Positions 1-64,000 of a DNA stretch of 64,000 nucleotides are shown here, in pieces; positions within the stretch are counted from its first letter, which is position 1; each line of letters starts with the position of its first letter. Origin of the DNA: Methylophilus methylotrophus DSM 46235 = ATCC 53528 (lineage in GTDB: Bacteria > Pseudomonadota > Gammaproteobacteria > Burkholderiales > Methylophilaceae); contig NZ_KB905144.1 of the NCBI RefSeq assembly GCF_000378225.1, forward strand, positions 1 through 64,000. Direction: 5' to 3'. The notes under the pieces were generated by a model. That model worked only from the letters and a program-made list of their open reading frames with translations, was not told the DNA's origin and ran no database searches. A program made the translations under genes and the position numbers.

Positions 1-694
1 CCAAAGAGGACGACACCCAGCCATCACGACCTTGCGGCTCCCTTGCGTTGTTGGCTACGGCCGCTGCGCTTAACATCGCTACGCGAATTAGCCTACGCCG
101 TAACAGACTGCTTCGCAGTCTTAGTTGTCAGCAAAGTAAGCGGTCACGAAACTCGCCCTGACAAGCCACACAATTCGTGACTTGTTGCGGAGCTCAAACA
201 ATCGCTCCCTTGTTTCTTAACTTTGTCTGCGCTACTCAGCGTGATGAATGGGATTTATCTCGCCAAACTAGCGCAGTAGGAATTTGGGCGTTGAAAAAAC
301 TCAAACTCTTTTTTTAATCTACAAACGGTGGCGCTCATGGGTTTTCGGGCCCCCATCTGCCGCGCCGAGTAGCGCAGGCAGCGTGAGGGTTTTCGGCCAG
401 CGGCTGTCCGAGTTCCGCGGTGGCTTGCGGGGTGTGCAAGCCGCTAGGGCGAGTTTCGCTGGACGCTCACACTGATGAGCAACGCAGGATAAAAGCGGAA
501 GCTAGGGTGCATTTCTTTTGGTTACTTTATCTTTGTGCAAGCAAAGAAAAGTAACTCGCCTACAGGCGAAATAGAACTCTCCAGAAAATAAGAGCCCATC
601 CGCCTGGGCATACATGCCCACCCTACCACTTACTTTTGCCAGAACCTGCCATTATGCCGGCGCAGAGGATGCTTTGCGAGACACCTCTTACACG
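1..694. other. gene-free, repeat-like stretch
   Basis: No convincing gene is seen here. The stretch holds small inverted repeats, for example a six-base stem at 106-120 and the larger hairpin at 521-555. The only open frame (284-475, +) gives an Arg/Ser/Gly-rich product with no ribosome site and no recognisable domain. From memory, similar Ser/Arg-rich pseudo-translations recur in proteobacterial intergenic repeats. The texture resembles the non-coding tail of a repetitive or accessory element; this is inference. Confidence 0.45.
521..555. repeat. long imperfect hairpin
   Basis: GTTACTTTATCTTTG is followed by a short loop and CAAAGAAAAGTAAC, forming a stem of about 14 pairs with one bulged base. 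It sits at the right end of the gene-free stretch. It could be a terminator-like structure or the end of a dispersed repeat; the sequence alone does not decide. Confidence 0.5.
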
Positions 695-1381
695 CTATGG
701 TGTCCACCTCACCCCAATCGACAACCACTGCGTCTGGCTATTGCCGTTCACCTGCTGCCCCACCGTACCATCAATCTGAAACACGTCCGGCACCAGGGAG
801 TAGCGCAAACCAACTTGGTAAAAAGGATTTTGCGTATGATCCCCAAACACTTCGGCCACGCCCCTAAAACGCCCAGCCAGCTTAAACTCAGAACCTAAGC
901 CCATATTCATCTTATTGCGATCCTCTTGCCGGTCCCGCAACATACCTACGTTCACATGCACAATGAGATCATCATCTCGCAGCGAGAATGACACAGGGAT
1001 ATAAAAGTACGTATTGCCAAATTGATTAGGCCCTGGCTGGATATCAGGATGCATCACCCGCCCTACGGCAAGCCCTACACCCCAGCCATTAGTTTCCAGT
1101 GGCTTGAACAGGGTTTTAAATTGGCCTATCCAGTCTTCGGTATGATAATGATCGTCCGTATTACGGTAACTGCCACCACCGAGCGTGATTTCAAAATTCT
1201 CACCCAGGTTACACGCTGGCAGTGCCCATAACTCCTGACCACCCTGGTAGCTACGCATCCAACTTTCAAGTTGACAGCTGCGCGCATTGGTCAGGCGTGC
1301 ATCATCCGTCACCAACGGGCGGGCGGCATACGAAATCTGGGGAATCCAGAGCAAAAAAATCAGGGAAAGTAAACAGTGCAT
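695..1381 (-). CDS. outer-membrane beta-barrel-like protein, paralogue of 28293-29111
   Basis: About 228 residues. I chose the ATG at 1381 because it opens directly onto a signal peptide (MHCLLSLIFLLWIPQISYAA); the longer frame from 1447 adds an unlikely charged leader. The mature protein begins ARPLVTDDAR, and nearly the same motif (VRPFVTDDAR) opens the mature protein of the gene at 28293-29111. Alternating hydrophobic/polar strands, Gly/Tyr/Trp content and aromatic-rich ends fit an outer-membrane barrel of the transporter-like families found with secretion or degradation genes. No substrate can be assigned. It is convergent with nothing and stands alone next to the gene-free stretch. Confidence 0.7.
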   Translation of the reverse strand: MHCLLSLIFLLWIPQISYAARPLVTDDARLTNARSCQLESWMRSYQGGQELWALPACNLGENFEITLGGGSYRNTDDHYHTEDWIGQFKTLFKPLETNGWGVGLAVGRVMHPDIQPGPNQFGNTYFYIPVSFSLRDDDLIVHVNVGMLRDRQEDRNKMNMGLGSEFKLAGRFRGVAEVFGDHTQNPFYQVGLRYSLVPDVFQIDGTVGQQVNGNSQTQWLSIGVRWTP

Positions 1382-1534
1382 TTGGTTGTATCTTTGTTTT
1401 CTTGATCTTATTTTCAGCAGATGACGGTTTGATGAAACCATACGCAACCGGCGGCTGCAATTTCATATTAGTTTCACTGGCCTCTGCCAACATAACAATT
1501 TATACTGTTTGCAGGAATGTCTGGGGAGGCAATC

Positions 1535-1807
1535 ATGGCAACTATTGAAGTGACTGAAACCAGTCCTAACTCGTTTTCTGTCACCGTGCATGGCTCGCAT
1601 GTCACCACGCACCAGGTCAGCGTCAAGCCTGATTATGCCAGTGAGTTGATCGGGGCGACCCAAAACATTGCAGAACTCGTCAGCGCGTCTTTTAAGTTCC
1701 TGCTCGACCGCGAATCAAACACCAGTATCTTGAGAAGTTTTGATTTAAGCGTGATTGAACGCTATTTTCCTGAATACCCCAAGGCCATTAACTGCTATCT
1801 TAAGTAA
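1535..1807 (+). CDS. small conserved hypothetical protein upstream of ppx
   Basis: 90 residues from MATIEVTETS. The start is set by GGGGAGG about five bases upstream of ATG 1535; an in-frame ATG 18 bases earlier lacks such a site. There is no signal peptide, membrane segment or Cys. The N-terminal half looks beta-rich (TSPNSFSVTVHGS) and the C-terminal half helical, with a motif LDRESNTSILRSFDLSVIE. I do not recognise the family with certainty. It ends 18 bases before the exopolyphosphatase gene on the same strand, so co-transcription is likely. Confidence 0.7.
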   Translation: MATIEVTETSPNSFSVTVHGSHVTTHQVSVKPDYASELIGATQNIAELVSASFKFLLDRESNTSILRSFDLSVIERYFPEYPKAINCYLK

Positions 1808-1825
1808 CCCATCCCGTATTATCGC

Positions 1826-3304
1826 ATGTTAAAAATTACCCAAGACACCCAACTCGCTGCTGTAGATTTGGGTTCCAATAGTTTTCGCCTTGAAATCGGG
1901 CGTGTTGTCGATGGCCAGATCCTGCGGGTGGATTACCTGAAAGAAGCTGTCCGTCAAGGCGGCGACCTTGATGAAGACCGCAATTTGAAACCGCAGGCAT
2001 TTGAACGCGGCCTGAAATGCCTGGCACGTTTTGGTGAGCGCCTAAAAGGCTTTCCGGTTGAGCATGTCCGTGCGGTTGCGACGCAAACCTTGCGAGAGGC
2101 CACCAATAGCGAAGACTTTATCAAGCAAGCGCAAAAAGTCTTGGGCTACCCGATAGAGATTATTTCTGGCGTGGAAGAAGCGCGCCTGATTTACCAGGGC
2201 GTGAGCCGCATGTTGCCGCAATCGGATGAAAAACGGTTGGTCATTGATATTGGTGGTCGCTCGACTGAGTTTATCCTTGGCCAACACTTCAAAGCTAATG
2301 TCACGGAATCGTTGCGCCTGGGCTCTGTCGGCTGGTCACAAAAATATTTTGCTGACGGCCAGTTTAGCGAGCGCAACTTCGAGCGTGCAGAAATTGCGGC
2401 CGAGTCTATCATAGACATGATTGCCAGCCGTTACATTGGCCAGTCAGAAGTCGCTTATGGTGCCTCGGGCACTGTGGGCGCTGTGGCTGATGTGCTGGCT
2501 AGTGCTGGGTTTGCGCCTGACCGGATTGAACGCGCCCAGCTGGAATGGCTGAAGCAGTCGCTGATCAAAGCCAAAACACCTGACCGCCTCAATATGGAAG
2601 GCCTGAAAGACGACAGGCGTGCGGTGATTGGTGGTGGGCTTGCCATTCTCACGGCGGTGTTCGACACCTTGCAAATTGACACATTGATGGTGGCAAACGG
2701 TGCCCTGCGCCACGGTGTATTGTATGACATGCTCAGTAGCGATCATGCGACTGAAGACTTGCGTACCTTGTCGATTGCCAGGTTATGCAAGCAGTTTGGT
2801 GTAGAAATGGATCATGCCAATAATGTCAGCAAGGCGGCTTTGTATTTTTATGATGCCATGCAGGCCAGTGATACACACAAACCGTTATTGCACTGGGCGG
2901 CGTTGTGCCATGAAATCGGTTGGGCCATCTCACATACCGACTGCAATAAACACGGCGCCTATATTCTGGATAACACGGAACTGATGGGGTTTGCCCAAAG
3001 TGAGCTGCACACCATCAGCCTGCTGGTCCTCGGTCACCAAGGCAAATTGCGCAAGTTACCGGCAGACTTTGATAATCAGGACCTAGTTTGCCAATTGATG
3101 GCATTAAGGTTGGCTGTGATTTTCTGCCATTCGCGCCGGATGCCTGCGTTGAAACACTTGCAGTTAGAACGCCATAAACAGCAGTTCGTCCTGATACTCT
3201 CATCGCAATGGGCGAACCAGCATCCGCAAACACATTATCTGCTCGAAGAAGAGTGCTTGCTTTGGCAAAAACTGGGCTGGCAACTTGAATTACAACTGAC
3301 CTAA
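1826..3304 (+). CDS. ppx: exopolyphosphatase, Ppx/GppA family
   Basis: 492 residues. Exopolyphosphatases release orthophosphate from the ends of polyphosphate chains; some family members also hydrolyse pppGpp. The actin-like ATPase fold is visible in the phosphate-1 motif AAVDLGSNSFRLEIG (about residues 11-25), the phosphate-2 motif VIDIGGRSTEFILG (about 140-153; Arg replaces the usual third Gly) and GASGTVGAVADV (about 212-223). The C-terminal third is helical and HD-like, as in full-length Ppx. The polyphosphate kinase gene lies about 2 kb away on the other strand, so synthesis and breakdown genes are near neighbours but not one operon. A strong terminator follows directly. I favour Ppx over GppA because of that neighbourhood. 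Confidence 0.9.
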   Translation: MLKITQDTQLAAVDLGSNSFRLEIGRVVDGQILRVDYLKEAVRQGGDLDEDRNLKPQAFERGLKCLARFGERLKGFPVEHVRAVATQTLREATNSEDFIKQAQKVLGYPIEIISGVEEARLIYQGVSRMLPQSDEKRLVIDIGGRSTEFILGQHFKANVTESLRLGSVGWSQKYFADGQFSERNFERAEIAAESIIDMIASRYIGQSEVAYGASGTVGAVADVLASAGFAPDRIERAQLEWLKQSLIKAKTPDRLNMEGLKDDRRAVIGGGLAILTAVFDTLQIDTLMVANGALRHGVLYDMLSSDHATEDLRTLSIARLCKQFGVEMDHANNVSKAALYFYDAMQASDTHKPLLHWAALCHEIGWAISHTDCNKHGAYILDNTELMGFAQSELHTISLLVLGHQGKLRKLPADFDNQDLVCQLMALRLAVIFCHSRRMPALKHLQLERHKQQFVLILSSQWANQHPQTHYLLEEECLLWQKLGWQLELQLT

Positions 3305-3339
3305 AACAAACACGGGCCGATTGGCCCGTGTTTGTTTTT
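3304..3339. terminator. bidirectional rho-independent terminator after ppx
   Basis: A perfect 15-base stem (AAACAAACACGGGCC with its complement), four-base loop GATT, then a T-run on the + strand; the A-rich left arm gives a T-run on the - strand. It separates ppx from the convergent small gene at 3348. Confidence 0.9.
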
Positions 3340-3347
3340 AACCCGCT

Positions 3348-3593
3348 TTAATCTTTTTTCTTCTTTTCGCGTTTCTCGTCCTCTTCACGCAGTTTGGCTA
3401 CTTTTTCACGCCACTCGTGCAATTGATCATCCTCAATTTCCAGTTGCAAGGCCAATGCCTCTTCCTGGGTGAGTTTTTCCTTAATAAAACGCTTAGGCAG
3501 TTTTCCGCCCATGCGGGACAAAATACGCTCAGCTTCATCAGAACTTAGCTGTTTTACTTTTTCCAGGTATTCTGGATTGACCTTGTCTTTCAT
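3348..3593 (-). CDS. small highly charged conserved protein
   Basis: 81 residues, rich in Lys and Glu, ending in a run of basic residues (EKREKKKKD). It is predicted almost wholly helical with coiled-coil character. The start ATG at 3593 has AAGGGAG at good spacing. The ParA-like gene lies 49 bases upstream on the same strand, so the two probably form one transcript. I recognise no named domain. The acidic/basic helical pattern suggests a protein or nucleic-acid contact role, but that is inference. Confidence 0.65.
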   Translation of the reverse strand: MKDKVNPEYLEKVKQLSSDEAERILSRMGGKLPKRFIKEKLTQEEALALQLEIEDDQLHEWREKVAKLREEDEKREKKKKD

Positions 3594-3642
3594 TAGGACT
3601 CCCTTTGATTGTCTGTTGACGGCCTGTTACCACAGGCTTGAT

Positions 3643-4263
3643 TTAACTGTTTTGTAAAATCCAGTCCGTGACCGGATTCCACTGGGCAATGTCGACTTCT
3701 TTTAACGTACTCGACAATTCAAAAATACTGAGACCTTCCTCGGCAGCAGTCACATAAATCTGTGAAGCGCGCAGCATGGAAAGCACGGAAAAGCCGGATT
3801 CATCCATAAATGCCAGCAAGCGTTCCGCAGACCGTGTGCGGGGCATGACTCGCATGCCGACCAAGCCAACAAACGTTTTATGTTTTCGCACCGCTTTTTC
3901 TTCAGCCAGCAACTCTAAAAAGTCTTGCGTAGCACCAATATCAAAGGCAGAAGGCGCGACCGGCACCAGCACCAAATCAGCCTCGGTCACGGCATCAGAG
4001 ATTTTCTTGTCACGCAATCCGCCAGGAGAATCCGTAATCACCCAGTCAGCTTTATGCAAAGCCGATTTACCCAGGTCATCGGCATTAAAGACGGGGGCCA
4101 CTTGAGGCGGTCGACGCGCTAGCCAGGCCGCAGAAGATTGCTGCCGGTCAATATCTTCTAGCACAATCTTGTGACCCAAGTGCGCCAGGTAGCCAGCAAG
4201 ATTAGTGGCCAGGGTGGTTTTGCCGCAGCCACCTTTGGTATTTGCCACCAATACCCTGCGCAT
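3643..4263 (-). CDS. ParA/MinD-family ATPase
   Basis: 206 residues from ATG 4263, chosen because GGGGAG lies about five bases upstream and the protein then begins MRRVLVANTKGG as in the family. The deviant Walker A motif KGGCGKTT is at about residues 9-16, and the Walker B-like segment WVITDSPGG follows. ParA ATPases form ATP-dependent dimers on DNA and position chromosomes, plasmids or protein complexes. The gene is short, lacks an N-terminal helix-turn-helix and has no ParB next to it. It faces a ribbon-helix-helix protein gene across 140 bases, so that protein may be its partner. It is not the chromosomal parA of a parAB-gidB locus. Confidence 0.85.
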   Translation of the reverse strand: MRRVLVANTKGGCGKTTLATNLAGYLAHLGHKIVLEDIDRQQSSAAWLARRPPQVAPVFNADDLGKSALHKADWVITDSPGGLRDKKISDAVTEADLVLVPVAPSAFDIGATQDFLELLAEEKAVRKHKTFVGLVGMRVMPRTRSAERLLAFMDESGFSVLSMLRASQIYVTAAEEGLSIFELSSTLKEVDIAQWNPVTDWILQNS

Positions 4264-4347
4264 CTCATCTCCCCGATTAAAGGTGTTGAATTTTGTCATG
4301 AAAACTAGTCTCTATCACACCATAAAAATATGAAATTTTTATGACAA

Positions 4348-4375
4348 TTGACGTCTCAAAAAAACGGTATAAACT
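4348..4375 (+). promoter_or_regulatory. candidate sigma-70 promoter for the RHH gene
   Basis: TTGACG (4348-4353) is followed after 16 bases by TAAACT (4370-4375), which overlaps a better-looking TATAAA that is two bases closer. It lies 29 bases before the ATG at 4404 in the shared divergent region with the ParA gene. Confidence 0.4.
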
Positions 4376-4403
4376 GTTTTCACAACATCAACAGGAGAGA
4401 TTC

Positions 4404-4883
4404 ATGGCCAGCAAACCGGGAGCCAAACCTTTATCGGCAAACAAGACAACCACAACTGCGGTAAAAACAACCACACCGTCAAAACCAGTGGTAGCCAAAC
4501 CTGCCGCGCAAAAAACAGCTGTCGCAAAACCGGCAGCCACAAAGTCGCCTGCAGCAAAAATAGTACCCAAAACCCCAGTCGTTGCAAAAAAAGTGCCTAC
4601 CGCACCTGCGATCAAAGTAGTCAATAAAACGGCCACGGTAACAGAAAAAGACAAAGCTAAAACCAGCAAAGTCAAAATGGAACGTGACAGTTTCACCATG
4701 CCCAAAGAAGAGTATGCACAGATTGCCACATTGAAAAAACGCCTGGAAGTCCTGGGCAAACCAGTTAAAAAAAGCGAGCTGTTAAGAGCAGGATTGAAGC
4801 TGCTTTCTGCCATGGATGATGCTAGTTTGAAAACAACCATGGCAACGGTACCTACCATTAAAACCGGCAGGCCGAAAAAGTAA
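4404..4883 (+). CDS. ribbon-helix-helix-type protein with histone-H1-like Lys/Ala/Pro tail
   Basis: 159 residues from ATG 4404 (CAGGAGAG upstream decides this start). Residues 1 to about 90 are low-complexity Lys/Ala/Pro/Thr with repeated PAAxK and VAKP units, like a histone H1 tail. Residues 92-159 form a compact domain beginning MERDSFTMPKEEYAQI, then LKKRLEVLGKPVKKSELLRAGL, which reads as a beta-strand and two helices of a ribbon-helix-helix DNA-binding domain; the end is TGRPKK. Similar proteins occur in beta-proteobacteria as far as I recall, without a settled name. The divergent ParA ATPase suggests a DNA-bound partner or centromere-binding role. Function is inference. Confidence 0.75.
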   Translation: MASKPGAKPLSANKTTTTAVKTTTPSKPVVAKPAAQKTAVAKPAATKSPAAKIVPKTPVVAKKVPTAPAIKVVNKTATVTEKDKAKTSKVKMERDSFTMPKEEYAQIATLKKRLEVLGKPVKKSELLRAGLKLLSAMDDASLKTTMATVPTIKTGRPKK

Positions 4884-4935
4884 TGAGCGATGTGCGTTAC
4901 CCGCATGAAGAATGCTGATTGACGCATCATTCCCA

Positions 4936-5400
4936 TTACTCAATCAAATCAGGGCTTTGCACACTATATAACTTGTAGGGCAGCCCTGATTTCGGCAAGC
5001 GCAACCACCAGACAGCACCTTTTTTGATACTGATCTGCCCATCGGGCATGCCCAGGCAGTGCGCGGCCAATTCACCTATCCAAGGCTGGTGTCCTACCAG
5101 CATGACCGACTCAAACGGACTTTGCGCGAGCAACTGTAGCAAGGGTGCCAGAGGCCTTTCCGGCGCCAAGCGGTTATCTTCCTGCCAGTCATCGCCCCAG
5201 TAAGCAATCGTTTCGCGAGTACGTACCGAGGGGCTCACCAGCACATAGGTTTGCCTGGGCAAATATTTCTTCAGCCAGCCTGCCATTTGTTTCGCCTGTT
5301 TGTGGCCTTTTTTTGTGAGCGCACGTTCCAGGTCTGATGCACCATGCATAAGCACTTCTGCTTCAGCATGACGCCATAAAATCAGGTTTCTGACAGACAT
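4936..5400 (-). CDS. sixA: phosphohistidine phosphatase SixA
   Basis: 154 residues from ATG 5400; upstream in-frame codons belong to the end of ppk. The histidine-phosphatase motif LILWRHAEAE sits at residues 6-15, with the second catalytic region VMLVGHQPWIGEL around residue 100. SixA-type enzymes remove phosphate from phospho-histidine proteins, including phosphotransferase components. The gene starts nine bases after the ppk stop codon on the same strand, a common ppk-sixA pairing. The length fits the family. Confidence 0.85.
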   Translation of the reverse strand: MSVRNLILWRHAEAEVLMHGASDLERALTKKGHKQAKQMAGWLKKYLPRQTYVLVSPSVRTRETIAYWGDDWQEDNRLAPERPLAPLLQLLAQSPFESVMLVGHQPWIGELAAHCLGMPDGQISIKKGAVWWLRLPKSGLPYKLYSVQSPDLIE

Positions 5401-5408
5401 AATGTGTA

Positions 5409-7451
5409 TTACATGGAATGGTATTGTTGCAGTAACAAGCGTTGGCAAGACAGCGGCTCGGCATCGCCTGATTGCTCTGCTACTGGGATATATTGGCCGT
5501 TTTCTGTGAGTTGCCAGGCATCTTTGTTGTCCTGCAGGTATAGCTGCAGGCTTTCCTGATAAATCCGCTGCTGCATCGCAGGATCTTTAATTGGCCATGC
5601 CAGCTCTACGCGGCGCACCATATTGCGGCTCATCCAGTCTGCACTCGACAGCCACATCTGCACATGACGATCCAGCTCAAAATAAAATACTCGCGAATGC
5701 TCGAGCAAGCGGCCAACAATAGAACGCACCCGGATGCGCCCATTCGCCACCGGCGAGTCGACTGGCAGAATGCATGCACCCCGTACAATCAAATCGATCT
5801 CGACGCCGGCAGCGGCGGCTTTCATCAAGGCATTAACCAATGGCACATCTGTCAGTGCATTCATTTTGGCAATCACCCGGGCAGGCTTACCCAGCTTGGC
5901 GATGCGCTGCGCCTTGACCAATTGCCTGATCATGCTGGCTTGCAAGGTAAATGGGGCAACCAGTAAATGTTTCATGGCCGGGATAGGCAACTCACTGGTC
6001 AGGTGGCGGAAAACAGCCTCCATTTCGCGTGTCAGATTTGCGTCTGCGGTCAACATGCTCCAGTCGGTATACAAGCGGGTGGTTTTAGGATTGTAGTTAC
6101 CGGTAGAAAGATGACCATAGCGGTGGATGGCTTTACCTTCACGCCGCATGATCAGCAGCATTTTGGCATGTGTTTTCAAACCCACCACACCATACACCAC
6201 TTGGGCTCCCACAGACTCTAGTGCCTCGGCCCAGTTGATATTGGCCTCTTCATCAAATCGCGCCTTGAGCTCGACCACCACCAGGACTTCCTTACCTCGA
6301 CGGACCGCTTCTTGTAACAAGCGCAACATACGCGGATCAGCACCTGTTCGGTAAATAGTCATGCGGATGGCTAACACCTGCTCATCCTTGACAGCTTCCT
6401 CCAGTAACTGGATGACCACCTCAAAGCTCTCATAGGGCTGGTGAATCAACAAATCTTTTTCGCGCATCTGCGCCAGTAAGGAAAGATTCTTTTTGATATG
6501 CTGTGGCCAATGCGGCTGGAAAGGAACAAACTTTAGATGATCACCCTTAGCCATGTCGGGCAGCTGGATCAAGCGCCCAAGGTTTACCGGGCCATTGACG
6601 CGGTAGAGCGCTAGTGGCGGCAAATTAAACTGTTTCAGCAGGAACTCGGCCAGCATGTCATCGCACTCTTGCGTAACCTCCAGCCGGACGGCTTCTCCAT
6701 ATTGGCGGTGCGCCAATTCTTCGCGCAATGCCGTACGCAGGTTGATCACATCGTCTTCATCGACTTCCAGGTCACTGTTACGTGTGACGCGGAATTGTGA
6801 AAAATGCAGGATCTTGGCACCCTGGAACAAGACTTCCAAGTTAGCGCGGATAATACTGGTCAGCGATACAAAGCACTGATCGCCCTTGCTGATAGAGGGT
6901 GGCAACTGGATCAAGCGCGGCACCACGCGCGGCGCCCGTACAATGGCAATCTTTTCTTCACCGTCCACCGCAATGCGCACAATAAAGTTAAGCGATTTGT
7001 TGGCCACTTGCGGGAAAGGATGTGATGGGTCCAGCGACACCGGCATCAAGAACGGCAGCACTTCACGTTTGAAATAGTTGGCGACCCAGGTGGTTTGCTC
7101 TGGCGTACGGACGGTGCCGGATACCAGATGCACGCGCTCTTTGGCGAGTGCCGGCATCAGGGCGTCATTGAATAACTGATATTGTTGTGAGACCAAGCCA
7201 TGTGCCATTTGCGCCACCTGTTCGCAAGTGGCAGCCGTTACCGGGCCACTGGTAACGCCCTGCTGATACGCTTCCATCTGCAATGGCATGCGCACTTCAA
7301 AGAACTCATCCAGATTATTCGACACAATACATAAAAAACGCAGGCGTTCCAGTAGCGGATAGTCTTCACGTTGCGCCAGGGACAATACACGTGCGTTAAA
7401 ACTGAGAATACTGAGGTCTCTATCGAGCAAGGCAGGCGTATTATTTTTCAT
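5409..7451 (-). CDS. ppk: polyphosphate kinase 1
   Basis: 680 residues, the usual PPK1 length. The enzyme reversibly transfers the gamma-phosphate of ATP to a growing polyphosphate chain through a phosphohistidine. The N-terminal domain begins LLDRDLSILSFNARVL and continues with FLCIVSNNLDEFFEVRM; the catalytic domain carries the conserved ELKARFDEEANI and the histidine segment KTHAKMLLIMR, with HLSTGNYN following. sixA lies directly downstream. The opposite-strand ppx is about 2 kb away. All hallmark motifs are intact, so an active enzyme is expected. Confidence 0.95.
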   Translation of the reverse strand: MKNNTPALLDRDLSILSFNARVLSLAQREDYPLLERLRFLCIVSNNLDEFFEVRMPLQMEAYQQGVTSGPVTAATCEQVAQMAHGLVSQQYQLFNDALMPALAKERVHLVSGTVRTPEQTTWVANYFKREVLPFLMPVSLDPSHPFPQVANKSLNFIVRIAVDGEEKIAIVRAPRVVPRLIQLPPSISKGDQCFVSLTSIIRANLEVLFQGAKILHFSQFRVTRNSDLEVDEDDVINLRTALREELAHRQYGEAVRLEVTQECDDMLAEFLLKQFNLPPLALYRVNGPVNLGRLIQLPDMAKGDHLKFVPFQPHWPQHIKKNLSLLAQMREKDLLIHQPYESFEVVIQLLEEAVKDEQVLAIRMTIYRTGADPRMLRLLQEAVRRGKEVLVVVELKARFDEEANINWAEALESVGAQVVYGVVGLKTHAKMLLIMRREGKAIHRYGHLSTGNYNPKTTRLYTDWSMLTADANLTREMEAVFRHLTSELPIPAMKHLLVAPFTLQASMIRQLVKAQRIAKLGKPARVIAKMNALTDVPLVNALMKAAAAGVEIDLIVRGACILPVDSPVANGRIRVRSIVGRLLEHSRVFYFELDRHVQMWLSSADWMSRNMVRRVELAWPIKDPAMQQRIYQESLQLYLQDNKDAWQLTENGQYIPVAEQSGDAEPLSCQRLLLQQYHSM

Positions 7452-7517
7452 GGCGATTATTGTATCGGCTGAACTGGCGACTATTGTGACAGTTTTGTGA
7501 ATTTAGCAGATTGCACA

Positions 7518-9062
7518 TTACAATTGATCAAGGTGCTGCAATCTTAGCGTGGCCATGTCATTGATGGCAGAACGCTCGGCTACTGAAAGATTAGCCACAT
7601 GCTTGACCATGAGCCGCGTACGCTGGTTACTCGCCAAACTGGCCTCGTGCTTGATGAGGAATGCCCAATAGAGCGTGGTAAATGGGCACGCATTCTCACC
7701 TGTCTTTTGCTTGGGGTCATAACGGCAGCTTTTGCAATAATTGCTCATGCGCTGAATGTAAGCCCCGCTTGCCACGTAAGGTTTGCTGGTAAAGCGGCCA
7801 CCGTTGGCATACAAGGCCATGCCCATGACATTTGGCAGTTCCACCCACTCTACGGCATCGACATACACCGCCAGGAACCAGTCAGAAACTTGCTGCGGTG
7901 ACAGCTGTGCCAAGGTCGAGAACAGGCCGATGACCATCAGGCGCTGGATATGATGGGCATAGCCGGTACGCAAGGTCTGGCCGATACACTGCGACAAACA
8001 CTGCATATGCGTGTCTCCCGTCCAGAACCAGCCAGGCAAATCCTGCTGATGCTGGAAATAATTTGCCGACTTAAGTGCTGGCATTTCCAGCCAATACACG
8101 CCGCGCACAAATTCACGCCACCCCAATATCTGGCGGATAAACCCTTCAGCACACCCCAGCGGCACGTGCCCGTCAAGATAAGCCTGTTCGGCTGCTACAA
8201 TCACTTCTCGTGGGTTAAGCAATTTGAGGTTCATGGCAGAGGCCAGCAATGAATGCCATAAATATGGCTGATCTTGCCACATGGCGTCTTGATATGGACC
8301 AAACAGTGGTAACTTTTCCGCAATAAAGTGTTGCAGCAAATGCAACGCCTGATCGCGCGTGACTGGCCAGGCAAACATATCCAGCGCGCCCGGATGCTGT
8401 GCAAACCGCTCCTGCACCAATGCCATCACTTCTTGTGTCACTGCATCCGGGCTAAAGACAGGCGGCGGCAACAAATCCTGTGGTCCCTGCTTGCCCAAAG
8501 ATTGGCGGTTATCGTGATCGTAGTTCCAGTCTCCACCTGCTGGCGCATCGCCTTCCATCAAAATATGGTGTTTTTTACGCATGCCACGGTAAAAGAACTC
8601 CATGCGCAAAGAAGAATTTTTCTCACCATATTTGGCCGCCCAACGCTGAAATTGAGCCCGGCTGCACATAAAATGCGTATCTTCCAATACCACCAAAGGC
8701 GTTGAATACTGGTCTGCCACCGCTTGCAATGCCTGCCAAACCCGCCAGTCCCCAGGCTCGCATACCCTGATCGCGGATGGACGATGCTGTTCCAACATGG
8801 CCTGCCAGACCGAAGACAGGTCTGGGTAAGCATGTTCATTGAGTTTGAAATAGGTCAGTGGCAGATGCTGCGCTTGCAATTGTGCCGCGAAATGCCGCAT
8901 CGCTGAGAGGAAGAGAGTAATGCGCTGTCTATGTGTCCAGACATGCGTCGACTCCTCCTCCACTTCGGCCATGACAATATGGTCCTGGGCAGGATCAAAG
9001 CCCTCCAAGGCAGGATTATCCAGCGTGAGCTGGTCGCCGAGGATGATAATGAGGTGCCTCAT
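7518..9062 (-). CDS. cryptochrome/photolyase-related FeS flavoprotein (PhrB/CryPro type)
   Basis: 514 residues from ATG 9062. This start is fixed by a four-base ATGA overlap with the stop of the upstream DUF2256 gene, and the protein then opens MRHLIIILGDQL as the family does. The C-terminal region holds the Cys cluster CKSCRYD...GENACPF and an earlier Cys that ligate a 4Fe-4S cluster in bacterial (6-4) photolyases. The long helical FAD domain contains GWREFVRGVYW and a NVMGMALYANGG segment. Such proteins repair (6-4) photoproducts using light. It is the last gene of the fbp-fba-tpiA-DUF2256 row. Repair activity is inferred from family. Confidence 0.88.
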   Translation of the reverse strand: MRHLIIILGDQLTLDNPALEGFDPAQDHIVMAEVEEESTHVWTHRQRITLFLSAMRHFAAQLQAQHLPLTYFKLNEHAYPDLSSVWQAMLEQHRPSAIRVCEPGDWRVWQALQAVADQYSTPLVVLEDTHFMCSRAQFQRWAAKYGEKNSSLRMEFFYRGMRKKHHILMEGDAPAGGDWNYDHDNRQSLGKQGPQDLLPPPVFSPDAVTQEVMALVQERFAQHPGALDMFAWPVTRDQALHLLQHFIAEKLPLFGPYQDAMWQDQPYLWHSLLASAMNLKLLNPREVIVAAEQAYLDGHVPLGCAEGFIRQILGWREFVRGVYWLEMPALKSANYFQHQQDLPGWFWTGDTHMQCLSQCIGQTLRTGYAHHIQRLMVIGLFSTLAQLSPQQVSDWFLAVYVDAVEWVELPNVMGMALYANGGRFTSKPYVASGAYIQRMSNYCKSCRYDPKQKTGENACPFTTLYWAFLIKHEASLASNQRTRLMVKHVANLSVAERSAINDMATLRLQHLDQL

Positions 9063-9220
9063 GCTGTGATCATTTTGGAGGCACGGCGGCAACGTTCAGA
9101 ACAATACTTCACTTGCTCCCAATTATTGGCCCATGCTTTTCGCCAGGTCATGGGCCTGCCGCATTGCTGGCAGTTTTTTGACGGTAAACTACTCTTATTG
9201 CCTTTAAATATGGATGTCAT
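9059..9220 (-). CDS. DUF2256 zinc-finger-like small protein
   Basis: 53 residues, a small gene easily missed. The protein reads LPSKNCQQCGRPMTWRKAW near residues 12-30 and VKYCSERCRR near 37-46. This gives four Cys in a CxxC...CxxxC arrangement and the WRK core typical of DUF2256. It starts three bases after the tpiA stop and its TGA stop overlaps the ATG of the photolyase-like gene (ATGA), so translation is probably coupled. Family members are often next to or fused with cryptochrome/photolyase genes, which suggests a functional link. The function of DUF2256 is not established. Confidence 0.85.
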   Translation of the reverse strand: MTSIFKGNKSSLPSKNCQQCGRPMTWRKAWANNWEQVKYCSERCRRASKMITA

Positions 9221-9223
9221 GCC

Positions 9224-10048
9224 TCAAATGACTGGCATGACGGGCGAGGGTTCCCTGAACGCTGTTTTTTGCATGTAGCAACGGCTGGAAATTCTGCAGA
9301 TTTCAACAAAATCTTCTGCCACCAAGGCTGCGCGGCCCAGCAAACCACCATCGATATCCGGCATGCTGAGCAGGCTGTGCGCGTTTTTTGGGGTCATACT
9401 GCCACCATAGACAATACGGATGCGATCTGCAAACTCGCGGTCGCGCTCGGCAATCATCATGCGGATAAAGGCATGCATGCGTTGCGCCTGTTCCGGGCTG
9501 GCATGCTCGCCCGTACCAATGGCCCATACCGGTTCATAGGCAATCACCATATTAAATTTTTTGGCAAGGGCAAACGCTTCATCATCCAGACCGTAGACGA
9601 CATTCAGCATCTGGTTGCGCACAATCAGCTCAGCCATATTGCCATCGCGTTCATCCTGCGTTTCACCGACACAGAAAATAGGCGTGAGCCCGGCATGCAG
9701 GGCATTAAGCAGGCGTTTGGTGGCGACCTGGTTACTTTCGAGCTTGAGGGCGCGACGCTCAGAATGGCCAATGATGGTATAGGTGCAGCCAAATTCGGCT
9801 ACCATTTTGGCTGAAATGCAGGAGGTAAACGCACCTTCGGTGAATTGACTGACGTTTTGGGCGCCCCAGGCAATATGGGAATCTTGTAGCAGGGTTTGTG
9901 CCTGGAACAGGTATACATAGGGTAAACACACCGCGGCATCCACGCCAGGTAGATCGTGCAACTCTTGCTTGAGACGATTCAACAGGCCCTGATTTTCAAG
10001 CAGGCCGCCATGCAGCTTCCAGTTACCAATGACTAATTTTTGTCGCAT
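9224..10048 (-). CDS. tpiA: triosephosphate isomerase (copy 1)
   Basis: 274 residues. Interconverts dihydroxyacetone phosphate and glyceraldehyde 3-phosphate. The substrate Asn/Lys motif GNWKLHG is at residues 8-14, the catalytic His in IIGHSERR near 95, the catalytic Glu in AYEPVWAIGTG near 170 with the flexible loop, and the phosphate loop YGGSM near 215. A tail of about 20 residues after the usual end (YMQKTAFREPSPVMPVI) is unusual and may reflect a shifted stop. It follows fba by 76 bases and precedes the DUF2256 gene by three. This copy has all catalytic motifs and is likely the main enzyme. Confidence 0.95.
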   Translation of the reverse strand: MRQKLVIGNWKLHGGLLENQGLLNRLKQELHDLPGVDAAVCLPYVYLFQAQTLLQDSHIAWGAQNVSQFTEGAFTSCISAKMVAEFGCTYTIIGHSERRALKLESNQVATKRLLNALHAGLTPIFCVGETQDERDGNMAELIVRNQMLNVVYGLDDEAFALAKKFNMVIAYEPVWAIGTGEHASPEQAQRMHAFIRMMIAERDREFADRIRIVYGGSMTPKNAHSLLSMPDIDGGLLGRAALVAEDFVEICRISSRCYMQKTAFREPSPVMPVI

Positions 10049-10124
10049 GATGGAATTCCTTTACTCATGCCCCCTCAAATTATCGTTGTTTTTCAGGCTA
10101 TATCAACCAGCAGTCCACCACGGG

Positions 10125-11159
10125 TTAGTAGATGGCTGCCATTTTTTCAAGTGGAACAACCTTTATCTTACTCGCTTGTCCGGCACTACCAAAGGCCTCG
10201 AAGCGTTCTTTACACAAATGCTGGGCTGCAATAGTAGCTTCTTTAAAATATTGTCGCGGATCAAATTGCTCTGGATACTCCGCCAAATGCGCACGGATAG
10301 CAGCGGTCATGGCCAGGCGGATATCGGTATCAATATTGACCTTACGCACGCCGTTTTTAATCCCTTCGACAATTTGCGAAACCGGAACACCGTAAGTTTC
10401 CTTGATATTGCCGCCATAGTGCCTGATTTGTTCCAGCAAGGATTGCGGCACACTCGAAGAACCATGCATCACCAAGTGCGTGTTAGGGATTTTGGCATGA
10501 ATTTCCCGGATACGTTCAATCGACAGCGTATCAGCTGAAGGTGGGCGCGTGAATTTATAGGCGCCATGACTGGTGCCAATGGCAATGGCCAGTGCATCGA
10601 CCTTGGTCGCTTCAACAAAAGCAGCGGCTTCGTCGGGGTCGGTCAGCAATTGGGATTCATCCAGCTTACCTTCTGCCCCTACCCCATCCTCCTCGCCTGC
10701 CATGCCAGTTTCAAGCGAGCCGAGTACACCAAGCTCGCCTTCTACCGAAACCCCCACCGCATGGGCAAACTCGACAACACGACGCGTGACATCCACATTG
10801 TAATCATAACTGGCTGGCGTTTTATGATCTTCTTTCAAAGAGCCATCCATCATCACGCTGGAAAACCCGCTGCGTATCGCCATCTGGCAAATCTTGGGCG
10901 AAGTTCCATGATCCTGGTGCATACAGACTGGAATATGCGGGTATTGCTCAATGGCAGCTTCCACCATCTTGCGCAGGAATGACTCACCAGCATAGCCTCT
11001 TGCACCAGCCGACGCCTGCAAAATCACCGCACTATCTACTTCATCAGCGGCTTTCATGATGGAGAGTATCTGCTCCATATTATTGATATTGAATGCCGGG
11101 TAACCATAACTATGTTCCGCAGCGTGGTCCAGCAACTGCCTGAGTGAGATCAATGCCAT
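10125..11159 (-). CDS. fba: class II fructose-bisphosphate aldolase
   Basis: 344 residues. Cleaves or forms fructose 1,6-bisphosphate from triose phosphates using a divalent metal. The metal site His is in CMHQDHGTS (about residues 79-87), followed by the class II segments VSVEGELG and IGTSHGAYK, with HGSSSVP and the phosphate-binding VRKVNIDTD further on. The sequence style is that of the CbbA-type subgroup. It lies 50 bases downstream of fbp and 76 upstream of tpiA, so the three form a gluconeogenic or sugar-phosphate recycling operon. Confidence 0.93.
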
Positions 11160-11209
11160 GTAACACTCCTTCTAAGGTGAGGCTTATGATGCAAATGGGT
11201 TTGCTAATG

Positions 11210-12184
11210 CTAATCGGCTTGCTGATGATAGTCGCGCAAGCGCTGAATTTCCTGTTTTGAGCCTAGCAACACTGGCACGCGCTGATGGCAGCTATCCGGT
11301 GCGATGGTCAGAACCTCTTGCAGCCCGTCTATACTTTCGCCGCCCGCCTGCGTCACCAGCAAGCTCATGGGGTTGGCTTCATACAACAATCTTAACCTCC
11401 CGGCTTTCACCGGTTGCTTGCTATCACGCGGATAAAGGAACACCCCTCCACGCGTCAGGATCCGATGTACATCCATCACCATACTTGCACACCAGCGCAT
11501 ATTAAAGTCGCGTCCACGCGGCCCTTCTAAACCTTGCAGACATTCCATAATATAGCGCTGCATGGCGGGTTGCCAATAACGCTGATTACTGGCATTGATG
11601 GCAAACTCTGTGGTTTCTTCGGGGACTTTGACTGTTTGTTGTGTCAATACAAACGCCTGGCTGCTATGGTCCAATGTAAACACATGCGTGCCCTGACCAA
11701 TCGTCAGCACCAGCAAAGTCGCTGGCCCATACATGATATAAGCCGCCGCACGCTGATCCTTGCCCGGCTGTAAAAAAGCCTGCTCGCCAAGGGTTGCCAG
11801 GCCAGTATTGGGCAATACCGAGAAAATACTACCCACCACACCGTTAATCGCCAGGTTGGAAGAACCGTCCAAAGGATCCATGCTGACCAGGAAAGGCGCC
11901 TCCAATGTTTCAAACAACACAGGCTGATCCTCTTCTTCAGATAACACAGCAGCTACCACTGCAGAGGTCCGTAACTGGGCCAGCGCCACTTCGTGACTAC
12001 GGATATCCAGATGCATCTGTGTTTCACCCTGCACATTGGTACTGGTCATTTTTTCGGTGACCCCCGCCAATGCGCCCTGCCTGACCAGCGCAGCAATCTC
12101 AATGCCCGCCTCGGCAATATGCCAGATCAGCGTATTAAGGGCATGATTGATAGAAACCTTTTTTAAAAACACGTCCAATTGCAT
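11210..12184 (-). CDS. fbp: class I fructose-1,6-bisphosphatase
   Basis: 324 residues from ATG 12184; AAAGG upstream and the usual N-terminus decide this start over one 42 bases earlier. Hydrolyses fructose 1,6-bisphosphate to fructose 6-phosphate. The metal-binding motif FLVSMDPLDGSSNL is at about residues 101-114, preceded by SEEED. The late segment GGVFLYPRD and the signature LRLLYEANPMSLL are present. First gene of the leftward fbp-fba-tpiA cluster. In ribulose-monophosphate methylotrophs these steps serve hexose-phosphate regeneration and gluconeogenesis; the organism's metabolism is inferred. Confidence 0.93.
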   Translation of the reverse strand: MQLDVFLKKVSINHALNTLIWHIAEAGIEIAALVRQGALAGVTEKMTSTNVQGETQMHLDIRSHEVALAQLRTSAVVAAVLSEEEDQPVLFETLEAPFLVSMDPLDGSSNLAINGVVGSIFSVLPNTGLATLGEQAFLQPGKDQRAAAYIMYGPATLLVLTIGQGTHVFTLDHSSQAFVLTQQTVKVPEETTEFAINASNQRYWQPAMQRYIMECLQGLEGPRGRDFNMRWCASMVMDVHRILTRGGVFLYPRDSKQPVKAGRLRLLYEANPMSLLVTQAGGESIDGLQEVLTIAPDSCHQRVPVLLGSKQEIQRLRDYHQQAD

Positions 12185-12411
12185 GGCAATACCTTTATGG
12201 ATTAAGCAAATGTGGCCACATGTCACTGTAGCCGATCGTGTAATGACTTGAACTCATGATCACAGGCTGAAAACGGCTGTATTTACCTGCAGAGACAAAG
12301 TCACGTGAGGCCTGACCTTTTTAAGGTAGACGCCATCCTGACTACATTGTTCAACCCTATGATGGCAGAAATTGGTGAAATAAAAATGTTTTTTGAAAAA
12401 AGTTGACGTTA

Positions 12412-13191
12412 TCAAGCCGCCAATAAGTGCTGTATAGCCTGCTGTGCCGCGATGAATCCTGCGCTGGCAGTGACACAAATACTCGAACCATATCCCGCGC
12501 AATTCAAACCTGTGAGACCGGTCTGCGAGGTATCACAGGCTTCCTCAGGCCGCTCTACTGGCTCATCCGAATACACAGCCATGATGCCGAACCTGGCTGA
12601 CTTTTTGTGATCGGACGCCTTGGGAAACCCGTAGTCGCGACGCAACTGGTTGCGCACCTTCGCCAGCATACGGTCGCCCTGCACCTGGGACAAATCCGCC
12701 AGGCGTAAACGCGTTGCATCCAACTTGCCACCAGCACTGCCTACCATCACCAATGGTAATTTGTGTTGCTTGCAATAAGCCGCCAGCGCAATCTTGGCCT
12801 GAGTATCATCCATGCAGTCCACCACAATATCCGGCAAGCCTGTCAGCACTTGTGGCAAATTATCCGGCGTGACGAAGTCTTCGACTTCAATCACCTCACA
12901 CTGTGGATTAATTGCTGCAATCCGCTCACGCATGGCGGTGACTTTGGCCTTGCCCAGGTTTTCTTCAAGCGCATGAATCTGGCGGTTCATGTTCGACTCG
13001 GCAATATTGTCCAGATCCACCAGCGTTAGCTTGCCGACGGCATTGCGTGCCAAAGCTTCTACTGCCCACGAGCCGACGCCACCAATGCCGATCACCAATA
13101 TGTGGACTTGCTGCAAACGGGCCAAGCCCTGCTCGCCATACAGGCGGCGTACGCCGGAAAAGCGTCTGCTATTGTCTAAATCAAGAGTCAT
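12412..13191 (-). CDS. tcdA: tRNA threonylcarbamoyladenosine dehydratase TcdA (CsdL/YgdL)
   Basis: 259 residues, E1-like ThiF/MoeB fold. TcdA cyclises t6A37 of tRNA to ct6A using ATP. The nucleotide-binding motif VIGIGGVGSW is near residue 33, followed by LTLVDLDNIAESNMNRQ, the typical E1 segment, and DCMDDTQAK. The family mark KKSARFGIMAVYSDE near 200 supports TcdA over ThiF or MoeB. It has no obvious operon partner; 227 bases separate it from fbp, in which I see no gene or clear signal. Confidence 0.9.
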   Translation of the reverse strand: MTLDLDNSRRFSGVRRLYGEQGLARLQQVHILVIGIGGVGSWAVEALARNAVGKLTLVDLDNIAESNMNRQIHALEENLGKAKVTAMRERIAAINPQCEVIEVEDFVTPDNLPQVLTGLPDIVVDCMDDTQAKIALAAYCKQHKLPLVMVGSAGGKLDATRLRLADLSQVQGDRMLAKVRNQLRRDYGFPKASDHKKSARFGIMAVYSDEPVERPEEACDTSQTGLTGLNCAGYGSSICVTASAGFIAAQQAIQHLLAA

Positions 13192-13227
13192 GATGAGAAA
13201 CGCATTGAATTGGCAGGGATCTGTGAA

Positions 13228-15132
13228 CTAATTAAAAGATAAAGGAATCGCCAGGGTAAAAAGCATCCCCCCCGCTTGTTGTTGCCATTTTACCTGAGCT
13301 TGCAGCAGCTCTGCACGCATCTGGATATTACCGATGCCACGTCCTTTTTTTATTTGCGTGATATCAAAACCCACACCATTGTCATCAATCGAAAAAAATA
13401 AATGTGCGTCAATCACCCCACTCGAACACGTCACCCTCGTCGCCGAAGCATGTTTAAGTATATTCACAAATACCTCTTGCAAAATGCGAAGAACATTCAG
13501 GATATGAGTAGGGGTGATCCATGGTATGACTGGCATGGCATCTATTTCCCGATGAAACTCGATCCCGGCCTGCGAGAACTTTTGATGAATGCGGTAGGCA
13601 TAATTCAACAGTGCTGCTTCCAGTGTATTTTCATCAGGTTCTATAGAATCAATCACCAATCTCAAGTCACTGATGCACTCTTCCAGGTAACCCTGCACTT
13701 GCTTGGGCGTAATTTGGCCACTTTTTAAAAGAATAAGTGTGGTTGACAGCGTGGATCCGAACCCATCGTGCATATCTTTCATCAAACGCTCTCGCTCCTG
13801 TAAAAGAAACTTTTGCTTCTCTTGCAGCTTCTTGCTTTCATAAACCTTGTGCAATTCCTGTTCGCGTTGTGCGAGTTTTGACTCCAAGTGTTGATTAGCA
13901 AGCTGAATATCCGTCATGGCTTGCAAGTATCGGGATCGCACGATTAACAGCAGTACAATCATTGAGCCAATTGAGGTATAAGGCAGCAAGTAAAAACTTT
14001 CGATACTCAACTGATAGTTTTGTAACATCAGATCATGGATACCAAAAGGGATATTTAAAATGAATACCCCAGTTAACCACACCCCCTCCTTAGAACTGCT
14101 TTTCCATGCAACCATCACCATCATGCATATGTACATCAGCAGGACGATAAAAATCACCAGGCTAGCCATAGACCATACCTGGCCAAAATCAGCCGCCCAA
14201 GGCAATATTGGCAACGTGAGCACACTGATCAGTAGCATCAATGTGCCTAAACACCATTGCAACTTCTTCAGTTTTAATCGATACAAATAGGAGCAAACGG
14301 CGTAGGTAAACACAATGGTCCAGCCAGAGGCATTGACCACCATCCAACTGAACCAGTCTTCAGGAATAAGGAGAGGATTCTCGCCAACGAAATACTGTAA
14401 ACAGCGCAAATGTGAAAATGCTGACACTGCAAAAAAAAGCAGATACACCCATTCATCGCGTTTTCTCAGCCATATGGAGAACGCGAATAAACCAGACAAC
14501 AGCAAGGCACTGCTGATGGTCTCCGGCAATCGGGTTTGCAAACTGGCCCGCACAAGATACTCAGGATATAGCTTGCGCTCCTCGTCAAAATAAATACGCG
14601 AAATAGCCATACCCGCCTGATGGCTGGCGTCTACACGAATCAGCAATTGCTTGGGGAGGGCGTTTGATTGAAAGGTTAACCAGATTGGATGATTGTAGCC
14701 ATTCCAGACCGCTCCGGTTTTAGACGCATACACTAACTGATTATCGGCATAGACTTTTATCAAGCCTATGGTTTGCCAACGGGGAATATATAGCGCATAA
14801 CTGTTATCAGAACCGGCTTGGGCAATGGCAGGGTTCACTCTAAAAAAATAACTGATTCGCTCATTAGCCTGATGGTTTGCTGCAATATTTCGTGGCTGAT
14901 AAAAGGGCAGTTTGACCGTTTGCCACCGTAATAGCAATGACGACACGGCAAGATCATTGACAGAATCCGCACCGACGCTTTTAGTCTTTGCCAACTCAAC
15001 ATGATCAGGCAGCAATGCAGCATGCGCATTTACTGCCAAAAGCCATGTCAACCAAAAGCAGAAAAGAAAAAGTAATATTCGCCACTTTTTTCTTCCGAGG
15101 CTATCGGCCATATCAATGCGATGGTTGTTCAT
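13228..15132 (-). CDS. 7TM sensor histidine kinase (HisKA_3 type)
   Basis: 634 residues. A signal/anchor segment (about 17-38) precedes a soluble periplasmic domain of about 150 residues, then seven hydrophobic segments (about 200-400), as in 7TMR-DISM receptors. A coiled-coil follows (QHLESKLAQREQELHKVYE), then the HisKA_3 phospho-acceptor motif MKDMHDGFGS near 455 and an HATPase domain with NILKHA, DDNGVGFD and GRGIGNIQMR. Such kinases phosphorylate NarL/FixJ regulators. The regulator gene lies 51 bases upstream on the same strand. The divergent neighbour is the TpsA gene, a likely target. The start could also be ATG 15111. Confidence 0.85.
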   Translation of the reverse strand: MNNHRIDMADSLGRKKWRILLFLFCFWLTWLLAVNAHAALLPDHVELAKTKSVGADSVNDLAVSSLLLRWQTVKLPFYQPRNIAANHQANERISYFFRVNPAIAQAGSDNSYALYIPRWQTIGLIKVYADNQLVYASKTGAVWNGYNHPIWLTFQSNALPKQLLIRVDASHQAGMAISRIYFDEERKLYPEYLVRASLQTRLPETISSALLLSGLFAFSIWLRKRDEWVYLLFFAVSAFSHLRCLQYFVGENPLLIPEDWFSWMVVNASGWTIVFTYAVCSYLYRLKLKKLQWCLGTLMLLISVLTLPILPWAADFGQVWSMASLVIFIVLLMYICMMVMVAWKSSSKEGVWLTGVFILNIPFGIHDLMLQNYQLSIESFYLLPYTSIGSMIVLLLIVRSRYLQAMTDIQLANQHLESKLAQREQELHKVYESKKLQEKQKFLLQERERLMKDMHDGFGSTLSTTLILLKSGQITPKQVQGYLEECISDLRLVIDSIEPDENTLEAALLNYAYRIHQKFSQAGIEFHREIDAMPVIPWITPTHILNVLRILQEVFVNILKHASATRVTCSSGVIDAHLFFSIDDNGVGFDITQIKKGRGIGNIQMRAELLQAQVKWQQQAGGMLFTLAIPLSFN

Positions 15133-15183
15133 CGGATAATGTGATTAACTATAATTTGTATTGCCAACCAGATACATGCAAGA

Positions 15184-15831
15184 TTAAATCCAAAAATTAT
15201 TTTTCGCCTTTTCAATCGCCTGCAACTTTGAGTTGACTTCTAATTTTTCATAAACACGACGGAGGTAAGTTTTCACCGTATGATGCGATAGCTCCATCAT
15301 TACCGAAATTTCTGACAAGCTCTTACCCTGGCTGACATGCTTTAATACTTGCGTTTCCCTGGCAGATAACAAACCTTTGGCGGCATCCACTGGCGCAAAT
15401 GGATCCGACATACTCGAAAAAAAAGCCAGCATCCGTTTTGCAATGGCCGGGCTTACCGTGGCCCCTTCTTGAACATTTAATAGCGTTGTCAGCAGGTCAT
15501 GATGCGTATCCTGCTTCTGAATATAGCCATGCGCCCCAGCCTGCAATGCCTTAAACAAACGGGCATCGTCCTCAAAAACACTATAAACGATGATTTTGCA
15601 GGCTGGCTGACAGGACCGTGCCTGATAGATGGCACTGACACCATCACCGTCAGGGAGACCAATATCTACTATCAAAAAGTCTAACGGCTCAGACTCTATC
15701 AACCCCAAACCGCTAGCCAATGCGTGCGTTGAAAAAACCGAATATACACGCTCATCGCTTTCCAAATGCACTTTGAGTGCCTCAGCTAGCAATGCATCAT
15801 CTTCAATAATCCCTATCTTGTACCTGGTCAT
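15184..15831 (-). CDS. NarL/FixJ-family response regulator
   Basis: 215 residues. The receiver domain (1-120) has the acidic pocket IIEDD near residue 9, phospho-acceptor Asp in FLIVDIGLPDGDG near 56 and the conserved Lys in GYIQKQ near 107. A LuxR-type helix-turn-helix occupies about 150-210: LSARETQVLKHVSQGKSLSEI and HHTVKTYLRRVYEKL. It is the first gene of a leftward pair with the sensor kinase. The divergent region to tpsA (15832-15922) contains a near-palindrome that recurs upstream of a PEP-CTERM gene, the best candidate for its binding site. Confidence 0.9.
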   Translation of the reverse strand: MTRYKIGIIEDDALLAEALKVHLESDERVYSVFSTHALASGLGLIESEPLDFLIVDIGLPDGDGVSAIYQARSCQPACKIIVYSVFEDDARLFKALQAGAHGYIQKQDTHHDLLTTLLNVQEGATVSPAIAKRMLAFFSSMSDPFAPVDAAKGLLSARETQVLKHVSQGKSLSEISVMMELSHHTVKTYLRRVYEKLEVNSKLQAIEKAKNNFWI

Positions 15832-15885
15832 GTGCTTGACTGCTTTATTTTTAACGATGGCATCTTAACTTAAAAAAATGTGGCA

Positions 15886-15907
15886 ATGTCGCACAACTGG
15901 GTGACAT
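15886..15907. promoter_or_regulatory. candidate operator dyad upstream of tpsA
   Basis: ATGTCGCAC, six bases, GTGACAT: an inverted repeat with one extra base in the left arm. The same arms with a different six-base spacer occur at 23778-23799. Identity continues rightwards through ACAAA and to TATGTTTAT/AATGTTTAT. The placement between the regulator gene and tpsA suggests a binding site for that regulator. The repeat is seen; the binding is inference. Confidence 0.55.
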
Positions 15908-15922
15908 ACAAACAATTATCGT

Positions 15923-18832
15923 ATGTTTATTATGAGAATTAATACAAATAAAAATCTCACGTCAATCATGTTTACGCCAAAATTAAAAAGAATTTACACG
16001 TTAATTTCACTGTGCTACGCACCCATGCTCATTGCAGGGCCTACAGATGGCCAGGTAATTTCTGGTTCCGCCATCATCCAGCAACAGGGCGCACTCACGC
16101 ATATTGAGCAATCTAGCCAAAACGCCATCATACAATGGCAAGGGTTCTCAATAGCGCCAGGCGAAACAACGCATTTTCAAATGCCGAGTGCGTCATCAGC
16201 CGTGTTAAACCGCGTGGTTGGCGGCAACCCGTCTGAGATTTATGGCACGCTCAGCTCTAATGGTCAAGTGTATCTCATTAACCCGAATGGGATTCTGATA
16301 GGCAACGGCGCCACTATCAACACAGCTGCCTTTATCGCCAGTACACGAGATATCAAAGACAGCGAGTTTCTGCTGGGCGGTACCTTAAACTTTTTTGGTA
16401 ATTCGCTCGCCAGCATCACCAATCTTGGTTCAATCAATGCCATTAGCGGCAATGTGTTTTTAATTGCACATAATGTAAGCAACCAAGGCACCATTAAAGC
16501 AGATGCGGGCACAGTCGGCATGGCAAGCGCCACAGACTTGATGTTGATGCCCTCCAGCAATGAAAAAATTCTGATCAAACCCACTGCCCTTCAAGATATG
16601 GGCAGTGTCGACAATCAAGGGCAAATTGCTGCCGCGCAAGTCGAACTCAAAGCCGTGGGCGGTAACCCTTATGCTCTAGCTGTAAATACGGGTGGCACTA
16701 TCAGTGCCATCAGCATAGATAACGTAGGCGGCAAAATCATTATCAATGCCAAATCAGGCACGGCAAGCGTGGGTGGCACACTCACTGCCAAACAAGGTGA
16801 TAAAGGCGGGGAGATTCAGGTCACAGGCCAGCATGTTGCGCTGACTGAGCAAGCCAGGCTGGATACCATTGGCAAAAATGCGGGCGGCACGATTGCGGTT
16901 GGTGGGGGGTTTAAAGGCGAAAACCCAGCCCTGCAAAACGCAGAAACACTCACCGTTGCCCAAGGCGCTGTTATCAATGCGGATGCCGTCGAACAAGGCA
17001 ATGGCGGCAATATTTATTTGTGGTCAGATAAAAACACACTTTACCGTGGCCACCTCAGTGCCAAAGGGGGTGAACTCAGCGGCGATGGTGGCTTTGCCGA
17101 AGTCTCAGGCAAGCAAGTGCTAAATTATCAGGGCACGGTAGACCTCTCTGCTAAAAATGGCACATTCGGCAATCTGTTGCTAGACCCTACAGACATCACC
17201 ATTAATAACGATCCAGCCACAGGCTCAACTGCCGTTTCAGGCAACACCTCAGTCATCACGGCCACAGACCTCAGAAACGCCCTCGCTTTAGCTGATGTGA
17301 CGATCACTACCAGCTCAGCGGGCGGCGGCAACGGTGACATCACATTTGCGGATGTCGCAGACAACACCGCTTATTTATTTGATGTAGGCAACCGCTCGCT
17401 CACACTCTTTGCCGAACGTGATATTAATGTCAACCAAGAAGTGCGTGTATTCGGCTTTGGTCCAAATTCAACTACCGCGGAGCTGAACCTCAAAGCTGGC
17501 CGCAACTTAACAGTCAATGGCGCCAATACCTATTTATGGTCAAACAATATCACTTTAGTTGCAGATAACAACAATGGCGGCACTGGCAACGGCACAATGT
17601 CATTTGCTAATGGCGTCAACTTATTTGGCGACAATATCCGCTTATTTGTCCCTTCTACCTCACAACTCACTTTACCTAGCTCAGCCAGTGTCAGCAACAA
17701 TCCACCCACCTTTGGTAAATACTTTGGCGATGCAGGCACTGCGGCCGCTGGCATTTATTACAAGCAAGGTTCAGCAAGCACTGGGGGTGGTAACACTGGT
17801 AGTAATCCAGGCGTCGGCACCCCACCACAACAGTGCGTGGCGGCGGGTTGCGGGATTGTAGTTGGATCAACACCAGTCATTACTGACCCCAATGCATTAC
17901 TAAGATTTCAACTAGCTCAACTGGGTTATTCTCTGGATGAAGCCGTAGCCAAAACAGGCGACACAAACTTTGCGTGGTGGCTACAAATTCTCAATGAAGC
18001 CAAACAAAAGCTGGCAAGCGACCCGAATGACGCTTCCGCAAGAAAGGTGGTTGAGCAATACGAAAAAACACTTTTGCAGGCTATGCTTAACAGGATGCCG
18101 CCCGTTGATAAAGATCATGATCAGCGCGTTGCAGACGCAAACAAATACAATGATCAAGATATTAATATGATGTTAAACAATATCAAATTACTCGAAGAGT
18201 CTATTTTTAAAAATGGGGTTAAACAGAACACACTCAAGTCTATTGCAGAATTGAAAGCAAAAATTGATTTAAAACTTGCCTCATTACAATTTAAGGAACT
18301 CGAAAACCTTGTTGGAACTGAATCGCTAGGTCAAGTGATGCTGCCTATGTTCATAAACGGTCAGCGTTTTAACGTAATAAACGACCTAATGTTATTTTCA
18401 GAAAAAGGCGGCGTAAAAGCACCATTATTGGACAGTTACGAAATAAACGGCCTTGATGGATTTTTTAATCTGAATGCATCAATATTTTTGCCTGGCGCTA
18501 CCAATACGTTCGCAAACTTCGTAAACCAAGCAAAAGAAAATATGAATAGTAAAAGTGCGCAATTAACTGCAGTGAACCAAGAAATAGAATCGTTATATAA
18601 AGAATTGTATACCAGCGGTGATAAATCGGTTGCCAGGCTATGGGAGTTACCTTCAAAAGCACGCGAGAAAATTACAAGCCTTGAAGATCAACGAGATCTG
18701 TTAGCAAAACAATTGGACGTTGCAAAAAAAGAAGTGCGCGATAAGGAGAACGCTAAAGCAATTTTTGAAAATTTAGCGCCCTCAATCATCTCCCGCGTAA
18801 ATGCTTTTAGATCCACTTTTAAAATTAATTGA
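15923..18832 (+). CDS. TpsA two-partner secretion exoprotein (filamentous haemagglutinin-like)
   Basis: Up to 969 residues; the start may instead be ATG 15932 or 15968, since none has a clear ribosome site. A signal peptide (about 16-38) leads to a TPS domain: QVISGSAIIQQQG, the motif NRVVGGNPSEIYG (about 96-108), LINPNGILIGNG (about 118-129) and GGTLNF. A beta-helix-like repeat region rich in Gly/Asn runs to about 610. At 638-643 stands CVAAGC, then about 320 residues of helical, coiled-coil-like, more A+T-rich coding sequence to the end. The partner TpsB gene follows directly. The passenger is probably a secreted or surface adhesin; the helical end is not standard for FHA. Confidence 0.87.
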   Translation: MFIMRINTNKNLTSIMFTPKLKRIYTLISLCYAPMLIAGPTDGQVISGSAIIQQQGALTHIEQSSQNAIIQWQGFSIAPGETTHFQMPSASSAVLNRVVGGNPSEIYGTLSSNGQVYLINPNGILIGNGATINTAAFIASTRDIKDSEFLLGGTLNFFGNSLASITNLGSINAISGNVFLIAHNVSNQGTIKADAGTVGMASATDLMLMPSSNEKILIKPTALQDMGSVDNQGQIAAAQVELKAVGGNPYALAVNTGGTISAISIDNVGGKIIINAKSGTASVGGTLTAKQGDKGGEIQVTGQHVALTEQARLDTIGKNAGGTIAVGGGFKGENPALQNAETLTVAQGAVINADAVEQGNGGNIYLWSDKNTLYRGHLSAKGGELSGDGGFAEVSGKQVLNYQGTVDLSAKNGTFGNLLLDPTDITINNDPATGSTAVSGNTSVITATDLRNALALADVTITTSSAGGGNGDITFADVADNTAYLFDVGNRSLTLFAERDINVNQEVRVFGFGPNSTTAELNLKAGRNLTVNGANTYLWSNNITLVADNNNGGTGNGTMSFANGVNLFGDNIRLFVPSTSQLTLPSSASVSNNPPTFGKYFGDAGTAAAGIYYKQGSASTGGGNTGSNPGVGTPPQQCVAAGCGIVVGSTPVITDPNALLRFQLAQLGYSLDEAVAKTGDTNFAWWLQILNEAKQKLASDPNDASARKVVEQYEKTLLQAMLNRMPPVDKDHDQRVADANKYNDQDINMMLNNIKLLEESIFKNGVKQNTLKSIAELKAKIDLKLASLQFKELENLVGTESLGQVMLPMFINGQRFNVINDLMLFSEKGGVKAPLLDSYEINGLDGFFNLNASIFLPGATNTFANFVNQAKENMNSKSAQLTAVNQEIESLYKELYTSGDKSVARLWELPSKAREKITSLEDQRDLLAKQLDVAKKEVRDKENAKAIFENLAPSIISRVNAFRSTFKIN

Positions 18833-18852
18833 TTAACTCTCAGGCAAAGATC

Positions 18853-20517
18853 ATGAAAAAATTTACCCATCAATTTGCGCATAAAAAAAATAAATGCCCG
18901 CAAAAAAATCAAGCGCTTTTTAAAAAAACCCATCTTTTCTTGATCACATGTTTGTTGATGAGTGCAATGGCAGTCCACGCGGAGCAGACTGATTTGGGCT
19001 TAATAAAAAAAATTAGGATTAGTTCAGGTAGTGAAAAAGTCGTATCCAGCGAAGATATAGATGTGCGTGAGTTCCCAAGTTTAAATATTAAGTTGTTAAA
19101 TAAGTTTATAAATCAACCTATCAACAAAGATCGTCTTGCAGAAATGATTCAAATTATCAATTCAGAGCTATACGTCAGTGGCAAGCCTTATATGATCGCG
19201 ACGTTACCTGAGCAAGATATATCTGACGGTAACATCCAAATTTTGGTCACTCAGGCGAGCGTGGGCGCTGTGAATGTGAAAAACATTGGTGAAAATGTGT
19301 TTAGTGAGGATACGCTCCGCCCCTTGTTGCGGGTAAAGCCTGGTGATGTATTAACGCAAGAAGTGCTGGATGAGGATGTGGAGTGGATTAACCGCTCTAA
19401 CCCCTACCGCAATGCAAAAATTGTCACCGAGCCTGGAAAGGCGTTTGGTCAAACCGATATCAGTTTGATGGTGACCGACCGGAAGCCTTATGCGTTTTCA
19501 TTAGGGTATGATAACTACGGCACCAAAACCACTGACCGCGACCGTGTGACTTTCTCTGCCGGATGGGGCAATGTGTTTGGCACTGACCAGCAAATCACCT
19601 ATGCATTAAACGGTAACCCTAACTTCAATCGTTTTGAGTCGCATAGCTTGAGTTATGTGGTACCGCTACCATGGCGGCATTTATTGAGCATTAGCGGTAA
19701 CGTTTCAAAAATCAACAGTGATCTGCCGCAACCGTTTGATTCACAAGGCCGAACCAGCATTTTATCCTTGCGCTATGACGCGCCGCTCAAACATTTACAT
19801 GACTACACGCACGGCCTCAACGCTGGCTTTGACTATAAACGGGCGGATAACAACCTGCTCTTTAGCCAAACGCCTGTTTCAAACACACTTACAAAAATCT
19901 ATCAGTTCAACCTAGGCTATAGCGGCACATTAAAAGACCGCTGGGGGCAAACCACAGGCTCACTCAACTGGGTCTATTCACCAGGAGGCTACGGCAACGA
20001 AAATGAAGATGCCGCCTTTAATGCCGCCAGATTCGGGGCTAAGTCAGATTATCAATATCAAACCTTATTCATACAGCGCGCCACCTATTTACCACATGAT
20101 TGGACATGGACGATTTCAGCGAGACTGCAATGGTCTGATACAAACCTGCTGGGTACCGAGCAGTTAACGGGCGGTGGTGTGCAGTCTGTGCGTGGATTTG
20201 CCGAAGCTTATGCGTTTGGTGACGAAGGCTCTGTGATTCGTACCGAGCTTCAAAGCCCATTCTGGGAGCTTGGTAGTGGCAAAGCCACCTCTCGCCTGCA
20301 AGGCGTGTTGTTTTACGACGCGGCCCGCTTAAACAGTGTAGACAAACTGCCAGGTGAAGAAGCAAATAAACGTTTAAGTGCCTGGGGGGTAGGCTTAAGA
20401 GCAGGCCTGCCATATCAGTTCACCATGCGCGTGGATGCTGCCAAACAATTGGTGGCGGATGTGCCTGGGATTGATACGCAAAATATTGTGCACTTTAGCT
20501 TGAACAAGAGTTTTTAA
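18853..20517 (+). CDS. TpsB outer-membrane transporter (ShlB/FhaC/HecB family)
   Basis: 554 residues from ATG 18853; a TTG at 18829 overlapping the tpsA stop is possible but less likely. A signal peptide ends near HAEQ. Two POTRA-type segments (about 50-210) are followed by a 16-strand-type barrel. The conserved barrel-lumen motif SVRGF appears near 445, and the C-terminus ends in Phe (NKSF), as barrel proteins do for BAM recognition. TpsB proteins bind the TPS domain and export the TpsA partner across the outer membrane. The adjacency and order tpsA-tpsB make the pairing clear. Confidence 0.9.
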   Translation: MKKFTHQFAHKKNKCPQKNQALFKKTHLFLITCLLMSAMAVHAEQTDLGLIKKIRISSGSEKVVSSEDIDVREFPSLNIKLLNKFINQPINKDRLAEMIQIINSELYVSGKPYMIATLPEQDISDGNIQILVTQASVGAVNVKNIGENVFSEDTLRPLLRVKPGDVLTQEVLDEDVEWINRSNPYRNAKIVTEPGKAFGQTDISLMVTDRKPYAFSLGYDNYGTKTTDRDRVTFSAGWGNVFGTDQQITYALNGNPNFNRFESHSLSYVVPLPWRHLLSISGNVSKINSDLPQPFDSQGRTSILSLRYDAPLKHLHDYTHGLNAGFDYKRADNNLLFSQTPVSNTLTKIYQFNLGYSGTLKDRWGQTTGSLNWVYSPGGYGNENEDAAFNAARFGAKSDYQYQTLFIQRATYLPHDWTWTISARLQWSDTNLLGTEQLTGGGVQSVRGFAEAYAFGDEGSVIRTELQSPFWELGSGKATSRLQGVLFYDAARLNSVDKLPGEEANKRLSAWGVGLRAGLPYQFTMRVDAAKQLVADVPGIDTQNIVHFSLNKSF

Positions 20518-20544
20518 TCATGGATTTATTGTTAAGAGAGCATA

Positions 20545-21313
20545 GTGCCTAGTCCTCATATTGCAAAAACGGCTCGATGGATCATGTTAGCCACCACGTT
20601 TAGCCTTGGCGCGCTGAGCCTCAACGCGCAAGGCAAGGCTACCTCCATCACTACCAGTGATGACAGAGAACTGGTGTATAGCTCGGTGAGCGATCTGAGC
20701 TGGACCAGAGATGCCAACTTATTTGCCACTCAAGGCTTTTACATTGTGGTGGATGCCATCATTGCCGCCAGCTCCGCCAATAGCAAGACGCTTAACCGGT
20801 ATAGCCCATTTGGCAACTACCCCCTCAGTGCCAGTGACTTTTCTAGTAATGACAGAACGCTTTGGTTTGTTGCCATGACCGATGTCAACCACCTCAATAA
20901 GATTCACCATGGTGGTAGCAACCAATGACGTGTGCCTACGGTTGCCAACACATCATTTGACTATAACACCGGCCCCAACGGTAACGCCAGGGGCGATGAA
21001 CTGGCTGAAATTTTTATGTAGCACGGGAGCGTACTTGGGAGGCGTTATTATCAACACACCAGTTTCTGATAACGAGTAGGCTGATGCATACTGGTCTGGC
21101 TTAAGACTGGTCATTCATCCCTTGTTAGGCGTGGATATTCGATACTTTTAGTGGCTACTAAAACAGCGAGATGAAGTGCTTCCAAGTATATAAAAGGGCG
21201 GTGCCTGCGAACAAATGGTGGCAGTGCAGGCGCCTCATAGCATGGCAATATCGCTGGCTATTTTAGGCTTGGTCGGCTTAGCCGACCGCAAATGGAAACC
21301 AAGTTGCCTTTAA
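20545..21313 (+). pseudogene. decayed PEP-CTERM protein gene, relative of 23935-24765
   Basis: Opens with GTG 20545 and a signal peptide like that of the 23935 gene (TARWIMLATTFSL versus TVKLIMLASTLIL; both then SLNAQ). It reads LVYSSVSDLSWTRDANL, matching LVYSSVSNVTWTKDANL of the intact relative. After HGGSNQ a TGA replaces the expected Trp of NQW. Homology continues (RGDELAEIF versus DGDELAELY), then TAG 21019, a net one-frame shift, further stops (first at 21077), and a degenerate C-terminal sorting signal ending near 21313 (SLAILGLVGLADRKWK). Several stops plus a frameshift show a real pseudogene, not one sequencing error. Confidence 0.8.
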
Positions 21314-21392
21314 AGATCGTTTATCTCCGGAAGAGCTACCTAGCGTGATAAGTGTGATTTCTTTGTTTTTATTGCCTCCTGAAAGGATTGAT

Positions 21393-23585
21393 ATGCGTAG
21401 TGTGCAAACATTTTTATTAAAACCTATTTATGCAGCTTTGCTTGTTCATTCCTCAATTTATATGAGCAATACTGCGATTGCAGCTGGTCGTGTAGATTTT
21501 GTCGAAATAAGCATTCCAAAAACCAGTGAATTTTTCTCTGTCAATTTGGTTTCAAGTGCAATAAACGATTTTGGGCAAGTCTCAGGAAATGTTTCATATG
21601 TGAGAAATAACGCTAGTTTTTCCCAATTTCGTAGAGGGTTTGTGTTTAACAATACAATCACTCAATATGAGCCACTGGTACCAAGCGGCTTTGTGGGGAG
21701 TACTGCCGCAAATGGCATCAATAATGCAGGGTTTGCAACCGGCTTTTCAGATACCAGTTCAGGTATGCGGTTTGTCACATTTAAAGAGGGCGTGACGAAT
21801 AATCTTGGTAGTGGTGAAGGGTTAGCAATCAACCAATCAGGTTGGATTGCAGGATGGAGTAACCTGCAAGCGTTTGTTTTTAATGGGACGTCCACCCTCT
21901 CTTTAGGAAATCTCTTAGGCGCTAGTCGGGCAAATGACATCAATGATCACGGCCAAGTAGTTGGTCGGGGTACTTTTAACGGGGCGCAACGTGCTTTTCT
22001 CTACAGTAATGGCAATGTGCTTGACCTAGGTACATTGGGTGGCGCATCAAGCACTGCAACTGCCATCAATAATCGTGGGGTCATCGTAGGGTCATCGTTA
22101 AACTCTTCAGGTGCGAATAGAGCATTCATTTACGAAAACGGTGTGATGCGCGATTTAGGCACTTTAGGGGGGAACTCATCTATTGCAAATAATTTAAACG
22201 ATAGTGGCCAAATCGTAGGCTCAAGTGATAACAGTGCATTTTTGTACACAGGGTTTCAGAATAGCGCACTCATCAATTTAAATTTAATCGCGCCATCAGG
22301 TTGGACTCTGACCTCTGCACAGGATATCAATCGTTACGGTCAGATTTTGGTCAATGGGAGTCATCAGAATCAATCTAAATCACTTGTCATCACCCTCCAT
22401 CCCGAGTGGCAGGGTACAAGCGGCAATTGGGACGATGCCACAAAGTGGAACTTTGGTGGTTTGGGGGCTTTAAATAATCTGACACCGGGTTTGCCCCACG
22501 ACGTGATTATCAGTGGCAATAACACGAGCCTCACCGTGAATGGCAGCCAAAATGCCGAGATTAAATCTCTTTTAGTGAGTGGTGCGCAAGGCCAAGTAAC
22601 GACACTTGATCTACAAAATGGTCGGATTAGCACAAAAAATGGCGCTACTTTTAATGCCAATAGCCAGCTTACAGGTAATGGTAATTTAGATGGGAACATA
22701 GTGTTAAACAGCGGCAGCCAAGTACGTGTTTCAAGTGGACAATCCATGTTGTTATCTGGTGGATTAGTCTCAAACAATGGTGCCGTGCGTGTGTTAGGAA
22801 GCAACGCCAATGCAGCGAACCTAACTGTAGCGCAAGCCTTTCAAAACCAGGCTTCAGGACAAATTAATTTGCAAAATGCGAATGTTGAGTTACTCAATAC
22901 ACTTGTGAACAACGGGCTTATAACTGTAAGCGCTGGTAATAGCAACCTCTTTGGAAATGTCATTAATACCAGCAACGGTCGATTATTTTTATCAGGAAAT
23001 AGCAACACTACATTCTACGACACCGTTGAAATATCCTCCGGCGGAGAATTAAGAGTCTCAGCGGGTTCAACTGCAACCTTTTTTGGCGAAATGATTCAAC
23101 GAACTGGCGCAATCATGTCAGGTAATGGAACAAAATTTTACGAGGGCGGGCTATCGGTAGGTAACTCTCCAGGCCTGGGTGTCGATGCAGGGAATGTGAG
23201 TTTTGGCGCATCAAATCAGTATTTAGCTGAAATCGGCGGTACTTTTATTGGTGACTCCAATGGCAATGGATTGCAATTTGACCGCTACATCGTCAATGGC
23301 ACCTTAACGCTCGGTGGTACATTAAAGCTAGTTTCATGGAATAGTTTTATTGCAGAATCAGGTCAGAGCTTTGATTTGTTTGATTGGGGTAATTTAATTG
23401 GACAGTTTGATGTGATTGACACCAGCGGATTGAGCATAGCGAGCGGCGCGCAACTGGATTTATCGCGTTTGTATGTAGATGGAACAATAAGTGTAACTCC
23501 TGTGCCAGAACCCAGTGGCTACGCTTTCATGTTAGCTGGACTTGGCTTGATTGCTTATGCCTCACGCAAGCGCAAACCGATTTGA
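21393..23585 (+). CDS. PEP-CTERM protein with HAF repeats
   Basis: 730 residues from ATG 21393; GAAAGG seven bases upstream supports this over ATG 21345. A signal peptide ends near AIAA. Residues about 60-330 contain repeated units with DLGTLGG and INNRGVIVGSS or LNDSGQIVGSS, the HAF extracellular repeat. A second half of Gly/Asn/Ser-rich beta-helix-like sequence (passenger style, GNSPGLG) follows. The end is a PEP-CTERM signal: PVPEPSGYAF, a hydrophobic helix, then SRKRKPI. Exosortase systems cut such signals and release or anchor the protein outside. No exosortase gene is in the window. A terminator hairpin follows. Confidence 0.88.
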   Translation: MRSVQTFLLKPIYAALLVHSSIYMSNTAIAAGRVDFVEISIPKTSEFFSVNLVSSAINDFGQVSGNVSYVRNNASFSQFRRGFVFNNTITQYEPLVPSGFVGSTAANGINNAGFATGFSDTSSGMRFVTFKEGVTNNLGSGEGLAINQSGWIAGWSNLQAFVFNGTSTLSLGNLLGASRANDINDHGQVVGRGTFNGAQRAFLYSNGNVLDLGTLGGASSTATAINNRGVIVGSSLNSSGANRAFIYENGVMRDLGTLGGNSSIANNLNDSGQIVGSSDNSAFLYTGFQNSALINLNLIAPSGWTLTSAQDINRYGQILVNGSHQNQSKSLVITLHPEWQGTSGNWDDATKWNFGGLGALNNLTPGLPHDVIISGNNTSLTVNGSQNAEIKSLLVSGAQGQVTTLDLQNGRISTKNGATFNANSQLTGNGNLDGNIVLNSGSQVRVSSGQSMLLSGGLVSNNGAVRVLGSNANAANLTVAQAFQNQASGQINLQNANVELLNTLVNNGLITVSAGNSNLFGNVINTSNGRLFLSGNSNTTFYDTVEISSGGELRVSAGSTATFFGEMIQRTGAIMSGNGTKFYEGGLSVGNSPGLGVDAGNVSFGASNQYLAEIGGTFIGDSNGNGLQFDRYIVNGTLTLGGTLKLVSWNSFIAESGQSFDLFDWGNLIGQFDVIDTSGLSIASGAQLDLSRLYVDGTISVTPVPEPSGYAFMLAGLGLIAYASRKRKPI

Positions 23586-23602
23586 ATCATAAAATCAACG
23601 CG

Positions 23603-23638
23603 CAAGCACGTTACCCGCATTAGCTGGTACGTGCTTTT
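23603..23638 (+). terminator. rho-independent terminator after HAF/PEP-CTERM gene
   Basis: AAGCACGTTACC pairs with GGTACGTGCTT (one bulge) around a loop of about ten bases, followed by TTTT. Confidence 0.7.
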
Positions 23639-23777
23639 GCTATGTATGGGGTCGAGGACCTAGCGCTAACACCCTATTCTCTCAAAATGACCCTGGCCAT
23701 ATCGCGAATATGCCAGACGCCAAGCTTTAGTACCCCCCCTTGACTGACGTACTGACTCAGATCAGTAAACTGCCTTT

Positions 23778-23799
23778 ATGTCGCACCATCGGGTGACAT
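23778..23799. promoter_or_regulatory. candidate operator dyad upstream of PEP-CTERM gene
   Basis: ATGTCGCAC, CATCGG, GTGACAT: same arms as the site at 15886-15907 with a changed spacer. It is 136 bases before ATG 23935. Conservation of arms but not spacer is what a protein-binding dyad would show. Confidence 0.55.
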
Positions 23800-23934
23800 A
23801 CAAATCATCAACGAATGTTTATGATTAACAAAAAATAAATCAGCCACCTGGAACTGATATTACGCGGTCATTAGAAAAACATGCAGCCGCCTGAACGTGC
23901 GTTTTAATCATTTTTCATCCTCTAGAAAGAAAGC

Positions 23935-24765
23935 ATGATTCCTAATCTTCAAATTGCAAAAACGGTTAAATTGATCATGTTAGCCAGCACATTAATCCTT
24001 ATCGCTTTTAGCCTCAACGCGCAAGCCGCGCTTATCAGCTACTCCAATGCTGGGAAGGATTTGGTCTATAGCTCTGTAAGCAATGTCACTTGGACTAAGG
24101 ATGCTAATTTATTAAAAACGATGATTGAAGCAAGAGGACTTGAGCCTCTAGTTGAGGATATTTTGGCGGTGACACCAAGCATCAGTAACACACCAAACTA
24201 TCTGAGTCCAAATGGTAATTATGTGTTATCAATTTTTGATTTTAATGATGGAGATATATCAAATATTTCTGGTGTTTCAACCTGGTTTGGCGCCTTAGCC
24301 TTTGTTAATTATTTAAACCATATTAATTATGCTGGTAGCAATCAGTGGCAACTGCCATTAGGGACATATCGGACATGGTATCAACTTGTTTTTAATTTCG
24401 GTAGATCAATAGGAAATGGCACCACAGATGGTGATGAGCTCGCTGAACTTTACTATCATGAACTTGGTAGACAACAGCTAGAAGGGTTTCCTGATACAGA
24501 TATTTTCGATCAAGAACAAATTAATGCAAATTACTGGTACGGTAATGAAAGTGGCTCTATGACAGGCGAGTATGCATGGGCCTTTAATTTTAGAGAAGGT
24601 GATCAAAAAATTAGAGAGAAAGGAGAGCAATATTTTTATTATGCGTGGGCAATCACGCCAGGTCGAATTTCAGCAGTACCAGAACCTGAGAGCGTGGTCA
24701 TGATGTTGGTTAGTTTAGGCCTGATGGCTGGGGTGGTTCGTCGCAAGCAAAAATCATTTGGCTAA
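23935..24765 (+). CDS. PEP-CTERM protein with Lcl/DUF1566-like domain
   Basis: 276 residues. A signal peptide ends near NAQAA. The mature region begins with KDLVYSSVSNVTWTKDANLL and contains NYLNHINYAGSNQWQLPLG and DGDELAELYYHEL, the pattern of secreted PEP-CTERM proteins with an Lcl-like (DUF1566-type) fold. The C-terminus is a sorting signal: AVPEPESVVMMLVSLGLMAG, then VVRRKQKS. AGAAAGAAAGC precedes the ATG. The gene at 20545 is a broken relative. The next gene begins within about 80 bases and probably shares the transcript. Confidence 0.85.
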   Translation: MIPNLQIAKTVKLIMLASTLILIAFSLNAQAALISYSNAGKDLVYSSVSNVTWTKDANLLKTMIEARGLEPLVEDILAVTPSISNTPNYLSPNGNYVLSIFDFNDGDISNISGVSTWFGALAFVNYLNHINYAGSNQWQLPLGTYRTWYQLVFNFGRSIGNGTTDGDELAELYYHELGRQQLEGFPDTDIFDQEQINANYWYGNESGSMTGEYAWAFNFREGDQKIREKGEQYFYYAWAITPGRISAVPEPESVVMMLVSLGLMAGVVRRKQKSFG

Positions 24766-24841
24766 AAATAACACTTGCTGCTGTGAAGCAGACGACTTTC
24801 AAGGATGCCAGTTGACGATGGATAGTTTGGAAAATTTTACG

Positions 24842-26026
24842 ATGAGCTTAAAAAGCAGAAGCAAATTTATATCAGCGCAGGCATTACTTTTTATGGGATT
24901 GAGTTCACCTAATGCTGGGGCCTATGTTGTTAGTGATCAAAGTTTAAATGCAGTACAACAAGCCAATGCGCAAATTTGGACATGGAGTTGGGGCGATCCC
25001 GCAACAAGCCTACCAGCTATCAAGACTTTTGGCTTTAATAGTACTGGTAGCCAAGTCGTTCCTGATAATTACTACGTTGGCGGTACCGGCGTTTCAAGAG
25101 AGACTAAATTGTCTGGACCGATCATATATTCAGATAATATCCAACGCAAACTTGAAGCCAGTGCATTATCAGTGGCGAGTGCACGGTCTGGGCAAATAAT
25201 CACAAAAACCAACAGCAATAATTTTGACGGGACTCGGATTGATAAAGCAAATGGCAGTGTATCTGCATTCGCTACTGCAGCGGCAGAATTAAAGAATTAC
25301 TGGAACTTCACACTAGACCCATCTAACCGGAGCACAGCAGAACTGTCAACACACCCATTAGACTTTCAACTTACCTTGGATGTGAATTCCAGATTGTTAC
25401 CTACACTTAATCATGATTATGCTTTTCAGCCAGCGCATACTGGTATCAGTATTTTGACAGTTGAATTTAATTTATTCAATCTTGCTTGGCAACCAGCCAA
25501 TATTTCGACGACAAGCGATGGCAGGCCAGCCGTAAAAACAATTACTTATACTTACAACATCGACGCCAACTCTCCGAATCAGCAGACTTTCACCATAAAT
25601 GAAAGTATTGATAAGTTAATAGAGTATTGGTCTATTGGTGGCAGTGCAAGCGGTGGCCTTGTATTCCCCGTTGACGGAGATAATAGTGCGAAGTCTCGCA
25701 CTTGTTTAGATGCTGTAGCAGGTGCATTGTCACAAATGTGTAATATTAGTCTCTCAACCCACATTAAGCTTGAAACACGAGGTGGTTTTTCAGAAGTCAC
25801 TTTGAACGCAAATTGGGATGCGAGCATTAACGGAAATAAAGATGGTATTTTAGCGGTGAATACCTCCGCAGCGCGCTGGGGTGAGCCTCTTGATTCCTCA
25901 CTTTTGATCCCTCCATCACAAATATCACCAGTGCCTGAACCTGGCAGCTTCATGCTGCTGTTTGCAGGTTTAGGCTTGATGACAAGCGTGGTGCGTCGCA
26001 AGCAAAACACCTCCTGCAGAAGCTAG
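24842..26026 (+). CDS. PEP-CTERM protein of unknown function
   Basis: 394 residues from ATG 24842; ATG 24818 is also possible as neither has a strong ribosome site. A signal peptide (MSLKSRSKFISAQALLFMGL) leads to a beta-rich extracellular domain rich in Asn/Thr/Ser, with a Cys pair (CLDAVAGALSQMC) that could form a disulfide. The end carries PVPEPGSFMLLFAGLGLM, then VVRRKQ, a clear exosortase signal. I recognise no other domain. It follows the 23935 gene closely and is probably co-expressed. Confidence 0.8.
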   Translation: MSLKSRSKFISAQALLFMGLSSPNAGAYVVSDQSLNAVQQANAQIWTWSWGDPATSLPAIKTFGFNSTGSQVVPDNYYVGGTGVSRETKLSGPIIYSDNIQRKLEASALSVASARSGQIITKTNSNNFDGTRIDKANGSVSAFATAAAELKNYWNFTLDPSNRSTAELSTHPLDFQLTLDVNSRLLPTLNHDYAFQPAHTGISILTVEFNLFNLAWQPANISTTSDGRPAVKTITYTYNIDANSPNQQTFTINESIDKLIEYWSIGGSASGGLVFPVDGDNSAKSRTCLDAVAGALSQMCNISLSTHIKLETRGGFSEVTLNANWDASINGNKDGILAVNTSAARWGEPLDSSLLIPPSQISPVPEPGSFMLLFAGLGLMTSVVRRKQNTSCRS

Positions 26027-26121
26027 CACTTTCAAAGATAGGTTACCGATTCTTCTTATTTTCAGTGATTGTGCAGTGACTTTTATTAAAGAGCCGGGCA
26101 GCCCCAATATTATATCGGTGG

Positions 26122-27012
26122 CTAGAAAAACCAGCCCAACCGAAATACCAGATCAGAATTGATTTTCAGGTCGTTATCCACCCGACTATCTTGAGAATAG
26201 CGTAATGAGAAAAAAGTGAGGGGGGTAAGCATTTTACGCGCCGCAAGAAAATAGCGTTGCTGGTTGGTTGGATTGTCAAGATCAAACGCATCGACACGTT
26301 GCGCTCCTCCCCAGTTTAATTGTACGCCACTACTGAATTCCCAGCCGGGGATAGGTTGCCAGCGCAAGTAAGTGGTGATAGCGTAAACGTCTGATTGCCT
26401 GAGCCTGTAGTTGGCAACATAATCTGTGTTGGTTGAAAATCGCTTCCATTCAGGCGTGAAGTCCCAGTAAAGGGACTCTGATAGCTTTTGCACCCACCCC
26501 AGCTGCATTGAAAGTATCCAGCGATTATCACCTGCATTAAGTGCCTGGTCATGATCATAACGGCCAGTGGGTGGTGTCACATTCGTAGAAACCGCTAAAG
26601 AATAGCCTTTATCAGGCGAGTAAATTGGCCAGAAGTTGTAGGTAAAGCGAAGGTCACTCAAGCCGACTGCGCTTTCGCCAAATCCGGGAGGCAAAGCACC
26701 CGCTGTCTGTTCTGCCTTGATGTAAGGCAAGGTGATTGACCAAGAATTGGGATGGCCTAATATTTCCCCGTATTGGGTATAGGCAAATACCAGAGCCTGC
26801 CCTCTCAGCTGACCGTCATAGGCTCGTTTGCCTCCCACATAGTAGTCTGAAAACTCACGGTGAAAATAAAATGCAGAGATTAATCGCGTCCCCGCCGGCA
26901 GCACGATGTATTCCGCAGGAAAGATTTCTGTTCCAGCAAAAGAGAATGTTACGATGAAAATATTGATTACGCTAATCAAAAATCCGATAGTTATTCTCTT
27001 TACAAACATCAT
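26122..27012 (-). CDS. outer-membrane protein, phenol-degradation MetA-like transporter family
   Basis: 296 residues from ATG 27012 (27009 possible). A hydrophobic leader ends near FSFAG. The mature part reads as antiparallel strands with GFGESAVGLSDLRFTYNFWPIY and STNVTPPTGRYD, typical of the MetA-pathway outer-membrane family (PF13557), and ends with aromatic LGWFF. Substrate unknown. It begins seven bases after acpS on the same strand, so it is the tail of that transcript; this is not a usual partner of acpS. Confidence 0.75.
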   Translation of the reverse strand: MMFVKRITIGFLISVINIFIVTFSFAGTEIFPAEYIVLPAGTRLISAFYFHREFSDYYVGGKRAYDGQLRGQALVFAYTQYGEILGHPNSWSITLPYIKAEQTAGALPPGFGESAVGLSDLRFTYNFWPIYSPDKGYSLAVSTNVTPPTGRYDHDQALNAGDNRWILSMQLGWVQKLSESLYWDFTPEWKRFSTNTDYVANYRLRQSDVYAITTYLRWQPIPGWEFSSGVQLNWGGAQRVDAFDLDNPTNQQRYFLAARKMLTPLTFFSLRYSQDSRVDNDLKINSDLVFRLGWFF

Positions 27013-27018
27013 AAACAA

Positions 27019-27411
27019 TCACTCGGCCATCATCTCAAGGGTCACAAAAGCAAGTGCCAGGTTTTTTTCGTCGCTGATACTGATATGGGACTGATGAATA
27101 TGGTGTAACTTGAGAAAGCTTTGTAATGTCGGAGATAATTGAAGCAGAGGCCGCCCCAAGGCATCATGCGTGACCGCGATATTGTGGAAACTCACATCGC
27201 CACGGATACCGGTGCCGATGGCCTTGGCAAAAGCTTCCTTGGCAGCAAACCGCTTGGCGAGGAATCGTGCCTTGAGTTGACTTTCCTGATAGTCAGGCCA
27301 TTCCGAATGCGCCAGAATGCGTTTAGCAAAGGCATCACCGAACTGATCAAGCGAAGACTGGATCCGCTCGACCTCAACAATGTCTGTGCCGATCCCGTAA
27401 ATCACTGACAC
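27019..27411 (-). CDS. acpS: holo-[acyl-carrier-protein] synthase
   Basis: 130 residues. Transfers 4'-phosphopantetheine from CoA to acyl carrier protein. The motif IYGIGTDIVEVERIQ opens the protein (metal-binding Asp at 9) and RFAAKEAFAKAIG is near 55 (catalytic Glu/Lys region). Length is normal. It lies 22 bases downstream of pdxJ, the usual pdxJ-acpS order. Confidence 0.95.
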   Translation of the reverse strand: MSVIYGIGTDIVEVERIQSSLDQFGDAFAKRILAHSEWPDYQESQLKARFLAKRFAAKEAFAKAIGTGIRGDVSFHNIAVTHDALGRPLLQLSPTLQSFLKLHHIHQSHISISDEKNLALAFVTLEMMAE

Positions 27412-27433
27412 TCCAAATGATTCAGTAGCTGCA

Positions 27434-28162
27434 TCATCTTGGCGAAAACTCTTTCATGAGTGCTTTCATTTCACGCACTGCACTATCCCAACCCACAAAC
27501 AAGGCGTGCGCCACGATGGCATGGCCGATATTCAATTCTTCAAAGCCATGCAGTCGGGCAATATGATGCACATTGTGATAATGCAATCCGTGACCGGCAT
27601 TGACCACCAGTCCAGCGGATTTCGCATGTTGTAAAGCCGCCTGAATTTTTTCCAGCTCGTCTTGCTGTGTTTTTTCTGTTTCTGCATCAGCAAAAGTGCC
27701 CGTGTGAATTTCAATCACAGGTGCACCCATCTTAGCAGCAGCATCAATCTGTGCCAGGTCGGGCGCAATAAACAAGGAGACACGGATACCCTGCCCTGAT
27801 AGCTTTTTTACGGCGTGCTCAACCTTGCTATAGTGCGTCAACACATCCAGCCCGCCCTCTGTGGTGCGTTCTTCACGGCGCTCTGGTACCAGGCACACAT
27901 CCTGCGGATTAACCTGGATGGCAATATCAATCATCTCACTGGTGACCGCACATTCCAGGTTCATTTTAGTTTGCAGCAAGGGCCGCAAGGCAAAAATATC
28001 CGCATCCTGCATATGACGGCGGTCTTCACGCAAATGCAGGGTGATGCTATCTGCGCCAGCCTGCTCGGCGCGCAAAGCGGCCTGAACCACACTGGGGTAT
28101 TTGGTGCCACGCGCCTGACGGATAGTGGCCACGTGATCAATGTTGACGCCTAGTTTTAACAT
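27434..28162 (-). CDS. pdxJ: pyridoxine 5'-phosphate synthase
   Basis: 242 residues. Condenses 1-deoxyxylulose 5-phosphate with 3-amino-2-oxopropyl phosphate to form pyridoxine 5'-phosphate. The N-terminus [17 protein letters not shown], the segment [11 protein letters not shown] and the C-terminal [12 protein letters not shown] and [12 protein letters not shown] are all family marks. It is normally next to recO; here an outer-membrane protein gene separates them. Confidence 0.95.
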
Positions 28163-28292
28163 ATGAATGTGTGAATTTTAAAAAGCTTATTTTAACTGCG
28201 GTTGCCAAGAAACCAAACAGAAACCTCGCCATAGGAATGACGAGGATTTGCATGCGCTCACCGTTGACCAAAGCTGCTAACGGAGGCTTTAG

Positions 28293-29111
28293 CTAAAACA
28301 TACCTCTGGCGCCATTGGGATTGCCAGGTTTTTCATGATGTGTGAAGACATCAAATAACAGCCTTAAACCCAATTGCAATGTCGTTTCATAGCGGCCCGT
28401 TCGGTTTAGCCTGTCATCCAGGGCAGGTTGCGCCCCCGCAATCACATCCATTTGCAAATAGTCGCTATACAAATAGCGAACTCCAAATTGAGTTGCATAC
28501 CGTGGTGCATTCAGAGATAAAGGGTCACCTGAAAACAATTCAGCAACAAACCTCGTTTTTGGCGAGAAGGCTTCTATATCAACACCCGCCCCCCATAACG
28601 GCCTAGTGCGAGTGACACCCATGCGCTCTTTGTCAGTTCGAGTGCCCAGATTGATATGAATATTTAATTTGTCTTCCCATAAACGATAAGTGCTCATACC
28701 AACCAGACTTTGCACTTTCCCACGTTCCTGAAAACTGCCATGACCACTGTCAAACGTTGAGGTATAACTTAGGGCGTAGCCAGGATCACCCTGCTCTGTA
28801 GCGGCCTTCAACAATACTTTAGCTGATAATACAGGGTTACTGATCCCGGTCTGCCCTTCCCGATCAAGTCCGGTGCCTGCACCCACCAATATTTGCAACC
28901 AATCGTTCACGGTAGTACTCCCAATCGCATTCAGCGCTGGTGCAGGATCCCAATTGCCTTTCAACCTGGTCGTTTCAATCCAGCCCTCGGTTTCGATTTG
29001 ACCATAATCCACAATCCTTGCATCGTCAGTCACGAATGGTCGAACTGCGTATACTGCGTTTGAAAAAGTGGCGAGACAAATCAAACACAAAAACCTAATA
29101 CCATGCCTCAT
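28293..29111 (-). CDS. outer-membrane beta-barrel-like protein, paralogue of 695-1381
   Basis: 272 residues. A signal peptide (to about 22) is followed by VRPFVTDDARIVDYGQIETEGW; the first ten residues almost repeat those of the gene at 695. The body is strand-rich with an aromatic/Gly pattern and ends NGARGMF. It interrupts the conserved recO-pdxJ order, with about 190 bases upstream and 130 downstream free of genes, so it likely has its own promoter. No substrate can be given. Confidence 0.75.
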   Translation of the reverse strand: MRHGIRFLCLICLATFSNAVYAVRPFVTDDARIVDYGQIETEGWIETTRLKGNWDPAPALNAIGSTTVNDWLQILVGAGTGLDREGQTGISNPVLSAKVLLKAATEQGDPGYALSYTSTFDSGHGSFQERGKVQSLVGMSTYRLWEDKLNIHINLGTRTDKERMGVTRTRPLWGAGVDIEAFSPKTRFVAELFSGDPLSLNAPRYATQFGVRYLYSDYLQMDVIAGAQPALDDRLNRTGRYETTLQLGLRLLFDVFTHHEKPGNPNGARGMF

Positions 29112-29298
29112 TCGTTACATCCTCTTTAATCATTACCCGCATGCCTATATCCGTTTAGCTAGCAAATCTGAATGACACAACACCACTGTTGCTGTCTGGC
29201 CTATCCATCATGTAAGAATGATAGTCAACCATATGAGATTGACATGCATTGAGGCTCCGGGATTGCCATATTGGCCATTATTTAACTCAAAACAAACA

Positions 29299-30051
29299 TC
29301 AGAAATCCTGCAAATCCACCAGCAGTTGCCGCGTATGCAAGGGTTTTTCACCCAGGTAATGCTGTAGCAGGTAACGCATGAGTTGCTTGCTTTGTGATTG
29401 CGTCGTGGCGCTGCTGTAATTGCCGCGGGCCATCTCCAGTAATGTTGCCCCCTGCACCAGCAACCCATTTCTGGTTGCAGACGGGGCACATGCGCCATAG
29501 TCGGCCTCAAAGCGGTATATCTCATCGGCGTGTATCACTTCGCCATGTTCATCGTGCGTCAGTGGTACCGCGTACCCCAATTCCTGTAACATTTTGAGTT
29601 CAAACCGGCGCATGATCTCGGCCAGCTGGCCACTGCCGGCATCCTGCTGCAAGGTAGACAATAATTGAATGGTTTGGGCGTAATACTCGAATAGCTGCGT
29701 ATGGGCATCATCCCGCGGCAGCAAGCGCAGCAACAGCTCGTTCATGTAAAAACCGCACATGAGCGCATCGCCCCTGAGCAATGTCAGGCCTGTCATCCAC
29801 TCGAGGTCATGCAGGGTTTTGAGCTCGTTTTTGCCTGACCAGGTACCGGCCAGCTGCTGAAAAGACTGCAACATGCCACGCATGGCCGACAGGGGCCGTC
29901 GTGCACCCTTGGCAACGGCCGCAATACGTCCCAGGTCGCGACTAAACATTTCGACGACCAGGCTGGTTTCCTTAAAGGGATAGGTATGAAGAATAAAAAC
30001 CGGTTGCAGGCTTTGTTTGTGGCTACCTGAATCAGATGGTTTTAGTGCCAT
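29299..30051 (-). CDS. recO: DNA repair protein RecO
   Basis: 250 residues. RecO works with RecR in loading RecA at gaps and in strand annealing. The N-terminal OB-fold is seen in PVFILHTYPFKETSLVVEMFSRDLG and VAKGARRPLSAMRG. The helical C-terminal domain has FYMNELLLRLLPRDD, and RRFELKMLQELGY. The Cys4 zinc motif of some RecO proteins is absent, which is common in proteobacteria. 30 bases after era. Confidence 0.9.
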   Translation of the reverse strand: MALKPSDSGSHKQSLQPVFILHTYPFKETSLVVEMFSRDLGRIAAVAKGARRPLSAMRGMLQSFQQLAGTWSGKNELKTLHDLEWMTGLTLLRGDALMCGFYMNELLLRLLPRDDAHTQLFEYYAQTIQLLSTLQQDAGSGQLAEIMRRFELKMLQELGYAVPLTHDEHGEVIHADEIYRFEADYGACAPSATRNGLLVQGATLLEMARGNYSSATTQSQSKQLMRYLLQHYLGEKPLHTRQLLVDLQDF

Positions 30052-30081
30052 GCGGATGACAGTAGAAAAGAAACTGCCCGG

Positions 30082-30984
30082 CTAGAAACCCAAGCTTTTT
30101 AACGCACGGGCATCATCTGCCCAACCACCTTTTACCTTGACCCAGGTTTCCAGGTAAACCTTGGAGCCAAACAGCTTTTCCATATCCTGGCGCGCTTCGG
30201 TGGAGATCTGCTTGAGCTTTTCGCCACCCTTGCCAATGATCATGGGTTTCTGGCTATCCTTATCGACAATGATGGCAGCAAAAATACGGCGCAGGTTTTT
30301 GACGGTTTCAAACTTTTCAATTTCTACCGTGACAGAATAAGGCACTTCATCACCTAGCAAACGGAAGACTTTCTCCCGCACCAGCTCAGCTGCCAGGAAA
30401 CGCTCGTTTTTATCGGTCAACTCATCTTCGGCATACATGGCAGGTTGCTGCGGTAAGTGCTCGCGTATGGCAGACAGCAACTCATCCAGGTATAAATTCT
30501 TTTTGGCACTGACAGGGATAATGCCGGCAAAATCAAACAACAGGTCAAAGTCCTGGATCAAGGGCAACAAGTTGCCTTTGTCCCCCATCAGGTCTGCCTT
30601 GTTGACGACTAGCAATACCGGTTTGTTTTTAGGCAACAACTTGAGGACCAGCTCATCGGCTTCGCCCAGCTTCATCGGTTCAATCACAAACAACACCACG
30701 TCAACCTCGGTCAGGACCTGGGTGACGGTTTTATTGAGTGACTTGTTTAAAGCATTGAGGTGCTTTTGCTGGAACCCTGGCGTATCGACAAACAGAAACT
30801 GCGTATCTTCAGTGGTGTGTATGCCCAGCAATCGATGACGCGTGGTCTGCGCCTTGCGGGAGGTGATCGCCAGCTTAAGACCTAAGATATGATTGAGCAA
30901 AGTCGACTTGCCGACATTGGGACGACCAACGATGGCAACGGTGCCACAACGAAAATCGTCAGCAGCAGGAGTGAGTTCTGTCAT
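30082..30984 (-). CDS. era: GTPase Era
   Basis: 300 residues. Essential GTPase that binds 16S rRNA during 30S assembly. G1 GRPNVGKST (about 20-28), G3 DTPGF, G4 NKADLM and a C-terminal KH domain with [11 protein letters not shown] are present. Its ATG overlaps the rnc stop by ATGA, so the two are translationally coupled. Confidence 0.96.
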
Positions 30985-31652
30985 GATTGAATATTATCCA
31001 TGGCCAATTTGGCCGCTTGTTGCTCAGCCACACGGCGGCTGGTACCCACGCCGGTAGTGGTCAATTTGAGTTTTTTAATAAAACATTGCACAGTAAAGGT
31101 CTGTGCATGCGCTTCGCCTTCAATGGACACGACCTGATACTCAGGCAACTCCATTTTTTTGCTTTGCAGATATTCCTGCAGTTGAGATTTGGCGTCCTTG
31201 TCTATCGACTTGGGATCTATGGTGCTGAGTTTTTCTCGATACAGCAAGGCCACCACTTTTTGTGCCGCATCAAACCCACCATCGAGATAAACCGCACCCA
31301 CGATGGCCTCCAGCGCATCCGCCAAAATGGAAGGCCGACGCCAACCAGCACTCTTTAATTCCCCCTCACCTAACTTAAGTGCATCACCCAAATGCAGGTC
31401 AGTGGCAATCTCAGCGAGGCTTGCCTCTTTGACCAGTTTGGCGCGCAGCCGGCTCAGGTCACCTTCGGGCAAATGTGGAAACAGATTGAACAGCTGGTGG
31501 GCAATAATAAAATTCAAGACGCTATCCCCCAGAAATTCCAGCCGCTCATTATTGCTGGCAGAAAAACTGCGGTGGGTCAGTGCCTGCTGCAGCAGCTCTG
31601 GCTGCGCGAAGCTGTAGCTGATTCTGGTTTGTAATACCGGGAGTGCATTCAT
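30981..31652 (-). CDS. rnc: ribonuclease III
   Basis: 223 residues. Cuts double-stranded RNA in rRNA and mRNA processing. The signature [16 protein letters not shown] (about 34-49) holds the catalytic acidic residues, with a second site in [15 protein letters not shown]; a double-stranded RNA-binding domain fills the last 70 residues. It lies in the conserved lepB-DUF4845-rnc-era-recO row. Confidence 0.96.
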
Positions 31653-31676
31653 TACGTTATGATCAAGGCTGCGTCA

Positions 31677-32030
31677 CTATGGTTTGCTGGTCGCGTCAAA
31701 ATCAATGAGCAGCGTCATCGTGTCTGTCAGTGGAATCTTTTTCTGGTAACGCATGGCGACCACACCACCACTGATCTCCAAATCGCGCCCCGTCACTTCG
31801 TGTATGCTGTCTACGTCCATCTGGCGGTCAAACGCCTTGCGGATATCGCTATCGTTTTGCAGCACTGGATCATGTGCGATACGGTTAACGGTAGACTGGA
31901 TAGAGAAATACTCCATGTAGGCTGGGAGCGCTTTTAAGGCGACCATGCCCAAGATACCAAAGGCCGTTAATACCAGTAAAAAGCCGATCAGGCCAATACC
32001 GTGCTGGGTAGAAGTCTTTGAGAATTTCAT
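31677..32030 (-). CDS. DUF4845 membrane-anchored protein
   Basis: 117 residues with one N-terminal membrane segment (GIGLIGFLLVLTAFGILGMV) preceded by basic residues, and a soluble periplasmic domain. The position between lepB and rnc is conserved for DUF4845 in beta- and gammaproteobacteria. The leader resembles a type IV pilin-like N-terminus, but I see no clear prepilin cleavage motif. Function unknown. Confidence 0.85.
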   Translation of the reverse strand: MKFSKTSTQHGIGLIGFLLVLTAFGILGMVALKALPAYMEYFSIQSTVNRIAHDPVLQNDSDIRKAFDRQMDVDSIHEVTGRDLEISGGVVAMRYQKKIPLTDTMTLLIDFDATSKP

Positions 32031-32078
32031 AGGTACTCCCTCAAGATGATGCCCTGTGACACGGCGTGACCCATGCCA

Positions 32079-32894
32079 TTAACCGATACTTTGCCCGATA
32101 CGGCGCCACTGGTCAAAATTAAACCAGATGAAAAAGGCTTTGCCCACCAAATGTTTGTTAGCAACAAAGCCCCAGACACGGCTGTCTGAACTATTGTCTC
32201 GGTTATCGCCCATGGCAAAATAATGCCCCTCTGGCACGATGATGGTTTCACCCTGCATCAAACGGTCACCCAGACTACCCGGGCTGTACTGGTTCATAAT
32301 GTCATGGATGAGTACATCGTGCTTTACCGTGCCTAACTGCTCATTTAAGCGGGAAGCGGTCACATCGACTGCGCGCGCACTGCCAGACTCGTCATTAACA
32401 TTGAGCGCATACTGATATGGCTGCACAAAATCCAGGTTGATCACCTTGCCATTAATGGTCAACTGCTTGTCACGGTACTGAATCTGGTCGCCAGGCAAAC
32501 CAATCACGCGCTTGATATAGTCAATGGTAGTATCTGGTGGGTAATGAAACACGAACACATCACCGCGCTGAGGCTGACCCACCGGGTAAAACACATTGTT
32601 AACGATAGGGACGCGCAAACCGTAGGTGTATTTGTTTACCAGGATGTAATCCCCTGCAAGCAATGTTGGCATCATAGAGCCAGATGGGATTTTGAACGGC
32701 TCAACAATAAAGGAACGCACCAAAAACACCAGCAAAATCACCGGGAAGAAACTTTTGCTGTACTCTACATACCAAGGGTCTGCCACCTCACCCAGTGCTC
32801 CCGCCTGGCGCTGTTTACGCAACACCAGGATATCCAGCAGCCAAATGGCACCAGACACCAATAAAATCACCAACATAAACATTGCAAAATACAT
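32079..32894 (-). CDS. lepB: signal peptidase I
   Basis: 271 residues. Removes signal peptides on the periplasmic side of the inner membrane. Two membrane segments (about 1-22 and 50-68) are followed by the catalytic Ser in PSGSMMPTL near 92 and the catalytic Lys in DYIKRVIGLPGD near 147; the box GDNRDNSSDSR is near 232. It lies 32 bases after lepA, the usual pairing. Confidence 0.95.
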   Translation of the reverse strand: MYFAMFMLVILLVSGAIWLLDILVLRKQRQAGALGEVADPWYVEYSKSFFPVILLVFLVRSFIVEPFKIPSGSMMPTLLAGDYILVNKYTYGLRVPIVNNVFYPVGQPQRGDVFVFHYPPDTTIDYIKRVIGLPGDQIQYRDKQLTINGKVINLDFVQPYQYALNVNDESGSARAVDVTASRLNEQLGTVKHDVLIHDIMNQYSPGSLGDRLMQGETIIVPEGHYFAMGDNRDNSSDSRVWGFVANKHLVGKAFFIWFNFDQWRRIGQSIG

Positions 32895-32926
32895 GCTTGC
32901 TTCCTAAAGAGCGGGTGTTCCCGTTT

Positions 32927-34726
32927 TTATTTATCCTCAACGCGCAAAATAGCCAGGAAGGCCTCTTGTGGAATTTCCACATTACCCACCTGTTTCATAC
33001 GCTTTTTACCTTCTTTTTGTTTTTCCAGCAACTTGCGCTTACGTGTGATGTCACCACCGTAGCATTTTGCCAATACGTTTTTACGCATGGCTTTCACCGT
33101 TTCACGGGCGATAATATTGGCGCCGATGGATGCCTGGATGGCAATATCAAACATCTGCCGTGGAATTAGCTCACGCATTTTGGCCACCAGTTCGCGACCA
33201 CGATAAATGCTGTTGGCCCGATGCACAATCAGACTCAATGCATCCACACGCTCACCGTTTACCATGATATCCAGCTTGACCAGATCAGCCGCTCGGAACT
33301 CGAGAAACTCGTAATCCATAGAGGCATAACCACGCGAAACCGATTTGAGTTTATCAAAGAAATCGAGCACCACCTCATTCAGCGGCATTTCATAGCTCAA
33401 CATCACCTGGCGGCCCATATATTGCATATTGCGCTGCACACCACGCTTGTTATTACACAAGGTCATCACAGGGCCTACATAATCTTGCGGCATAAGCAGG
33501 TTAACCACAATCATAGGCTCACGGATTTCTTCAATGCGTGAAGGCTCTGGCAATCGTGACGGGTTTTCGATTTGTATGACTTCGCCACTTTTGAGCAATA
33601 GCTCATAAATTACGGTTGGCGCAGTCGTAATCAGGTCCATATCGTACTCGCGCTCCAGGCGCTCTTGTACGATCTCCATATGTAGCAAGCCGAGGAATCC
33701 GCAACGGAAGCCAAAGCCAAGCGCAGTAGAGTTTTCCGGCTCGAACTGCAAGCTGGAGTCGTTCAGGCTTAACTTTTCCAGCGCGGTACGCAATGACTCA
33801 AACTGGTTGGACTCGACCGGGTACAAGCCCGCAAACACTTGCGGTTTGACTTCTTTAAACCCAGGCAATGGTTCAGCGGCAGACTTACCTGCTCCAGCAA
33901 GCGTCACTGTATCGCCGACCTTGGCCGCCGCCAGCTCTTTAATGCCAGCAATAATAAAACCTACCTCACCCGCATTCAATTGCTGGCGCTGTACGGACTT
34001 GGGCGTAAACACCCCTACCTGCTCACACAGGTACTCGGCGCCCGTCGCCATCAGGCGGATTTTTTCCTTGGCGCGCAGCACGCCATCTACCACACGTACC
34101 AGCATGACCACGCCCACATAGTTATCAAACCAGGCGTCGATCACCAGTGCTTTCAACGGCGCATTGACATCGCCTTTAGGGGGTGGCACTTTGGCAACCA
34201 CTTCCTCCAGCACATCACGCACGCCTTCACCAGTTTTGGCTGAACAACGTACGGCATCGGTGGCATCTACACCAATGACATCTTCAATTTCCTGCGAAAC
34301 GCGCATAGGGTCGGCTGACGGCAAGTCAATTTTGTTGAGTACTGGCGTCACTTCCACACCCAGGTCAATCGCCGTGTAGCAGTTGGCTACACTTTGCGCT
34401 TCCACGCCTTGGGAAGCATCTACCACCAACAATGCGCCTTCGCAGGCAGACAAAGATCGACTTACTTCATAACTGAAGTCTACATGGCCCGGGGTATCAA
34501 TCAGGTTAAGGAAATAGGTTTCGCCATTGTTAGCTTTGTATTGCAAGGCGGCAGTTTGCGCTTTGATGGTAATCCCACGCTCACGCTCAATATCCATGCT
34601 ATCGAGCACCTGCGCTTCCATTTCGCGCGCCTCAAGGCCACCGCACAATTGGATGATACGGTCTGCCAGTGTCGATTTGCCATGGTCAATGTGGGCAATA
34701 ATCGAAAAATTACGAATATTTTTCAT
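32927..34726 (-). CDS. lepA: elongation factor 4 (LepA)
   Basis: 599 residues. Ribosome-binding GTPase that remodels stalled or misassembled ribosomes. G1 [15 protein letters not shown]2/G3 including ERERGITIK and DTPGHVDF, G4 NKIDLPSAD and the LepA-specific C-terminal region ([34 protein letters not shown]) are all present. Length is typical. Confidence 0.97.
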
Positions 34727-34753
34727 GTTCTGTTATGCGTTAATTACAAGCAA

Positions 34754-34776
34754 GAAAGGCGCTTGAAGCGCCTTTC
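34754..34776. terminator. hairpin in the lepA leader
   Basis: GAAAGGCGCT pairs perfectly with AGCGCCTTTC around a three-base loop, 28 bases upstream of lepA. There is no strong T-run on the - strand, so it may be an attenuator, a processing site or a weak terminator. Confidence 0.45.
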
Positions 34777-34860
34777 AAATCCGTTGCATTTTACAACAAA
34801 TGCATGAATATCAGTGATTTATTTTCCATGGCTGTGCATTTTGGCAGCCGCTTGATAAAA

Positions 34861-34892
34861 CACAAAAAGACGGGTTACCCCGTCTTTTTGTG
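34861..34892. terminator. rho-independent terminator after mucD
   Basis: CACAAAAAGACGGG, loop TTAC, CCCGTCTTTTTGTG: a 14-base perfect stem with T-runs inside the arm on both strands. It separates mucD from lepA, both leftward. Confidence 0.8.
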
Positions 34893-34913
34893 ATCACTTT
34901 CAGCAAATATCAG

Positions 34914-36332
34914 TTACTTGATTTTAATCGGCACATACAGGGTATTTTCCCCGCGCTGCACCAAGACGGCGATGGTCTTGCCAGAAGGCACGGCATTGAT
35001 TTGTTTATTAAACAAGTCAACGCTTTGACTTTCGTTATTGTTTAAGCCCAAGATCACATCACCGCGACGGATACCCGCCTGTGCTGCCGCCCCGCTGCTT
35101 TCAATCACCAGCAGGCCATTTTTGCCATTGAGTTTTTTCTTCTGCTGCGGATTTAATTCACGCAATGTCAGGCCCACTTTATTGGCTTCAGGTTTCACCG
35201 GTTCTTTACTCACCGCTGGCGCCTCACCTTGCTCGTTAGGCATTTCGCCCACACCCAATTGCAGCGTTTTATTAGCGCCTTTGCGTACAACTTCTACCGG
35301 CACGACTTTACCGGGCTTGGTAGCTGCAACCACGCGTGGCAGATCGCTCGAAGTGGTGATCGGCTTGCCATCAAACTTGAGGATAATATCGCCCGCTTCC
35401 AAACCGCCCTTGTCTGCCGGGCTGTTTTTCTCTACGCCAGCAATCAGCGCTCCGTTGGTCTGCTTCAAGCCGAAAGACTCCGCCAGTTCCTTGGTGACTT
35501 CCTGGATGCCAATCCCCAACCAGCCACGAGCAATCCGCCCATTGGCTTTGAGTTGATTGGAAATATCGATGGCAACATCAATGGGAATACTGAATGAAAG
35601 CCCCATAGAACCACCGCTTTTACTGTAAATTTGTGAGTTCACGCCGACCACTTCACCACGCAGGTTGAACAAGGGACCGCCCGAGTTACCCGGGTTAATT
35701 GCCACATCGGTTTGAATAAAAGGCACATAATTTTCTTGTGGCAAGGCACGGCCTTTGGCACTGACGATACCAGCCGTCATTGTGTTTTCGAGACCGAAGG
35801 GCGAGCCAATCGCCGCTACCCACTCACCGACCTTAAGCGCATTGGGGTCACCAATGGTGACCTTAGGTAAACCGGTGGCTTCAATTTTAATCAACGCGAC
35901 ATCAGTCCGTTTATCGGCCCCGATGATTTTCGCCTTGAACTCACGTTTGTCATAAAGCTTCACCAGCACTTCATCTGCTTCATTGACCACATGCGCGTTA
36001 GTCAATATATACCCATCGGCACTGATAATAAAGCCGGAGCCCAAGGATTGAGATTTGTAATCCTGCCCACCGTCCTGCCCCGGCATGCCCGGCATCCCGG
36101 GGATGCCAAAGCGGCGCAGGAACTCTTGCAGGTTCTCATCATTCGGCATTCCAGGAAAACCGATACCGGTGCCGTGCACAACTGAAGTAATACTAATATT
36201 GACCACAGCAGGGCCTTGTTTCTCAGCCAGTTCAGTAAAGTCTGGTAAGTCTTTTGCCTGCACGGTCATCACTGGCATGGTCGCGGTGATTGCACACGCT
36301 AACATCACACCAGAAATCCATCGTCTCATCAT
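34914..36332 (-). CDS. mucD: Do-like periplasmic serine protease MucD/DegQ
   Basis: 472 residues from ATG 36332, chosen because AGGA lies six bases upstream; further upstream ATGs lack it. A signal peptide ends near VQAKD. The trypsin-like triad is seen as His in LTNAHVV, Asp in RTDVALIK and Ser in GNSGGP. Two PDZ domains follow (about 270-355 and 385-465). HtrA-type proteases degrade misfolded envelope proteins. It is the last gene of the rpoE-rseA-rseB-mucD module. A Gly/Met/Pro-rich loop (FGIPGMPGMPGQDGG) lies before the protease domain. Confidence 0.94.
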   Translation of the reverse strand: MMRRWISGVMLACAITATMPVMTVQAKDLPDFTELAEKQGPAVVNISITSVVHGTGIGFPGMPNDENLQEFLRRFGIPGMPGMPGQDGGQDYKSQSLGSGFIISADGYILTNAHVVNEADEVLVKLYDKREFKAKIIGADKRTDVALIKIEATGLPKVTIGDPNALKVGEWVAAIGSPFGLENTMTAGIVSAKGRALPQENYVPFIQTDVAINPGNSGGPLFNLRGEVVGVNSQIYSKSGGSMGLSFSIPIDVAIDISNQLKANGRIARGWLGIGIQEVTKELAESFGLKQTNGALIAGVEKNSPADKGGLEAGDIILKFDGKPITTSSDLPRVVAATKPGKVVPVEVVRKGANKTLQLGVGEMPNEQGEAPAVSKEPVKPEANKVGLTLRELNPQQKKKLNGKNGLLVIESSGAAAQAGIRRGDVILGLNNNESQSVDLFNKQINAVPSGKTIAVLVQRGENTLYVPIKIK

Positions 36333-36396
36333 GATTATTCCTATCATTTAATGACTATTAAAATTGTACTTCTATCTATTCGGGAAAATTGAGCAA

Positions 36397-36432
36397 CACC
36401 ACTTAATCAAGCTATCCGCCCATTAAGTGGTG
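36397..36432. repeat. perfect inverted repeat between rseB and mucD
   Basis: CACCACTTAAT and ATTAAGTGGTG form an 11-base perfect stem around 14 bases. On the - strand it is followed by TTGCTCAATTTT, so it may partially terminate transcription between rseB and mucD. Confidence 0.5.
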
Positions 36433-36518
36433 GCGCAGTCTGAAAATGCAAGCCCTTAAAACGGATCAACTTTTGAATAAAAACTTACCTATCCGTATAC
36501 CTGCAATGACGCAAACTA

Positions 36519-37487
36519 CTATTTCTTGAAAGTGACTTGTTGCGCAATTTGCTCAACCGTTTGCGCAGGCACCTCACCGACAACAACCAACTGGTAACCA
36601 TTCAGCACATGCGCATACACATTCGTTGAGCCCATGCTTTTCTTGCCAACTCGAGGCTGCATGCCTTTGATCATCGGTTCGACAAACAACGATACCGAGG
36701 CCAGCCCATCAGAAAAAATCAATTGCCTTACCGGGGCAGTCCTGCCGGGCACTTTTAATTGTATCTGATCTACTTTTTTATATCCGGCAGGGAGATTGGG
36801 AACGACCAGGTTATCTTCTGTGTGCGTCAGGTCGGTCGTGTCATCCATAACATAAGGCTTGGTCGCATCGATTTTAGGCTGGAACCAGTCCAGGTCTTTG
36901 GTATGCAACATGGCAACCTGATTAAAGCCAATCTGCTCCAGCGTCCGGCCCTGCATATCGAGCATGCTCATTTTAAGCAGGAGCCCATATTCGGTATCAG
37001 ACCAAATGCGGTACTGGTAACGCAGGTTATCGTTAGGGATCATATCGAGGACTTGCGCCAGACGACCGGCCACTCGCTCCTGGCCAACAAATTTGAGCTT
37101 GTAGTTCTGCTTGAGGGGATACAATTGGGTGGGCAGCATGGCAGGAAACAGGTTCTGTCCGCGCCGCTTTTCAATGACGACCTTGTCATTTTTGGCATTG
37201 AAGATAACAATGTCATCGCCTTCGCTAAACACTTCTCGCGGACGGCCATCGAGCACCACATTGCGCGTAAACTCGCGCCCACCTTCATAAATGTGGGTAA
37301 TTTGTACTGAGCGGATCACCGCCCCATTCTGATAAACAAACAAGCCCTGGTAATTCAGCTCCCTTGCCGCAGAGGCCGTTTTCTGCATGGTGGCCCAGAG
37401 ATCCTCTTCGGCAACGGCAGATTGGCTAATAATTGCGAGCAACAAGACACGCAGAAAATGTCCAGGAAAAACAAACTTGAGTGACAT
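36519..37487 (-). CDS. rseB: sigma-E regulatory protein RseB/MucB
   Basis: 322 residues. A periplasmic protein that binds RseA and shields it from cleavage until lipid or outer-membrane signals appear. A signal peptide ends near AVAEED. The N-terminal LolA-like domain has ELNYQGLFVYQNGAVIRSVQI and the C-terminal domain LNGYQLVVVGEVP. It follows rseA by 22 bases. Confidence 0.92.
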   Translation of the reverse strand: MSLKFVFPGHFLRVLLLAIISQSAVAEEDLWATMQKTASAARELNYQGLFVYQNGAVIRSVQITHIYEGGREFTRNVVLDGRPREVFSEGDDIVIFNAKNDKVVIEKRRGQNLFPAMLPTQLYPLKQNYKLKFVGQERVAGRLAQVLDMIPNDNLRYQYRIWSDTEYGLLLKMSMLDMQGRTLEQIGFNQVAMLHTKDLDWFQPKIDATKPYVMDDTTDLTHTEDNLVVPNLPAGYKKVDQIQLKVPGRTAPVRQLIFSDGLASVSLFVEPMIKGMQPRVGKKSMGSTNVYAHVLNGYQLVVVGEVPAQTVEQIAQQVTFKK

Positions 37488-37509
37488 ATACCCGTAGATA
37501 ACAATAGAC

Positions 37510-37973
37510 TTATTCGCCAGCGTTATAAGCTACATTTTGCATGTAGTATGTTGCGCTGGTAGGGGCATAATTATGATGTGCTAATACATACTGATCAGTA
37601 TCGTTATCAGCAATTAGGTCAGGCGCTGCCACTTCTGGTTGATTGATCAAAAACAGACCGACAAAGAAAGCTGCTGCGACCGAGGCAGCAATTGACCATG
37701 TGTACTTATTGAAATGCGGACGGATGTGGGAAATTTTTTGGGAGGCAGCGACAGCCTGCGGCGCCACCATCGTCGGCTCATCTGCCAACTGGGCCATAAT
37801 GCGGCTAGTCATGTCTGATTGTACCCAGCACTCTTCACGCAACACATCCCGGATCACATGGTAATCACGCCACGCCTGTGCAACTTCACCACTAGATTTC
37901 GCTGCGAGAAAATATGTTCACAGCGCTCAATATCGACCTCACCGTCGACCAAGGCAGATAATTGCTGCTTCAT
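37510..37973 (-). CDS. rseA: anti-sigma-E factor RseA/MucA with apparent one-base frameshift
   Basis: The expected protein of about 154 residues is split. ATG 37973 (GGGG upstream) gives MKQQLSALVDGEVDIERCEH, the normal RseA opening that binds sigma-E, but this frame stops after 39 residues. The rest lies in another frame: VAQAWRDYHVIRDVLREE, a variable linker, a membrane segment (SIAASVAAAFFVGLFLI) and a periplasmic tail. Adding one base at the AAA of 37897-37899 would join the two. As given, only a GTG-started fragment from 37857 with no sigma-binding domain could be made downstream. Either a sequencing error or a real loss of sigma-E control; the neighbours rpoE and rseB are intact. Confidence 0.8.
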
Positions 37974-38060
37974 AATAACCCCAAATCAATCAATGTTTTT
38001 ATGTTAGCATTTAACAAAAATTTTGTCATAACACCCATATCGTTTTTGTTGTCGAATTGC

Positions 38061-38690
38061 CTACCAGCGCTTGTGCTGTGGCGTATCCAACAACGGTCTC
38101 AATTTGGTCGCAATCGTTTCACGCGCCCGGAAAATACGTGAACGCACAGTCCCGATCGGACATTGCATCACGTTAGCAATGTCTTCATAACTCAATCCTT
38201 CAAGCTCGCGCAATGTAATTGCAGTACGCAACTCTTCAGGCAACGCCGCAATCGCATCATTGACCGTTTGCGCAATCTCTTTCGTCATCAGGGACGTTTC
38301 TGGGGTCTCCAGTGTGCGCATATCATCGCCTTCATCGAAGTTTTCTACATCTTCGATTTCCACGTCTTGCAGCACTTGTGGCTTGCGGCCCATGGAGACC
38401 AGGTAGTTTTTGGCAGTATTAATGCCAATACGATACAACCATGTATAAAATGCACTGTCGCCACGGAAGCTGTGCAACGCGCGATAAGCCTTGATAAAAG
38501 ACTCCTGCACCACATCTTCCACTTCCGCCTGATCGCGAATCATGCGCGATAAAAGGCGTCCAAGCTTACGGTGATATTTTTCCACCAACAATCCAAAGGC
38601 ACGCTTGTCGCCCTGCTGAGCACGCTCGACCAGCATCTGGTCAAACTCTTTGTTCTCTTGCTGTTTGGCGCTTGCCGCCTGAACAGTCAT
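38061..38690 (-). CDS. rpoE: RNA polymerase sigma factor RpoE (sigma-E)
   Basis: 209 residues from ATG 38690; an in-frame start at 38801 would add 37 residues absent from the family. Region 2 is seen in EVEDVVQESFIKAYRALHSFRGDSAFYTWLYRI, region 4 in RELEGLSYEDIANVMQCPIGTVRSRIFRAR. ECF sigma factor for envelope stress genes, normally held by RseA at the membrane. First gene of the module, divergent from nadB. Confidence 0.93.
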   Translation of the reverse strand: MTVQAASAKQQENKEFDQMLVERAQQGDKRAFGLLVEKYHRKLGRLLSRMIRDQAEVEDVVQESFIKAYRALHSFRGDSAFYTWLYRIGINTAKNYLVSMGRKPQVLQDVEIEDVENFDEGDDMRTLETPETSLMTKEIAQTVNDAIAALPEELRTAITLRELEGLSYEDIANVMQCPIGTVRSRIFRARETIATKLRPLLDTPQHKRW

Positions 38691-38900
38691 ATCGCGATGA
38701 CTCCCTTGGGTAATTTTATGATTGGGAGTAGTATACGCTTTTGTGTTATTTTCGACGAACCCGGTGCGTGTTAACGCTTCTAAATTTGCTGTGTGTAACA
38801 TCGTCTCATCCCTTATTTTTTGCCTACAATGTCAAATAGCAATGTTGGCAATTGATATGTCCTGAACATCTCTTCAAAGTTCCATTGACCCCACCATCCT

Positions 38901-40511
38901 ATGAATAAAATGTTCGATGTGCTGATTATTGGCAGTGGTCTGGCAGGCCAGTCATTGGCCTTACGCCTGGCAGATAATCATAGGGTATGCATACTGAGCA
39001 AACGTGAATTAACCATGAGTGCCAGCAACTGGGCGCAGGGGGGGATTGCTGCAGTTCTTAACAACGAGGATTCAGTAGAAGCCCATATTAAAGATACATT
39101 GGATGCCGGCGCTGGATTATGTGACAGCGAGGTCACGCGCATGGTGGTCACCAATGGCCGTGCCAGTATTGAATGGTTATTACAGCAAGGGGTTAATTTT
39201 ACCCGCGAGGCTGAAGATGACCGCCTGCACCTGACGCGTGAAGGCGGCCATAGCCATCGCCGCGTGGTGCATGTCGCTGATGCCACCGGACAAGCGGTGC
39301 AGACAACCTTGACCGACCGTGTGCGCGAGCACCCGAATATCACCATCCTTGAACATCACATTGCAGTCGATCTGATCACCACGCATAAACTCTTCAAGCA
39401 GACCGCAACGGACGGCCCCAACCGTTGCCTGGGCGCCTATGTGCTCAACAACCAGTCCGGCAAGGTGATTACTCTCTCCGCACAATACACCGTGATGGCA
39501 ACAGGCGGCGCAGGCAAGGTCTACTTATATACCACCAACCCAGACATCAGTACCGGTGACGGGATTGCGATGGGATGGCGGGCCGGTTGCCGGGTAGCCA
39601 ACCTGGAATTTGTGCAGTTTCACCCCACCTGCCTTTACCATCCGCATGCCAAATCGTTTTTGATCTCAGAGGTGTTGCGTGGCGAAGGTGGATTGCTACT
39701 ACTGCCAGATGGCACGCGTTTTATGCCTTGGCATGATGAGCGCGCTGAACTGGCCCCTCGTGATGTGGTGGCTCGCGCCATCGACTTCGAAATGAAAAAA
39801 CGCGGCCTGGATTGTGTCTACCTGGATATCAGCCACAAGCCAGCCGAATTTATCCAGTCCCATTTTCCAAATATTTACCAGCGCTGTCTGCAATTAGGTA
39901 TTGATATCACCAAACAGCCTATCCCGGTCGTCCCGGCTGCACATTACACCTGCGGCGGGGTCATGACTGACATGCACGGCCGGACCGACATTGATTGCCT
40001 GTATGCCATTGGTGAAACTGCCTGCACAGGGTTGCATGGCGCAAACCGCCTGGCCAGCAACTCCTTACTGGAATGCCTGGCGTTTAGCCAAAGCTGTGCG
40101 CAAGACATTGAAACTCTGGGGGCGCAACCAACCATCTCCCTACCAGACTGGGATGAAAGCCGCGTCACCGATGCTGACGAAGAAGTGTTGATTACCCATA
40201 CCTGGGACGAGTTACGGCGGTTTATGTGGAACTACGTGGGCATTGTGCGCACGACTAAGCGCCTGAGCCGCGCCCTGCACCGTATCCATATGCTGAGAGA
40301 TGAAGTGGGTGAGTTTTACAGCAACTTTAAAGTCAGCCACGACTTGATTGAACTGCGCAACCTGCTTCAGGTCGCAGAGCTCATCGTACGTAGCGCGATC
40401 GAACGCCACGAAAGCCGCGGCCTGCACTACAGCAAAGACTATCCTGACTTGCTACCGGAAGCGATTCCTACCGTGCTTACACCGGACAACTACACCAGCC
40501 TGCTGGATTAA
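38901..40511 (+). CDS. nadB: L-aspartate oxidase
   Basis: 536 residues. Oxidises L-aspartate to iminoaspartate, the first step of bacterial NAD synthesis. FAD-binding [11 protein letters not shown] (about 11-21), [12 protein letters not shown] near 42, the substrate segment THE-like [12 protein letters not shown] near 115, FHPTCLYHP near 240 and [10 protein letters not shown] near 350 are all family marks, with [20 protein letters not shown] close to 380. It is divergent from rpoE and is followed by the nuclease gene 12 bases on. Confidence 0.95.
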
Positions 40512-40523
40512 GATCAGCGGGGG

Positions 40524-41000
40524 ATGAACCAAGCCTGGCTTCTATGCTGCCTGCTCGCATACTACGCCAACTCCCATGCACAGCCTGTATTGGAAAAAGT
40601 GCTTGATGGCGACACTGTCATCATTCGCGAAGAGTCGCGATACTATCACTTGCGCTTGTTGGATATTGATGCGCCCGAGCTGCATCAAGCCTTTGGCAAA
40701 CAATCCAAACGCAGCATGGCACAACTTTGCCTGAATACTTCCATCTCGGTCCAACCACAAGGACAGGACATCTATGGCAGGACGCTGGGGCATTTATCCT
40801 GCGGCAAGCAGGATGCCAGTCAATCTCAAATCGCATTGGGGATGGCCTGGTTTAACCAGCGTTATTCCAGGCGCTACGAATTGCAAGTCTTGCAAAAACA
40901 GGCCCAACAACAAGCATTAGGCTTATGGCAACAGTCGAATCCATTGCCACCGTGGCAATGGCGCAAACTGTATGGACGACATTATCATCACCAAGAATGA
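40524..41000 (+). CDS. secreted thermonuclease-like (SNase) protein
   Basis: 158 residues. A signal peptide (MNQAWLLCCLLAYYANSHAQ) precedes a staphylococcal-nuclease fold: VLDGDTVII, LRLLDIDAPELHQ and DIYGRTLGHLSC, with the metal-binding Asp residues and the catalytic-type Arg of YGR. Such nucleases hydrolyse DNA and RNA and may be periplasmic or secreted. A GGGGG run directly before the ATG is an unusually close ribosome site. Two or more Cys in the mature protein could pair in the periplasm. Confidence 0.82.
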   Translation: MNQAWLLCCLLAYYANSHAQPVLEKVLDGDTVIIREESRYYHLRLLDIDAPELHQAFGKQSKRSMAQLCLNTSISVQPQGQDIYGRTLGHLSCGKQDASQSQIALGMAWFNQRYSRRYELQVLQKQAQQQALGLWQQSNPLPPWQWRKLYGRHYHHQE

Positions 41001-41060
41001 CACCACCGCTACAATATCCTTTAGAATATTGTTTTATTAAAGAACTTTAGGATTTTATAC

Positions 41061-41540
41061 ATGCAAGTAGCAATGAATACCGTGGTCACCATGACCTACA
41101 AACTGCAAAATAGCGATGGCGACATCCTGGAAGAAAGCAAGGATCCGGTGGCTTATCTGCATGGTGGTTATGACAACATTTTCCCTAAAGTGGAAGAAGC
41201 CATGCATGGCAAAAACGTGGGCGACGTGGTAGAAGTCAGCCTGGACCCGGAAGATGCATTCGGTGAGTATGATGAGGGCCTGGTGCAAATCGAACCAGCA
41301 AGCGCCTTTCCAAGTAATGACCTCAAAGTTGGTATGCAGTTTGAGGGTGAAGACGAAACAGGCGATGTCATTTTATACACCATTACTGACGTTGCTGACG
41401 GCAAAGTCGTCGTCGACGGCAACCATCCCTGGGCTGGTCAACGCTTGCTGTTTACGGCGACCATTGCCAGCGTACGCTCAGCAAACCAGGAAGAAATTGC
41501 GCATCAACACGTACATGGCGCCGGTGGTCATCACCACTAA
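41061..41540 (+). CDS. slyD: FKBP-type peptidyl-prolyl isomerase, SlyD-like
   Basis: 159 residues. Prolyl isomerase/chaperone. VVTMTYKLQNSDGDILEES opens the FKBP fold, YLHGGYDNIFPKVEEAMHGK and SLDPEDAFGEYDE lead into the insert-in-flap domain, and the protein returns with NHPWAGQRLLFTATI. The tail HQHVHGAGGHHH is a short His-rich metal-binding end as in SlyD, here without Cys. A terminator hairpin follows. Confidence 0.9.
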   Translation: MQVAMNTVVTMTYKLQNSDGDILEESKDPVAYLHGGYDNIFPKVEEAMHGKNVGDVVEVSLDPEDAFGEYDEGLVQIEPASAFPSNDLKVGMQFEGEDETGDVILYTITDVADGKVVVDGNHPWAGQRLLFTATIASVRSANQEEIAHQHVHGAGGHHH

Positions 41541-41564
41541 TCTGCGACAAGCTGTATAAACGGG

Positions 41565-41588
41565 TTGGCGCAACTCTCCTTGCGCCAA
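41565..41588. terminator. hairpin between slyD and scpB
   Basis: TTGGCGCAA, loop CTCTCC, TTGCGCCAA: nine-base perfect stem between convergent genes. T-run weak; likely serves slyD. Confidence 0.55.
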
Positions 41589-41694
41589 TTCCCCATTTTG
41601 GCAATCTCTGCCACTTCACTCCACACACGGCTGAGTGACAACGTCCGCAAAGCAGATGACGCAATCTCCTGCTCTAAGACTAGGCTGGTTTCTG

Positions 41695-42243
41695 CTACTC
41701 CAGCGGAATTTCGGTTTGGGCAAAGGCTTCAAATGGTGGCAATTCCGCCAGGGATCGTAAATTCAAGTCATCCAGAAAATGTTTGGTGGTGGCATAGAGT
41801 GAGGGTCTGCCGGGAACTTCGCGCTGGCCGACCACATCTATCCAGTCCCGCTCCTGCAATTGGCGAATCACGTTAGGATTCACCGCAACCCCACGAATCT
41901 GCTCAATATCGCCCCGTGTCACAGGTTGCCGGTAAGCAATAATTGCCAGCGTTTCCATGACCGCCCGCGAATACTTTGGTTGACGTTCAGGATTCAGGCG
42001 TGAGAGATACTCGCTATATTCAGCCTTGGCCTGGAAGCGATAACCGCTAGCCACTTGCACCAAGTCCAGAGTCTTGTCCACCCAGTCCGCCTTCAACTCA
42101 TCAAGCAGCATGCGCAAGGTGGCACGCTCCATGCGCCCGGCAAACAGCTTGAGCAAATCTTCCAGCGCTAATGGCTGCGGTGAAGTCAGCAAAGCCGCTT
42201 CTAGGATGCGCTTCATTTCCTCGATACTGTCCGGCTCACGCAT
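41695..42243 (-). CDS. scpB: segregation and condensation protein B
   Basis: 182 residues. ScpB dimers bind ScpA in the SMC-ScpAB condensin complex. Two winged-helix segments are visible: LEAALLTSPQPLALEDLLKL and ETLAIIAYRQPVTRGDIEQIRG, with SLYATTKHFLDDLNL at the end. It starts eight bases after scpA. No smc gene is in the window. Confidence 0.92.
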   Translation of the reverse strand: MREPDSIEEMKRILEAALLTSPQPLALEDLLKLFAGRMERATLRMLLDELKADWVDKTLDLVQVASGYRFQAKAEYSEYLSRLNPERQPKYSRAVMETLAIIAYRQPVTRGDIEQIRGVAVNPNVIRQLQERDWIDVVGQREVPGRPSLYATTKHFLDDLNLRSLAELPPFEAFAQTEIPLE

Positions 42244-42251
42244 GGCGGATC

Positions 42252-43037
42252 CTAACTCGAGCTATTGGCTTGCACATAAATCGTTCCAAACGCTTCCTGC
42301 TGGGTAATGCGTATCAAGCCTTCTTTCGCAAGCTCAAGCATGGCGAGGAAGTTCACGACCAGTTTGGGGATGCCTTCGGTTTGCAGGTCAAACAGTTCAT
42401 CAAATCGCAGCACTTGCATCGTACTTAACCTACGCAATAACAAACTCATATGCTCACGCACAGAAAGCTCGGCTCGCCCTAACTTATGATGCTGGTTCAA
42501 TTTGGCGCGCTTGAGCACATTGCGCCAGGCTTCCACCAGATCATCCAGGCTGACTTCTGGCGGTTTCACCTGGCTGATATGCTGGTAATACGCCGCTGCG
42601 ACATCAATCTCTTCCCCGACTTTGGGCATCGCATCCAGTCGCTGCGCAGCCAGCTTGATCGCTTCATATTCCATCAGGCGCTTGACGAGTTCGGCGCGGG
42701 GATCATCCTCTTCCTCGACCTCGGTCGGCTTGGGTAATAACATACGCGACTTGATCTCAATGAGCATGGCGGACATTAATAGATATTCCGCCGCTAATTC
42801 GAGCTTGATGGCCTTCATCTTTTCCACATAGGCCATATACTGCACCGTGAGGTCAGCCATGGGAATATCCAGGATATCCAGATTATGTTTGCGGATCAGG
42901 TAGAGCAACAAATCCAGGGGGCCTTCAAACGTCTCCAGGTAAACCTCGAGCGCATCTGGCGGAATATACAGGTCTTGCGGCAACTCGGAGAGTGTCTCGC
43001 CTTTGATTTTGACCTGCAGATGTGCAATGTTGTCCAT
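42252..43037 (-). CDS. scpA: segregation and condensation protein A
   Basis: 261 residues. Kleisin subunit of the SMC condensin. The N-terminal SMC-binding region reads FEGPLDLLLYLIRKHNLDILDIPM (about 34-57) and AEYLLMSAMLIEIKSRMLLP; the C-terminal winged helix ends near FGTIYVQANSS. Adjacent to scpB, and 37 bases downstream of ybeY. Confidence 0.92.
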   Translation of the reverse strand: MDNIAHLQVKIKGETLSELPQDLYIPPDALEVYLETFEGPLDLLLYLIRKHNLDILDIPMADLTVQYMAYVEKMKAIKLELAAEYLLMSAMLIEIKSRMLLPKPTEVEEEDDPRAELVKRLMEYEAIKLAAQRLDAMPKVGEEIDVAAAYYQHISQVKPPEVSLDDLVEAWRNVLKRAKLNQHHKLGRAELSVREHMSLLLRRLSTMQVLRFDELFDLQTEGIPKLVVNFLAMLELAKEGLIRITQQEAFGTIYVQANSSS

Positions 43038-43074
43038 GCAGGGATTGTAACGATTTGCCGCATGGGATCAAAGA

Positions 43075-43509
43075 CTATTCTGCATAAGGATTGGCAAAAC
43101 CGAGCTTGTGCAGTGCAGCCACTTCCATCGCTTCCATCAAATCGGCTTGCGCATCAATTTCGTGATCATAGCCATGCAGGTGCAAGACACCGTGCACCGT
43201 CATATGCGCATAATGTGCCAACAAGGATTTCCCCTGCTCCATAGCCTCACGTGCAACCACAGGCGCACAAATGACAATATCCCCCATCAGCAATGGCTGT
43301 TCCGTCAACGGAAAGGTCAATACATTGGTCGCGTAATCCTTGCCGCGATAACTTGCATTTAGTTGACGGCCCTCTTCCTCATCCACAATCCGGATCGCTA
43401 GACTGGTTTCCACCCGCAATGCAGCGCGTACCCAACGCCTGAATTGGCTGGCTGAAGGAATACCAGCCGCTTGCGAGGCCAGTTGCAGGGAAAAATCCAG
43501 TTGGGGCAT
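43075..43509 (-). CDS. ybeY: endoribonuclease YbeY
   Basis: 144 residues. Metal-dependent RNase for 16S rRNA 3'-end maturation and ribosome quality control. The zinc motif HGVLHLHGYDH is near residue 110, and YATNVLTFPL near 60. In many proteobacteria it follows phoH; here it heads a leftward row with scpAB, about 14 kb from miaB-phoH. Confidence 0.92.
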   Translation of the reverse strand: MPQLDFSLQLASQAAGIPSASQFRRWVRAALRVETSLAIRIVDEEEGRQLNASYRGKDYATNVLTFPLTEQPLLMGDIVICAPVVAREAMEQGKSLLAHYAHMTVHGVLHLHGYDHEIDAQADLMEAMEVAALHKLGFANPYAE

Positions 43510-43573
43510 ACCGTTAAGTTTTCTGTAAAATATTCGTTATTATAGAAAGAAAACCCTTAAAGGAAACGGTGTG

Positions 43574-44356
43574 ATGACAAATCGCTCCAAGCTGGTGGTT
43601 GCCAACCGCAAAATGCACGGCAACTTGCCAGACAATCAGCAGTTTATGCAAACGCTATTGCAACAAACCCGCCATCATAAGGCACGTTATGCGGTATGCC
43701 CGCCGCATCCGTACCTGTTCCAGGCACAGCAAGTGCTGCAAGACAGCCATATTGCCTGGGGTGGGCAAAACATGAGCCGCTATGAAAAAGGCGCCTATAC
43801 GGGCTCGGTCTCACCGCTCATGCTCAAGGAGTTTGGCTGCAGCTATGTGATTATCGGTCACTCAGAACGGCGTCAACGCGGTCACGATAGTGATGAAACC
43901 TGCGGAGAACGTTTTGAAGCCGCGCTCAAGGCCGGCCTCACGCCCATTTTGTGCATCGGTGAAACCTTGGAAGAATACGAGCAAGGCGAAACTGACCTTG
44001 TCGTGGTACGGCAACTCAACCCGGTGATTGCGCATGTCGGCATCGAGGCGCTATCAAAAGGCGTGATTGCCTATGAGCCAGTGTGGGCCATAGGTACAGG
44101 CAGAGCAGCCACTCCACAGCATGCACAAGCCATTTTGTCTTTTATCCGTGGCCATATTGAATTACTGGACACAAAAGCCGCCGAGGACATTACCTTGCTG
44201 TATGGTGGCAGTATGAATCCTGGCAATGCCGCACAACTATTGAGCATGCCCGATGTAGATGGCGGCCTGATCGGCGGCGCCTCCCTGGTAGCAGACGACT
44301 TTATCCGCATCTGCCAGATTGCCAACGAATTGACCCCGCTCAAAACCGCAGCCTGA
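43574..44356 (+). CDS. tpiA: triosephosphate isomerase (copy 2) with altered NWK motif
   Basis: 260 residues from ATG 43574 (GTG 43571 also possible; AAGGA upstream serves both). All later catalytic motifs are present: IIGHSERR, AYEPVWAIGTG and LYGGSM. The opening motif reads VVANRKMHG, where the almost invariant Trp between Asn and Lys is Arg, and the preceding Gly is Ala. Asn and Lys themselves are kept. It is a diverged paralogue of 9224-10048 and stands alone with its own terminator. It may be a normal isoenzyme with changed kinetics or a repurposed enzyme. Confidence 0.92.
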   Translation: MTNRSKLVVANRKMHGNLPDNQQFMQTLLQQTRHHKARYAVCPPHPYLFQAQQVLQDSHIAWGGQNMSRYEKGAYTGSVSPLMLKEFGCSYVIIGHSERRQRGHDSDETCGERFEAALKAGLTPILCIGETLEEYEQGETDLVVVRQLNPVIAHVGIEALSKGVIAYEPVWAIGTGRAATPQHAQAILSFIRGHIELLDTKAAEDITLLYGGSMNPGNAAQLLSMPDVDGGLIGGASLVADDFIRICQIANELTPLKTAA

Positions 44357-44393
44357 TTCACTCTTCGCGGCACTGTCCGGAAAAGACCAATAA

Positions 44394-44418
44394 AAAAGCC
44401 GACTCACGTCGGCTTTTC
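44394..44418 (+). terminator. rho-independent terminator after tpiA copy 2
   Basis: AAAAGCCGAC, loop TCAC, GTCGGCTTTT: ten-base perfect stem with T-run. Confidence 0.85.
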
Positions 44419-44457
44419 TACATCTAAGTAAACTAGATTTTTACTAACAATTTAAGT

Positions 44458-44480
44458 AAAACCAGATTACTGTAGTCTGG
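44458..44480 (-). terminator. rho-independent terminator for small lipoprotein gene
   Basis: On the - strand CCAGACTA, loop CAG, TAATCTGG (one wobble pair) then TTTTACTT, directly after the stop codon of the gene at 44482. Confidence 0.7.
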
Positions 44481-44481
44481 A

Positions 44482-44613
44482 TTACTTAGCTTCTTCAGCA
44501 GGAGCAGCTTCAGCAGCAGGTGCCTCAGCAGCAGGCGCTTCTTCAGCTGGTTTTTCACCACAAGCAGTCAAAGCCAAAGCCAACAATGCAGCCAACAATG
44601 CAGAACGTGTCAT
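44482..44613 (-). CDS. small Ala/Glu/Pro-rich lipoprotein
   Basis: 43 residues from ATG 44613 (AAGGA seven bases upstream decides it). A short signal peptide ends in the lipobox LTAC, so Cys would be lipidated, leaving a mature peptide of about 26 residues made of EAPAAE-type repeats. Own terminator downstream. Small lipoproteins of this kind are common in beta-proteobacteria; function unknown. The low-complexity tail resembles entericidin-like or spacer lipoproteins, without proof. Confidence 0.75.
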   Translation of the reverse strand: MTRSALLAALLALALTACGEKPAEEAPAAEAPAAEAAPAEEAK

Positions 44614-44818
44614 CTTTATTTCCTTAGTATGTATGAGCAAAAAATTATTTACGGACAATTCTCTGGATGAGAACCAGCCGAGTGAAAAAAATTGTATCAG
44701 CAATTGATTAAAAAAAGAACGCAAATCCAGTGAAAAACAAAGGATTTTTTTATGTCAGCGTCTAATCCTTGTGGTTTTCTCACAAAAAACCAGAATAAAT
44801 AGTTTGTTACCAATGTAA

Positions 44819-45976
44819 TTAACCGTTTTTTTCAGCCATATGCACATAACCGGCCTGGTACACCTCATGCAACCAGGGCATTAGCGAATCCAGCGCATCC
44901 CCCTGGCACAGGGACACGGCCAATTGCCGGCGATTGGCCAATATATTCAATAGATTAGCATCCATCTGCGGGACACTCTCACCATTGATAAAATAGTGTC
45001 CTTGCCAGTGCAACATCTGGGTTTGCAGGTCCAATACTATTCCATTTTGCGCAGCACGTTGTTTGAACTTTTCCAAGCTCAGTTTGCGATTCGGCGAAAA
45101 CACCACATACGCCTTGGGTTCAGAAAAATATTTGGCGAGAAATGGTCCTAATTGCTCTACTTGCCAGGGCAATCGACGCATCATGTCGGCCACATGATTG
45201 ACCATCTCCTCATTGACCGACGACGCATCTGTGACGGGTTGTAAATCAGGATCACGATAAAGCTCATCCGGCAGGTTTTCCTGTCGACAAGCCTCGAGGA
45301 ACTCAATAGCCAACTCGCGTGCCGCAGGGGCACGGAAACCAATTGAATAGGTCATGCAATCATTGTCTTCTGAAATGCCCCAATGCGCGACATTAGGCGG
45401 CAGGTAAAGCATGTCACCAGGTTCCAGCACCCACTCCTGCTCACACTCGAAGTGCGACAGGATACGCAAAGGGGCATCAGGGATGAGCCGCAGATCAGTT
45501 TGCTGACTGATGCGCCATCGGCGTTTTCCTGCGCCCTGCAATAAAAAAACATCGTAACTATCAATATGCGCACCAACGCCACCCCCGGTAGGCGCATAAC
45601 TGACCATGACATCATCCAGTCTGGCATTTGGGATAAAACTGAATTGCGACAACAAGGCTTGTGCTTCGGGCAAGACGTGGTTCACACCCTGCACCAGCAA
45701 TGTCCAATGCTGTGCCGGAAGTGCGGCAAAGTCTTCGTCATCAAATGGCCCCTGTGTCACTTGCCAGCCACGCCCCTCCTGTTGACGTGCAGGATCAAAC
45801 TGGATCAGCCTGGAAGGCACCTCGGCGTCACACGCCAGGCCTGCCAACTCACTAGGATCAAGCAGCCCCTTGAAATCCGGCATGGCGCCACGGATCAGCA
45901 GGGGTTTCTTTTGCCAGTATTCCGCCATAAATTGGGCAGGGGTCAAACCATTGAGTAGGGTCAGTGCTTGTTGCAT
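44819..45976 (-). CDS. roxA: ribosomal oxygenase RoxA/YcfD-like (JmjC cupin)
   Basis: 385 residues. Fe(II)/2-oxoglutarate oxygenase that hydroxylates Arg of ribosomal protein L16 in the E. coli homologue. The iron-binding motif is GAHIDSYDVFLLQ (His and Asp, about 136-148) with the distal His in PPNVAHWG near 198. The opening FMAEYWQKKPLLIRGA and the C-terminal dimer and winged-helix region fit the family. It starts seven bases after the lipoprotein gene at 45984, in the phoR row. Confidence 0.88.
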   Translation of the reverse strand: MQQALTLLNGLTPAQFMAEYWQKKPLLIRGAMPDFKGLLDPSELAGLACDAEVPSRLIQFDPARQQEGRGWQVTQGPFDDEDFAALPAQHWTLLVQGVNHVLPEAQALLSQFSFIPNARLDDVMVSYAPTGGGVGAHIDSYDVFLLQGAGKRRWRISQQTDLRLIPDAPLRILSHFECEQEWVLEPGDMLYLPPNVAHWGISEDNDCMTYSIGFRAPAARELAIEFLEACRQENLPDELYRDPDLQPVTDASSVNEEMVNHVADMMRRLPWQVEQLGPFLAKYFSEPKAYVVFSPNRKLSLEKFKQRAAQNGIVLDLQTQMLHWQGHYFINGESVPQMDANLLNILANRRQLAVSLCQGDALDSLMPWLHEVYQAGYVHMAEKNG

Positions 45977-45983
45977 GATTCAG

Positions 45984-46721
45984 TCATCTGAAAGGGAGGA
46001 AAGGAGCAGTACTGATACTTTGAGTCAGCCGCGAAATAAAGCGTTGAGACTTTTCTGCCAGTGTCAGTGCGAGCAAATCCGTACGAGCAATCAGTTTGCT
46101 GAATTCACGCTCAAAGCTGAGGTTCTGCACTTCGCCCGGCTGGCTGTTCGTCAGCAGCAATAACTCACCCTGCGCATTTCTGGCATTGGCCAGTTTCCAT
46201 ACTGCAATTTCGATATTCCTGGCCGCATTATACAAATTTTGCGGTTCTATGCTATCCGTCAGAAAAAAAGCTGACCTATTACCATGCGCCCGGAATAACA
46301 TGGACTGCATGCCCACCACCAATGCCAGCACGCGGTCACCGCTATATTGCGGGGTTAATGCCAGCTTAATAGCGGCAGTATCCTGGGCGCCACCCAATGC
46401 ATCAAACTGCCAGTGATGGACAGCAGCCTGCTCGAACACATAGTCAGCGATCTGTTCCGCCGTACCCAAGCCAGACTTGTGCGCTTCCGCCGGATTGCGC
46501 TTATACATCTTGAGCATGAGCAAACGCAAGGTACTGGCATTCTCGGCGTATTCGATATCTGCCAGACGATCGAGGTCAGTTTTGACCAGTTGGTGTAAGG
46601 TATTGCGGTCTTGCCGCGCCGGTATCGGACGTCCATTCGGCGAATCCACATAGCCAACGCTGGGTGTTGTGCTGCATCCGGCCAGCAGTAAGATAAATAT
46701 ACTGAGGCCGAACGGTCTCAT
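45984..46721 (-). CDS. lipoprotein of unknown function in the phoR row
   Basis: 245 residues. Lipobox LLAGC near residue 16, then a helical domain (LHQLVKTDLDRLADIEYAENA; LRLLMLKMYKRNPAEAHK). Its ATG overlaps the phoR stop by ATGA, so it is coupled to phoR. No named domain recognised; the context suggests an envelope role. Confidence 0.75.
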   Translation of the reverse strand: MRPFGLSIFILLLAGCSTTPSVGYVDSPNGRPIPARQDRNTLHQLVKTDLDRLADIEYAENASTLRLLMLKMYKRNPAEAHKSGLGTAEQIADYVFEQAAVHHWQFDALGGAQDTAAIKLALTPQYSGDRVLALVVGMQSMLFRAHGNRSAFFLTDSIEPQNLYNAARNIEIAVWKLANARNAQGELLLLTNSQPGEVQNLSFEREFSKLIARTDLLALTLAEKSQRFISRLTQSISTAPFLPFR

Positions 46722-48016
46722 GCAGGCAATACCCGCTGTGCAGGAAACATGATCTGGAAGCGACTACCCTCACCTGGCTTACTCTCAATGTGCAGGCTGG
46801 CCTGATGGTGATGCAGGATATGCTTGACGATGGACAAACCCAGGCCCGTACCGCCAGTATCTCGGCTGCGTCCACTATCTACGCGGTAAAAACGCTCAGT
46901 CAAGCGTGGCAAATGCTGCGCCTCTATGCCTATACCGGTATCCTGCACCGTAAACACGGCTTCTTCACCACGCAATTGCCAGTAGATATCGATCTTTCCA
47001 TGTTCGGGGGTATAGCGCACGGCATTGCTGGTGAGGTTGCTTAATGCGCTTAACAGCTCATTGTAGCTGCCGCGGATATTCACTTTAGTCTCCATGTGCA
47101 ATGTCACGGTGTGCTGCCCTTGACTCAGGGCTTGCGCATCTTTTTGCAACTGCCTCAGCAAGGCTGGCATGGCAATATCGGTTTCATCCTTGAGCGTGAC
47201 GTTGTTTTCCAAACGAGACAACGTCAGCAAATCTTCAATAATGCGGCGCATACGCGTCGTCTGCGATTGCATCATGTCAAAATAAGGCTGGATATCGGGT
47301 GAGATTTCACCTTGCATATCGCCTATCGTTTCCAGGAAGCCGCCTATGACTGTTAATGGCGTACGCAATTCATGCGAGACGTTGGCGATAAAATCACGCC
47401 GCATGACCTCGGTTTTTTCAATGGCCGATACATCACGACAGATCAGCAGACGCTGTTTGCTAGCGAATGGAATAATCTGTAATTCCAGTGTCACATCAGG
47501 GCTACGCCAGGATTTAAGCTTGAGAGGCTCGCTGTAATCTTCCGCCTGCAAGTACTCCACAAACTCTGCCTGCCGCAATAAATAATAGATTGGCTGGTTT
47601 TCATCATGATGCCGCTTCAATCCCAGTCGCTGGATGGCAGGCTCGTTAAACCATTCGATTTCATTACGATTATTGAGTACGACAACGCCATCGGGCAAGG
47701 CACTGGTCGCATGCCGCAAGCGCTCAAGGGTACTGCTGAGCTGGCTCTGGCTACGAGAGTGGCGGCGCATTTCATGGTAAAGATTGGCAAAAATATCTTC
47801 CCAGATACCCTTACCATTAGGAATAAAGTTAAGGCTGGGCTTGAGCGCCCACTGATATAAGCGGTGAATCCAATAAACATGTGCGGCCAGGTAAGCCAAT
47901 GTGCCCACTATAAACAGTAACCAGGCCGTTTCTGCACGGGTAAACCAGCCAATCATCAGGCAACAAAACGCCCAAAACAGCAGATTCCAGAATGCTTTCC
48001 AACGAATATCTTGCAC
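46718..48016 (-). CDS. phoR: phosphate-type sensor histidine kinase PhoR
   Basis: 432 residues. Two N-terminal membrane segments with no large periplasmic loop, a PAS domain (GVVVLNNRNEIEWFN near 113), HisKA with FIANVSHELRTPLTVIGGF (phospho-His near 213) and HATPase motifs NLTSNAVRYTPEHG, VQDTGIGI and GGTGLGLSIVKHIL. This is the PhoR layout. phoB, its usual neighbour, is not found upstream. The next genes encode a lipoprotein and RoxA. Orphan PhoR-like kinase remains possible. Confidence 0.82.
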   Translation of the reverse strand: MQDIRWKAFWNLLFWAFCCLMIGWFTRAETAWLLFIVGTLAYLAAHVYWIHRLYQWALKPSLNFIPNGKGIWEDIFANLYHEMRRHSRSQSQLSSTLERLRHATSALPDGVVVLNNRNEIEWFNEPAIQRLGLKRHHDENQPIYYLLRQAEFVEYLQAEDYSEPLKLKSWRSPDVTLELQIIPFASKQRLLICRDVSAIEKTEVMRRDFIANVSHELRTPLTVIGGFLETIGDMQGEISPDIQPYFDMMQSQTTRMRRIIEDLLTLSRLENNVTLKDETDIAMPALLRQLQKDAQALSQGQHTVTLHMETKVNIRGSYNELLSALSNLTSNAVRYTPEHGKIDIYWQLRGEEAVFTVQDTGIGIEAQHLPRLTERFYRVDSGRSRDTGGTGLGLSIVKHILHHHQASLHIESKPGEGSRFQIMFPAQRVLPA

Positions 48017-48107
48017 GAGCCATTCTCAACACATCAATGGCGCGATTATACGACAATCCCGTTTGCACGCGATGACAGGATGATGACACCTTTAATCATC
48101 CTGTAGC

Positions 48108-49214
48108 TTACTCCTCTGTGAAGGGAGCACTTTTGGCATAAGGTTTGGCAAGAGGCTCCCCTATAAACAAACCTTGCATGGGCCACTTGACGCTTTTCCA
48201 GTATGCTTCCACCAGGGTTTCACCCGCCAGATAATGCCCTAATACGATTTGCGGATTGGGAAACTTCTGCCAATAATTACATGGCTCGGAAACGGTGCCA
48301 TAGCTACCTGTCACGCCCGCATCCAGCCAGCGGCTAGCTGGCATCTGCGTATTGTAACTGCCCAACACCCCTCCTGCTGAAGTCAGATGATCGGCAATCG
48401 CACCCGGCAAATAGCTATTGGTCAGCATGTAATCCACCTGTTTTTGACCGGTGAAATAAAACATGACCGCAGACTGCTTTTCAATCGCTTCCTGGCTCAA
48501 GGTATGCAAAGTCAGTTTTTTGGATTTAATGGTCATGCCATCTTGCGGAAAAAAAGGTTCACGTGGCTTGGAGCGCGCCGCATCACGTGTTTTAAGAAAA
48601 TAACCATCCGCCTCATTAAGGCTAAACTCACTGAGCACCCCGCGATCAATGAGAGCCTTGGCAGCCTCTACACTGGTAATCGGCAACAGCATGGACAACC
48701 GCAGATGATGGTCTGCCCATGGCCGCAATGACGCGCTGTTAAAGTAAGGGCTGTCGCGGCCTGGATCACAGGTTTTACGGCACTGATTGAGATCCAGACC
48801 TAATGTCAGGGCGCTGGTCAGGCTGTTGCATTGCACAGCAAAAGGTGTACGCCAAACCAGTAGCAACACTTGCTGGTGGGTCAGTTTGGCGTCCAGTTGC
48901 GTTTTCAGGGATTCAAATTCCGCGACGCTCAGTGCATCCTTGGCATGCCTGGGTAACTCCACCCCAATCAGGTTTTCTATCGGCACTTGCCTGGCCTGCA
49001 AATAATAGCGGGCAACTTCTTCACTCTGTGCATCGTTAATGTTGTAAATCACCGCCACATCTTCAGGCTTTAACAGGGAAGGCCTGGACAAGATTTTTTT
49101 ACTGACATCCCCTGCGCCCGCCATCACCTGGGTGGCAAAACAGATCAAACCCAGCCCAATCCAGAGACCCACTTTTGCTCCGTACACTTTTGCTCCGTAC
49201 TTAGCCACATCCAT
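48108..49214 (-). CDS. TIGR03790 family secreted protein
   Basis: 368 residues with a signal peptide ending near VMAGAGD. The segment VAVIYNINDAQSEEVARYYLQARQVP and NLIGVELPR mark the TIGR03790 family, whose function is unknown. The N-terminus has the unit YGAKV twice (49171-49200 is a perfect 15-base tandem duplication). Four Cys in the mature part (such as CRKTC) could form disulfides. Confidence 0.8.
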   Translation of the reverse strand: MDVAKYGAKVYGAKVGLWIGLGLICFATQVMAGAGDVSKKILSRPSLLKPEDVAVIYNINDAQSEEVARYYLQARQVPIENLIGVELPRHAKDALSVAEFESLKTQLDAKLTHQQVLLLVWRTPFAVQCNSLTSALTLGLDLNQCRKTCDPGRDSPYFNSASLRPWADHHLRLSMLLPITSVEAAKALIDRGVLSEFSLNEADGYFLKTRDAARSKPREPFFPQDGMTIKSKKLTLHTLSQEAIEKQSAVMFYFTGQKQVDYMLTNSYLPGAIADHLTSAGGVLGSYNTQMPASRWLDAGVTGSYGTVSEPCNYWQKFPNPQIVLGHYLAGETLVEAYWKSVKWPMQGLFIGEPLAKPYAKSAPFTEE

Positions 49215-49321
49215 TCACTCAACACTCCATAGCGATTGCAAAGATATCACTCTGGCATACAAACCAGCGTAAAATTCCATCATATCCCAGATTCAACTGA
49301 TTACATGAAATGAGGTGAACG

Positions 49322-50029
49322 ATGGCAATTCAAACGACGGCAGCACAAACGATTTTAATCACTGGTGCCAATCGTGGTATCGGACTGGAATATGTAAAGC
49401 AATATGCCGAAAGTGGCAGCCAGGTATACGCCACTGTGAGAGACCCCGCCCAGGCAACATCATTGCAGCAACTGGCTGCCGAGTACTCCAACGTAGTGGT
49501 ATTAACACTGGATGTGGCTGACATCACCACCATCCGCGACCTGGCCGGCCAATTGTCCGCCATTACCGTGGATATTTTAATCAGTAACGCAGGCATCTAT
49601 CCTGAAAGCAGATTTGGCAAAACAGATCCACAGGCCTGGTTGCATGCGTTTCAGGTCAACACCCTGACGACCTATTACCTGGCAGAAGCCTTCTTGCCCC
49701 AACTTAGGCGCGCCAGTCAGGCCAAATTAATTGCCATGACCAGCAAGATGGGTAGCATAGAAGACAACAGCAGTGGTGGTGAATACATTTACCGCAGCAG
49801 CAAAACGGCCTTGAACATGGTTGTCAAAAGCCTGGCCCTGGACTTGAAGGAATTCAATATTGCGGTCGCAGCACTTCACCCAGGCTGGGTACGCACAGAT
49901 ATGGGCGGCCCGAATGGACTAATTGACACGACAACCAGTGTGCGCGGGTTGCGGCAGGTGATCGAACATCTAACTTGCGAGCAATCTGGCCAGTTTATTG
50001 CCTATGATAGCAATCTGATTCCATGGTAA
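49322..50029 (+). CDS. short-chain dehydrogenase/reductase
   Basis: 235 residues. Cofactor motif TGANRGIG (about 14-21), LISNAGIYPE near 88 and the catalytic YxxxK in YRSSKTALN near 158. The substrate is unknown. It is divergent from the TIGR03790 gene and convergent with the FemAB-like gene. A GAGG element lies a few bases before the ATG. Confidence 0.88.
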   Translation: MAIQTTAAQTILITGANRGIGLEYVKQYAESGSQVYATVRDPAQATSLQQLAAEYSNVVVLTLDVADITTIRDLAGQLSAITVDILISNAGIYPESRFGKTDPQAWLHAFQVNTLTTYYLAEAFLPQLRRASQAKLIAMTSKMGSIEDNSSGGEYIYRSSKTALNMVVKSLALDLKEFNIAVAALHPGWVRTDMGGPNGLIDTTTSVRGLRQVIEHLTCEQSGQFIAYDSNLIPW

Positions 50030-50045
50030 TGCTTGGCCGTAAAAC

Positions 50046-51206
50046 TTAAGCGGGCGAGGACGTGACTTTATAGGGACTACGCTCTTCGAGTTCGTCCACG
50101 TAATGTTGCATCGTTCCCGCCTCGCGTGCCAGGAAACGGGCCACGCTTTGGTGAAAATCAGCATGGTTTAAATAATGGTAAGAACAGGTAGGGTAAGGCG
50201 CAAAACCACGCGCCAGTTTATGCACCCCCTGCGCACCGCCTTCAAAATAGCGGATGCCATGGCGGATACAAAACAGCTGTGGCTGGTAGTAACACAGTTC
50301 AAAATGCAGGCAGGATATCTCGCGCAGGCTACCCCAGTATCGGCCATATAATGTGTCGCTGCCTAATATACACAAGCTGGTCGCAACATCATCGCCATTT
50401 TGCGCCGCGATAAACAGCCTGAACTGTTCTGGCATGTCGCGGCTGATCTGCTCAAAAAAAGCCAGCGGCAAATAAGGACTGCTGCCATGCCGATAATAGG
50501 TATTGCAGTAGCATTGATAAAATAAGGCCAGCTCTGCCTTGCTCACGTCATGACCATTGACCTCACGGCAAGACACGCCTTGCTGGGAGACTTTATTGCG
50601 CTCCTGGCGGATTTTCTTGCGTTTGTCGCGGCTGAGTAAGGCGAGAAATGTTTCCCAATCCGGGTAACCCGCATTCTCCCAACGGAATTGCACCCCGTTA
50701 CGCCGTAACCAGTTGGCGTCTGCACATTCACTGGCGGATATCGGGTCAGGGAACAATACATGCGCACCAGACAACCCATGTTCTTGGCATAAGGCCCGCA
50801 TGTGCGACAACATGGCTGATCCCAGCGCTTGTGGGTTGGCATAGCGAGGATGCATCAGTAATCTCGGGCCTGTCACTGGGGAAAATGGAATGGCGGAAAT
50901 CAGCTTGGGATAATATTGCCCCCCCGCTTGTTCATAGGCATCCGCCCAGGACCAGTCGAATACATACTCCCCATAAGAATGTGTTTTGAGGTAACAAGGC
51001 GCAGCAGCTAGCAATTGCTCGCCATCAAACACTGCCAAATGATAGGGAATCCAACCGGTTTGCTCGCCCACAGCAGCTGATGATTCAAAGGCAAACAAAA
51101 ACCGGTAATCCAGCATGGGATGATGTCCGGCCACTGCCTGCCAGGCGACAGGTGAGATTTCCTGCAATCCGCGATACCAGACAAACGATAACTGGCTGAT
51201 ATCCAT
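50046..51206 (-). CDS. FemAB/GNAT-like protein (DUF482, PF04339)
   Basis: 386 residues, the family's usual length. Marks: HLAVFDGEQLLAAAPCYLKTHSYGEYVFDWSWADAYE split here as HSYGEYVFDWSWADAY (about 80-95), FSPVTGPRLL, and the C-terminal FEGGAQGVHKLARGF. The fold is acyl-CoA N-acyltransferase-like. The reaction is not known for this family; an amino-acyl or acetyl transfer is inferred. Confidence 0.85.
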   Translation of the reverse strand: MDISQLSFVWYRGLQEISPVAWQAVAGHHPMLDYRFLFAFESSAAVGEQTGWIPYHLAVFDGEQLLAAAPCYLKTHSYGEYVFDWSWADAYEQAGGQYYPKLISAIPFSPVTGPRLLMHPRYANPQALGSAMLSHMRALCQEHGLSGAHVLFPDPISASECADANWLRRNGVQFRWENAGYPDWETFLALLSRDKRKKIRQERNKVSQQGVSCREVNGHDVSKAELALFYQCYCNTYYRHGSSPYLPLAFFEQISRDMPEQFRLFIAAQNGDDVATSLCILGSDTLYGRYWGSLREISCLHFELCYYQPQLFCIRHGIRYFEGGAQGVHKLARGFAPYPTCSYHYLNHADFHQSVARFLAREAGTMQHYVDELEERSPYKVTSSPA

Positions 51207-51289
51207 GCTTGCTTAGCAGAAGAGAAAAGAGGCGCCAGATGGCGGACACGCCTCAATAGCCGTTGGCATGTGGTAAAGAAGCATTCACG

Positions 51290-51913
51290 CTAGCTAGGAT
51301 GTTTGCGTACGGCCGAAACGTCCTTGCTGCTGGAGCTTGCAGAACTATTGGCAGGAATGACTGATGAAGTGGACTTGGATTTTATTCTGGACCGCGTGTC
51401 AATGTCTGAGTCACTGACGATACTTTGCTGGGCTTCGCTTTTGGCTTCCGCTTCCCGTTGCCTTTCCACCATCTTGGCATAAGCAGTCTCAAGCTCATCC
51501 AGCGTAATCACCCCATTGTTATCGAGATCTACATAGGAAAAATGGCGGGCGACCTGCGGCAAACACAGCGTAGCCTCTTCACGGTCCAGTGAATCATCAT
51601 TATCGCGGTTACATTCATTAAAACGCTGCGAAATGCTGTCATGCATAGCCTTGCGTTTTTGCAACATGAGTTGGTGGTCAGGGTCTGTATTGCGTGCGTA
51701 ATCAGACAATGCCTTGCGCAAGCGTGCGCGGTCCTCCGGACTAAAATTATGCTCCAGGGTTTTGGAGAGGCCGACATCATCATTCTCTATAACGCGACTA
51801 TCCGTGAGCCGGATAGGTAATTTGAGATCTGCAAATACAGGGAATGCCAGCAACATGAGTGTTGTCAGCAAAAACACATGCTTCAAATGTCTGATCGCTC
51901 TAAATATCCACAT
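51290..51913 (-). CDS. secreted EF-hand protein
   Basis: 207 residues from ATG 51913, chosen because it opens a signal peptide (about 1-27, ending VFAD); a longer frame from 52072 has no such feature. Two EF-hand loops are visible: NRDNDDSLDREE (about 115-126) and DLDNNGVITLDE (about 145-156), both with the Asp/Asn and Glu ligands for calcium. The C-terminal 50 residues are Ser/Lys-rich and disordered. Partner unknown. Confidence 0.8.
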   Translation of the reverse strand: MWIFRAIRHLKHVFLLTTLMLLAFPVFADLKLPIRLTDSRVIENDDVGLSKTLEHNFSPEDRARLRKALSDYARNTDPDHQLMLQKRKAMHDSISQRFNECNRDNDDSLDREEATLCLPQVARHFSYVDLDNNGVITLDELETAYAKMVERQREAEAKSEAQQSIVSDSDIDTRSRIKSKSTSSVIPANSSASSSSKDVSAVRKHPS

Positions 51914-52131
51914 CCAAACGTAATACCTTACTGCCGTTTCACCAGGACTTCTTTTTAAACAACCGTTTTCAAAAGTGAAACTAGCATGATTAACATGGCT
52001 GATATTGCCTGAGTTTGTCTCAGGCGGCTTACCATAGCGCAAATATGGCCGCTCAATCCACTTATTTAACACAAAATAGCACTTTGTTCAAAGCGGTTTC
52101 GCGATTTTGAGCAAAGCATCATGCATCATGA

Positions 52132-52181
52132 TTGTAACTGCAATATTTCATCGCTGACGCTATTTGTAACCAAGTTGTAAC
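52132..52181 (+). promoter_or_regulatory. OmpR-like TTGTAAC direct repeats
   Basis: TTGTAAC occurs at 52132, 52164 and 52175. The spacings of 32 and 11 bases place them on one face of the helix. The word matches the GTAAC core of enterobacterial OmpR boxes. They lie just upstream of the candidate ompR promoter, suggesting autoregulation. Binding is inference. Confidence 0.5.
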
Positions 52182-52190
52182 TGCTCCCAC

Positions 52191-52219
52191 TTCATGCCCG
52201 TCAGAGCTTAGAGTATAAT
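52191..52219 (+). promoter_or_regulatory. candidate ompR promoter
   Basis: A consensus TATAAT (52214-52219) is 17 bases downstream of a weak -35 TTCATG (52191-52196). A weak -35 fits an activator-dependent promoter. Confidence 0.5.
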
Positions 52220-52331
52220 TATTAACAATAAGTTTACGGCCCCGCCGTTTTCCCCTGTCCAATATCAGGTCAGCCTGATAGCAATCTAGTGCGTTAACAA
52301 GCACGCCCGCTTCTGTGTAAAAAGGTACGTA

Positions 52332-53057
52332 ATGGCAGAACAGTTAAAAAAAATCTTGATGGTCGATGATGATTTGCGTATGCGAGAGCTATTACAGCGC
52401 TACCTCACAGAACAAGGATTCAATATCAAATCGGTTTCCGATGGCAAGGAAATGGACAAGGCCATGTCTGCCGAGAGTTTTGATTTATTGATTCTCGACC
52501 TCATGCTACCGGGTGAAGATGGCCTGGCGATTTGCCGCCGCCTGCGTGGCTCTAACCATCTCACACCCATCATCATGCTCACCGCTCGCGGCGACGAAGT
52601 TGACCGTATCGTTGGTCTGGAAATGGGGGCAGATGATTACCTGCCAAAACCGTTTAACCCACGTGAACTGCTTGCCCGTATCAACGCTGTGTTACGTCGC
52701 CACGAAATCACGCCCAAGACCGCGACAGAAGAAAAGACGTCAGCCTTCCAGTTCGGCGACTTTGTGTTTGATACCAATACCCGCAGTCTCACCAAAAATG
52801 GCGCACCTATTACGATTACCAGTGGTGAATTCACCCTATTAAAAGTGTTTACCGAACACCCGCGCCAGCCACTGTCCCGTGACCGCCTGATGCAACTGGC
52901 CCGCGGGCGCGAACTGGATGTATTTGATCGAAGCATAGATGTACAAGTGTCACGCCTGCGCCGAATTATTGAGCCCGATCCAGCACACCCTCGTTATCTG
53001 CAAACCATGTGGGGCTTTGGTTATGTGTTCATCCCGGATGGCGAAGCGCCACAATAA
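52332..53057 (+). CDS. ompR: response regulator OmpR
   Basis: 241 residues. Receiver domain: acidic VDDD near 12, phospho-Asp in LILDLMLPGEDG near 58, Lys in YLPKPFNPRELL near 107. Winged-helix DNA-binding domain near 135-235 with SGEFTLLKVF, RSIDVQVSRLRRIIE and TMWGFGYVF. The E. coli OmpR-type sequence ARGRELDVFDRSIDVQ supports OmpR over PhoB. envZ follows 24 bases on. Confidence 0.93.
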   Translation: MAEQLKKILMVDDDLRMRELLQRYLTEQGFNIKSVSDGKEMDKAMSAESFDLLILDLMLPGEDGLAICRRLRGSNHLTPIIMLTARGDEVDRIVGLEMGADDYLPKPFNPRELLARINAVLRRHEITPKTATEEKTSAFQFGDFVFDTNTRSLTKNGAPITITSGEFTLLKVFTEHPRQPLSRDRLMQLARGRELDVFDRSIDVQVSRLRRIIEPDPAHPRYLQTMWGFGYVFIPDGEAPQ

Positions 53058-53081
53058 CCCTCTGTCTCCGCCCTAGCCCCA

Positions 53082-54395
53082 GTGCGTTTACTGCCCCGCA
53101 GACTGCTGTCCAGAATCATGTTACTGATTGCCATTTTGCTGGCCGTCAGTATTTACGCATCGCTTAAAATATTTGATTACTTTGATCGCGAACCGCGTGC
53201 TACGGCGGCAGCCCTGCAGGCCGTCACCATTGTGAACTATACCCGCGCATCGCTGATTGCCTCACATGAAAACCGTCGCCTGGCACTTCTATCAGAGCTG
53301 TCCGGGCGTGAAGGCGTACGTGTTTATGCTGCAGACTTTTTGGAAGATATTGAGCCCTTACCGGCAGATCCTTTCATTAACCTGGTGGCGCTCAAAATCC
53401 GTGAACGGCTGGGCGAAGAAACCATTATCACTGTCAACCATTACGATATCCCTGGCTTGTGGATCAGCTTTAATCTCGGCCAGGATGATTTCTGGGTCGT
53501 GATCCCAAAAATCCAGGTGGATCGCCCCTTTCCCTGGCATTGGCTGGGATGGGCCGCCGTGGTCGGCTTGCTGTCATTAGTGGGGGGGTATTTGCTGACA
53601 GCCCGCATCAACCGGCCGCTGACCATGCTGGTACATGCCGCAGAACGGCTACGTAATGGCGAGCCTGCGCCCAAACTGCCAGTAGATAGCGTGGAAGAAC
53701 TACGCGAAGTGACACACACCTTTAACGAAATGGCGGAATCCCTGGCACGCCTGGATGCAGAACGTACTTTGCTGCTGGCAGGTGTATCGCACGATATCCG
53801 CACGCCGCTAGCACGCCTGCGGCTGGCAATAGAAATGCTACCGCAAGAAGCCGACTATATGAAACAGGGCATGATTGAAGACATTTCCGATATGGACAAT
53901 ATCATCCACCAGTTTCTGGATTTTGTGCGCGGTGTGGAAGGCGAGCCCACACGCATGATGGACATTAACGACTTGCTTAACGCCCTGGCGGAACGGCAAC
54001 GTCGTGCTGGCCGTGAGCTTAAAATCTCATTAGGACCCAAATACTTTATCCCCATTCGTCCACTGGCCATGCAACGACTGCTCGACAATCTGGTTGGCAA
54101 CGCCTATAACTATGGCAAAGGTAAGGTCGAGGTGCGCAGCCAGGTGATGGCCGACAAGATTGTGATCAGCGTGCTCGACAATGGACCCGGCATTCCTCCC
54201 GAACACGCAGAGCGCTTACTTCGCCCATTTGAGCGTATGGATAGCGCACGAAACAAATATGAAGGAGGCAGTGGCTTAGGATTAGCCATCTGCAACCGCA
54301 TTGCCGCCTTGCATGGCGGCCAGCTGGCACTGCTTAACCGGCCTGAAGGCGGACTGGAAGCCCGACTTTCGCTACCTATTCTGCCGAATACCTGA
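53082..54395 (+). CDS. envZ: osmosensor histidine kinase EnvZ
   Basis: 437 residues from GTG 53082. Two membrane segments (about 9-27 and 148-170) bracket a periplasmic domain. HAMP (LTARINRPLTMLV), then HisKA with LLAGVSHDIRTPLARLRLAIEM (His near 235), and HATPase NLVGNAYNYGKG, VLDNGPGI, GGSGLGLAICNRI. The SHDIRTPLARLR form is the EnvZ type. Pairs with ompR; convergent with cysG. Confidence 0.92.
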   Translation: MRLLPRRLLSRIMLLIAILLAVSIYASLKIFDYFDREPRATAAALQAVTIVNYTRASLIASHENRRLALLSELSGREGVRVYAADFLEDIEPLPADPFINLVALKIRERLGEETIITVNHYDIPGLWISFNLGQDDFWVVIPKIQVDRPFPWHWLGWAAVVGLLSLVGGYLLTARINRPLTMLVHAAERLRNGEPAPKLPVDSVEELREVTHTFNEMAESLARLDAERTLLLAGVSHDIRTPLARLRLAIEMLPQEADYMKQGMIEDISDMDNIIHQFLDFVRGVEGEPTRMMDINDLLNALAERQRRAGRELKISLGPKYFIPIRPLAMQRLLDNLVGNAYNYGKGKVEVRSQVMADKIVISVLDNGPGIPPEHAERLLRPFERMDSARNKYEGGSGLGLAICNRIAALHGGQLALLNRPEGGLEARLSLPILPNT

Positions 54396-54398
54396 TCT

Positions 54399-55787
54399 TT
54401 ATTCAGTCGGCGTAAACCAGTTGAGGCGTGACCTCAACTTCACCACTTCACCAATGATCGTCAGGCTAGGCGGCTTCAACCCGGCTGCCGCAACATCTGC
54501 AGCCAGATGCTGTAGCGTAGACTCCACTACCCGCTGCTTCTGCGTAGTACCCTGCTGGATCACTGCCGCCGGCATCTCTGGCGACACGCCTTGTGCAATC
54601 AGCTTGCTGCAAATCTGCTCCAGACCCACCAGCCCCATATAAATCACCACGGTTTGCTTGGGGCGTGCCATGGCTTGCCAATCGAGGTCTATGGTGCCAT
54701 CTTTAAGATGGCCGGTAATAAACAAACAGGCCTGGGCATAGTCCCTGTGCGTGAGTGGAATCCCGGCATAACTCGAAACCCCATTGGCCGCCGTGATACC
54801 TGGCACCACCTGGAATGGCACACCATGCTGCATCAGCGTCTCAATCTCTTCGCCGCCCCTGCCAAAAATAAACGGGTCGCCGCCTTTTAAGCGCAACACC
54901 CGCTTGCCCTCCAGCGCCAGCTTGGCCAGTAAGGCATTAATCTCTTCTTGCGGCAAAGTGTGTTGGTCACGTGACTTGCCGACATACACCAGCTCCGCAT
55001 CCCGGCGTACCAACTCCATCACCTCTTTGCTCACCAGCTTGTCATACACGCACACATCGCATTGCTGCATCAGCCGCAAGGCTCTAAAGGTTAGTAAATC
55101 GGGATCCCCCGGACCACCGCCCACCAGGTACACCTCGCCGCGCGTGGGAGCATCCTGCTGCTGACTTAACAACTCCCCCAACAATTCACGCGCCGCCTGC
55201 TCCTGCCCAGACAACACGCGCTCCACCAGCGGACCATTCAACACATCCTCCCAGAATCGGCGCCGCGCGGGCAGATTGGAAAATTTGGCTTTCACCTGGT
55301 CGCGAAACTCTCCCGCAATGGCGGCAATGCGGCCATAAGCCGCGGGCAGCATGGTTTCGATTTTGCTACGAATATGCCGCGCCAACACCGGCGCATTGCC
55401 TTCACTCGAAATCGCGATCACCACCGGACTACGGTCGATCACTGAACCCATGGTAAACGTGCATAACGCAGGCGCATCGACAACATTCACAGGGATTTTC
55501 AGGCGTTTGGCCGCTACTGACACCGCCTCATTGACCGCCTCATCATCGGTGGCAGCAATCACCAGACACGCACTGCTCAGCTGTTCGGCATGAAACTCAG
55601 CAGGCACGTAGTCAATTTCTCCCTGGGCATGCATCTCCCGCAATTCTTCGCACAACTCGGGCGAAATCACGGTGACCTGTCCTTGCGCCTTGCGTAACAT
55701 GATCACCTTGCGCGTCGCGACATCGCCACCGCCGATGACGATACAAGGGCGTTGCGCAATATTGAAAAAGATCGGTAAAGCTTGCAT
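54399..55787 (-). CDS. cysG: siroheme synthase CysG
   Basis: 462 residues, a fusion. The N-terminal precorrin-2 dehydrogenase/ferrochelatase part has VIGGGDVATRKVIMLRKA (about 17-34) and NVVDAPALCTF. The C-terminal uroporphyrinogen-III methyltransferase part has VYLVGGGPGDPDLLTFRALR, LKGGDPFIFGRGGEE and the late YMGLVGLEQ. Makes siroheme for sulfite and nitrite reductase. It is convergent with envZ. Confidence 0.95.
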   Translation of the reverse strand: MQALPIFFNIAQRPCIVIGGGDVATRKVIMLRKAQGQVTVISPELCEELREMHAQGEIDYVPAEFHAEQLSSACLVIAATDDEAVNEAVSVAAKRLKIPVNVVDAPALCTFTMGSVIDRSPVVIAISSEGNAPVLARHIRSKIETMLPAAYGRIAAIAGEFRDQVKAKFSNLPARRRFWEDVLNGPLVERVLSGQEQAARELLGELLSQQQDAPTRGEVYLVGGGPGDPDLLTFRALRLMQQCDVCVYDKLVSKEVMELVRRDAELVYVGKSRDQHTLPQEEINALLAKLALEGKRVLRLKGGDPFIFGRGGEEIETLMQHGVPFQVVPGITAANGVSSYAGIPLTHRDYAQACLFITGHLKDGTIDLDWQAMARPKQTVVIYMGLVGLEQICSKLIAQGVSPEMPAAVIQQGTTQKQRVVESTLQHLAADVAAAGLKPPSLTIIGEVVKLRSRLNWFTPTE

Positions 55788-55898
55788 GCAGAGAAGGCTT
55801 CGATAAGAAAAGTGTATTTTACCGCAGTCCGTTGTCTTGGCTGGGGTTTCCCCTGCAAATACGCTAAAATACTGTTTTTGTGAGAAATTTAGCGTTCA

Positions 55899-57236
55899 AT
55901 GAAGCACGAGAGCGGAAAAAAGATATTCATTAAATCGTTTGGTTGCCAAATGAACGAATACGATGCGTCACGTATGATAGACCTGATGCGCGAGCATGAA
56001 GGCATGACGCAAACCGAGAACATGGAAGAAGCAGATGTGATCCTGCTGAATACCTGTTCAGTCCGCGAAAAAGCAGAAGACAAGGTGTTTAGCCATCTCG
56101 GCCGCATGATCCCGCTCAAAGAAAAAAATCCCAACCTGGTGATTGGGGTTGGCGGCTGCGTGGCCAGCCAGGAAGGCGAAGCCATCATTCAGCGCGCGCC
56201 CTATGTCGATGTGGTGTTCGGCCCGCAAACTCTGCACCGTCTGCCAGAGCTGATCAAAGCAAAACAGGCTGCCGACAAGCCGCAGGTAGACATTGCCTTC
56301 CCTGAGATTGAAAAGTTTGACCATTTGCCGCCCCCTCGCGTCGAAGGGGCCACCGCCTTCTTAAGCATTATGGAAGGCTGCAGCAAATATTGTAGCTTTT
56401 GCGTAGTGCCTTACACCCGTGGCGAAGAGTTCTCGCGTCCGTTTGAAGACGTCATTACCGAGGCGATTCAGTTGGCTGAGCAAGGCGTCAAAGAGATCAC
56501 GCTACTCGGCCAGAACGTGAACGCCTACCGCGTGCCTTATCAAGGCATTGAAGCCGATTTGCCACTATTGATTGAAACCATCGCAGAAATCCCGCAAATC
56601 GAGCGTATCCGCTACACCACCAGCCACCCGAATGAAATGAGTGAGCGTCTGATTGCGTGCCATGCGACGGTGCCCAAGCTGTCCAACCAATTGCACCTGC
56701 CAGTACAGGCAGGCAGCGACCGCATTTTAATGGCCATGAAACGCAACTACACGGTCTTGCAATACAAAGGCCTGATCCGCAAGCTGAAAGCGGCCAATCC
56801 GGCCCTGACCATCACCAGCGACATCATTGTCGGCTTTCCTGGTGAAACCGAAAAAGACTTTCAGGCCACGCTCAAACTCATGCGCGATGTCGGTTTTGAT
56901 TACAGCTTTAGCTTTTTATACAGCCCCCGCCCCGGCACCCCAGCCAGCTACCTGCCCGACGAAACACCGCAAGCAAACAAAGCGGCCTGGCTTAAGCAGC
57001 TGCAAACCGAAAACGAAGCGAATGGCGATGCGATCAGCCGCGCCATGCTGGGCACGGTGCAACGTGTGCTAATTGATGGACCATCATGGAAAGACCCTAA
57101 CCTGCTGGCGGGTAAAACCGACAACGGCCGCGTGGTAGATATTGCTGCCGATGCACGTTTTATCCATCAAATGGTCCAAGTAAAAATTACCGACGTCTAT
57201 AACCCCAAACGCCTGGTCGGCGAAATAGTGAATTAA
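55899..57236 (+). CDS. miaB: tRNA-2-methylthio-N6-dimethylallyladenosine synthase
   Basis: 445 residues. Radical-SAM enzyme adding a methylthio group to i6A37. The N-terminal UPF0004 Cys cluster is in [27 protein letters not shown] and [11 protein letters not shown]; the radical-SAM motif is [18 protein letters not shown] near 155; a TRAM domain closes the protein. phoH starts two bases after its stop. Confidence 0.97.
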
Positions 57237-57238
57237 GC

Positions 57239-58189
57239 ATGGAAATTACCCTCAGCCCTGAAGACAACCTGATGCTGGCCAACCTGTGTGGTCCGCTCGA
57301 TGAAAATATCCGCCAACTCGCCAATGGCCTGGATATCGACATCAACCGCCGTGGCAGCACGTTCTACCTAAGCGGCACGCAAACCAATATGCGCCTGGGC
57401 GTACAAATGCTAGAGAATTTTTATGCACGCTCAAAAAAGCCGATTGAGCTTGAAGATATTCAACTCGGTCTGGTAGAGATCGACAAACTGAAACCTGAAG
57501 AAGTCGCCAGCAGTGCCATGCCTGTACTGATGACGCGACGCGGCGACCTGCATGGTCGCACCCCGCGCCAGGTCAGCTACTTGCAACAGATACAAGACCA
57601 TGACATCACTTTTGGCATCGGCCCAGCGGGTACAGGTAAAACCTATCTGGCTGTCGCCAGTGCAGTGGATGCCATGACCCGTGACCGCGTGAAAAGAATC
57701 GTATTAGTGCGCCCGGCCGTAGAAGCAGGCGAACGCCTGGGCTTCTTGCCCGGCGATTTAAATCAGAAAGTCGACCCCTACCTACGTCCGCTGTATGACG
57801 CCTTGTATGACTTGGCTGGTTATGACACCGTGAACAAAATGTTTGAACGCGGCGCGATTGAAGTCGCCCCGCTCGCTTATATGCGCGGCCGCACGCTCAA
57901 CCAGAGTTTTATTATTCTGGATGAAGCGCAAAACACTACGCCAGAGCAAATGAAAATGTTCTTAACCCGCATCGGCTTTGGCACCAAAGCCGTGATTACC
58001 GGCGACGTGACACAGATTGACCTGCAACGTCACCAGAAAAGTGGCTTGGTCGAAGCGCAAAAGATTCTCAAAGAAGTGAAAGGTATCGCCTTTACCCAGT
58101 TTATGTCTCAAGACGTGGTACGGCATCCGTTGGTGCAGAAAATTATTAATGCGTATGAGAAGTTTGAGCAGCACGCAGAAAAGAGCTAA
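57239..58189 (+). CDS. phoH: PhoH-family ATPase
   Basis: 316 residues. Walker A GPAGTGKTYLAV (about 131-142), Walker B FIILDEAQNTTPEQMKMFLTRIG near 223, and the PhoH segment LVRPAVEAGERLGFLPGDL. An N-terminal KH-like region precedes. Coupled to miaB. The usual third gene, ybeY, is missing here and found at 43075. Confidence 0.93.
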   Translation: MEITLSPEDNLMLANLCGPLDENIRQLANGLDIDINRRGSTFYLSGTQTNMRLGVQMLENFYARSKKPIELEDIQLGLVEIDKLKPEEVASSAMPVLMTRRGDLHGRTPRQVSYLQQIQDHDITFGIGPAGTGKTYLAVASAVDAMTRDRVKRIVLVRPAVEAGERLGFLPGDLNQKVDPYLRPLYDALYDLAGYDTVNKMFERGAIEVAPLAYMRGRTLNQSFIILDEAQNTTPEQMKMFLTRIGFGTKAVITGDVTQIDLQRHQKSGLVEAQKILKEVKGIAFTQFMSQDVVRHPLVQKIINAYEKFEQHAEKS

Positions 58190-58226
58190 TTTACCAGCAG
58201 TGTATGGTGGTGGCCATAATCACCAT

Positions 58227-60620
58227 TTATAGAGGTGTATTGGTCTTTACACGGTTAATTTCCAACAGCCAGCTATCGATCGGTTGTGGTCTGGAAAACA
58301 AATATCCCTGTTGCACGACTTCAGCCTTTGCGTTTAACAGGATAGATTGTGCCTCTGTCTCCACGCCTTCGGCGACAACCCTCAAATCTAACTTTTGGGC
58401 GACGGCAAGGATGGCGTCAATTAACACTTCATCACTCTGATTGGTTGGCGCGTCCTGGACAAAGGTCTTATCTATTTTAAGCTCATGCACGGGTAGTTTT
58501 TTAAGGTAAGCTAAAGATGAAAATCCGGTCCCAAAATCATCTATCGAAAAATGGATACCCAGACTACTGAGCATCTTCATCTTCTGGATAACCTCTTCAA
58601 CGTTATTTAACACCATGCCTTCAGTTACTTCCAGCGTAATCCTGTCTCCACTCAAACCATAGATTGAGAGCATCTGCTTTATTGAATCGGTAAACGTGTG
58701 CTGCCTGAATGTTCGTGGACTGATATTGACCGATATCCTGTATTGGAATGTTTGCAAGCGGGGAGAGACCAGTAGCTTGCATACCTCGTGCAGGACAAAA
58801 TGATCAATATGCGTAATCAGGATAGAGTCTTCAGCCACAGGAATGAAAATATTGGGCGGGATAAATCCTTGCTCCGGATGTTTCCACCTCAGTAACGCTT
58901 CTGCTCCAACGATCTCGGCCGAGGCATTGACCTGAGACTGAAAATACAACTGCAGCTGTTGATTATGCAAGGCATCGTGCAAGTCACGCTCTATCTGGTA
59001 ATACTTTTCAACCGCCTGCGCCATGGGAGACTCAAAAAATACGGTTTGATTACCGCCTCGCTGTTTGGCAATATGCAGTGCTGTATCTGCATTCTTTAAT
59101 ACCGTCAGCGCGGTATCATTATTGGCCTCTGGAAAAAGGCTCACGCCGATACTAGCTGTAATATGTAGCGGTGTACCTTGAATATTAAACGGTTGCATGA
59201 TCACTTTGGAAACGTTGCCAACAATCGTGGCTGCATGATGCATCATGCTTCCTTCGTACGACAAAGGATGATGAATATGAATGGCAAACTCATCCCCACC
59301 ATAACGGGCGATCATGGCGTGATCAAACTTCAAATCTATCAAGCTCTGCGCAACATTTTTCAGCAAATCGTCACCAAAGCGATGGCCACGCGCATCATTC
59401 AAATGCTTGAAATTATCAATATTGATCAGCATCAGAATGTCATTTTGCATGTGACGCTCAGAAGATAATAAATGCTGGGTTAAATGACTGATCAGCAAGT
59501 TGCGGTTCGCCAAGCCTGTGAGTGTGTCGTAATTCGCTAATCGGTAAGCCTCTTCTTCCGCTTTTCTTTGCAGAGTGATGTCCTGCTGCACAGACAGGTA
59601 ATTCGTGATGTTGCCTTTGTCGTCCCGCACCGGTGCGACCACGGCCTGCTCTACATATTCAGTACCATCTTTACGAAGGTTGACAAAGCTACCGTGCCAG
59701 ACCTTGCCTTGCAGCAAGCTGTCCCACAATGCCTCTATAGAGGATTTTGGAGTCTTATGCGAAGCCCTGAACCCCGGTTTTTTTCCTAACACCTCGGCTG
59801 CGGTATAACCGCTATTAATTTCAAAAGCTTTATTTACGTACTCAATGTGACCGTCTAGGTTGGTGATAATTGTATTCACGGGCGACTGTTCTATGGCCTG
59901 TGACAATTGACGCATGCGGGACTCAAGCGCTTTTCGCTCTGTAATATCCCACATAATCCCCTGCAGGTAGCTAATATGATTATGCTCATCTTCTATATAA
60001 ACAGCTTCATCATGAAAGATTCGCCACTCACCATTTTTTGCTCTGAGCCTGTACTCGCATGAGAAACCCGTTTTCTTCTGATGGGCATCCTCCAAGGCCT
60101 TGATGGCCACAAGCCTGTCTTCTGGGTGGATCTTCTCCATCCAGGCCTCAGTCGAACTCAGCCATTCTTCTACAGTATATCCAAGCTCAAGTACTTTAGG
60201 ACTGACATATACATTTGAACTTGCATCGTTGATATTGGCACGATAGATAATCGCCGGAACCTGCTCAGTCAGGGAGCGATAGATCGCTTCACTTGTAGAC
60301 AGTTCTTCTAGAGCTTTGTGCTCTGCTGCCTGTAACACCAGCACTCTGTGCAATAGCCTCTTGACCAGCACGTACAACAAAAGGGTGGTCAGGCCTACAA
60401 ACAGCCAACCTTTTAAGATACTGACCTGAGTAATTTTTTCCGGCTCTTTGAACAACAAGCTGACAAAGGAGTCTGACAGCCAGATATATAAAGCCGATAC
60501 GACTGCATAGACAAAAACCACTTTAAGCACTCCTTGCTCAAAGTTGCCATGCTTAAAAAGCGCTTTTGCTTTATTAGCTAAAGACTCCATCCTATTCCCT
60601 GGTTTATCTAAATACTGCAT
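58227..60620 (-). CDS. membrane PAS-GGDEF-EAL cyclic-di-GMP protein
   Basis: 797 residues. Two membrane segments (about 30-50 and 65-83), two PAS/PAC domains (about 110-230 and 240-355), GGDEF with intact YGGDEFAIH near 440, and EAL with GAEALLRWKHPEQG near 567, DDFGTGFSSLAYL near 690 and GVETEAQ. Both catalytic signatures look complete, so it could make or degrade c-di-GMP; the net direction cannot be told. It may control biofilm or adhesion, as does the distant TPS locus, but no link is shown. Confidence 0.9.
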   Translation of the reverse strand: MQYLDKPGNRMESLANKAKALFKHGNFEQGVLKVVFVYAVVSALYIWLSDSFVSLLFKEPEKITQVSILKGWLFVGLTTLLLYVLVKRLLHRVLVLQAAEHKALEELSTSEAIYRSLTEQVPAIIYRANINDASSNVYVSPKVLELGYTVEEWLSSTEAWMEKIHPEDRLVAIKALEDAHQKKTGFSCEYRLRAKNGEWRIFHDEAVYIEDEHNHISYLQGIMWDITERKALESRMRQLSQAIEQSPVNTIITNLDGHIEYVNKAFEINSGYTAAEVLGKKPGFRASHKTPKSSIEALWDSLLQGKVWHGSFVNLRKDGTEYVEQAVVAPVRDDKGNITNYLSVQQDITLQRKAEEEAYRLANYDTLTGLANRNLLISHLTQHLLSSERHMQNDILMLINIDNFKHLNDARGHRFGDDLLKNVAQSLIDLKFDHAMIARYGGDEFAIHIHHPLSYEGSMMHHAATIVGNVSKVIMQPFNIQGTPLHITASIGVSLFPEANNDTALTVLKNADTALHIAKQRGGNQTVFFESPMAQAVEKYYQIERDLHDALHNQQLQLYFQSQVNASAEIVGAEALLRWKHPEQGFIPPNIFIPVAEDSILITHIDHFVLHEVCKLLVSPRLQTFQYRISVNISPRTFRQHTFTDSIKQMLSIYGLSGDRITLEVTEGMVLNNVEEVIQKMKMLSSLGIHFSIDDFGTGFSSLAYLKKLPVHELKIDKTFVQDAPTNQSDEVLIDAILAVAQKLDLRVVAEGVETEAQSILLNAKAEVVQQGYLFSRPQPIDSWLLEINRVKTNTPL

Positions 60621-60647
60621 TAAATAGTCCGCGAAAGAAGATCAGGA

Positions 60648-61274
60648 CTATCCCTCGCTGGCGGTCATAGAGAAAACTGGCATCTTTTGCATGATTTCTG
60701 CAAATAATGGGCCTTCTAACCACCCAGCCAACCACGCTCTGAGTTGGGGATATATGCTGGTTGCAAACCACGCTGCGTCCACTGCTGCAAACTGCCTAAT
60801 AAACGGGAAAATGGCGACATCCGCCATGCTGGGTTTTTCACCAAGTAAATAGCGATGCTGAACTAGTGCAGTTTCCAGCCTATGCAAAAACAGCTCTCCC
60901 TGTTCACGGTAAAAGGCTTGTGTATGTTCTGGATAATGGTCGGGATACTTGTAGCGGTCTAACGCTTTTTTAAAATCACCGTCATTGAGTGCAATCAGTT
61001 GACTCATTGCCTCAGGGTCTGCATTAAGCCAGCCTTGCGGATCGTTCTGGGCCAGTGCCCACTGCATGATATCCAGGCTTTGCTCCAGCACAGTGCCGTC
61101 TGGCAGTTGTAATACCGGCACGGTGCCTTTGGGGGAAATCTGCAATAAATGTACAGGTTTTTCGCGCAAAGAAATCTCACGTACTTCCACCTGGATATTC
61201 GCCGCCCAGATTGCCATGCGGGCGCGCATGGCGTAAGGGCAGCGACGGTAAGAGTACAAGATTGGCAGTGCCAT
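60648..61274 (-). CDS. glutathione S-transferase-like protein
   Basis: 208 residues from ATG 61274, fixed by a TAATG overlap with the pyrD stop. The thioredoxin-fold N-terminus has YSYRRCPYAMRARMAIW with the CPYxxR motif, then SPKGTVPVLQLPDGTVLEQSLDIMQW; a helical C-terminal domain follows. Close to glutaredoxin-2-like or GST omega-type proteins. Substrate unknown. Confidence 0.85.
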   Translation of the reverse strand: MALPILYSYRRCPYAMRARMAIWAANIQVEVREISLREKPVHLLQISPKGTVPVLQLPDGTVLEQSLDIMQWALAQNDPQGWLNADPEAMSQLIALNDGDFKKALDRYKYPDHYPEHTQAFYREQGELFLHRLETALVQHRYLLGEKPSMADVAIFPFIRQFAAVDAAWFATSIYPQLRAWLAGWLEGPLFAEIMQKMPVFSMTASEG

Positions 61275-62290
61275 TAGAGTAGTGCGCGTCGACAATCTTT
61301 AATCAATTGCGGACCTTTGTAGATGAGTCCGCTGTATAACTGAACCAAACTGGCACCTGCGGCGATTTTTTCTTTGGCATCGTCGCCATTCATAATACCG
61401 CCAACACCAATAATCGGCAGGCTGCCTTGCAACGATGCTGCTAAGGTCTGGATGACGCGTGTGGAGCCCGCTTTTACCGGTGCACCAGACAATCCACCCG
61501 CTTCTTCTGCATTCGGCAATCCAGCCACGGCATCGCGTGACAAGGTTGTGTTAGTAGCAATCACGCCGTCCATGCGATGCTGCATCAGCAGTTCAGCGAT
61601 TTCTTGCACTTGTTCGGTGGTTAAATCTGGGGCAATTTTGAGCACAATAGGCACATATTTGCCATGCAATTGCGAGAGAATTTTTTGCTCGGCTTTGAGT
61701 GTCGCCAGGAGTTGTCCCAGCGCTTCTTTTTCTTGTAGTGCACGCAGGTTTTTGGTGTTGGGTGATGAGATATTCACCGTGATATAACTGGCATAGTTAT
61801 ATACTTTGCGCATGCAAGTCAGGTAGTCTTCAGCGGCGCGGTCGTTAGGGGTGTCAAAATTCTTGCCAATATTGATGCCAAGAATACCTTTGAATTTTGC
61901 AGCTTTGACATTCTGGATCAGTTGATCGACACCGAGGTTATTAAAGCCAAAACGGTTAATAATGGCTTCGGCTTGTGGCAAACGGAACAAACGTGGTTTG
62001 GGATTGCCCGGTTGTGCGCGTGGCGTGACCGTCCCTACTTCAATAAAGCCAAAACCCAGCGCGGCCATGCCATCAATCACCGCCGCATTTTTATCCAGCC
62101 CTGCAGCAAGGCCCACAGGGTTAGGGAATGTCAGTCCCATTACCTGGGTAGGTTGATCTGGCAAACGCGGAGCAACCAATTTCAGCAGGCCCATTTTTTC
62201 TGCACGCTTGAGCGATTGCAAGGTGATATCGTGTGCTTGCTCTGCATCGAGTTGAAACAGCAGAGGTTTAAGCAGGGGGTAGACATTCAT
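61274..62290 (-). CDS. pyrD: dihydroorotate dehydrogenase (quinone), class 2
   Basis: 338 residues. Membrane-associated flavoenzyme oxidising dihydroorotate to orotate with quinone. N-terminal helical region ([17 protein letters not shown]), [15 protein letters not shown], catalytic Ser in [14 protein letters not shown] near 173, and the FMN loops [13 protein letters not shown] and [12 protein letters not shown] are all present. Confidence 0.96.
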
Positions 62291-62403
62291 ACTTCAATTT
62301 CCTGAACAGGGTTTGCAACATTGCAGCCTATGCCAACGTTTGCTGCTTACATCACTTTTGCGTTACATCAAAAACCATATTGTTAATAGGGTTCAAAATA
62401 ATC

Positions 62404-62430
62404 GTCAGATGGCTTGCAAGATTATCTGAC
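62404..62430 (+). promoter_or_regulatory. leader hairpin of the small membrane gene
   Basis: GTCAGAT and ATCTGAC form a seven-base perfect stem around 13 bases, ending next to the AGGAGGAA ribosome site of the gene at 62445. It could modulate translation; no ligand is suggested. Confidence 0.35.
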
Positions 62431-62444
62431 AGGAGGAACCCAAC

Positions 62445-62570
62445 ATGAAAATTTTGATTGATTTATTATCGACTGACTATGGTTTGATGAGCTTTATTGT
62501 GATCACGGCGATTCTTATCGCGATGACTTGGGCGGGTATTTATGTCTACATTCGTGCTCGCAAGCAATAA
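62445..62570 (+). CDS. DUF3149 small membrane protein
   Basis: 41 residues: a short N-terminus (MKILIDLLSTDYGLMSF), one membrane helix (IVITAILIAMTWAGIYVYI) and a basic end (RARKQ). This is the DUF3149 pattern (LLSTDYGL start). A very strong ribosome site AGGAGGAA is ten bases upstream and a terminator follows, so it is a real, independently expressed gene. Function unknown. Confidence 0.8.
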   Translation: MKILIDLLSTDYGLMSFIVITAILIAMTWAGIYVYIRARKQ

Positions 62571-62593
62571 CTCATCCACCAGTCAGTAGAACA

Positions 62594-62617
62594 AACCCCG
62601 CTTCCGCGGGGTTGTTT
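62594..62617. terminator. rho-independent terminator after DUF3149 gene
   Basis: AACCCCGC, loop TTCC, GCGGGGTT, then GTTT. It probably also serves the convergent gene at 62620. Confidence 0.75.
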
Positions 62618-62619
62618 AT

Positions 62620-64000
62620 TTAAAGCAATACTTTCTCGATACCGCCGTTATTGGCTTTCTGGATGTAGTTTTCCATCCAGTTTTCACCGAGCACGTGCTT
62701 GGCCATTTCCACCACAATGTAGTCAGCCTCAATACCGGTATCATCACCGTAACGTGACAGGCCTTGCAGGCAGCTTGGGCAAGAAGTCAAGATTTTGACG
62801 GGTTGCTCAGGCGCACCCACGGTCAGGCCCATCTTGGCCATGCCTTTTTCCAGCTCTTCCTGCTTGCGGAATTTCACTTGGGTGGCAATGTCGGGACGTG
62901 CTGCCGCAAACGTACCGGACTCGCCGCAGCAACGGTCATTCAATGCAACTTCGGTGCCCATCAGCTTGTTGGTGACTTCCAGTGGTTTGTAAGTCTTCAT
63001 CGGCGTGTGGCATGGGTCATGGTACATGTAGCGCGTACCGGTGACACCTTGCAGGCGCATGTCTTTTTCCATGAGGTATTCGTGGATATCGAGCAGACGG
63101 CAGCCTGGGAAAATCTTCTCAAACTCGTATTTCTGCAACTGATCCATACACGTCCCGCAAGACACGATCACGGTCTTGATATCCAGATAATTCAATGTAT
63201 TGGCCACACGGTGGAACAACACACGGTTATCCGCCGTGATTTCCTGACCTTTATCATGATTACCCGCAGCCGTTTGCGGGTAGCCGCAGCACAGGTAGCC
63301 TGGTGGCAATACGGTGATCGCCCCCACTTCATACAGCATGGCTTGCGTCGCTAGGCCCACGTTGGAGAACAGGCGCTCGGAGCCACAACCCGGGAAGTAG
63401 AACACGGCTTCCGAATCCTCAGTCACTTTTTGCGGATTGCGGATGACCGGAATCATGGTGTCATCTTCCAGCCCCATCATCGCACGTGACGTCTTGGACT
63501 GCATTTTCTTGGGCATTGGCCTGTTAATGAAGTGAATCACCTGCGCCTTGATTTCTGCCCTGCCCACGGTCGCTGGTGGTGCTTTCTTGTCTTTTAGCAA
63601 ACCAAATTTCTTGGCCAGGCTGTTGGCGATATTAATGGCTTTATAGCCCATTTGTATCATGGTGCCGCGCAGCAATTTGATCGTTGCCGGGTCTTTGACG
63701 TTCAGGAACATCATGCCAGCTGCGGTGCCAGGGTTGAATTTCTTTTTACCCTGTTCGCGCAGGAAATTGCGCATCTTCACAGACACATCACCGAAGTCGA
63801 TATTCACCGGGCACGGCTTCTCGCAACGGTGGCAGACCGTACAATGGTCAGCGACGTCGTTGAATTCGTCAAAATGCTTGAGCGAAATACCGCGGCGTGT
63901 CTGCTCTTCGTACAAGAAGGCTTCGATCAGCAGCGATGTCCCCAGAATTTTGTTCCGTGGAGAATACAGCAGGTTGGCTCGTGGCACATGGGTGGTACAC
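62620..64000 (-). CDS. Fe-S oxidoreductase (C-terminal part; DUF3683/GlcD-like), runs off the window
   Basis: At least 460 residues; the frame stays open to the window edge (CTTHVPRANLL before the GTG at 63987), so the true start is outside. It has a 4Fe-4S motif CTVCHRCEKPCPVN, two CCG domains (FYFPGCGSERLF...LCCGYPQTA; YHDPCHTP...DRCCGESG) and a late SCPSCLQG. This matches the C-terminal half of the large FAD/Fe-S dehydrogenases of betaproteobacteria, which oxidise hydroxy acids such as lactate or glycolate. The FAD part is not in view, so substrate is unknown. Confidence 0.85.
   Translation of the reverse strand, partial: CTTHVPRANLLYSPRNKILGTSLLIEAFLYEEQTRRGISLKHFDEFNDVADHCTVCHRCEKPCPVNIDFGDVSVKMRNFLREQGKKKFNPGTAAGMMFLNVKDPATIKLLRGTMIQMGYKAINIANSLAKKFGLLKDKKAPPATVGRAEIKAQVIHFINRPMPKKMQSKTSRAMMGLEDDTMIPVIRNPQKVTEDSEAVFYFPGCGSERLFSNVGLATQAMLYEVGAITVLPPGYLCCGYPQTAAGNHDKGQEITADNRVLFHRVANTLNYLDIKTVIVSCGTCMDQLQKYEFEKIFPGCRLLDIHEYLMEKDMRLQGVTGTRYMYHDPCHTPMKTYKPLEVTNKLMGTEVALNDRCCGESGTFAAARPDIATQVKFRKQEELEKGMAKMGLTVGAPEQPVKILTSCPSCLQGLSRYGDDTGIEADYIVVEMAKHVLGENWMENYIQKANNGGIEKVLL

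What the first reader, a model, noticed from the sequence alone, without database searches (positions are those of the whole stretch)
15886..23822. Shared dyad block upstream of tpsA and of a PEP-CTERM gene
ATGTCGCAC-N6-GTGACAT occurs at 15886-15907 and 23778-23799. Arms are identical, spacers differ, and similarity continues for another 20 or so bases. The first copy lies between a NarL-type regulator and tpsA. This predicts one regulon in which the two-component system controls a secreted TPS protein and exosortase-sorted proteins.
Basis: partly seen in the sequence, partly recalled or inferred. Interest (0 to 1): 0.7.

Follow-up and report, generated by a model that had tools for sequence, protein, structure and literature searches.

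The report
Response-regulator promoter box, two copies
Two copies of a 48-base promoter block in a methanol-eating bacterium probably let one sensor-regulator pair switch on two neighbouring sets of cell-surface protein genes, a reasonable but fairly ordinary local control circuit.

Summary
The dyad is better written ATGTCGCAC-N4-GGGTGACAT (22 bp, 7 of 9 arm positions paired) and heads a 48-bp block ending in TATNAT. The two window copies share 39/48 bases; their flanks are unrelated. The exact dyad occurs only twice in the 2.86-Mb Methylophilus genome. Of 187 genomes of the family, 3 hold the exact dyad and 3 hold a close regulator match (E <= 1e-45): the same three. In each, a site lies between the divergent regulator and tpsA. 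The block is conserved at 43-46/48, its flanks at 50-76%. Kinase, regulator, tps and PEP-CTERM genes form an island between thiF and acpS. Best reading: the regulator's operator joined to a weak -10 promoter, activating tpsA and, from a second copy, the downstream PEP-CTERM genes. The wider claim fails: 15 of 18 PEP-CTERM matches lie outside the island, with no exact site. Binding and activation are inferred. The kind is known (BvgA and fha; DVUA0057 and PEP-CTERM genes); I met no description of this operator in the passages and listings I saw.

The parts
15886..15907 (+). Dyad 1 (ATGTCGCAC-N4-GGGTGACAT), predicted operator, in the intergenic region between the regulator and tpsA
15886..15933 (+). 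48-bp block 1: dyad + ATACAAA-N10-ATGTTTAT + -10-like TATTAT (15928-15933); predicted start about 15940
23778..23799 (+). Dyad 2, predicted second operator
23778..23825 (+). 48-bp block 2 with -10-like TATGAT (23820-23825); predicted start about 23832
13228..15132 (-). Histidine kinase (HATPase_c below the curated cut-off; weak HisKA_3 and 7TMR-DISM_7TM matches)
15184..15831 (-). NarL/LuxR-type response regulator (Response_reg + GerE), 215 aa
15968..18832 (+). tpsA, TPS-domain protein (954 aa from this start, chosen because it is the one shared by the three orthologues)
18829..20517 (+). tpsB, ShlB/FhaC/HecB-type outer-membrane partner (as listed, from a TTG; true start probably further in)
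20545..21258 (+). Decayed copy of an Lcl_C/PEP-CTERM gene (first open frame 127 aa; intact relatives in G014); end is that of the last DNA match
21345..23585 (+). 746-aa PEP-CTERM protein gene, absent from the same place in G014 and G004 (start as listed)
23602..23640 (+). Hairpin with a short T-run, possible terminator between the first gene set and block 2; found by folding, not reported by the terminator scan on this strand
23935..24765 (+). PEP-CTERM protein (Lcl_C just below its cut-off), first gene after block 2
24758..26026 (+). PEP-CTERM protein, second gene after block 2

Best explanation
The block is an activator-dependent promoter cassette of a local two-component system. The histidine kinase (13228-15132) phosphorylates the NarL-type regulator (15184-15831). 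The regulator binds the 22-bp dyad as a dimer, centred near -43.5, and recruits sigma-70 RNA polymerase to a promoter with a -10 (TATNAT) but no recognisable -35. Copy 1 drives tpsA-tpsB and the genes behind them. Copy 2, after a possible terminator, drives the two PEP-CTERM genes 23935 and 24758. In the two relatives a single site stands at the head of the whole set, so copy 2 probably keeps the downstream genes under the same control after the set was split by the 746-aa gene. Shown: sites, block, conservation, co-occurrence, island. Inferred: phosphotransfer, binding, start sites, activation rather than repression, termination, one transcript per set.
For: Exact site twice in 2.86 Mb. Exact site in 3 of 187 family genomes and regulator match at E <= 1e-45 in 3 of 187, the same three. 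Site between divergent regulator and tpsA in all three. In the three orthologous intergenic regions the block keeps 43-46 of 48 bases, the upstream flank 29-42 of 55, the downstream flank 17-21 of 34. Sites 1 and 2 share 39/48 with unrelated flanks. Dyad to -10-like hexamer is 20 bp in 4 of 4 copies. The right half of the block at up to 3 mismatches finds only the 4 known places in the 3 genomes searched, reversed control 0. Kinase and regulator stand next to thiF in 3 of the 20 genus genomes where thiF was found, the same three that carry the tps/PEP-CTERM set.
Against: No binding or expression data. The three genomes probably inherit one island, so the co-occurrence is close to one event, not three. 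The sigma-70 scan found no promoter in either region, so the -10 is assigned by eye. The hairpin before block 2 (-19.1 kcal/mol, z -3.57) was not reported by the terminator scan on the + strand, which instead listed two sites on the - strand there. The dyad keeps the same two unpaired positions in 4 of 4 copies, which a symmetric dimer site does not need. Repression or autoregulation would leave the same sequence traces. At up to 3 mismatches the dyad pattern has 46 places against 24 for the reversed control; 13 of the 44 others were read, all 13 inside long open frames and without the downstream half.
Confidence: 0.75

Rival explanations
1. The dyad is the regulator's operator, but it represses tpsA and the PEP-CTERM genes, or mainly serves autoregulation of the regulator gene, which is divergent from tpsA.
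For: Site 1 lies in the shared regulator/tpsA intergenic region, and the block covers the -35/-10 region where a repressor could also sit.
Against: Site 2 has no divergent regulator beside it. The conserved part runs from the dyad towards tpsA and 23935, not towards the regulator. The absence of a -35 suits activation.
Confidence: 0.12
2. Another DNA-binding protein, not the adjacent regulator, binds the block.
For: No direct evidence ties this regulator to the dyad.
Against: 184 of 187 family genomes show neither the exact site nor a regulator match at E <= 1e-45 (119 of the 187 are at least 90% complete and at most 5% contaminated). A widely conserved factor would be expected to leave sites elsewhere.
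Confidence: 0.07
3. The repeats are recombination or insertion ends of a mobile unit, or a leftover of a segmental duplication.
For: Two direct copies 7.9 kb apart flank a gene block, and the gene set is an island.
Against: G014 and G004 have the island with one exact copy each, just upstream of tpsA, and the right half of the block occurs once in each at up to 3 mismatches. The similarity is confined to 48 bp. No exact hit in viral contigs.
Confidence: 0.03
4. The dyad acts in RNA as a leader hairpin.
For: The strand can form a 7-pair stem, one pair being G-U.
Against: 0 of 13 predicted pairs show a change on both sides, and the arms are invariant in 4 of 4 copies. A -10-like hexamer lies 20 bp downstream, so the transcript would start after the dyad.
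Confidence: 0.03

Closest known systems
BvgAS control of the fha operon (Bordetella)
   Same: BvgA, a homologue of NarL, activates the fha operon for filamentous haemagglutinin; in Pptx the promoter-proximal BvgA site abuts the -35 (passages of PMC7250471). That FHA is a TPS protein is recalled.
   Different: Different operator: here one 22-bp dyad (BvgA heptamer arrays are recalled). Here PEP-CTERM genes share the box. Orthology of the kinase to BvgS not tested.
DVUA0057 regulon of Desulfovibrio vulgaris
   Same: A response regulator with PEP-CTERM genes as targets: five predicted ones were enriched in DAP-chip (passages of PMC3333781).
   Different: That regulator lies in a ten-gene, exopolysaccharide-related operon on a plasmid; its DNA-binding type was not in the passages I saw. 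Here the regulator is NarL-type and local.
PrsK-PrsR and RpoN control of PEP-CTERM genes
   Same: Two-component system linked to PEP-CTERM genes; a pepA gene depends on RpoN1 (passages of PMC9850573).
   Different: PrsR belongs to a Fis-type system; here the DNA-binding domain is GerE.
VraR, DesR, ChrA, NarL, DevR, EvgA (solved response regulators)
   Same: Among the 11 PDB sequences that match the regulator at E <= 1e-10 (1.4e-18 to 5e-12).
   Different: Distant matches by sequence; their binding sites were not compared.

Membership tests
NarL/FixJ (LuxR-type) response regulator | Receiver domain plus GerE HTH | tested here: met
   PF00072 5.4e-18 and PF00196 2.6e-15, both over cut-off; Asp in FLIVDIGLPDG
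Two-component system | Adjacent histidine kinase with His/dimerisation and ATPase domains | tested here: inconclusive
   HATPase_c 23.1, 25.9 and 28.9 bits in G000, G014, G004 against a cut-off of 26.4; HisKA_3 below cut-off in G000 and G014 and not reported for G004
Transcription-factor operator | Site co-occurs with its regulator and is conserved against its flanks | tested here: met
   Same 3 of 187 genomes; block 43-46/48; shared descent of the island weakens the first part
Transcription-factor operator | Regulator binds the site and changes expression | not testable with these tools
   needs bench work
Two-partner secretion pair | TPS-domain protein with ShlB/FhaC partner gene beside it | tested here: met
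   PF05860 2.9e-27 and PF03865 7.7e-33; frames as listed overlap by 4 bp
Exosortase/PEP-CTERM system | PEP-CTERM proteins and an exosortase in the genome | tested here: met
   18 PEP-CTERM matches; one Exosortase_EpsH match, 2.0e-68
PrsK/PrsR sigma-54 PEP-CTERM regulon | Fis-type regulator | tested here: not met
   DNA-binding domain of this regulator is GerE; whether the genome also has PrsK/PrsR was not searched

The most novel reading that the evidence does not exclude
A portable 48-bp cassette (activator box plus -10) was re-created in front of the downstream half of a split operon, so that one NarL-type system still co-expresses a TPS-secreted protein and exosortase-sorted proteins as one cell-surface programme carried on an island.
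Probability: 0.5. Interest if true: 0.45.

Novelty: new member of a known kind. Interest (0 to 1): 0.36.

Why it matters
It gives a concrete, cheaply testable operator for a two-component system of Methylophilus for which I saw no study. It also puts two surface-export routes (TPS and exosortase) under one predicted signal; the held library returned no paper with both terms 'PEP-CTERM' and 'two-partner secretion' (other spellings not searched). It suggests how a promoter can be replaced when an operon is split. Beyond that it is an ordinary kind of local regulation.

Tried and rejected
General PEP-CTERM regulon: rejected. 15 of 18 PEP-CTERM matches lie outside the island, and neither the exact dyad nor the right half of the block at up to 3 mismatches occurs elsewhere in the genome. 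By comparing coordinates, no dyad-like place at up to 3 mismatches lies within 1 kb of any of those 15.

Looser dyad copies: 46 places at up to 3 mismatches against 24 for the reversed control. Of the 44 others, loci were held for 13: all 13 lie in stop-to-stop frames of at least 120 codons and miss the downstream half by 9 or more mismatches. One more, at 63026, lies within a listed frame of the window. The remaining 30 were not looked at, so a few weak sites are not excluded.

RNA element: no pair changed on both sides. Phage or mobile end: no exact hit in viral contigs.

Distant regulator homologues (33-36%): I read the surroundings of four, in G010, G012 and two plasmids. All four have a kinase match near; none has a tpsA, tpsB or Lcl_C-gene match by tblastn. 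In G010 the end of a 1184-aa PATR protein beside the regulator resembles the 746-aa protein (E 1e-4). The plasmid stretches carry no annotation, and I listed their frames only.

Conservation beyond the family: hardly tested. The genome-contig scan gave one close match (96%, Methylophilus sp. 13) and two distant ones (33% and 24%); it missed the 66% match of G004, so it is not sensitive. The family search scored at most 16 candidates per genome.

Full report
WHAT IS THERE. Both dyads are at the stated coordinates. The symmetric element is best written ATGTCGCAC-N4-GGGTGACAT, 22 bp, with 7 of 9 arm positions complementary. In the two window copies the similarity runs for 48 bp, from the start of the dyad through ATACAAA-N10-ATGTTTAT to a TATNAT hexamer (39/48). 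It then ends on both sides: 60-bp flanks match at 20/60 and 19/60. Taking the best ungapped 48-mer on each direct diagonal of the window, 6 diagonals reach 34 matches. This pair is second, behind a pair of paralogous coding sequences; three Markov-sampled control windows reached 34 nowhere. The relaxed dyad has two exact places in the 2.86-Mb genome, both here.

SURROUNDINGS. To the left on the minus strand lie a histidine kinase (weak HATPase_c) and a 215-aa regulator with receiver and GerE domains. To the right are tpsA (TPS domain) and tpsB (ShlB/FhaC), then a decayed Lcl_C/PEP-CTERM gene (20545 to about 21258), a 746-aa PEP-CTERM gene, a hairpin at 23602-23640, block 2, and two PEP-CTERM genes. 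The hairpin folds at -19.1 kcal/mol, z -3.57, with 1 of 200 shuffles as good. The terminator scan did not report it on the + strand but listed two overlapping sites on the - strand, so I call it a possible terminator only. The genome holds one EpsH-type exosortase match.

RELATIVES. The genus is Methylophilus, from the record title of the nearest relative, Methylophilus sp. 13; its contig has the same length, 115,022 bases, as the G014 contig. Of 187 family genomes searched, own included, 3 hold the exact dyad and 3 hold a regulator match at E <= 1e-45: G000, G014 and G004 in both. Of the 187, 119 are at least 90% complete and at most 5% contaminated. Regulator identity to the window's is 96% in G014 and 66% in G004; kinase identity is 92% and 58%. 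By domain in G004 the receiver is 79/120, the linker 15/29 and the HTH part 47/66 identical, so the HTH is only slightly better kept. In both relatives the single site lies between regulator and tpsA. Pairwise over the three orthologous regions, the block keeps 45, 43 and 46 of 48, the upstream flank 42, 32 and 29 of 55, the downstream flank 20, 17 and 21 of 34, gaps counted as differences. The dyad-to-hexamer distance is 20 bp in 4 of 4 copies.

ISLAND. thiF was found in 20 of 22 genus genomes. In 3 of these 20 the kinase gene stands next to thiF. In 14 of 20, acpS lies within 115 bp of thiF, the empty arrangement. In 2 (L107, L110) about 1 kb lies between them, and in 1 (L109) acpS was not seen in the 1.5-kb flank. 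The gene set with its regulator and site is therefore a variable island. Close matches to the 422-aa PEP-CTERM protein (69-82%) are in G014 and G004, with a 42% relative in G010, which has no exact dyad. Close tpsA matches (85-87%, in G014 only the first 309 residues) are in the same two; other TPS proteins at 33-40% are found in most of the genus (17 of 22 genomes have some match at E <= 1e-30).

MECHANISM. If TATNAT is the -10, the start would be about 15940 and 23832 and the dyad centre -43.5 in all four copies. No -35 is recognisable and the sigma-70 scans report nothing. This is a usual geometry for an activator that touches polymerase at the -35 region (general knowledge). The regulator would thus drive tpsA-tpsB from block 1 and 23935-24758 from block 2. 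In G014 and G004 one site heads a set in which PEP-CTERM genes follow tps genes directly (in G014 tpsA is short and no tpsB was found; in G004 the Lcl-type gene is a remnant). In the window the 746-aa gene and the hairpin separate the two parts, and block 2 stands at the new head. The 746-aa protein has partial matches in 4 of the other 21 genus genomes, none in G014 or G004, at E <= 1e-10. That block 2 arose to restore control is inference.

LIMITS. The three genomes probably share the island by descent, so the co-occurrence is not three independent events; the argument rests more on the block/flank contrast and on the second copy with unrelated flanks. Direction of control is not shown. Looser dyads exceed the reversed control (46 against 24); 13 of the 44 others were read and are inside open frames without the downstream half, one more lies in a listed frame of the window, 30 were not looked at.

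KNOWN KINDS. Control of a haemagglutinin operon by a NarL homologue is known (BvgA and fha, passages of PMC7250471), as is two-component control of PEP-CTERM genes (passages of PMC3333781, and PMC9850573). A Methylophilus comparative paper mentions PEP-CTERM once and holds no occurrence of 'two-component' or 'exosortase' (term search of PMC8399692). Searches of the held library were made; in their listings and the passages read I met no description of this operator. No search was made for the operator's letters in the literature.

VERDICT. Real, specific and conserved; a new local operator of a known kind. Interest moderate to low.

Noticed in passing
window 13228-27018: The regulator/tps/PEP-CTERM set is an island between thiF and acpS, present in 3 of the 20 Methylophilus genomes in which thiF was found; two others have about 1 kb of something else at the same junction.
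   Followed up: partly
window 20545-21258: Decayed paralogue of the 23935 PEP-CTERM gene; G014 has three intact paralogues in tandem.
   Followed up: partly
L051 11940-15522: In G014 tpsA is cut to 318 aa and no tpsB was found in the stretch, yet regulator, site and PEP-CTERM genes are kept, which suggests that the PEP-CTERM genes alone can maintain the circuit.
   Followed up: partly
window 15904-15926: A second inverted repeat, ACATAC-N11-GTATGT, overlaps the dyad's end in 3 of 4 copies (GAATGT in copy 2); it might be a second contact (by eye).
   Followed up: no
L098 7206-11784: In G010 a distant regulator homologue (33%) with a kinase nearby sits beside a 1184-aa PATR-repeat protein whose end resembles the 746-aa PEP-CTERM protein; such regulators may often sit beside surface protein genes.
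   Followed up: no
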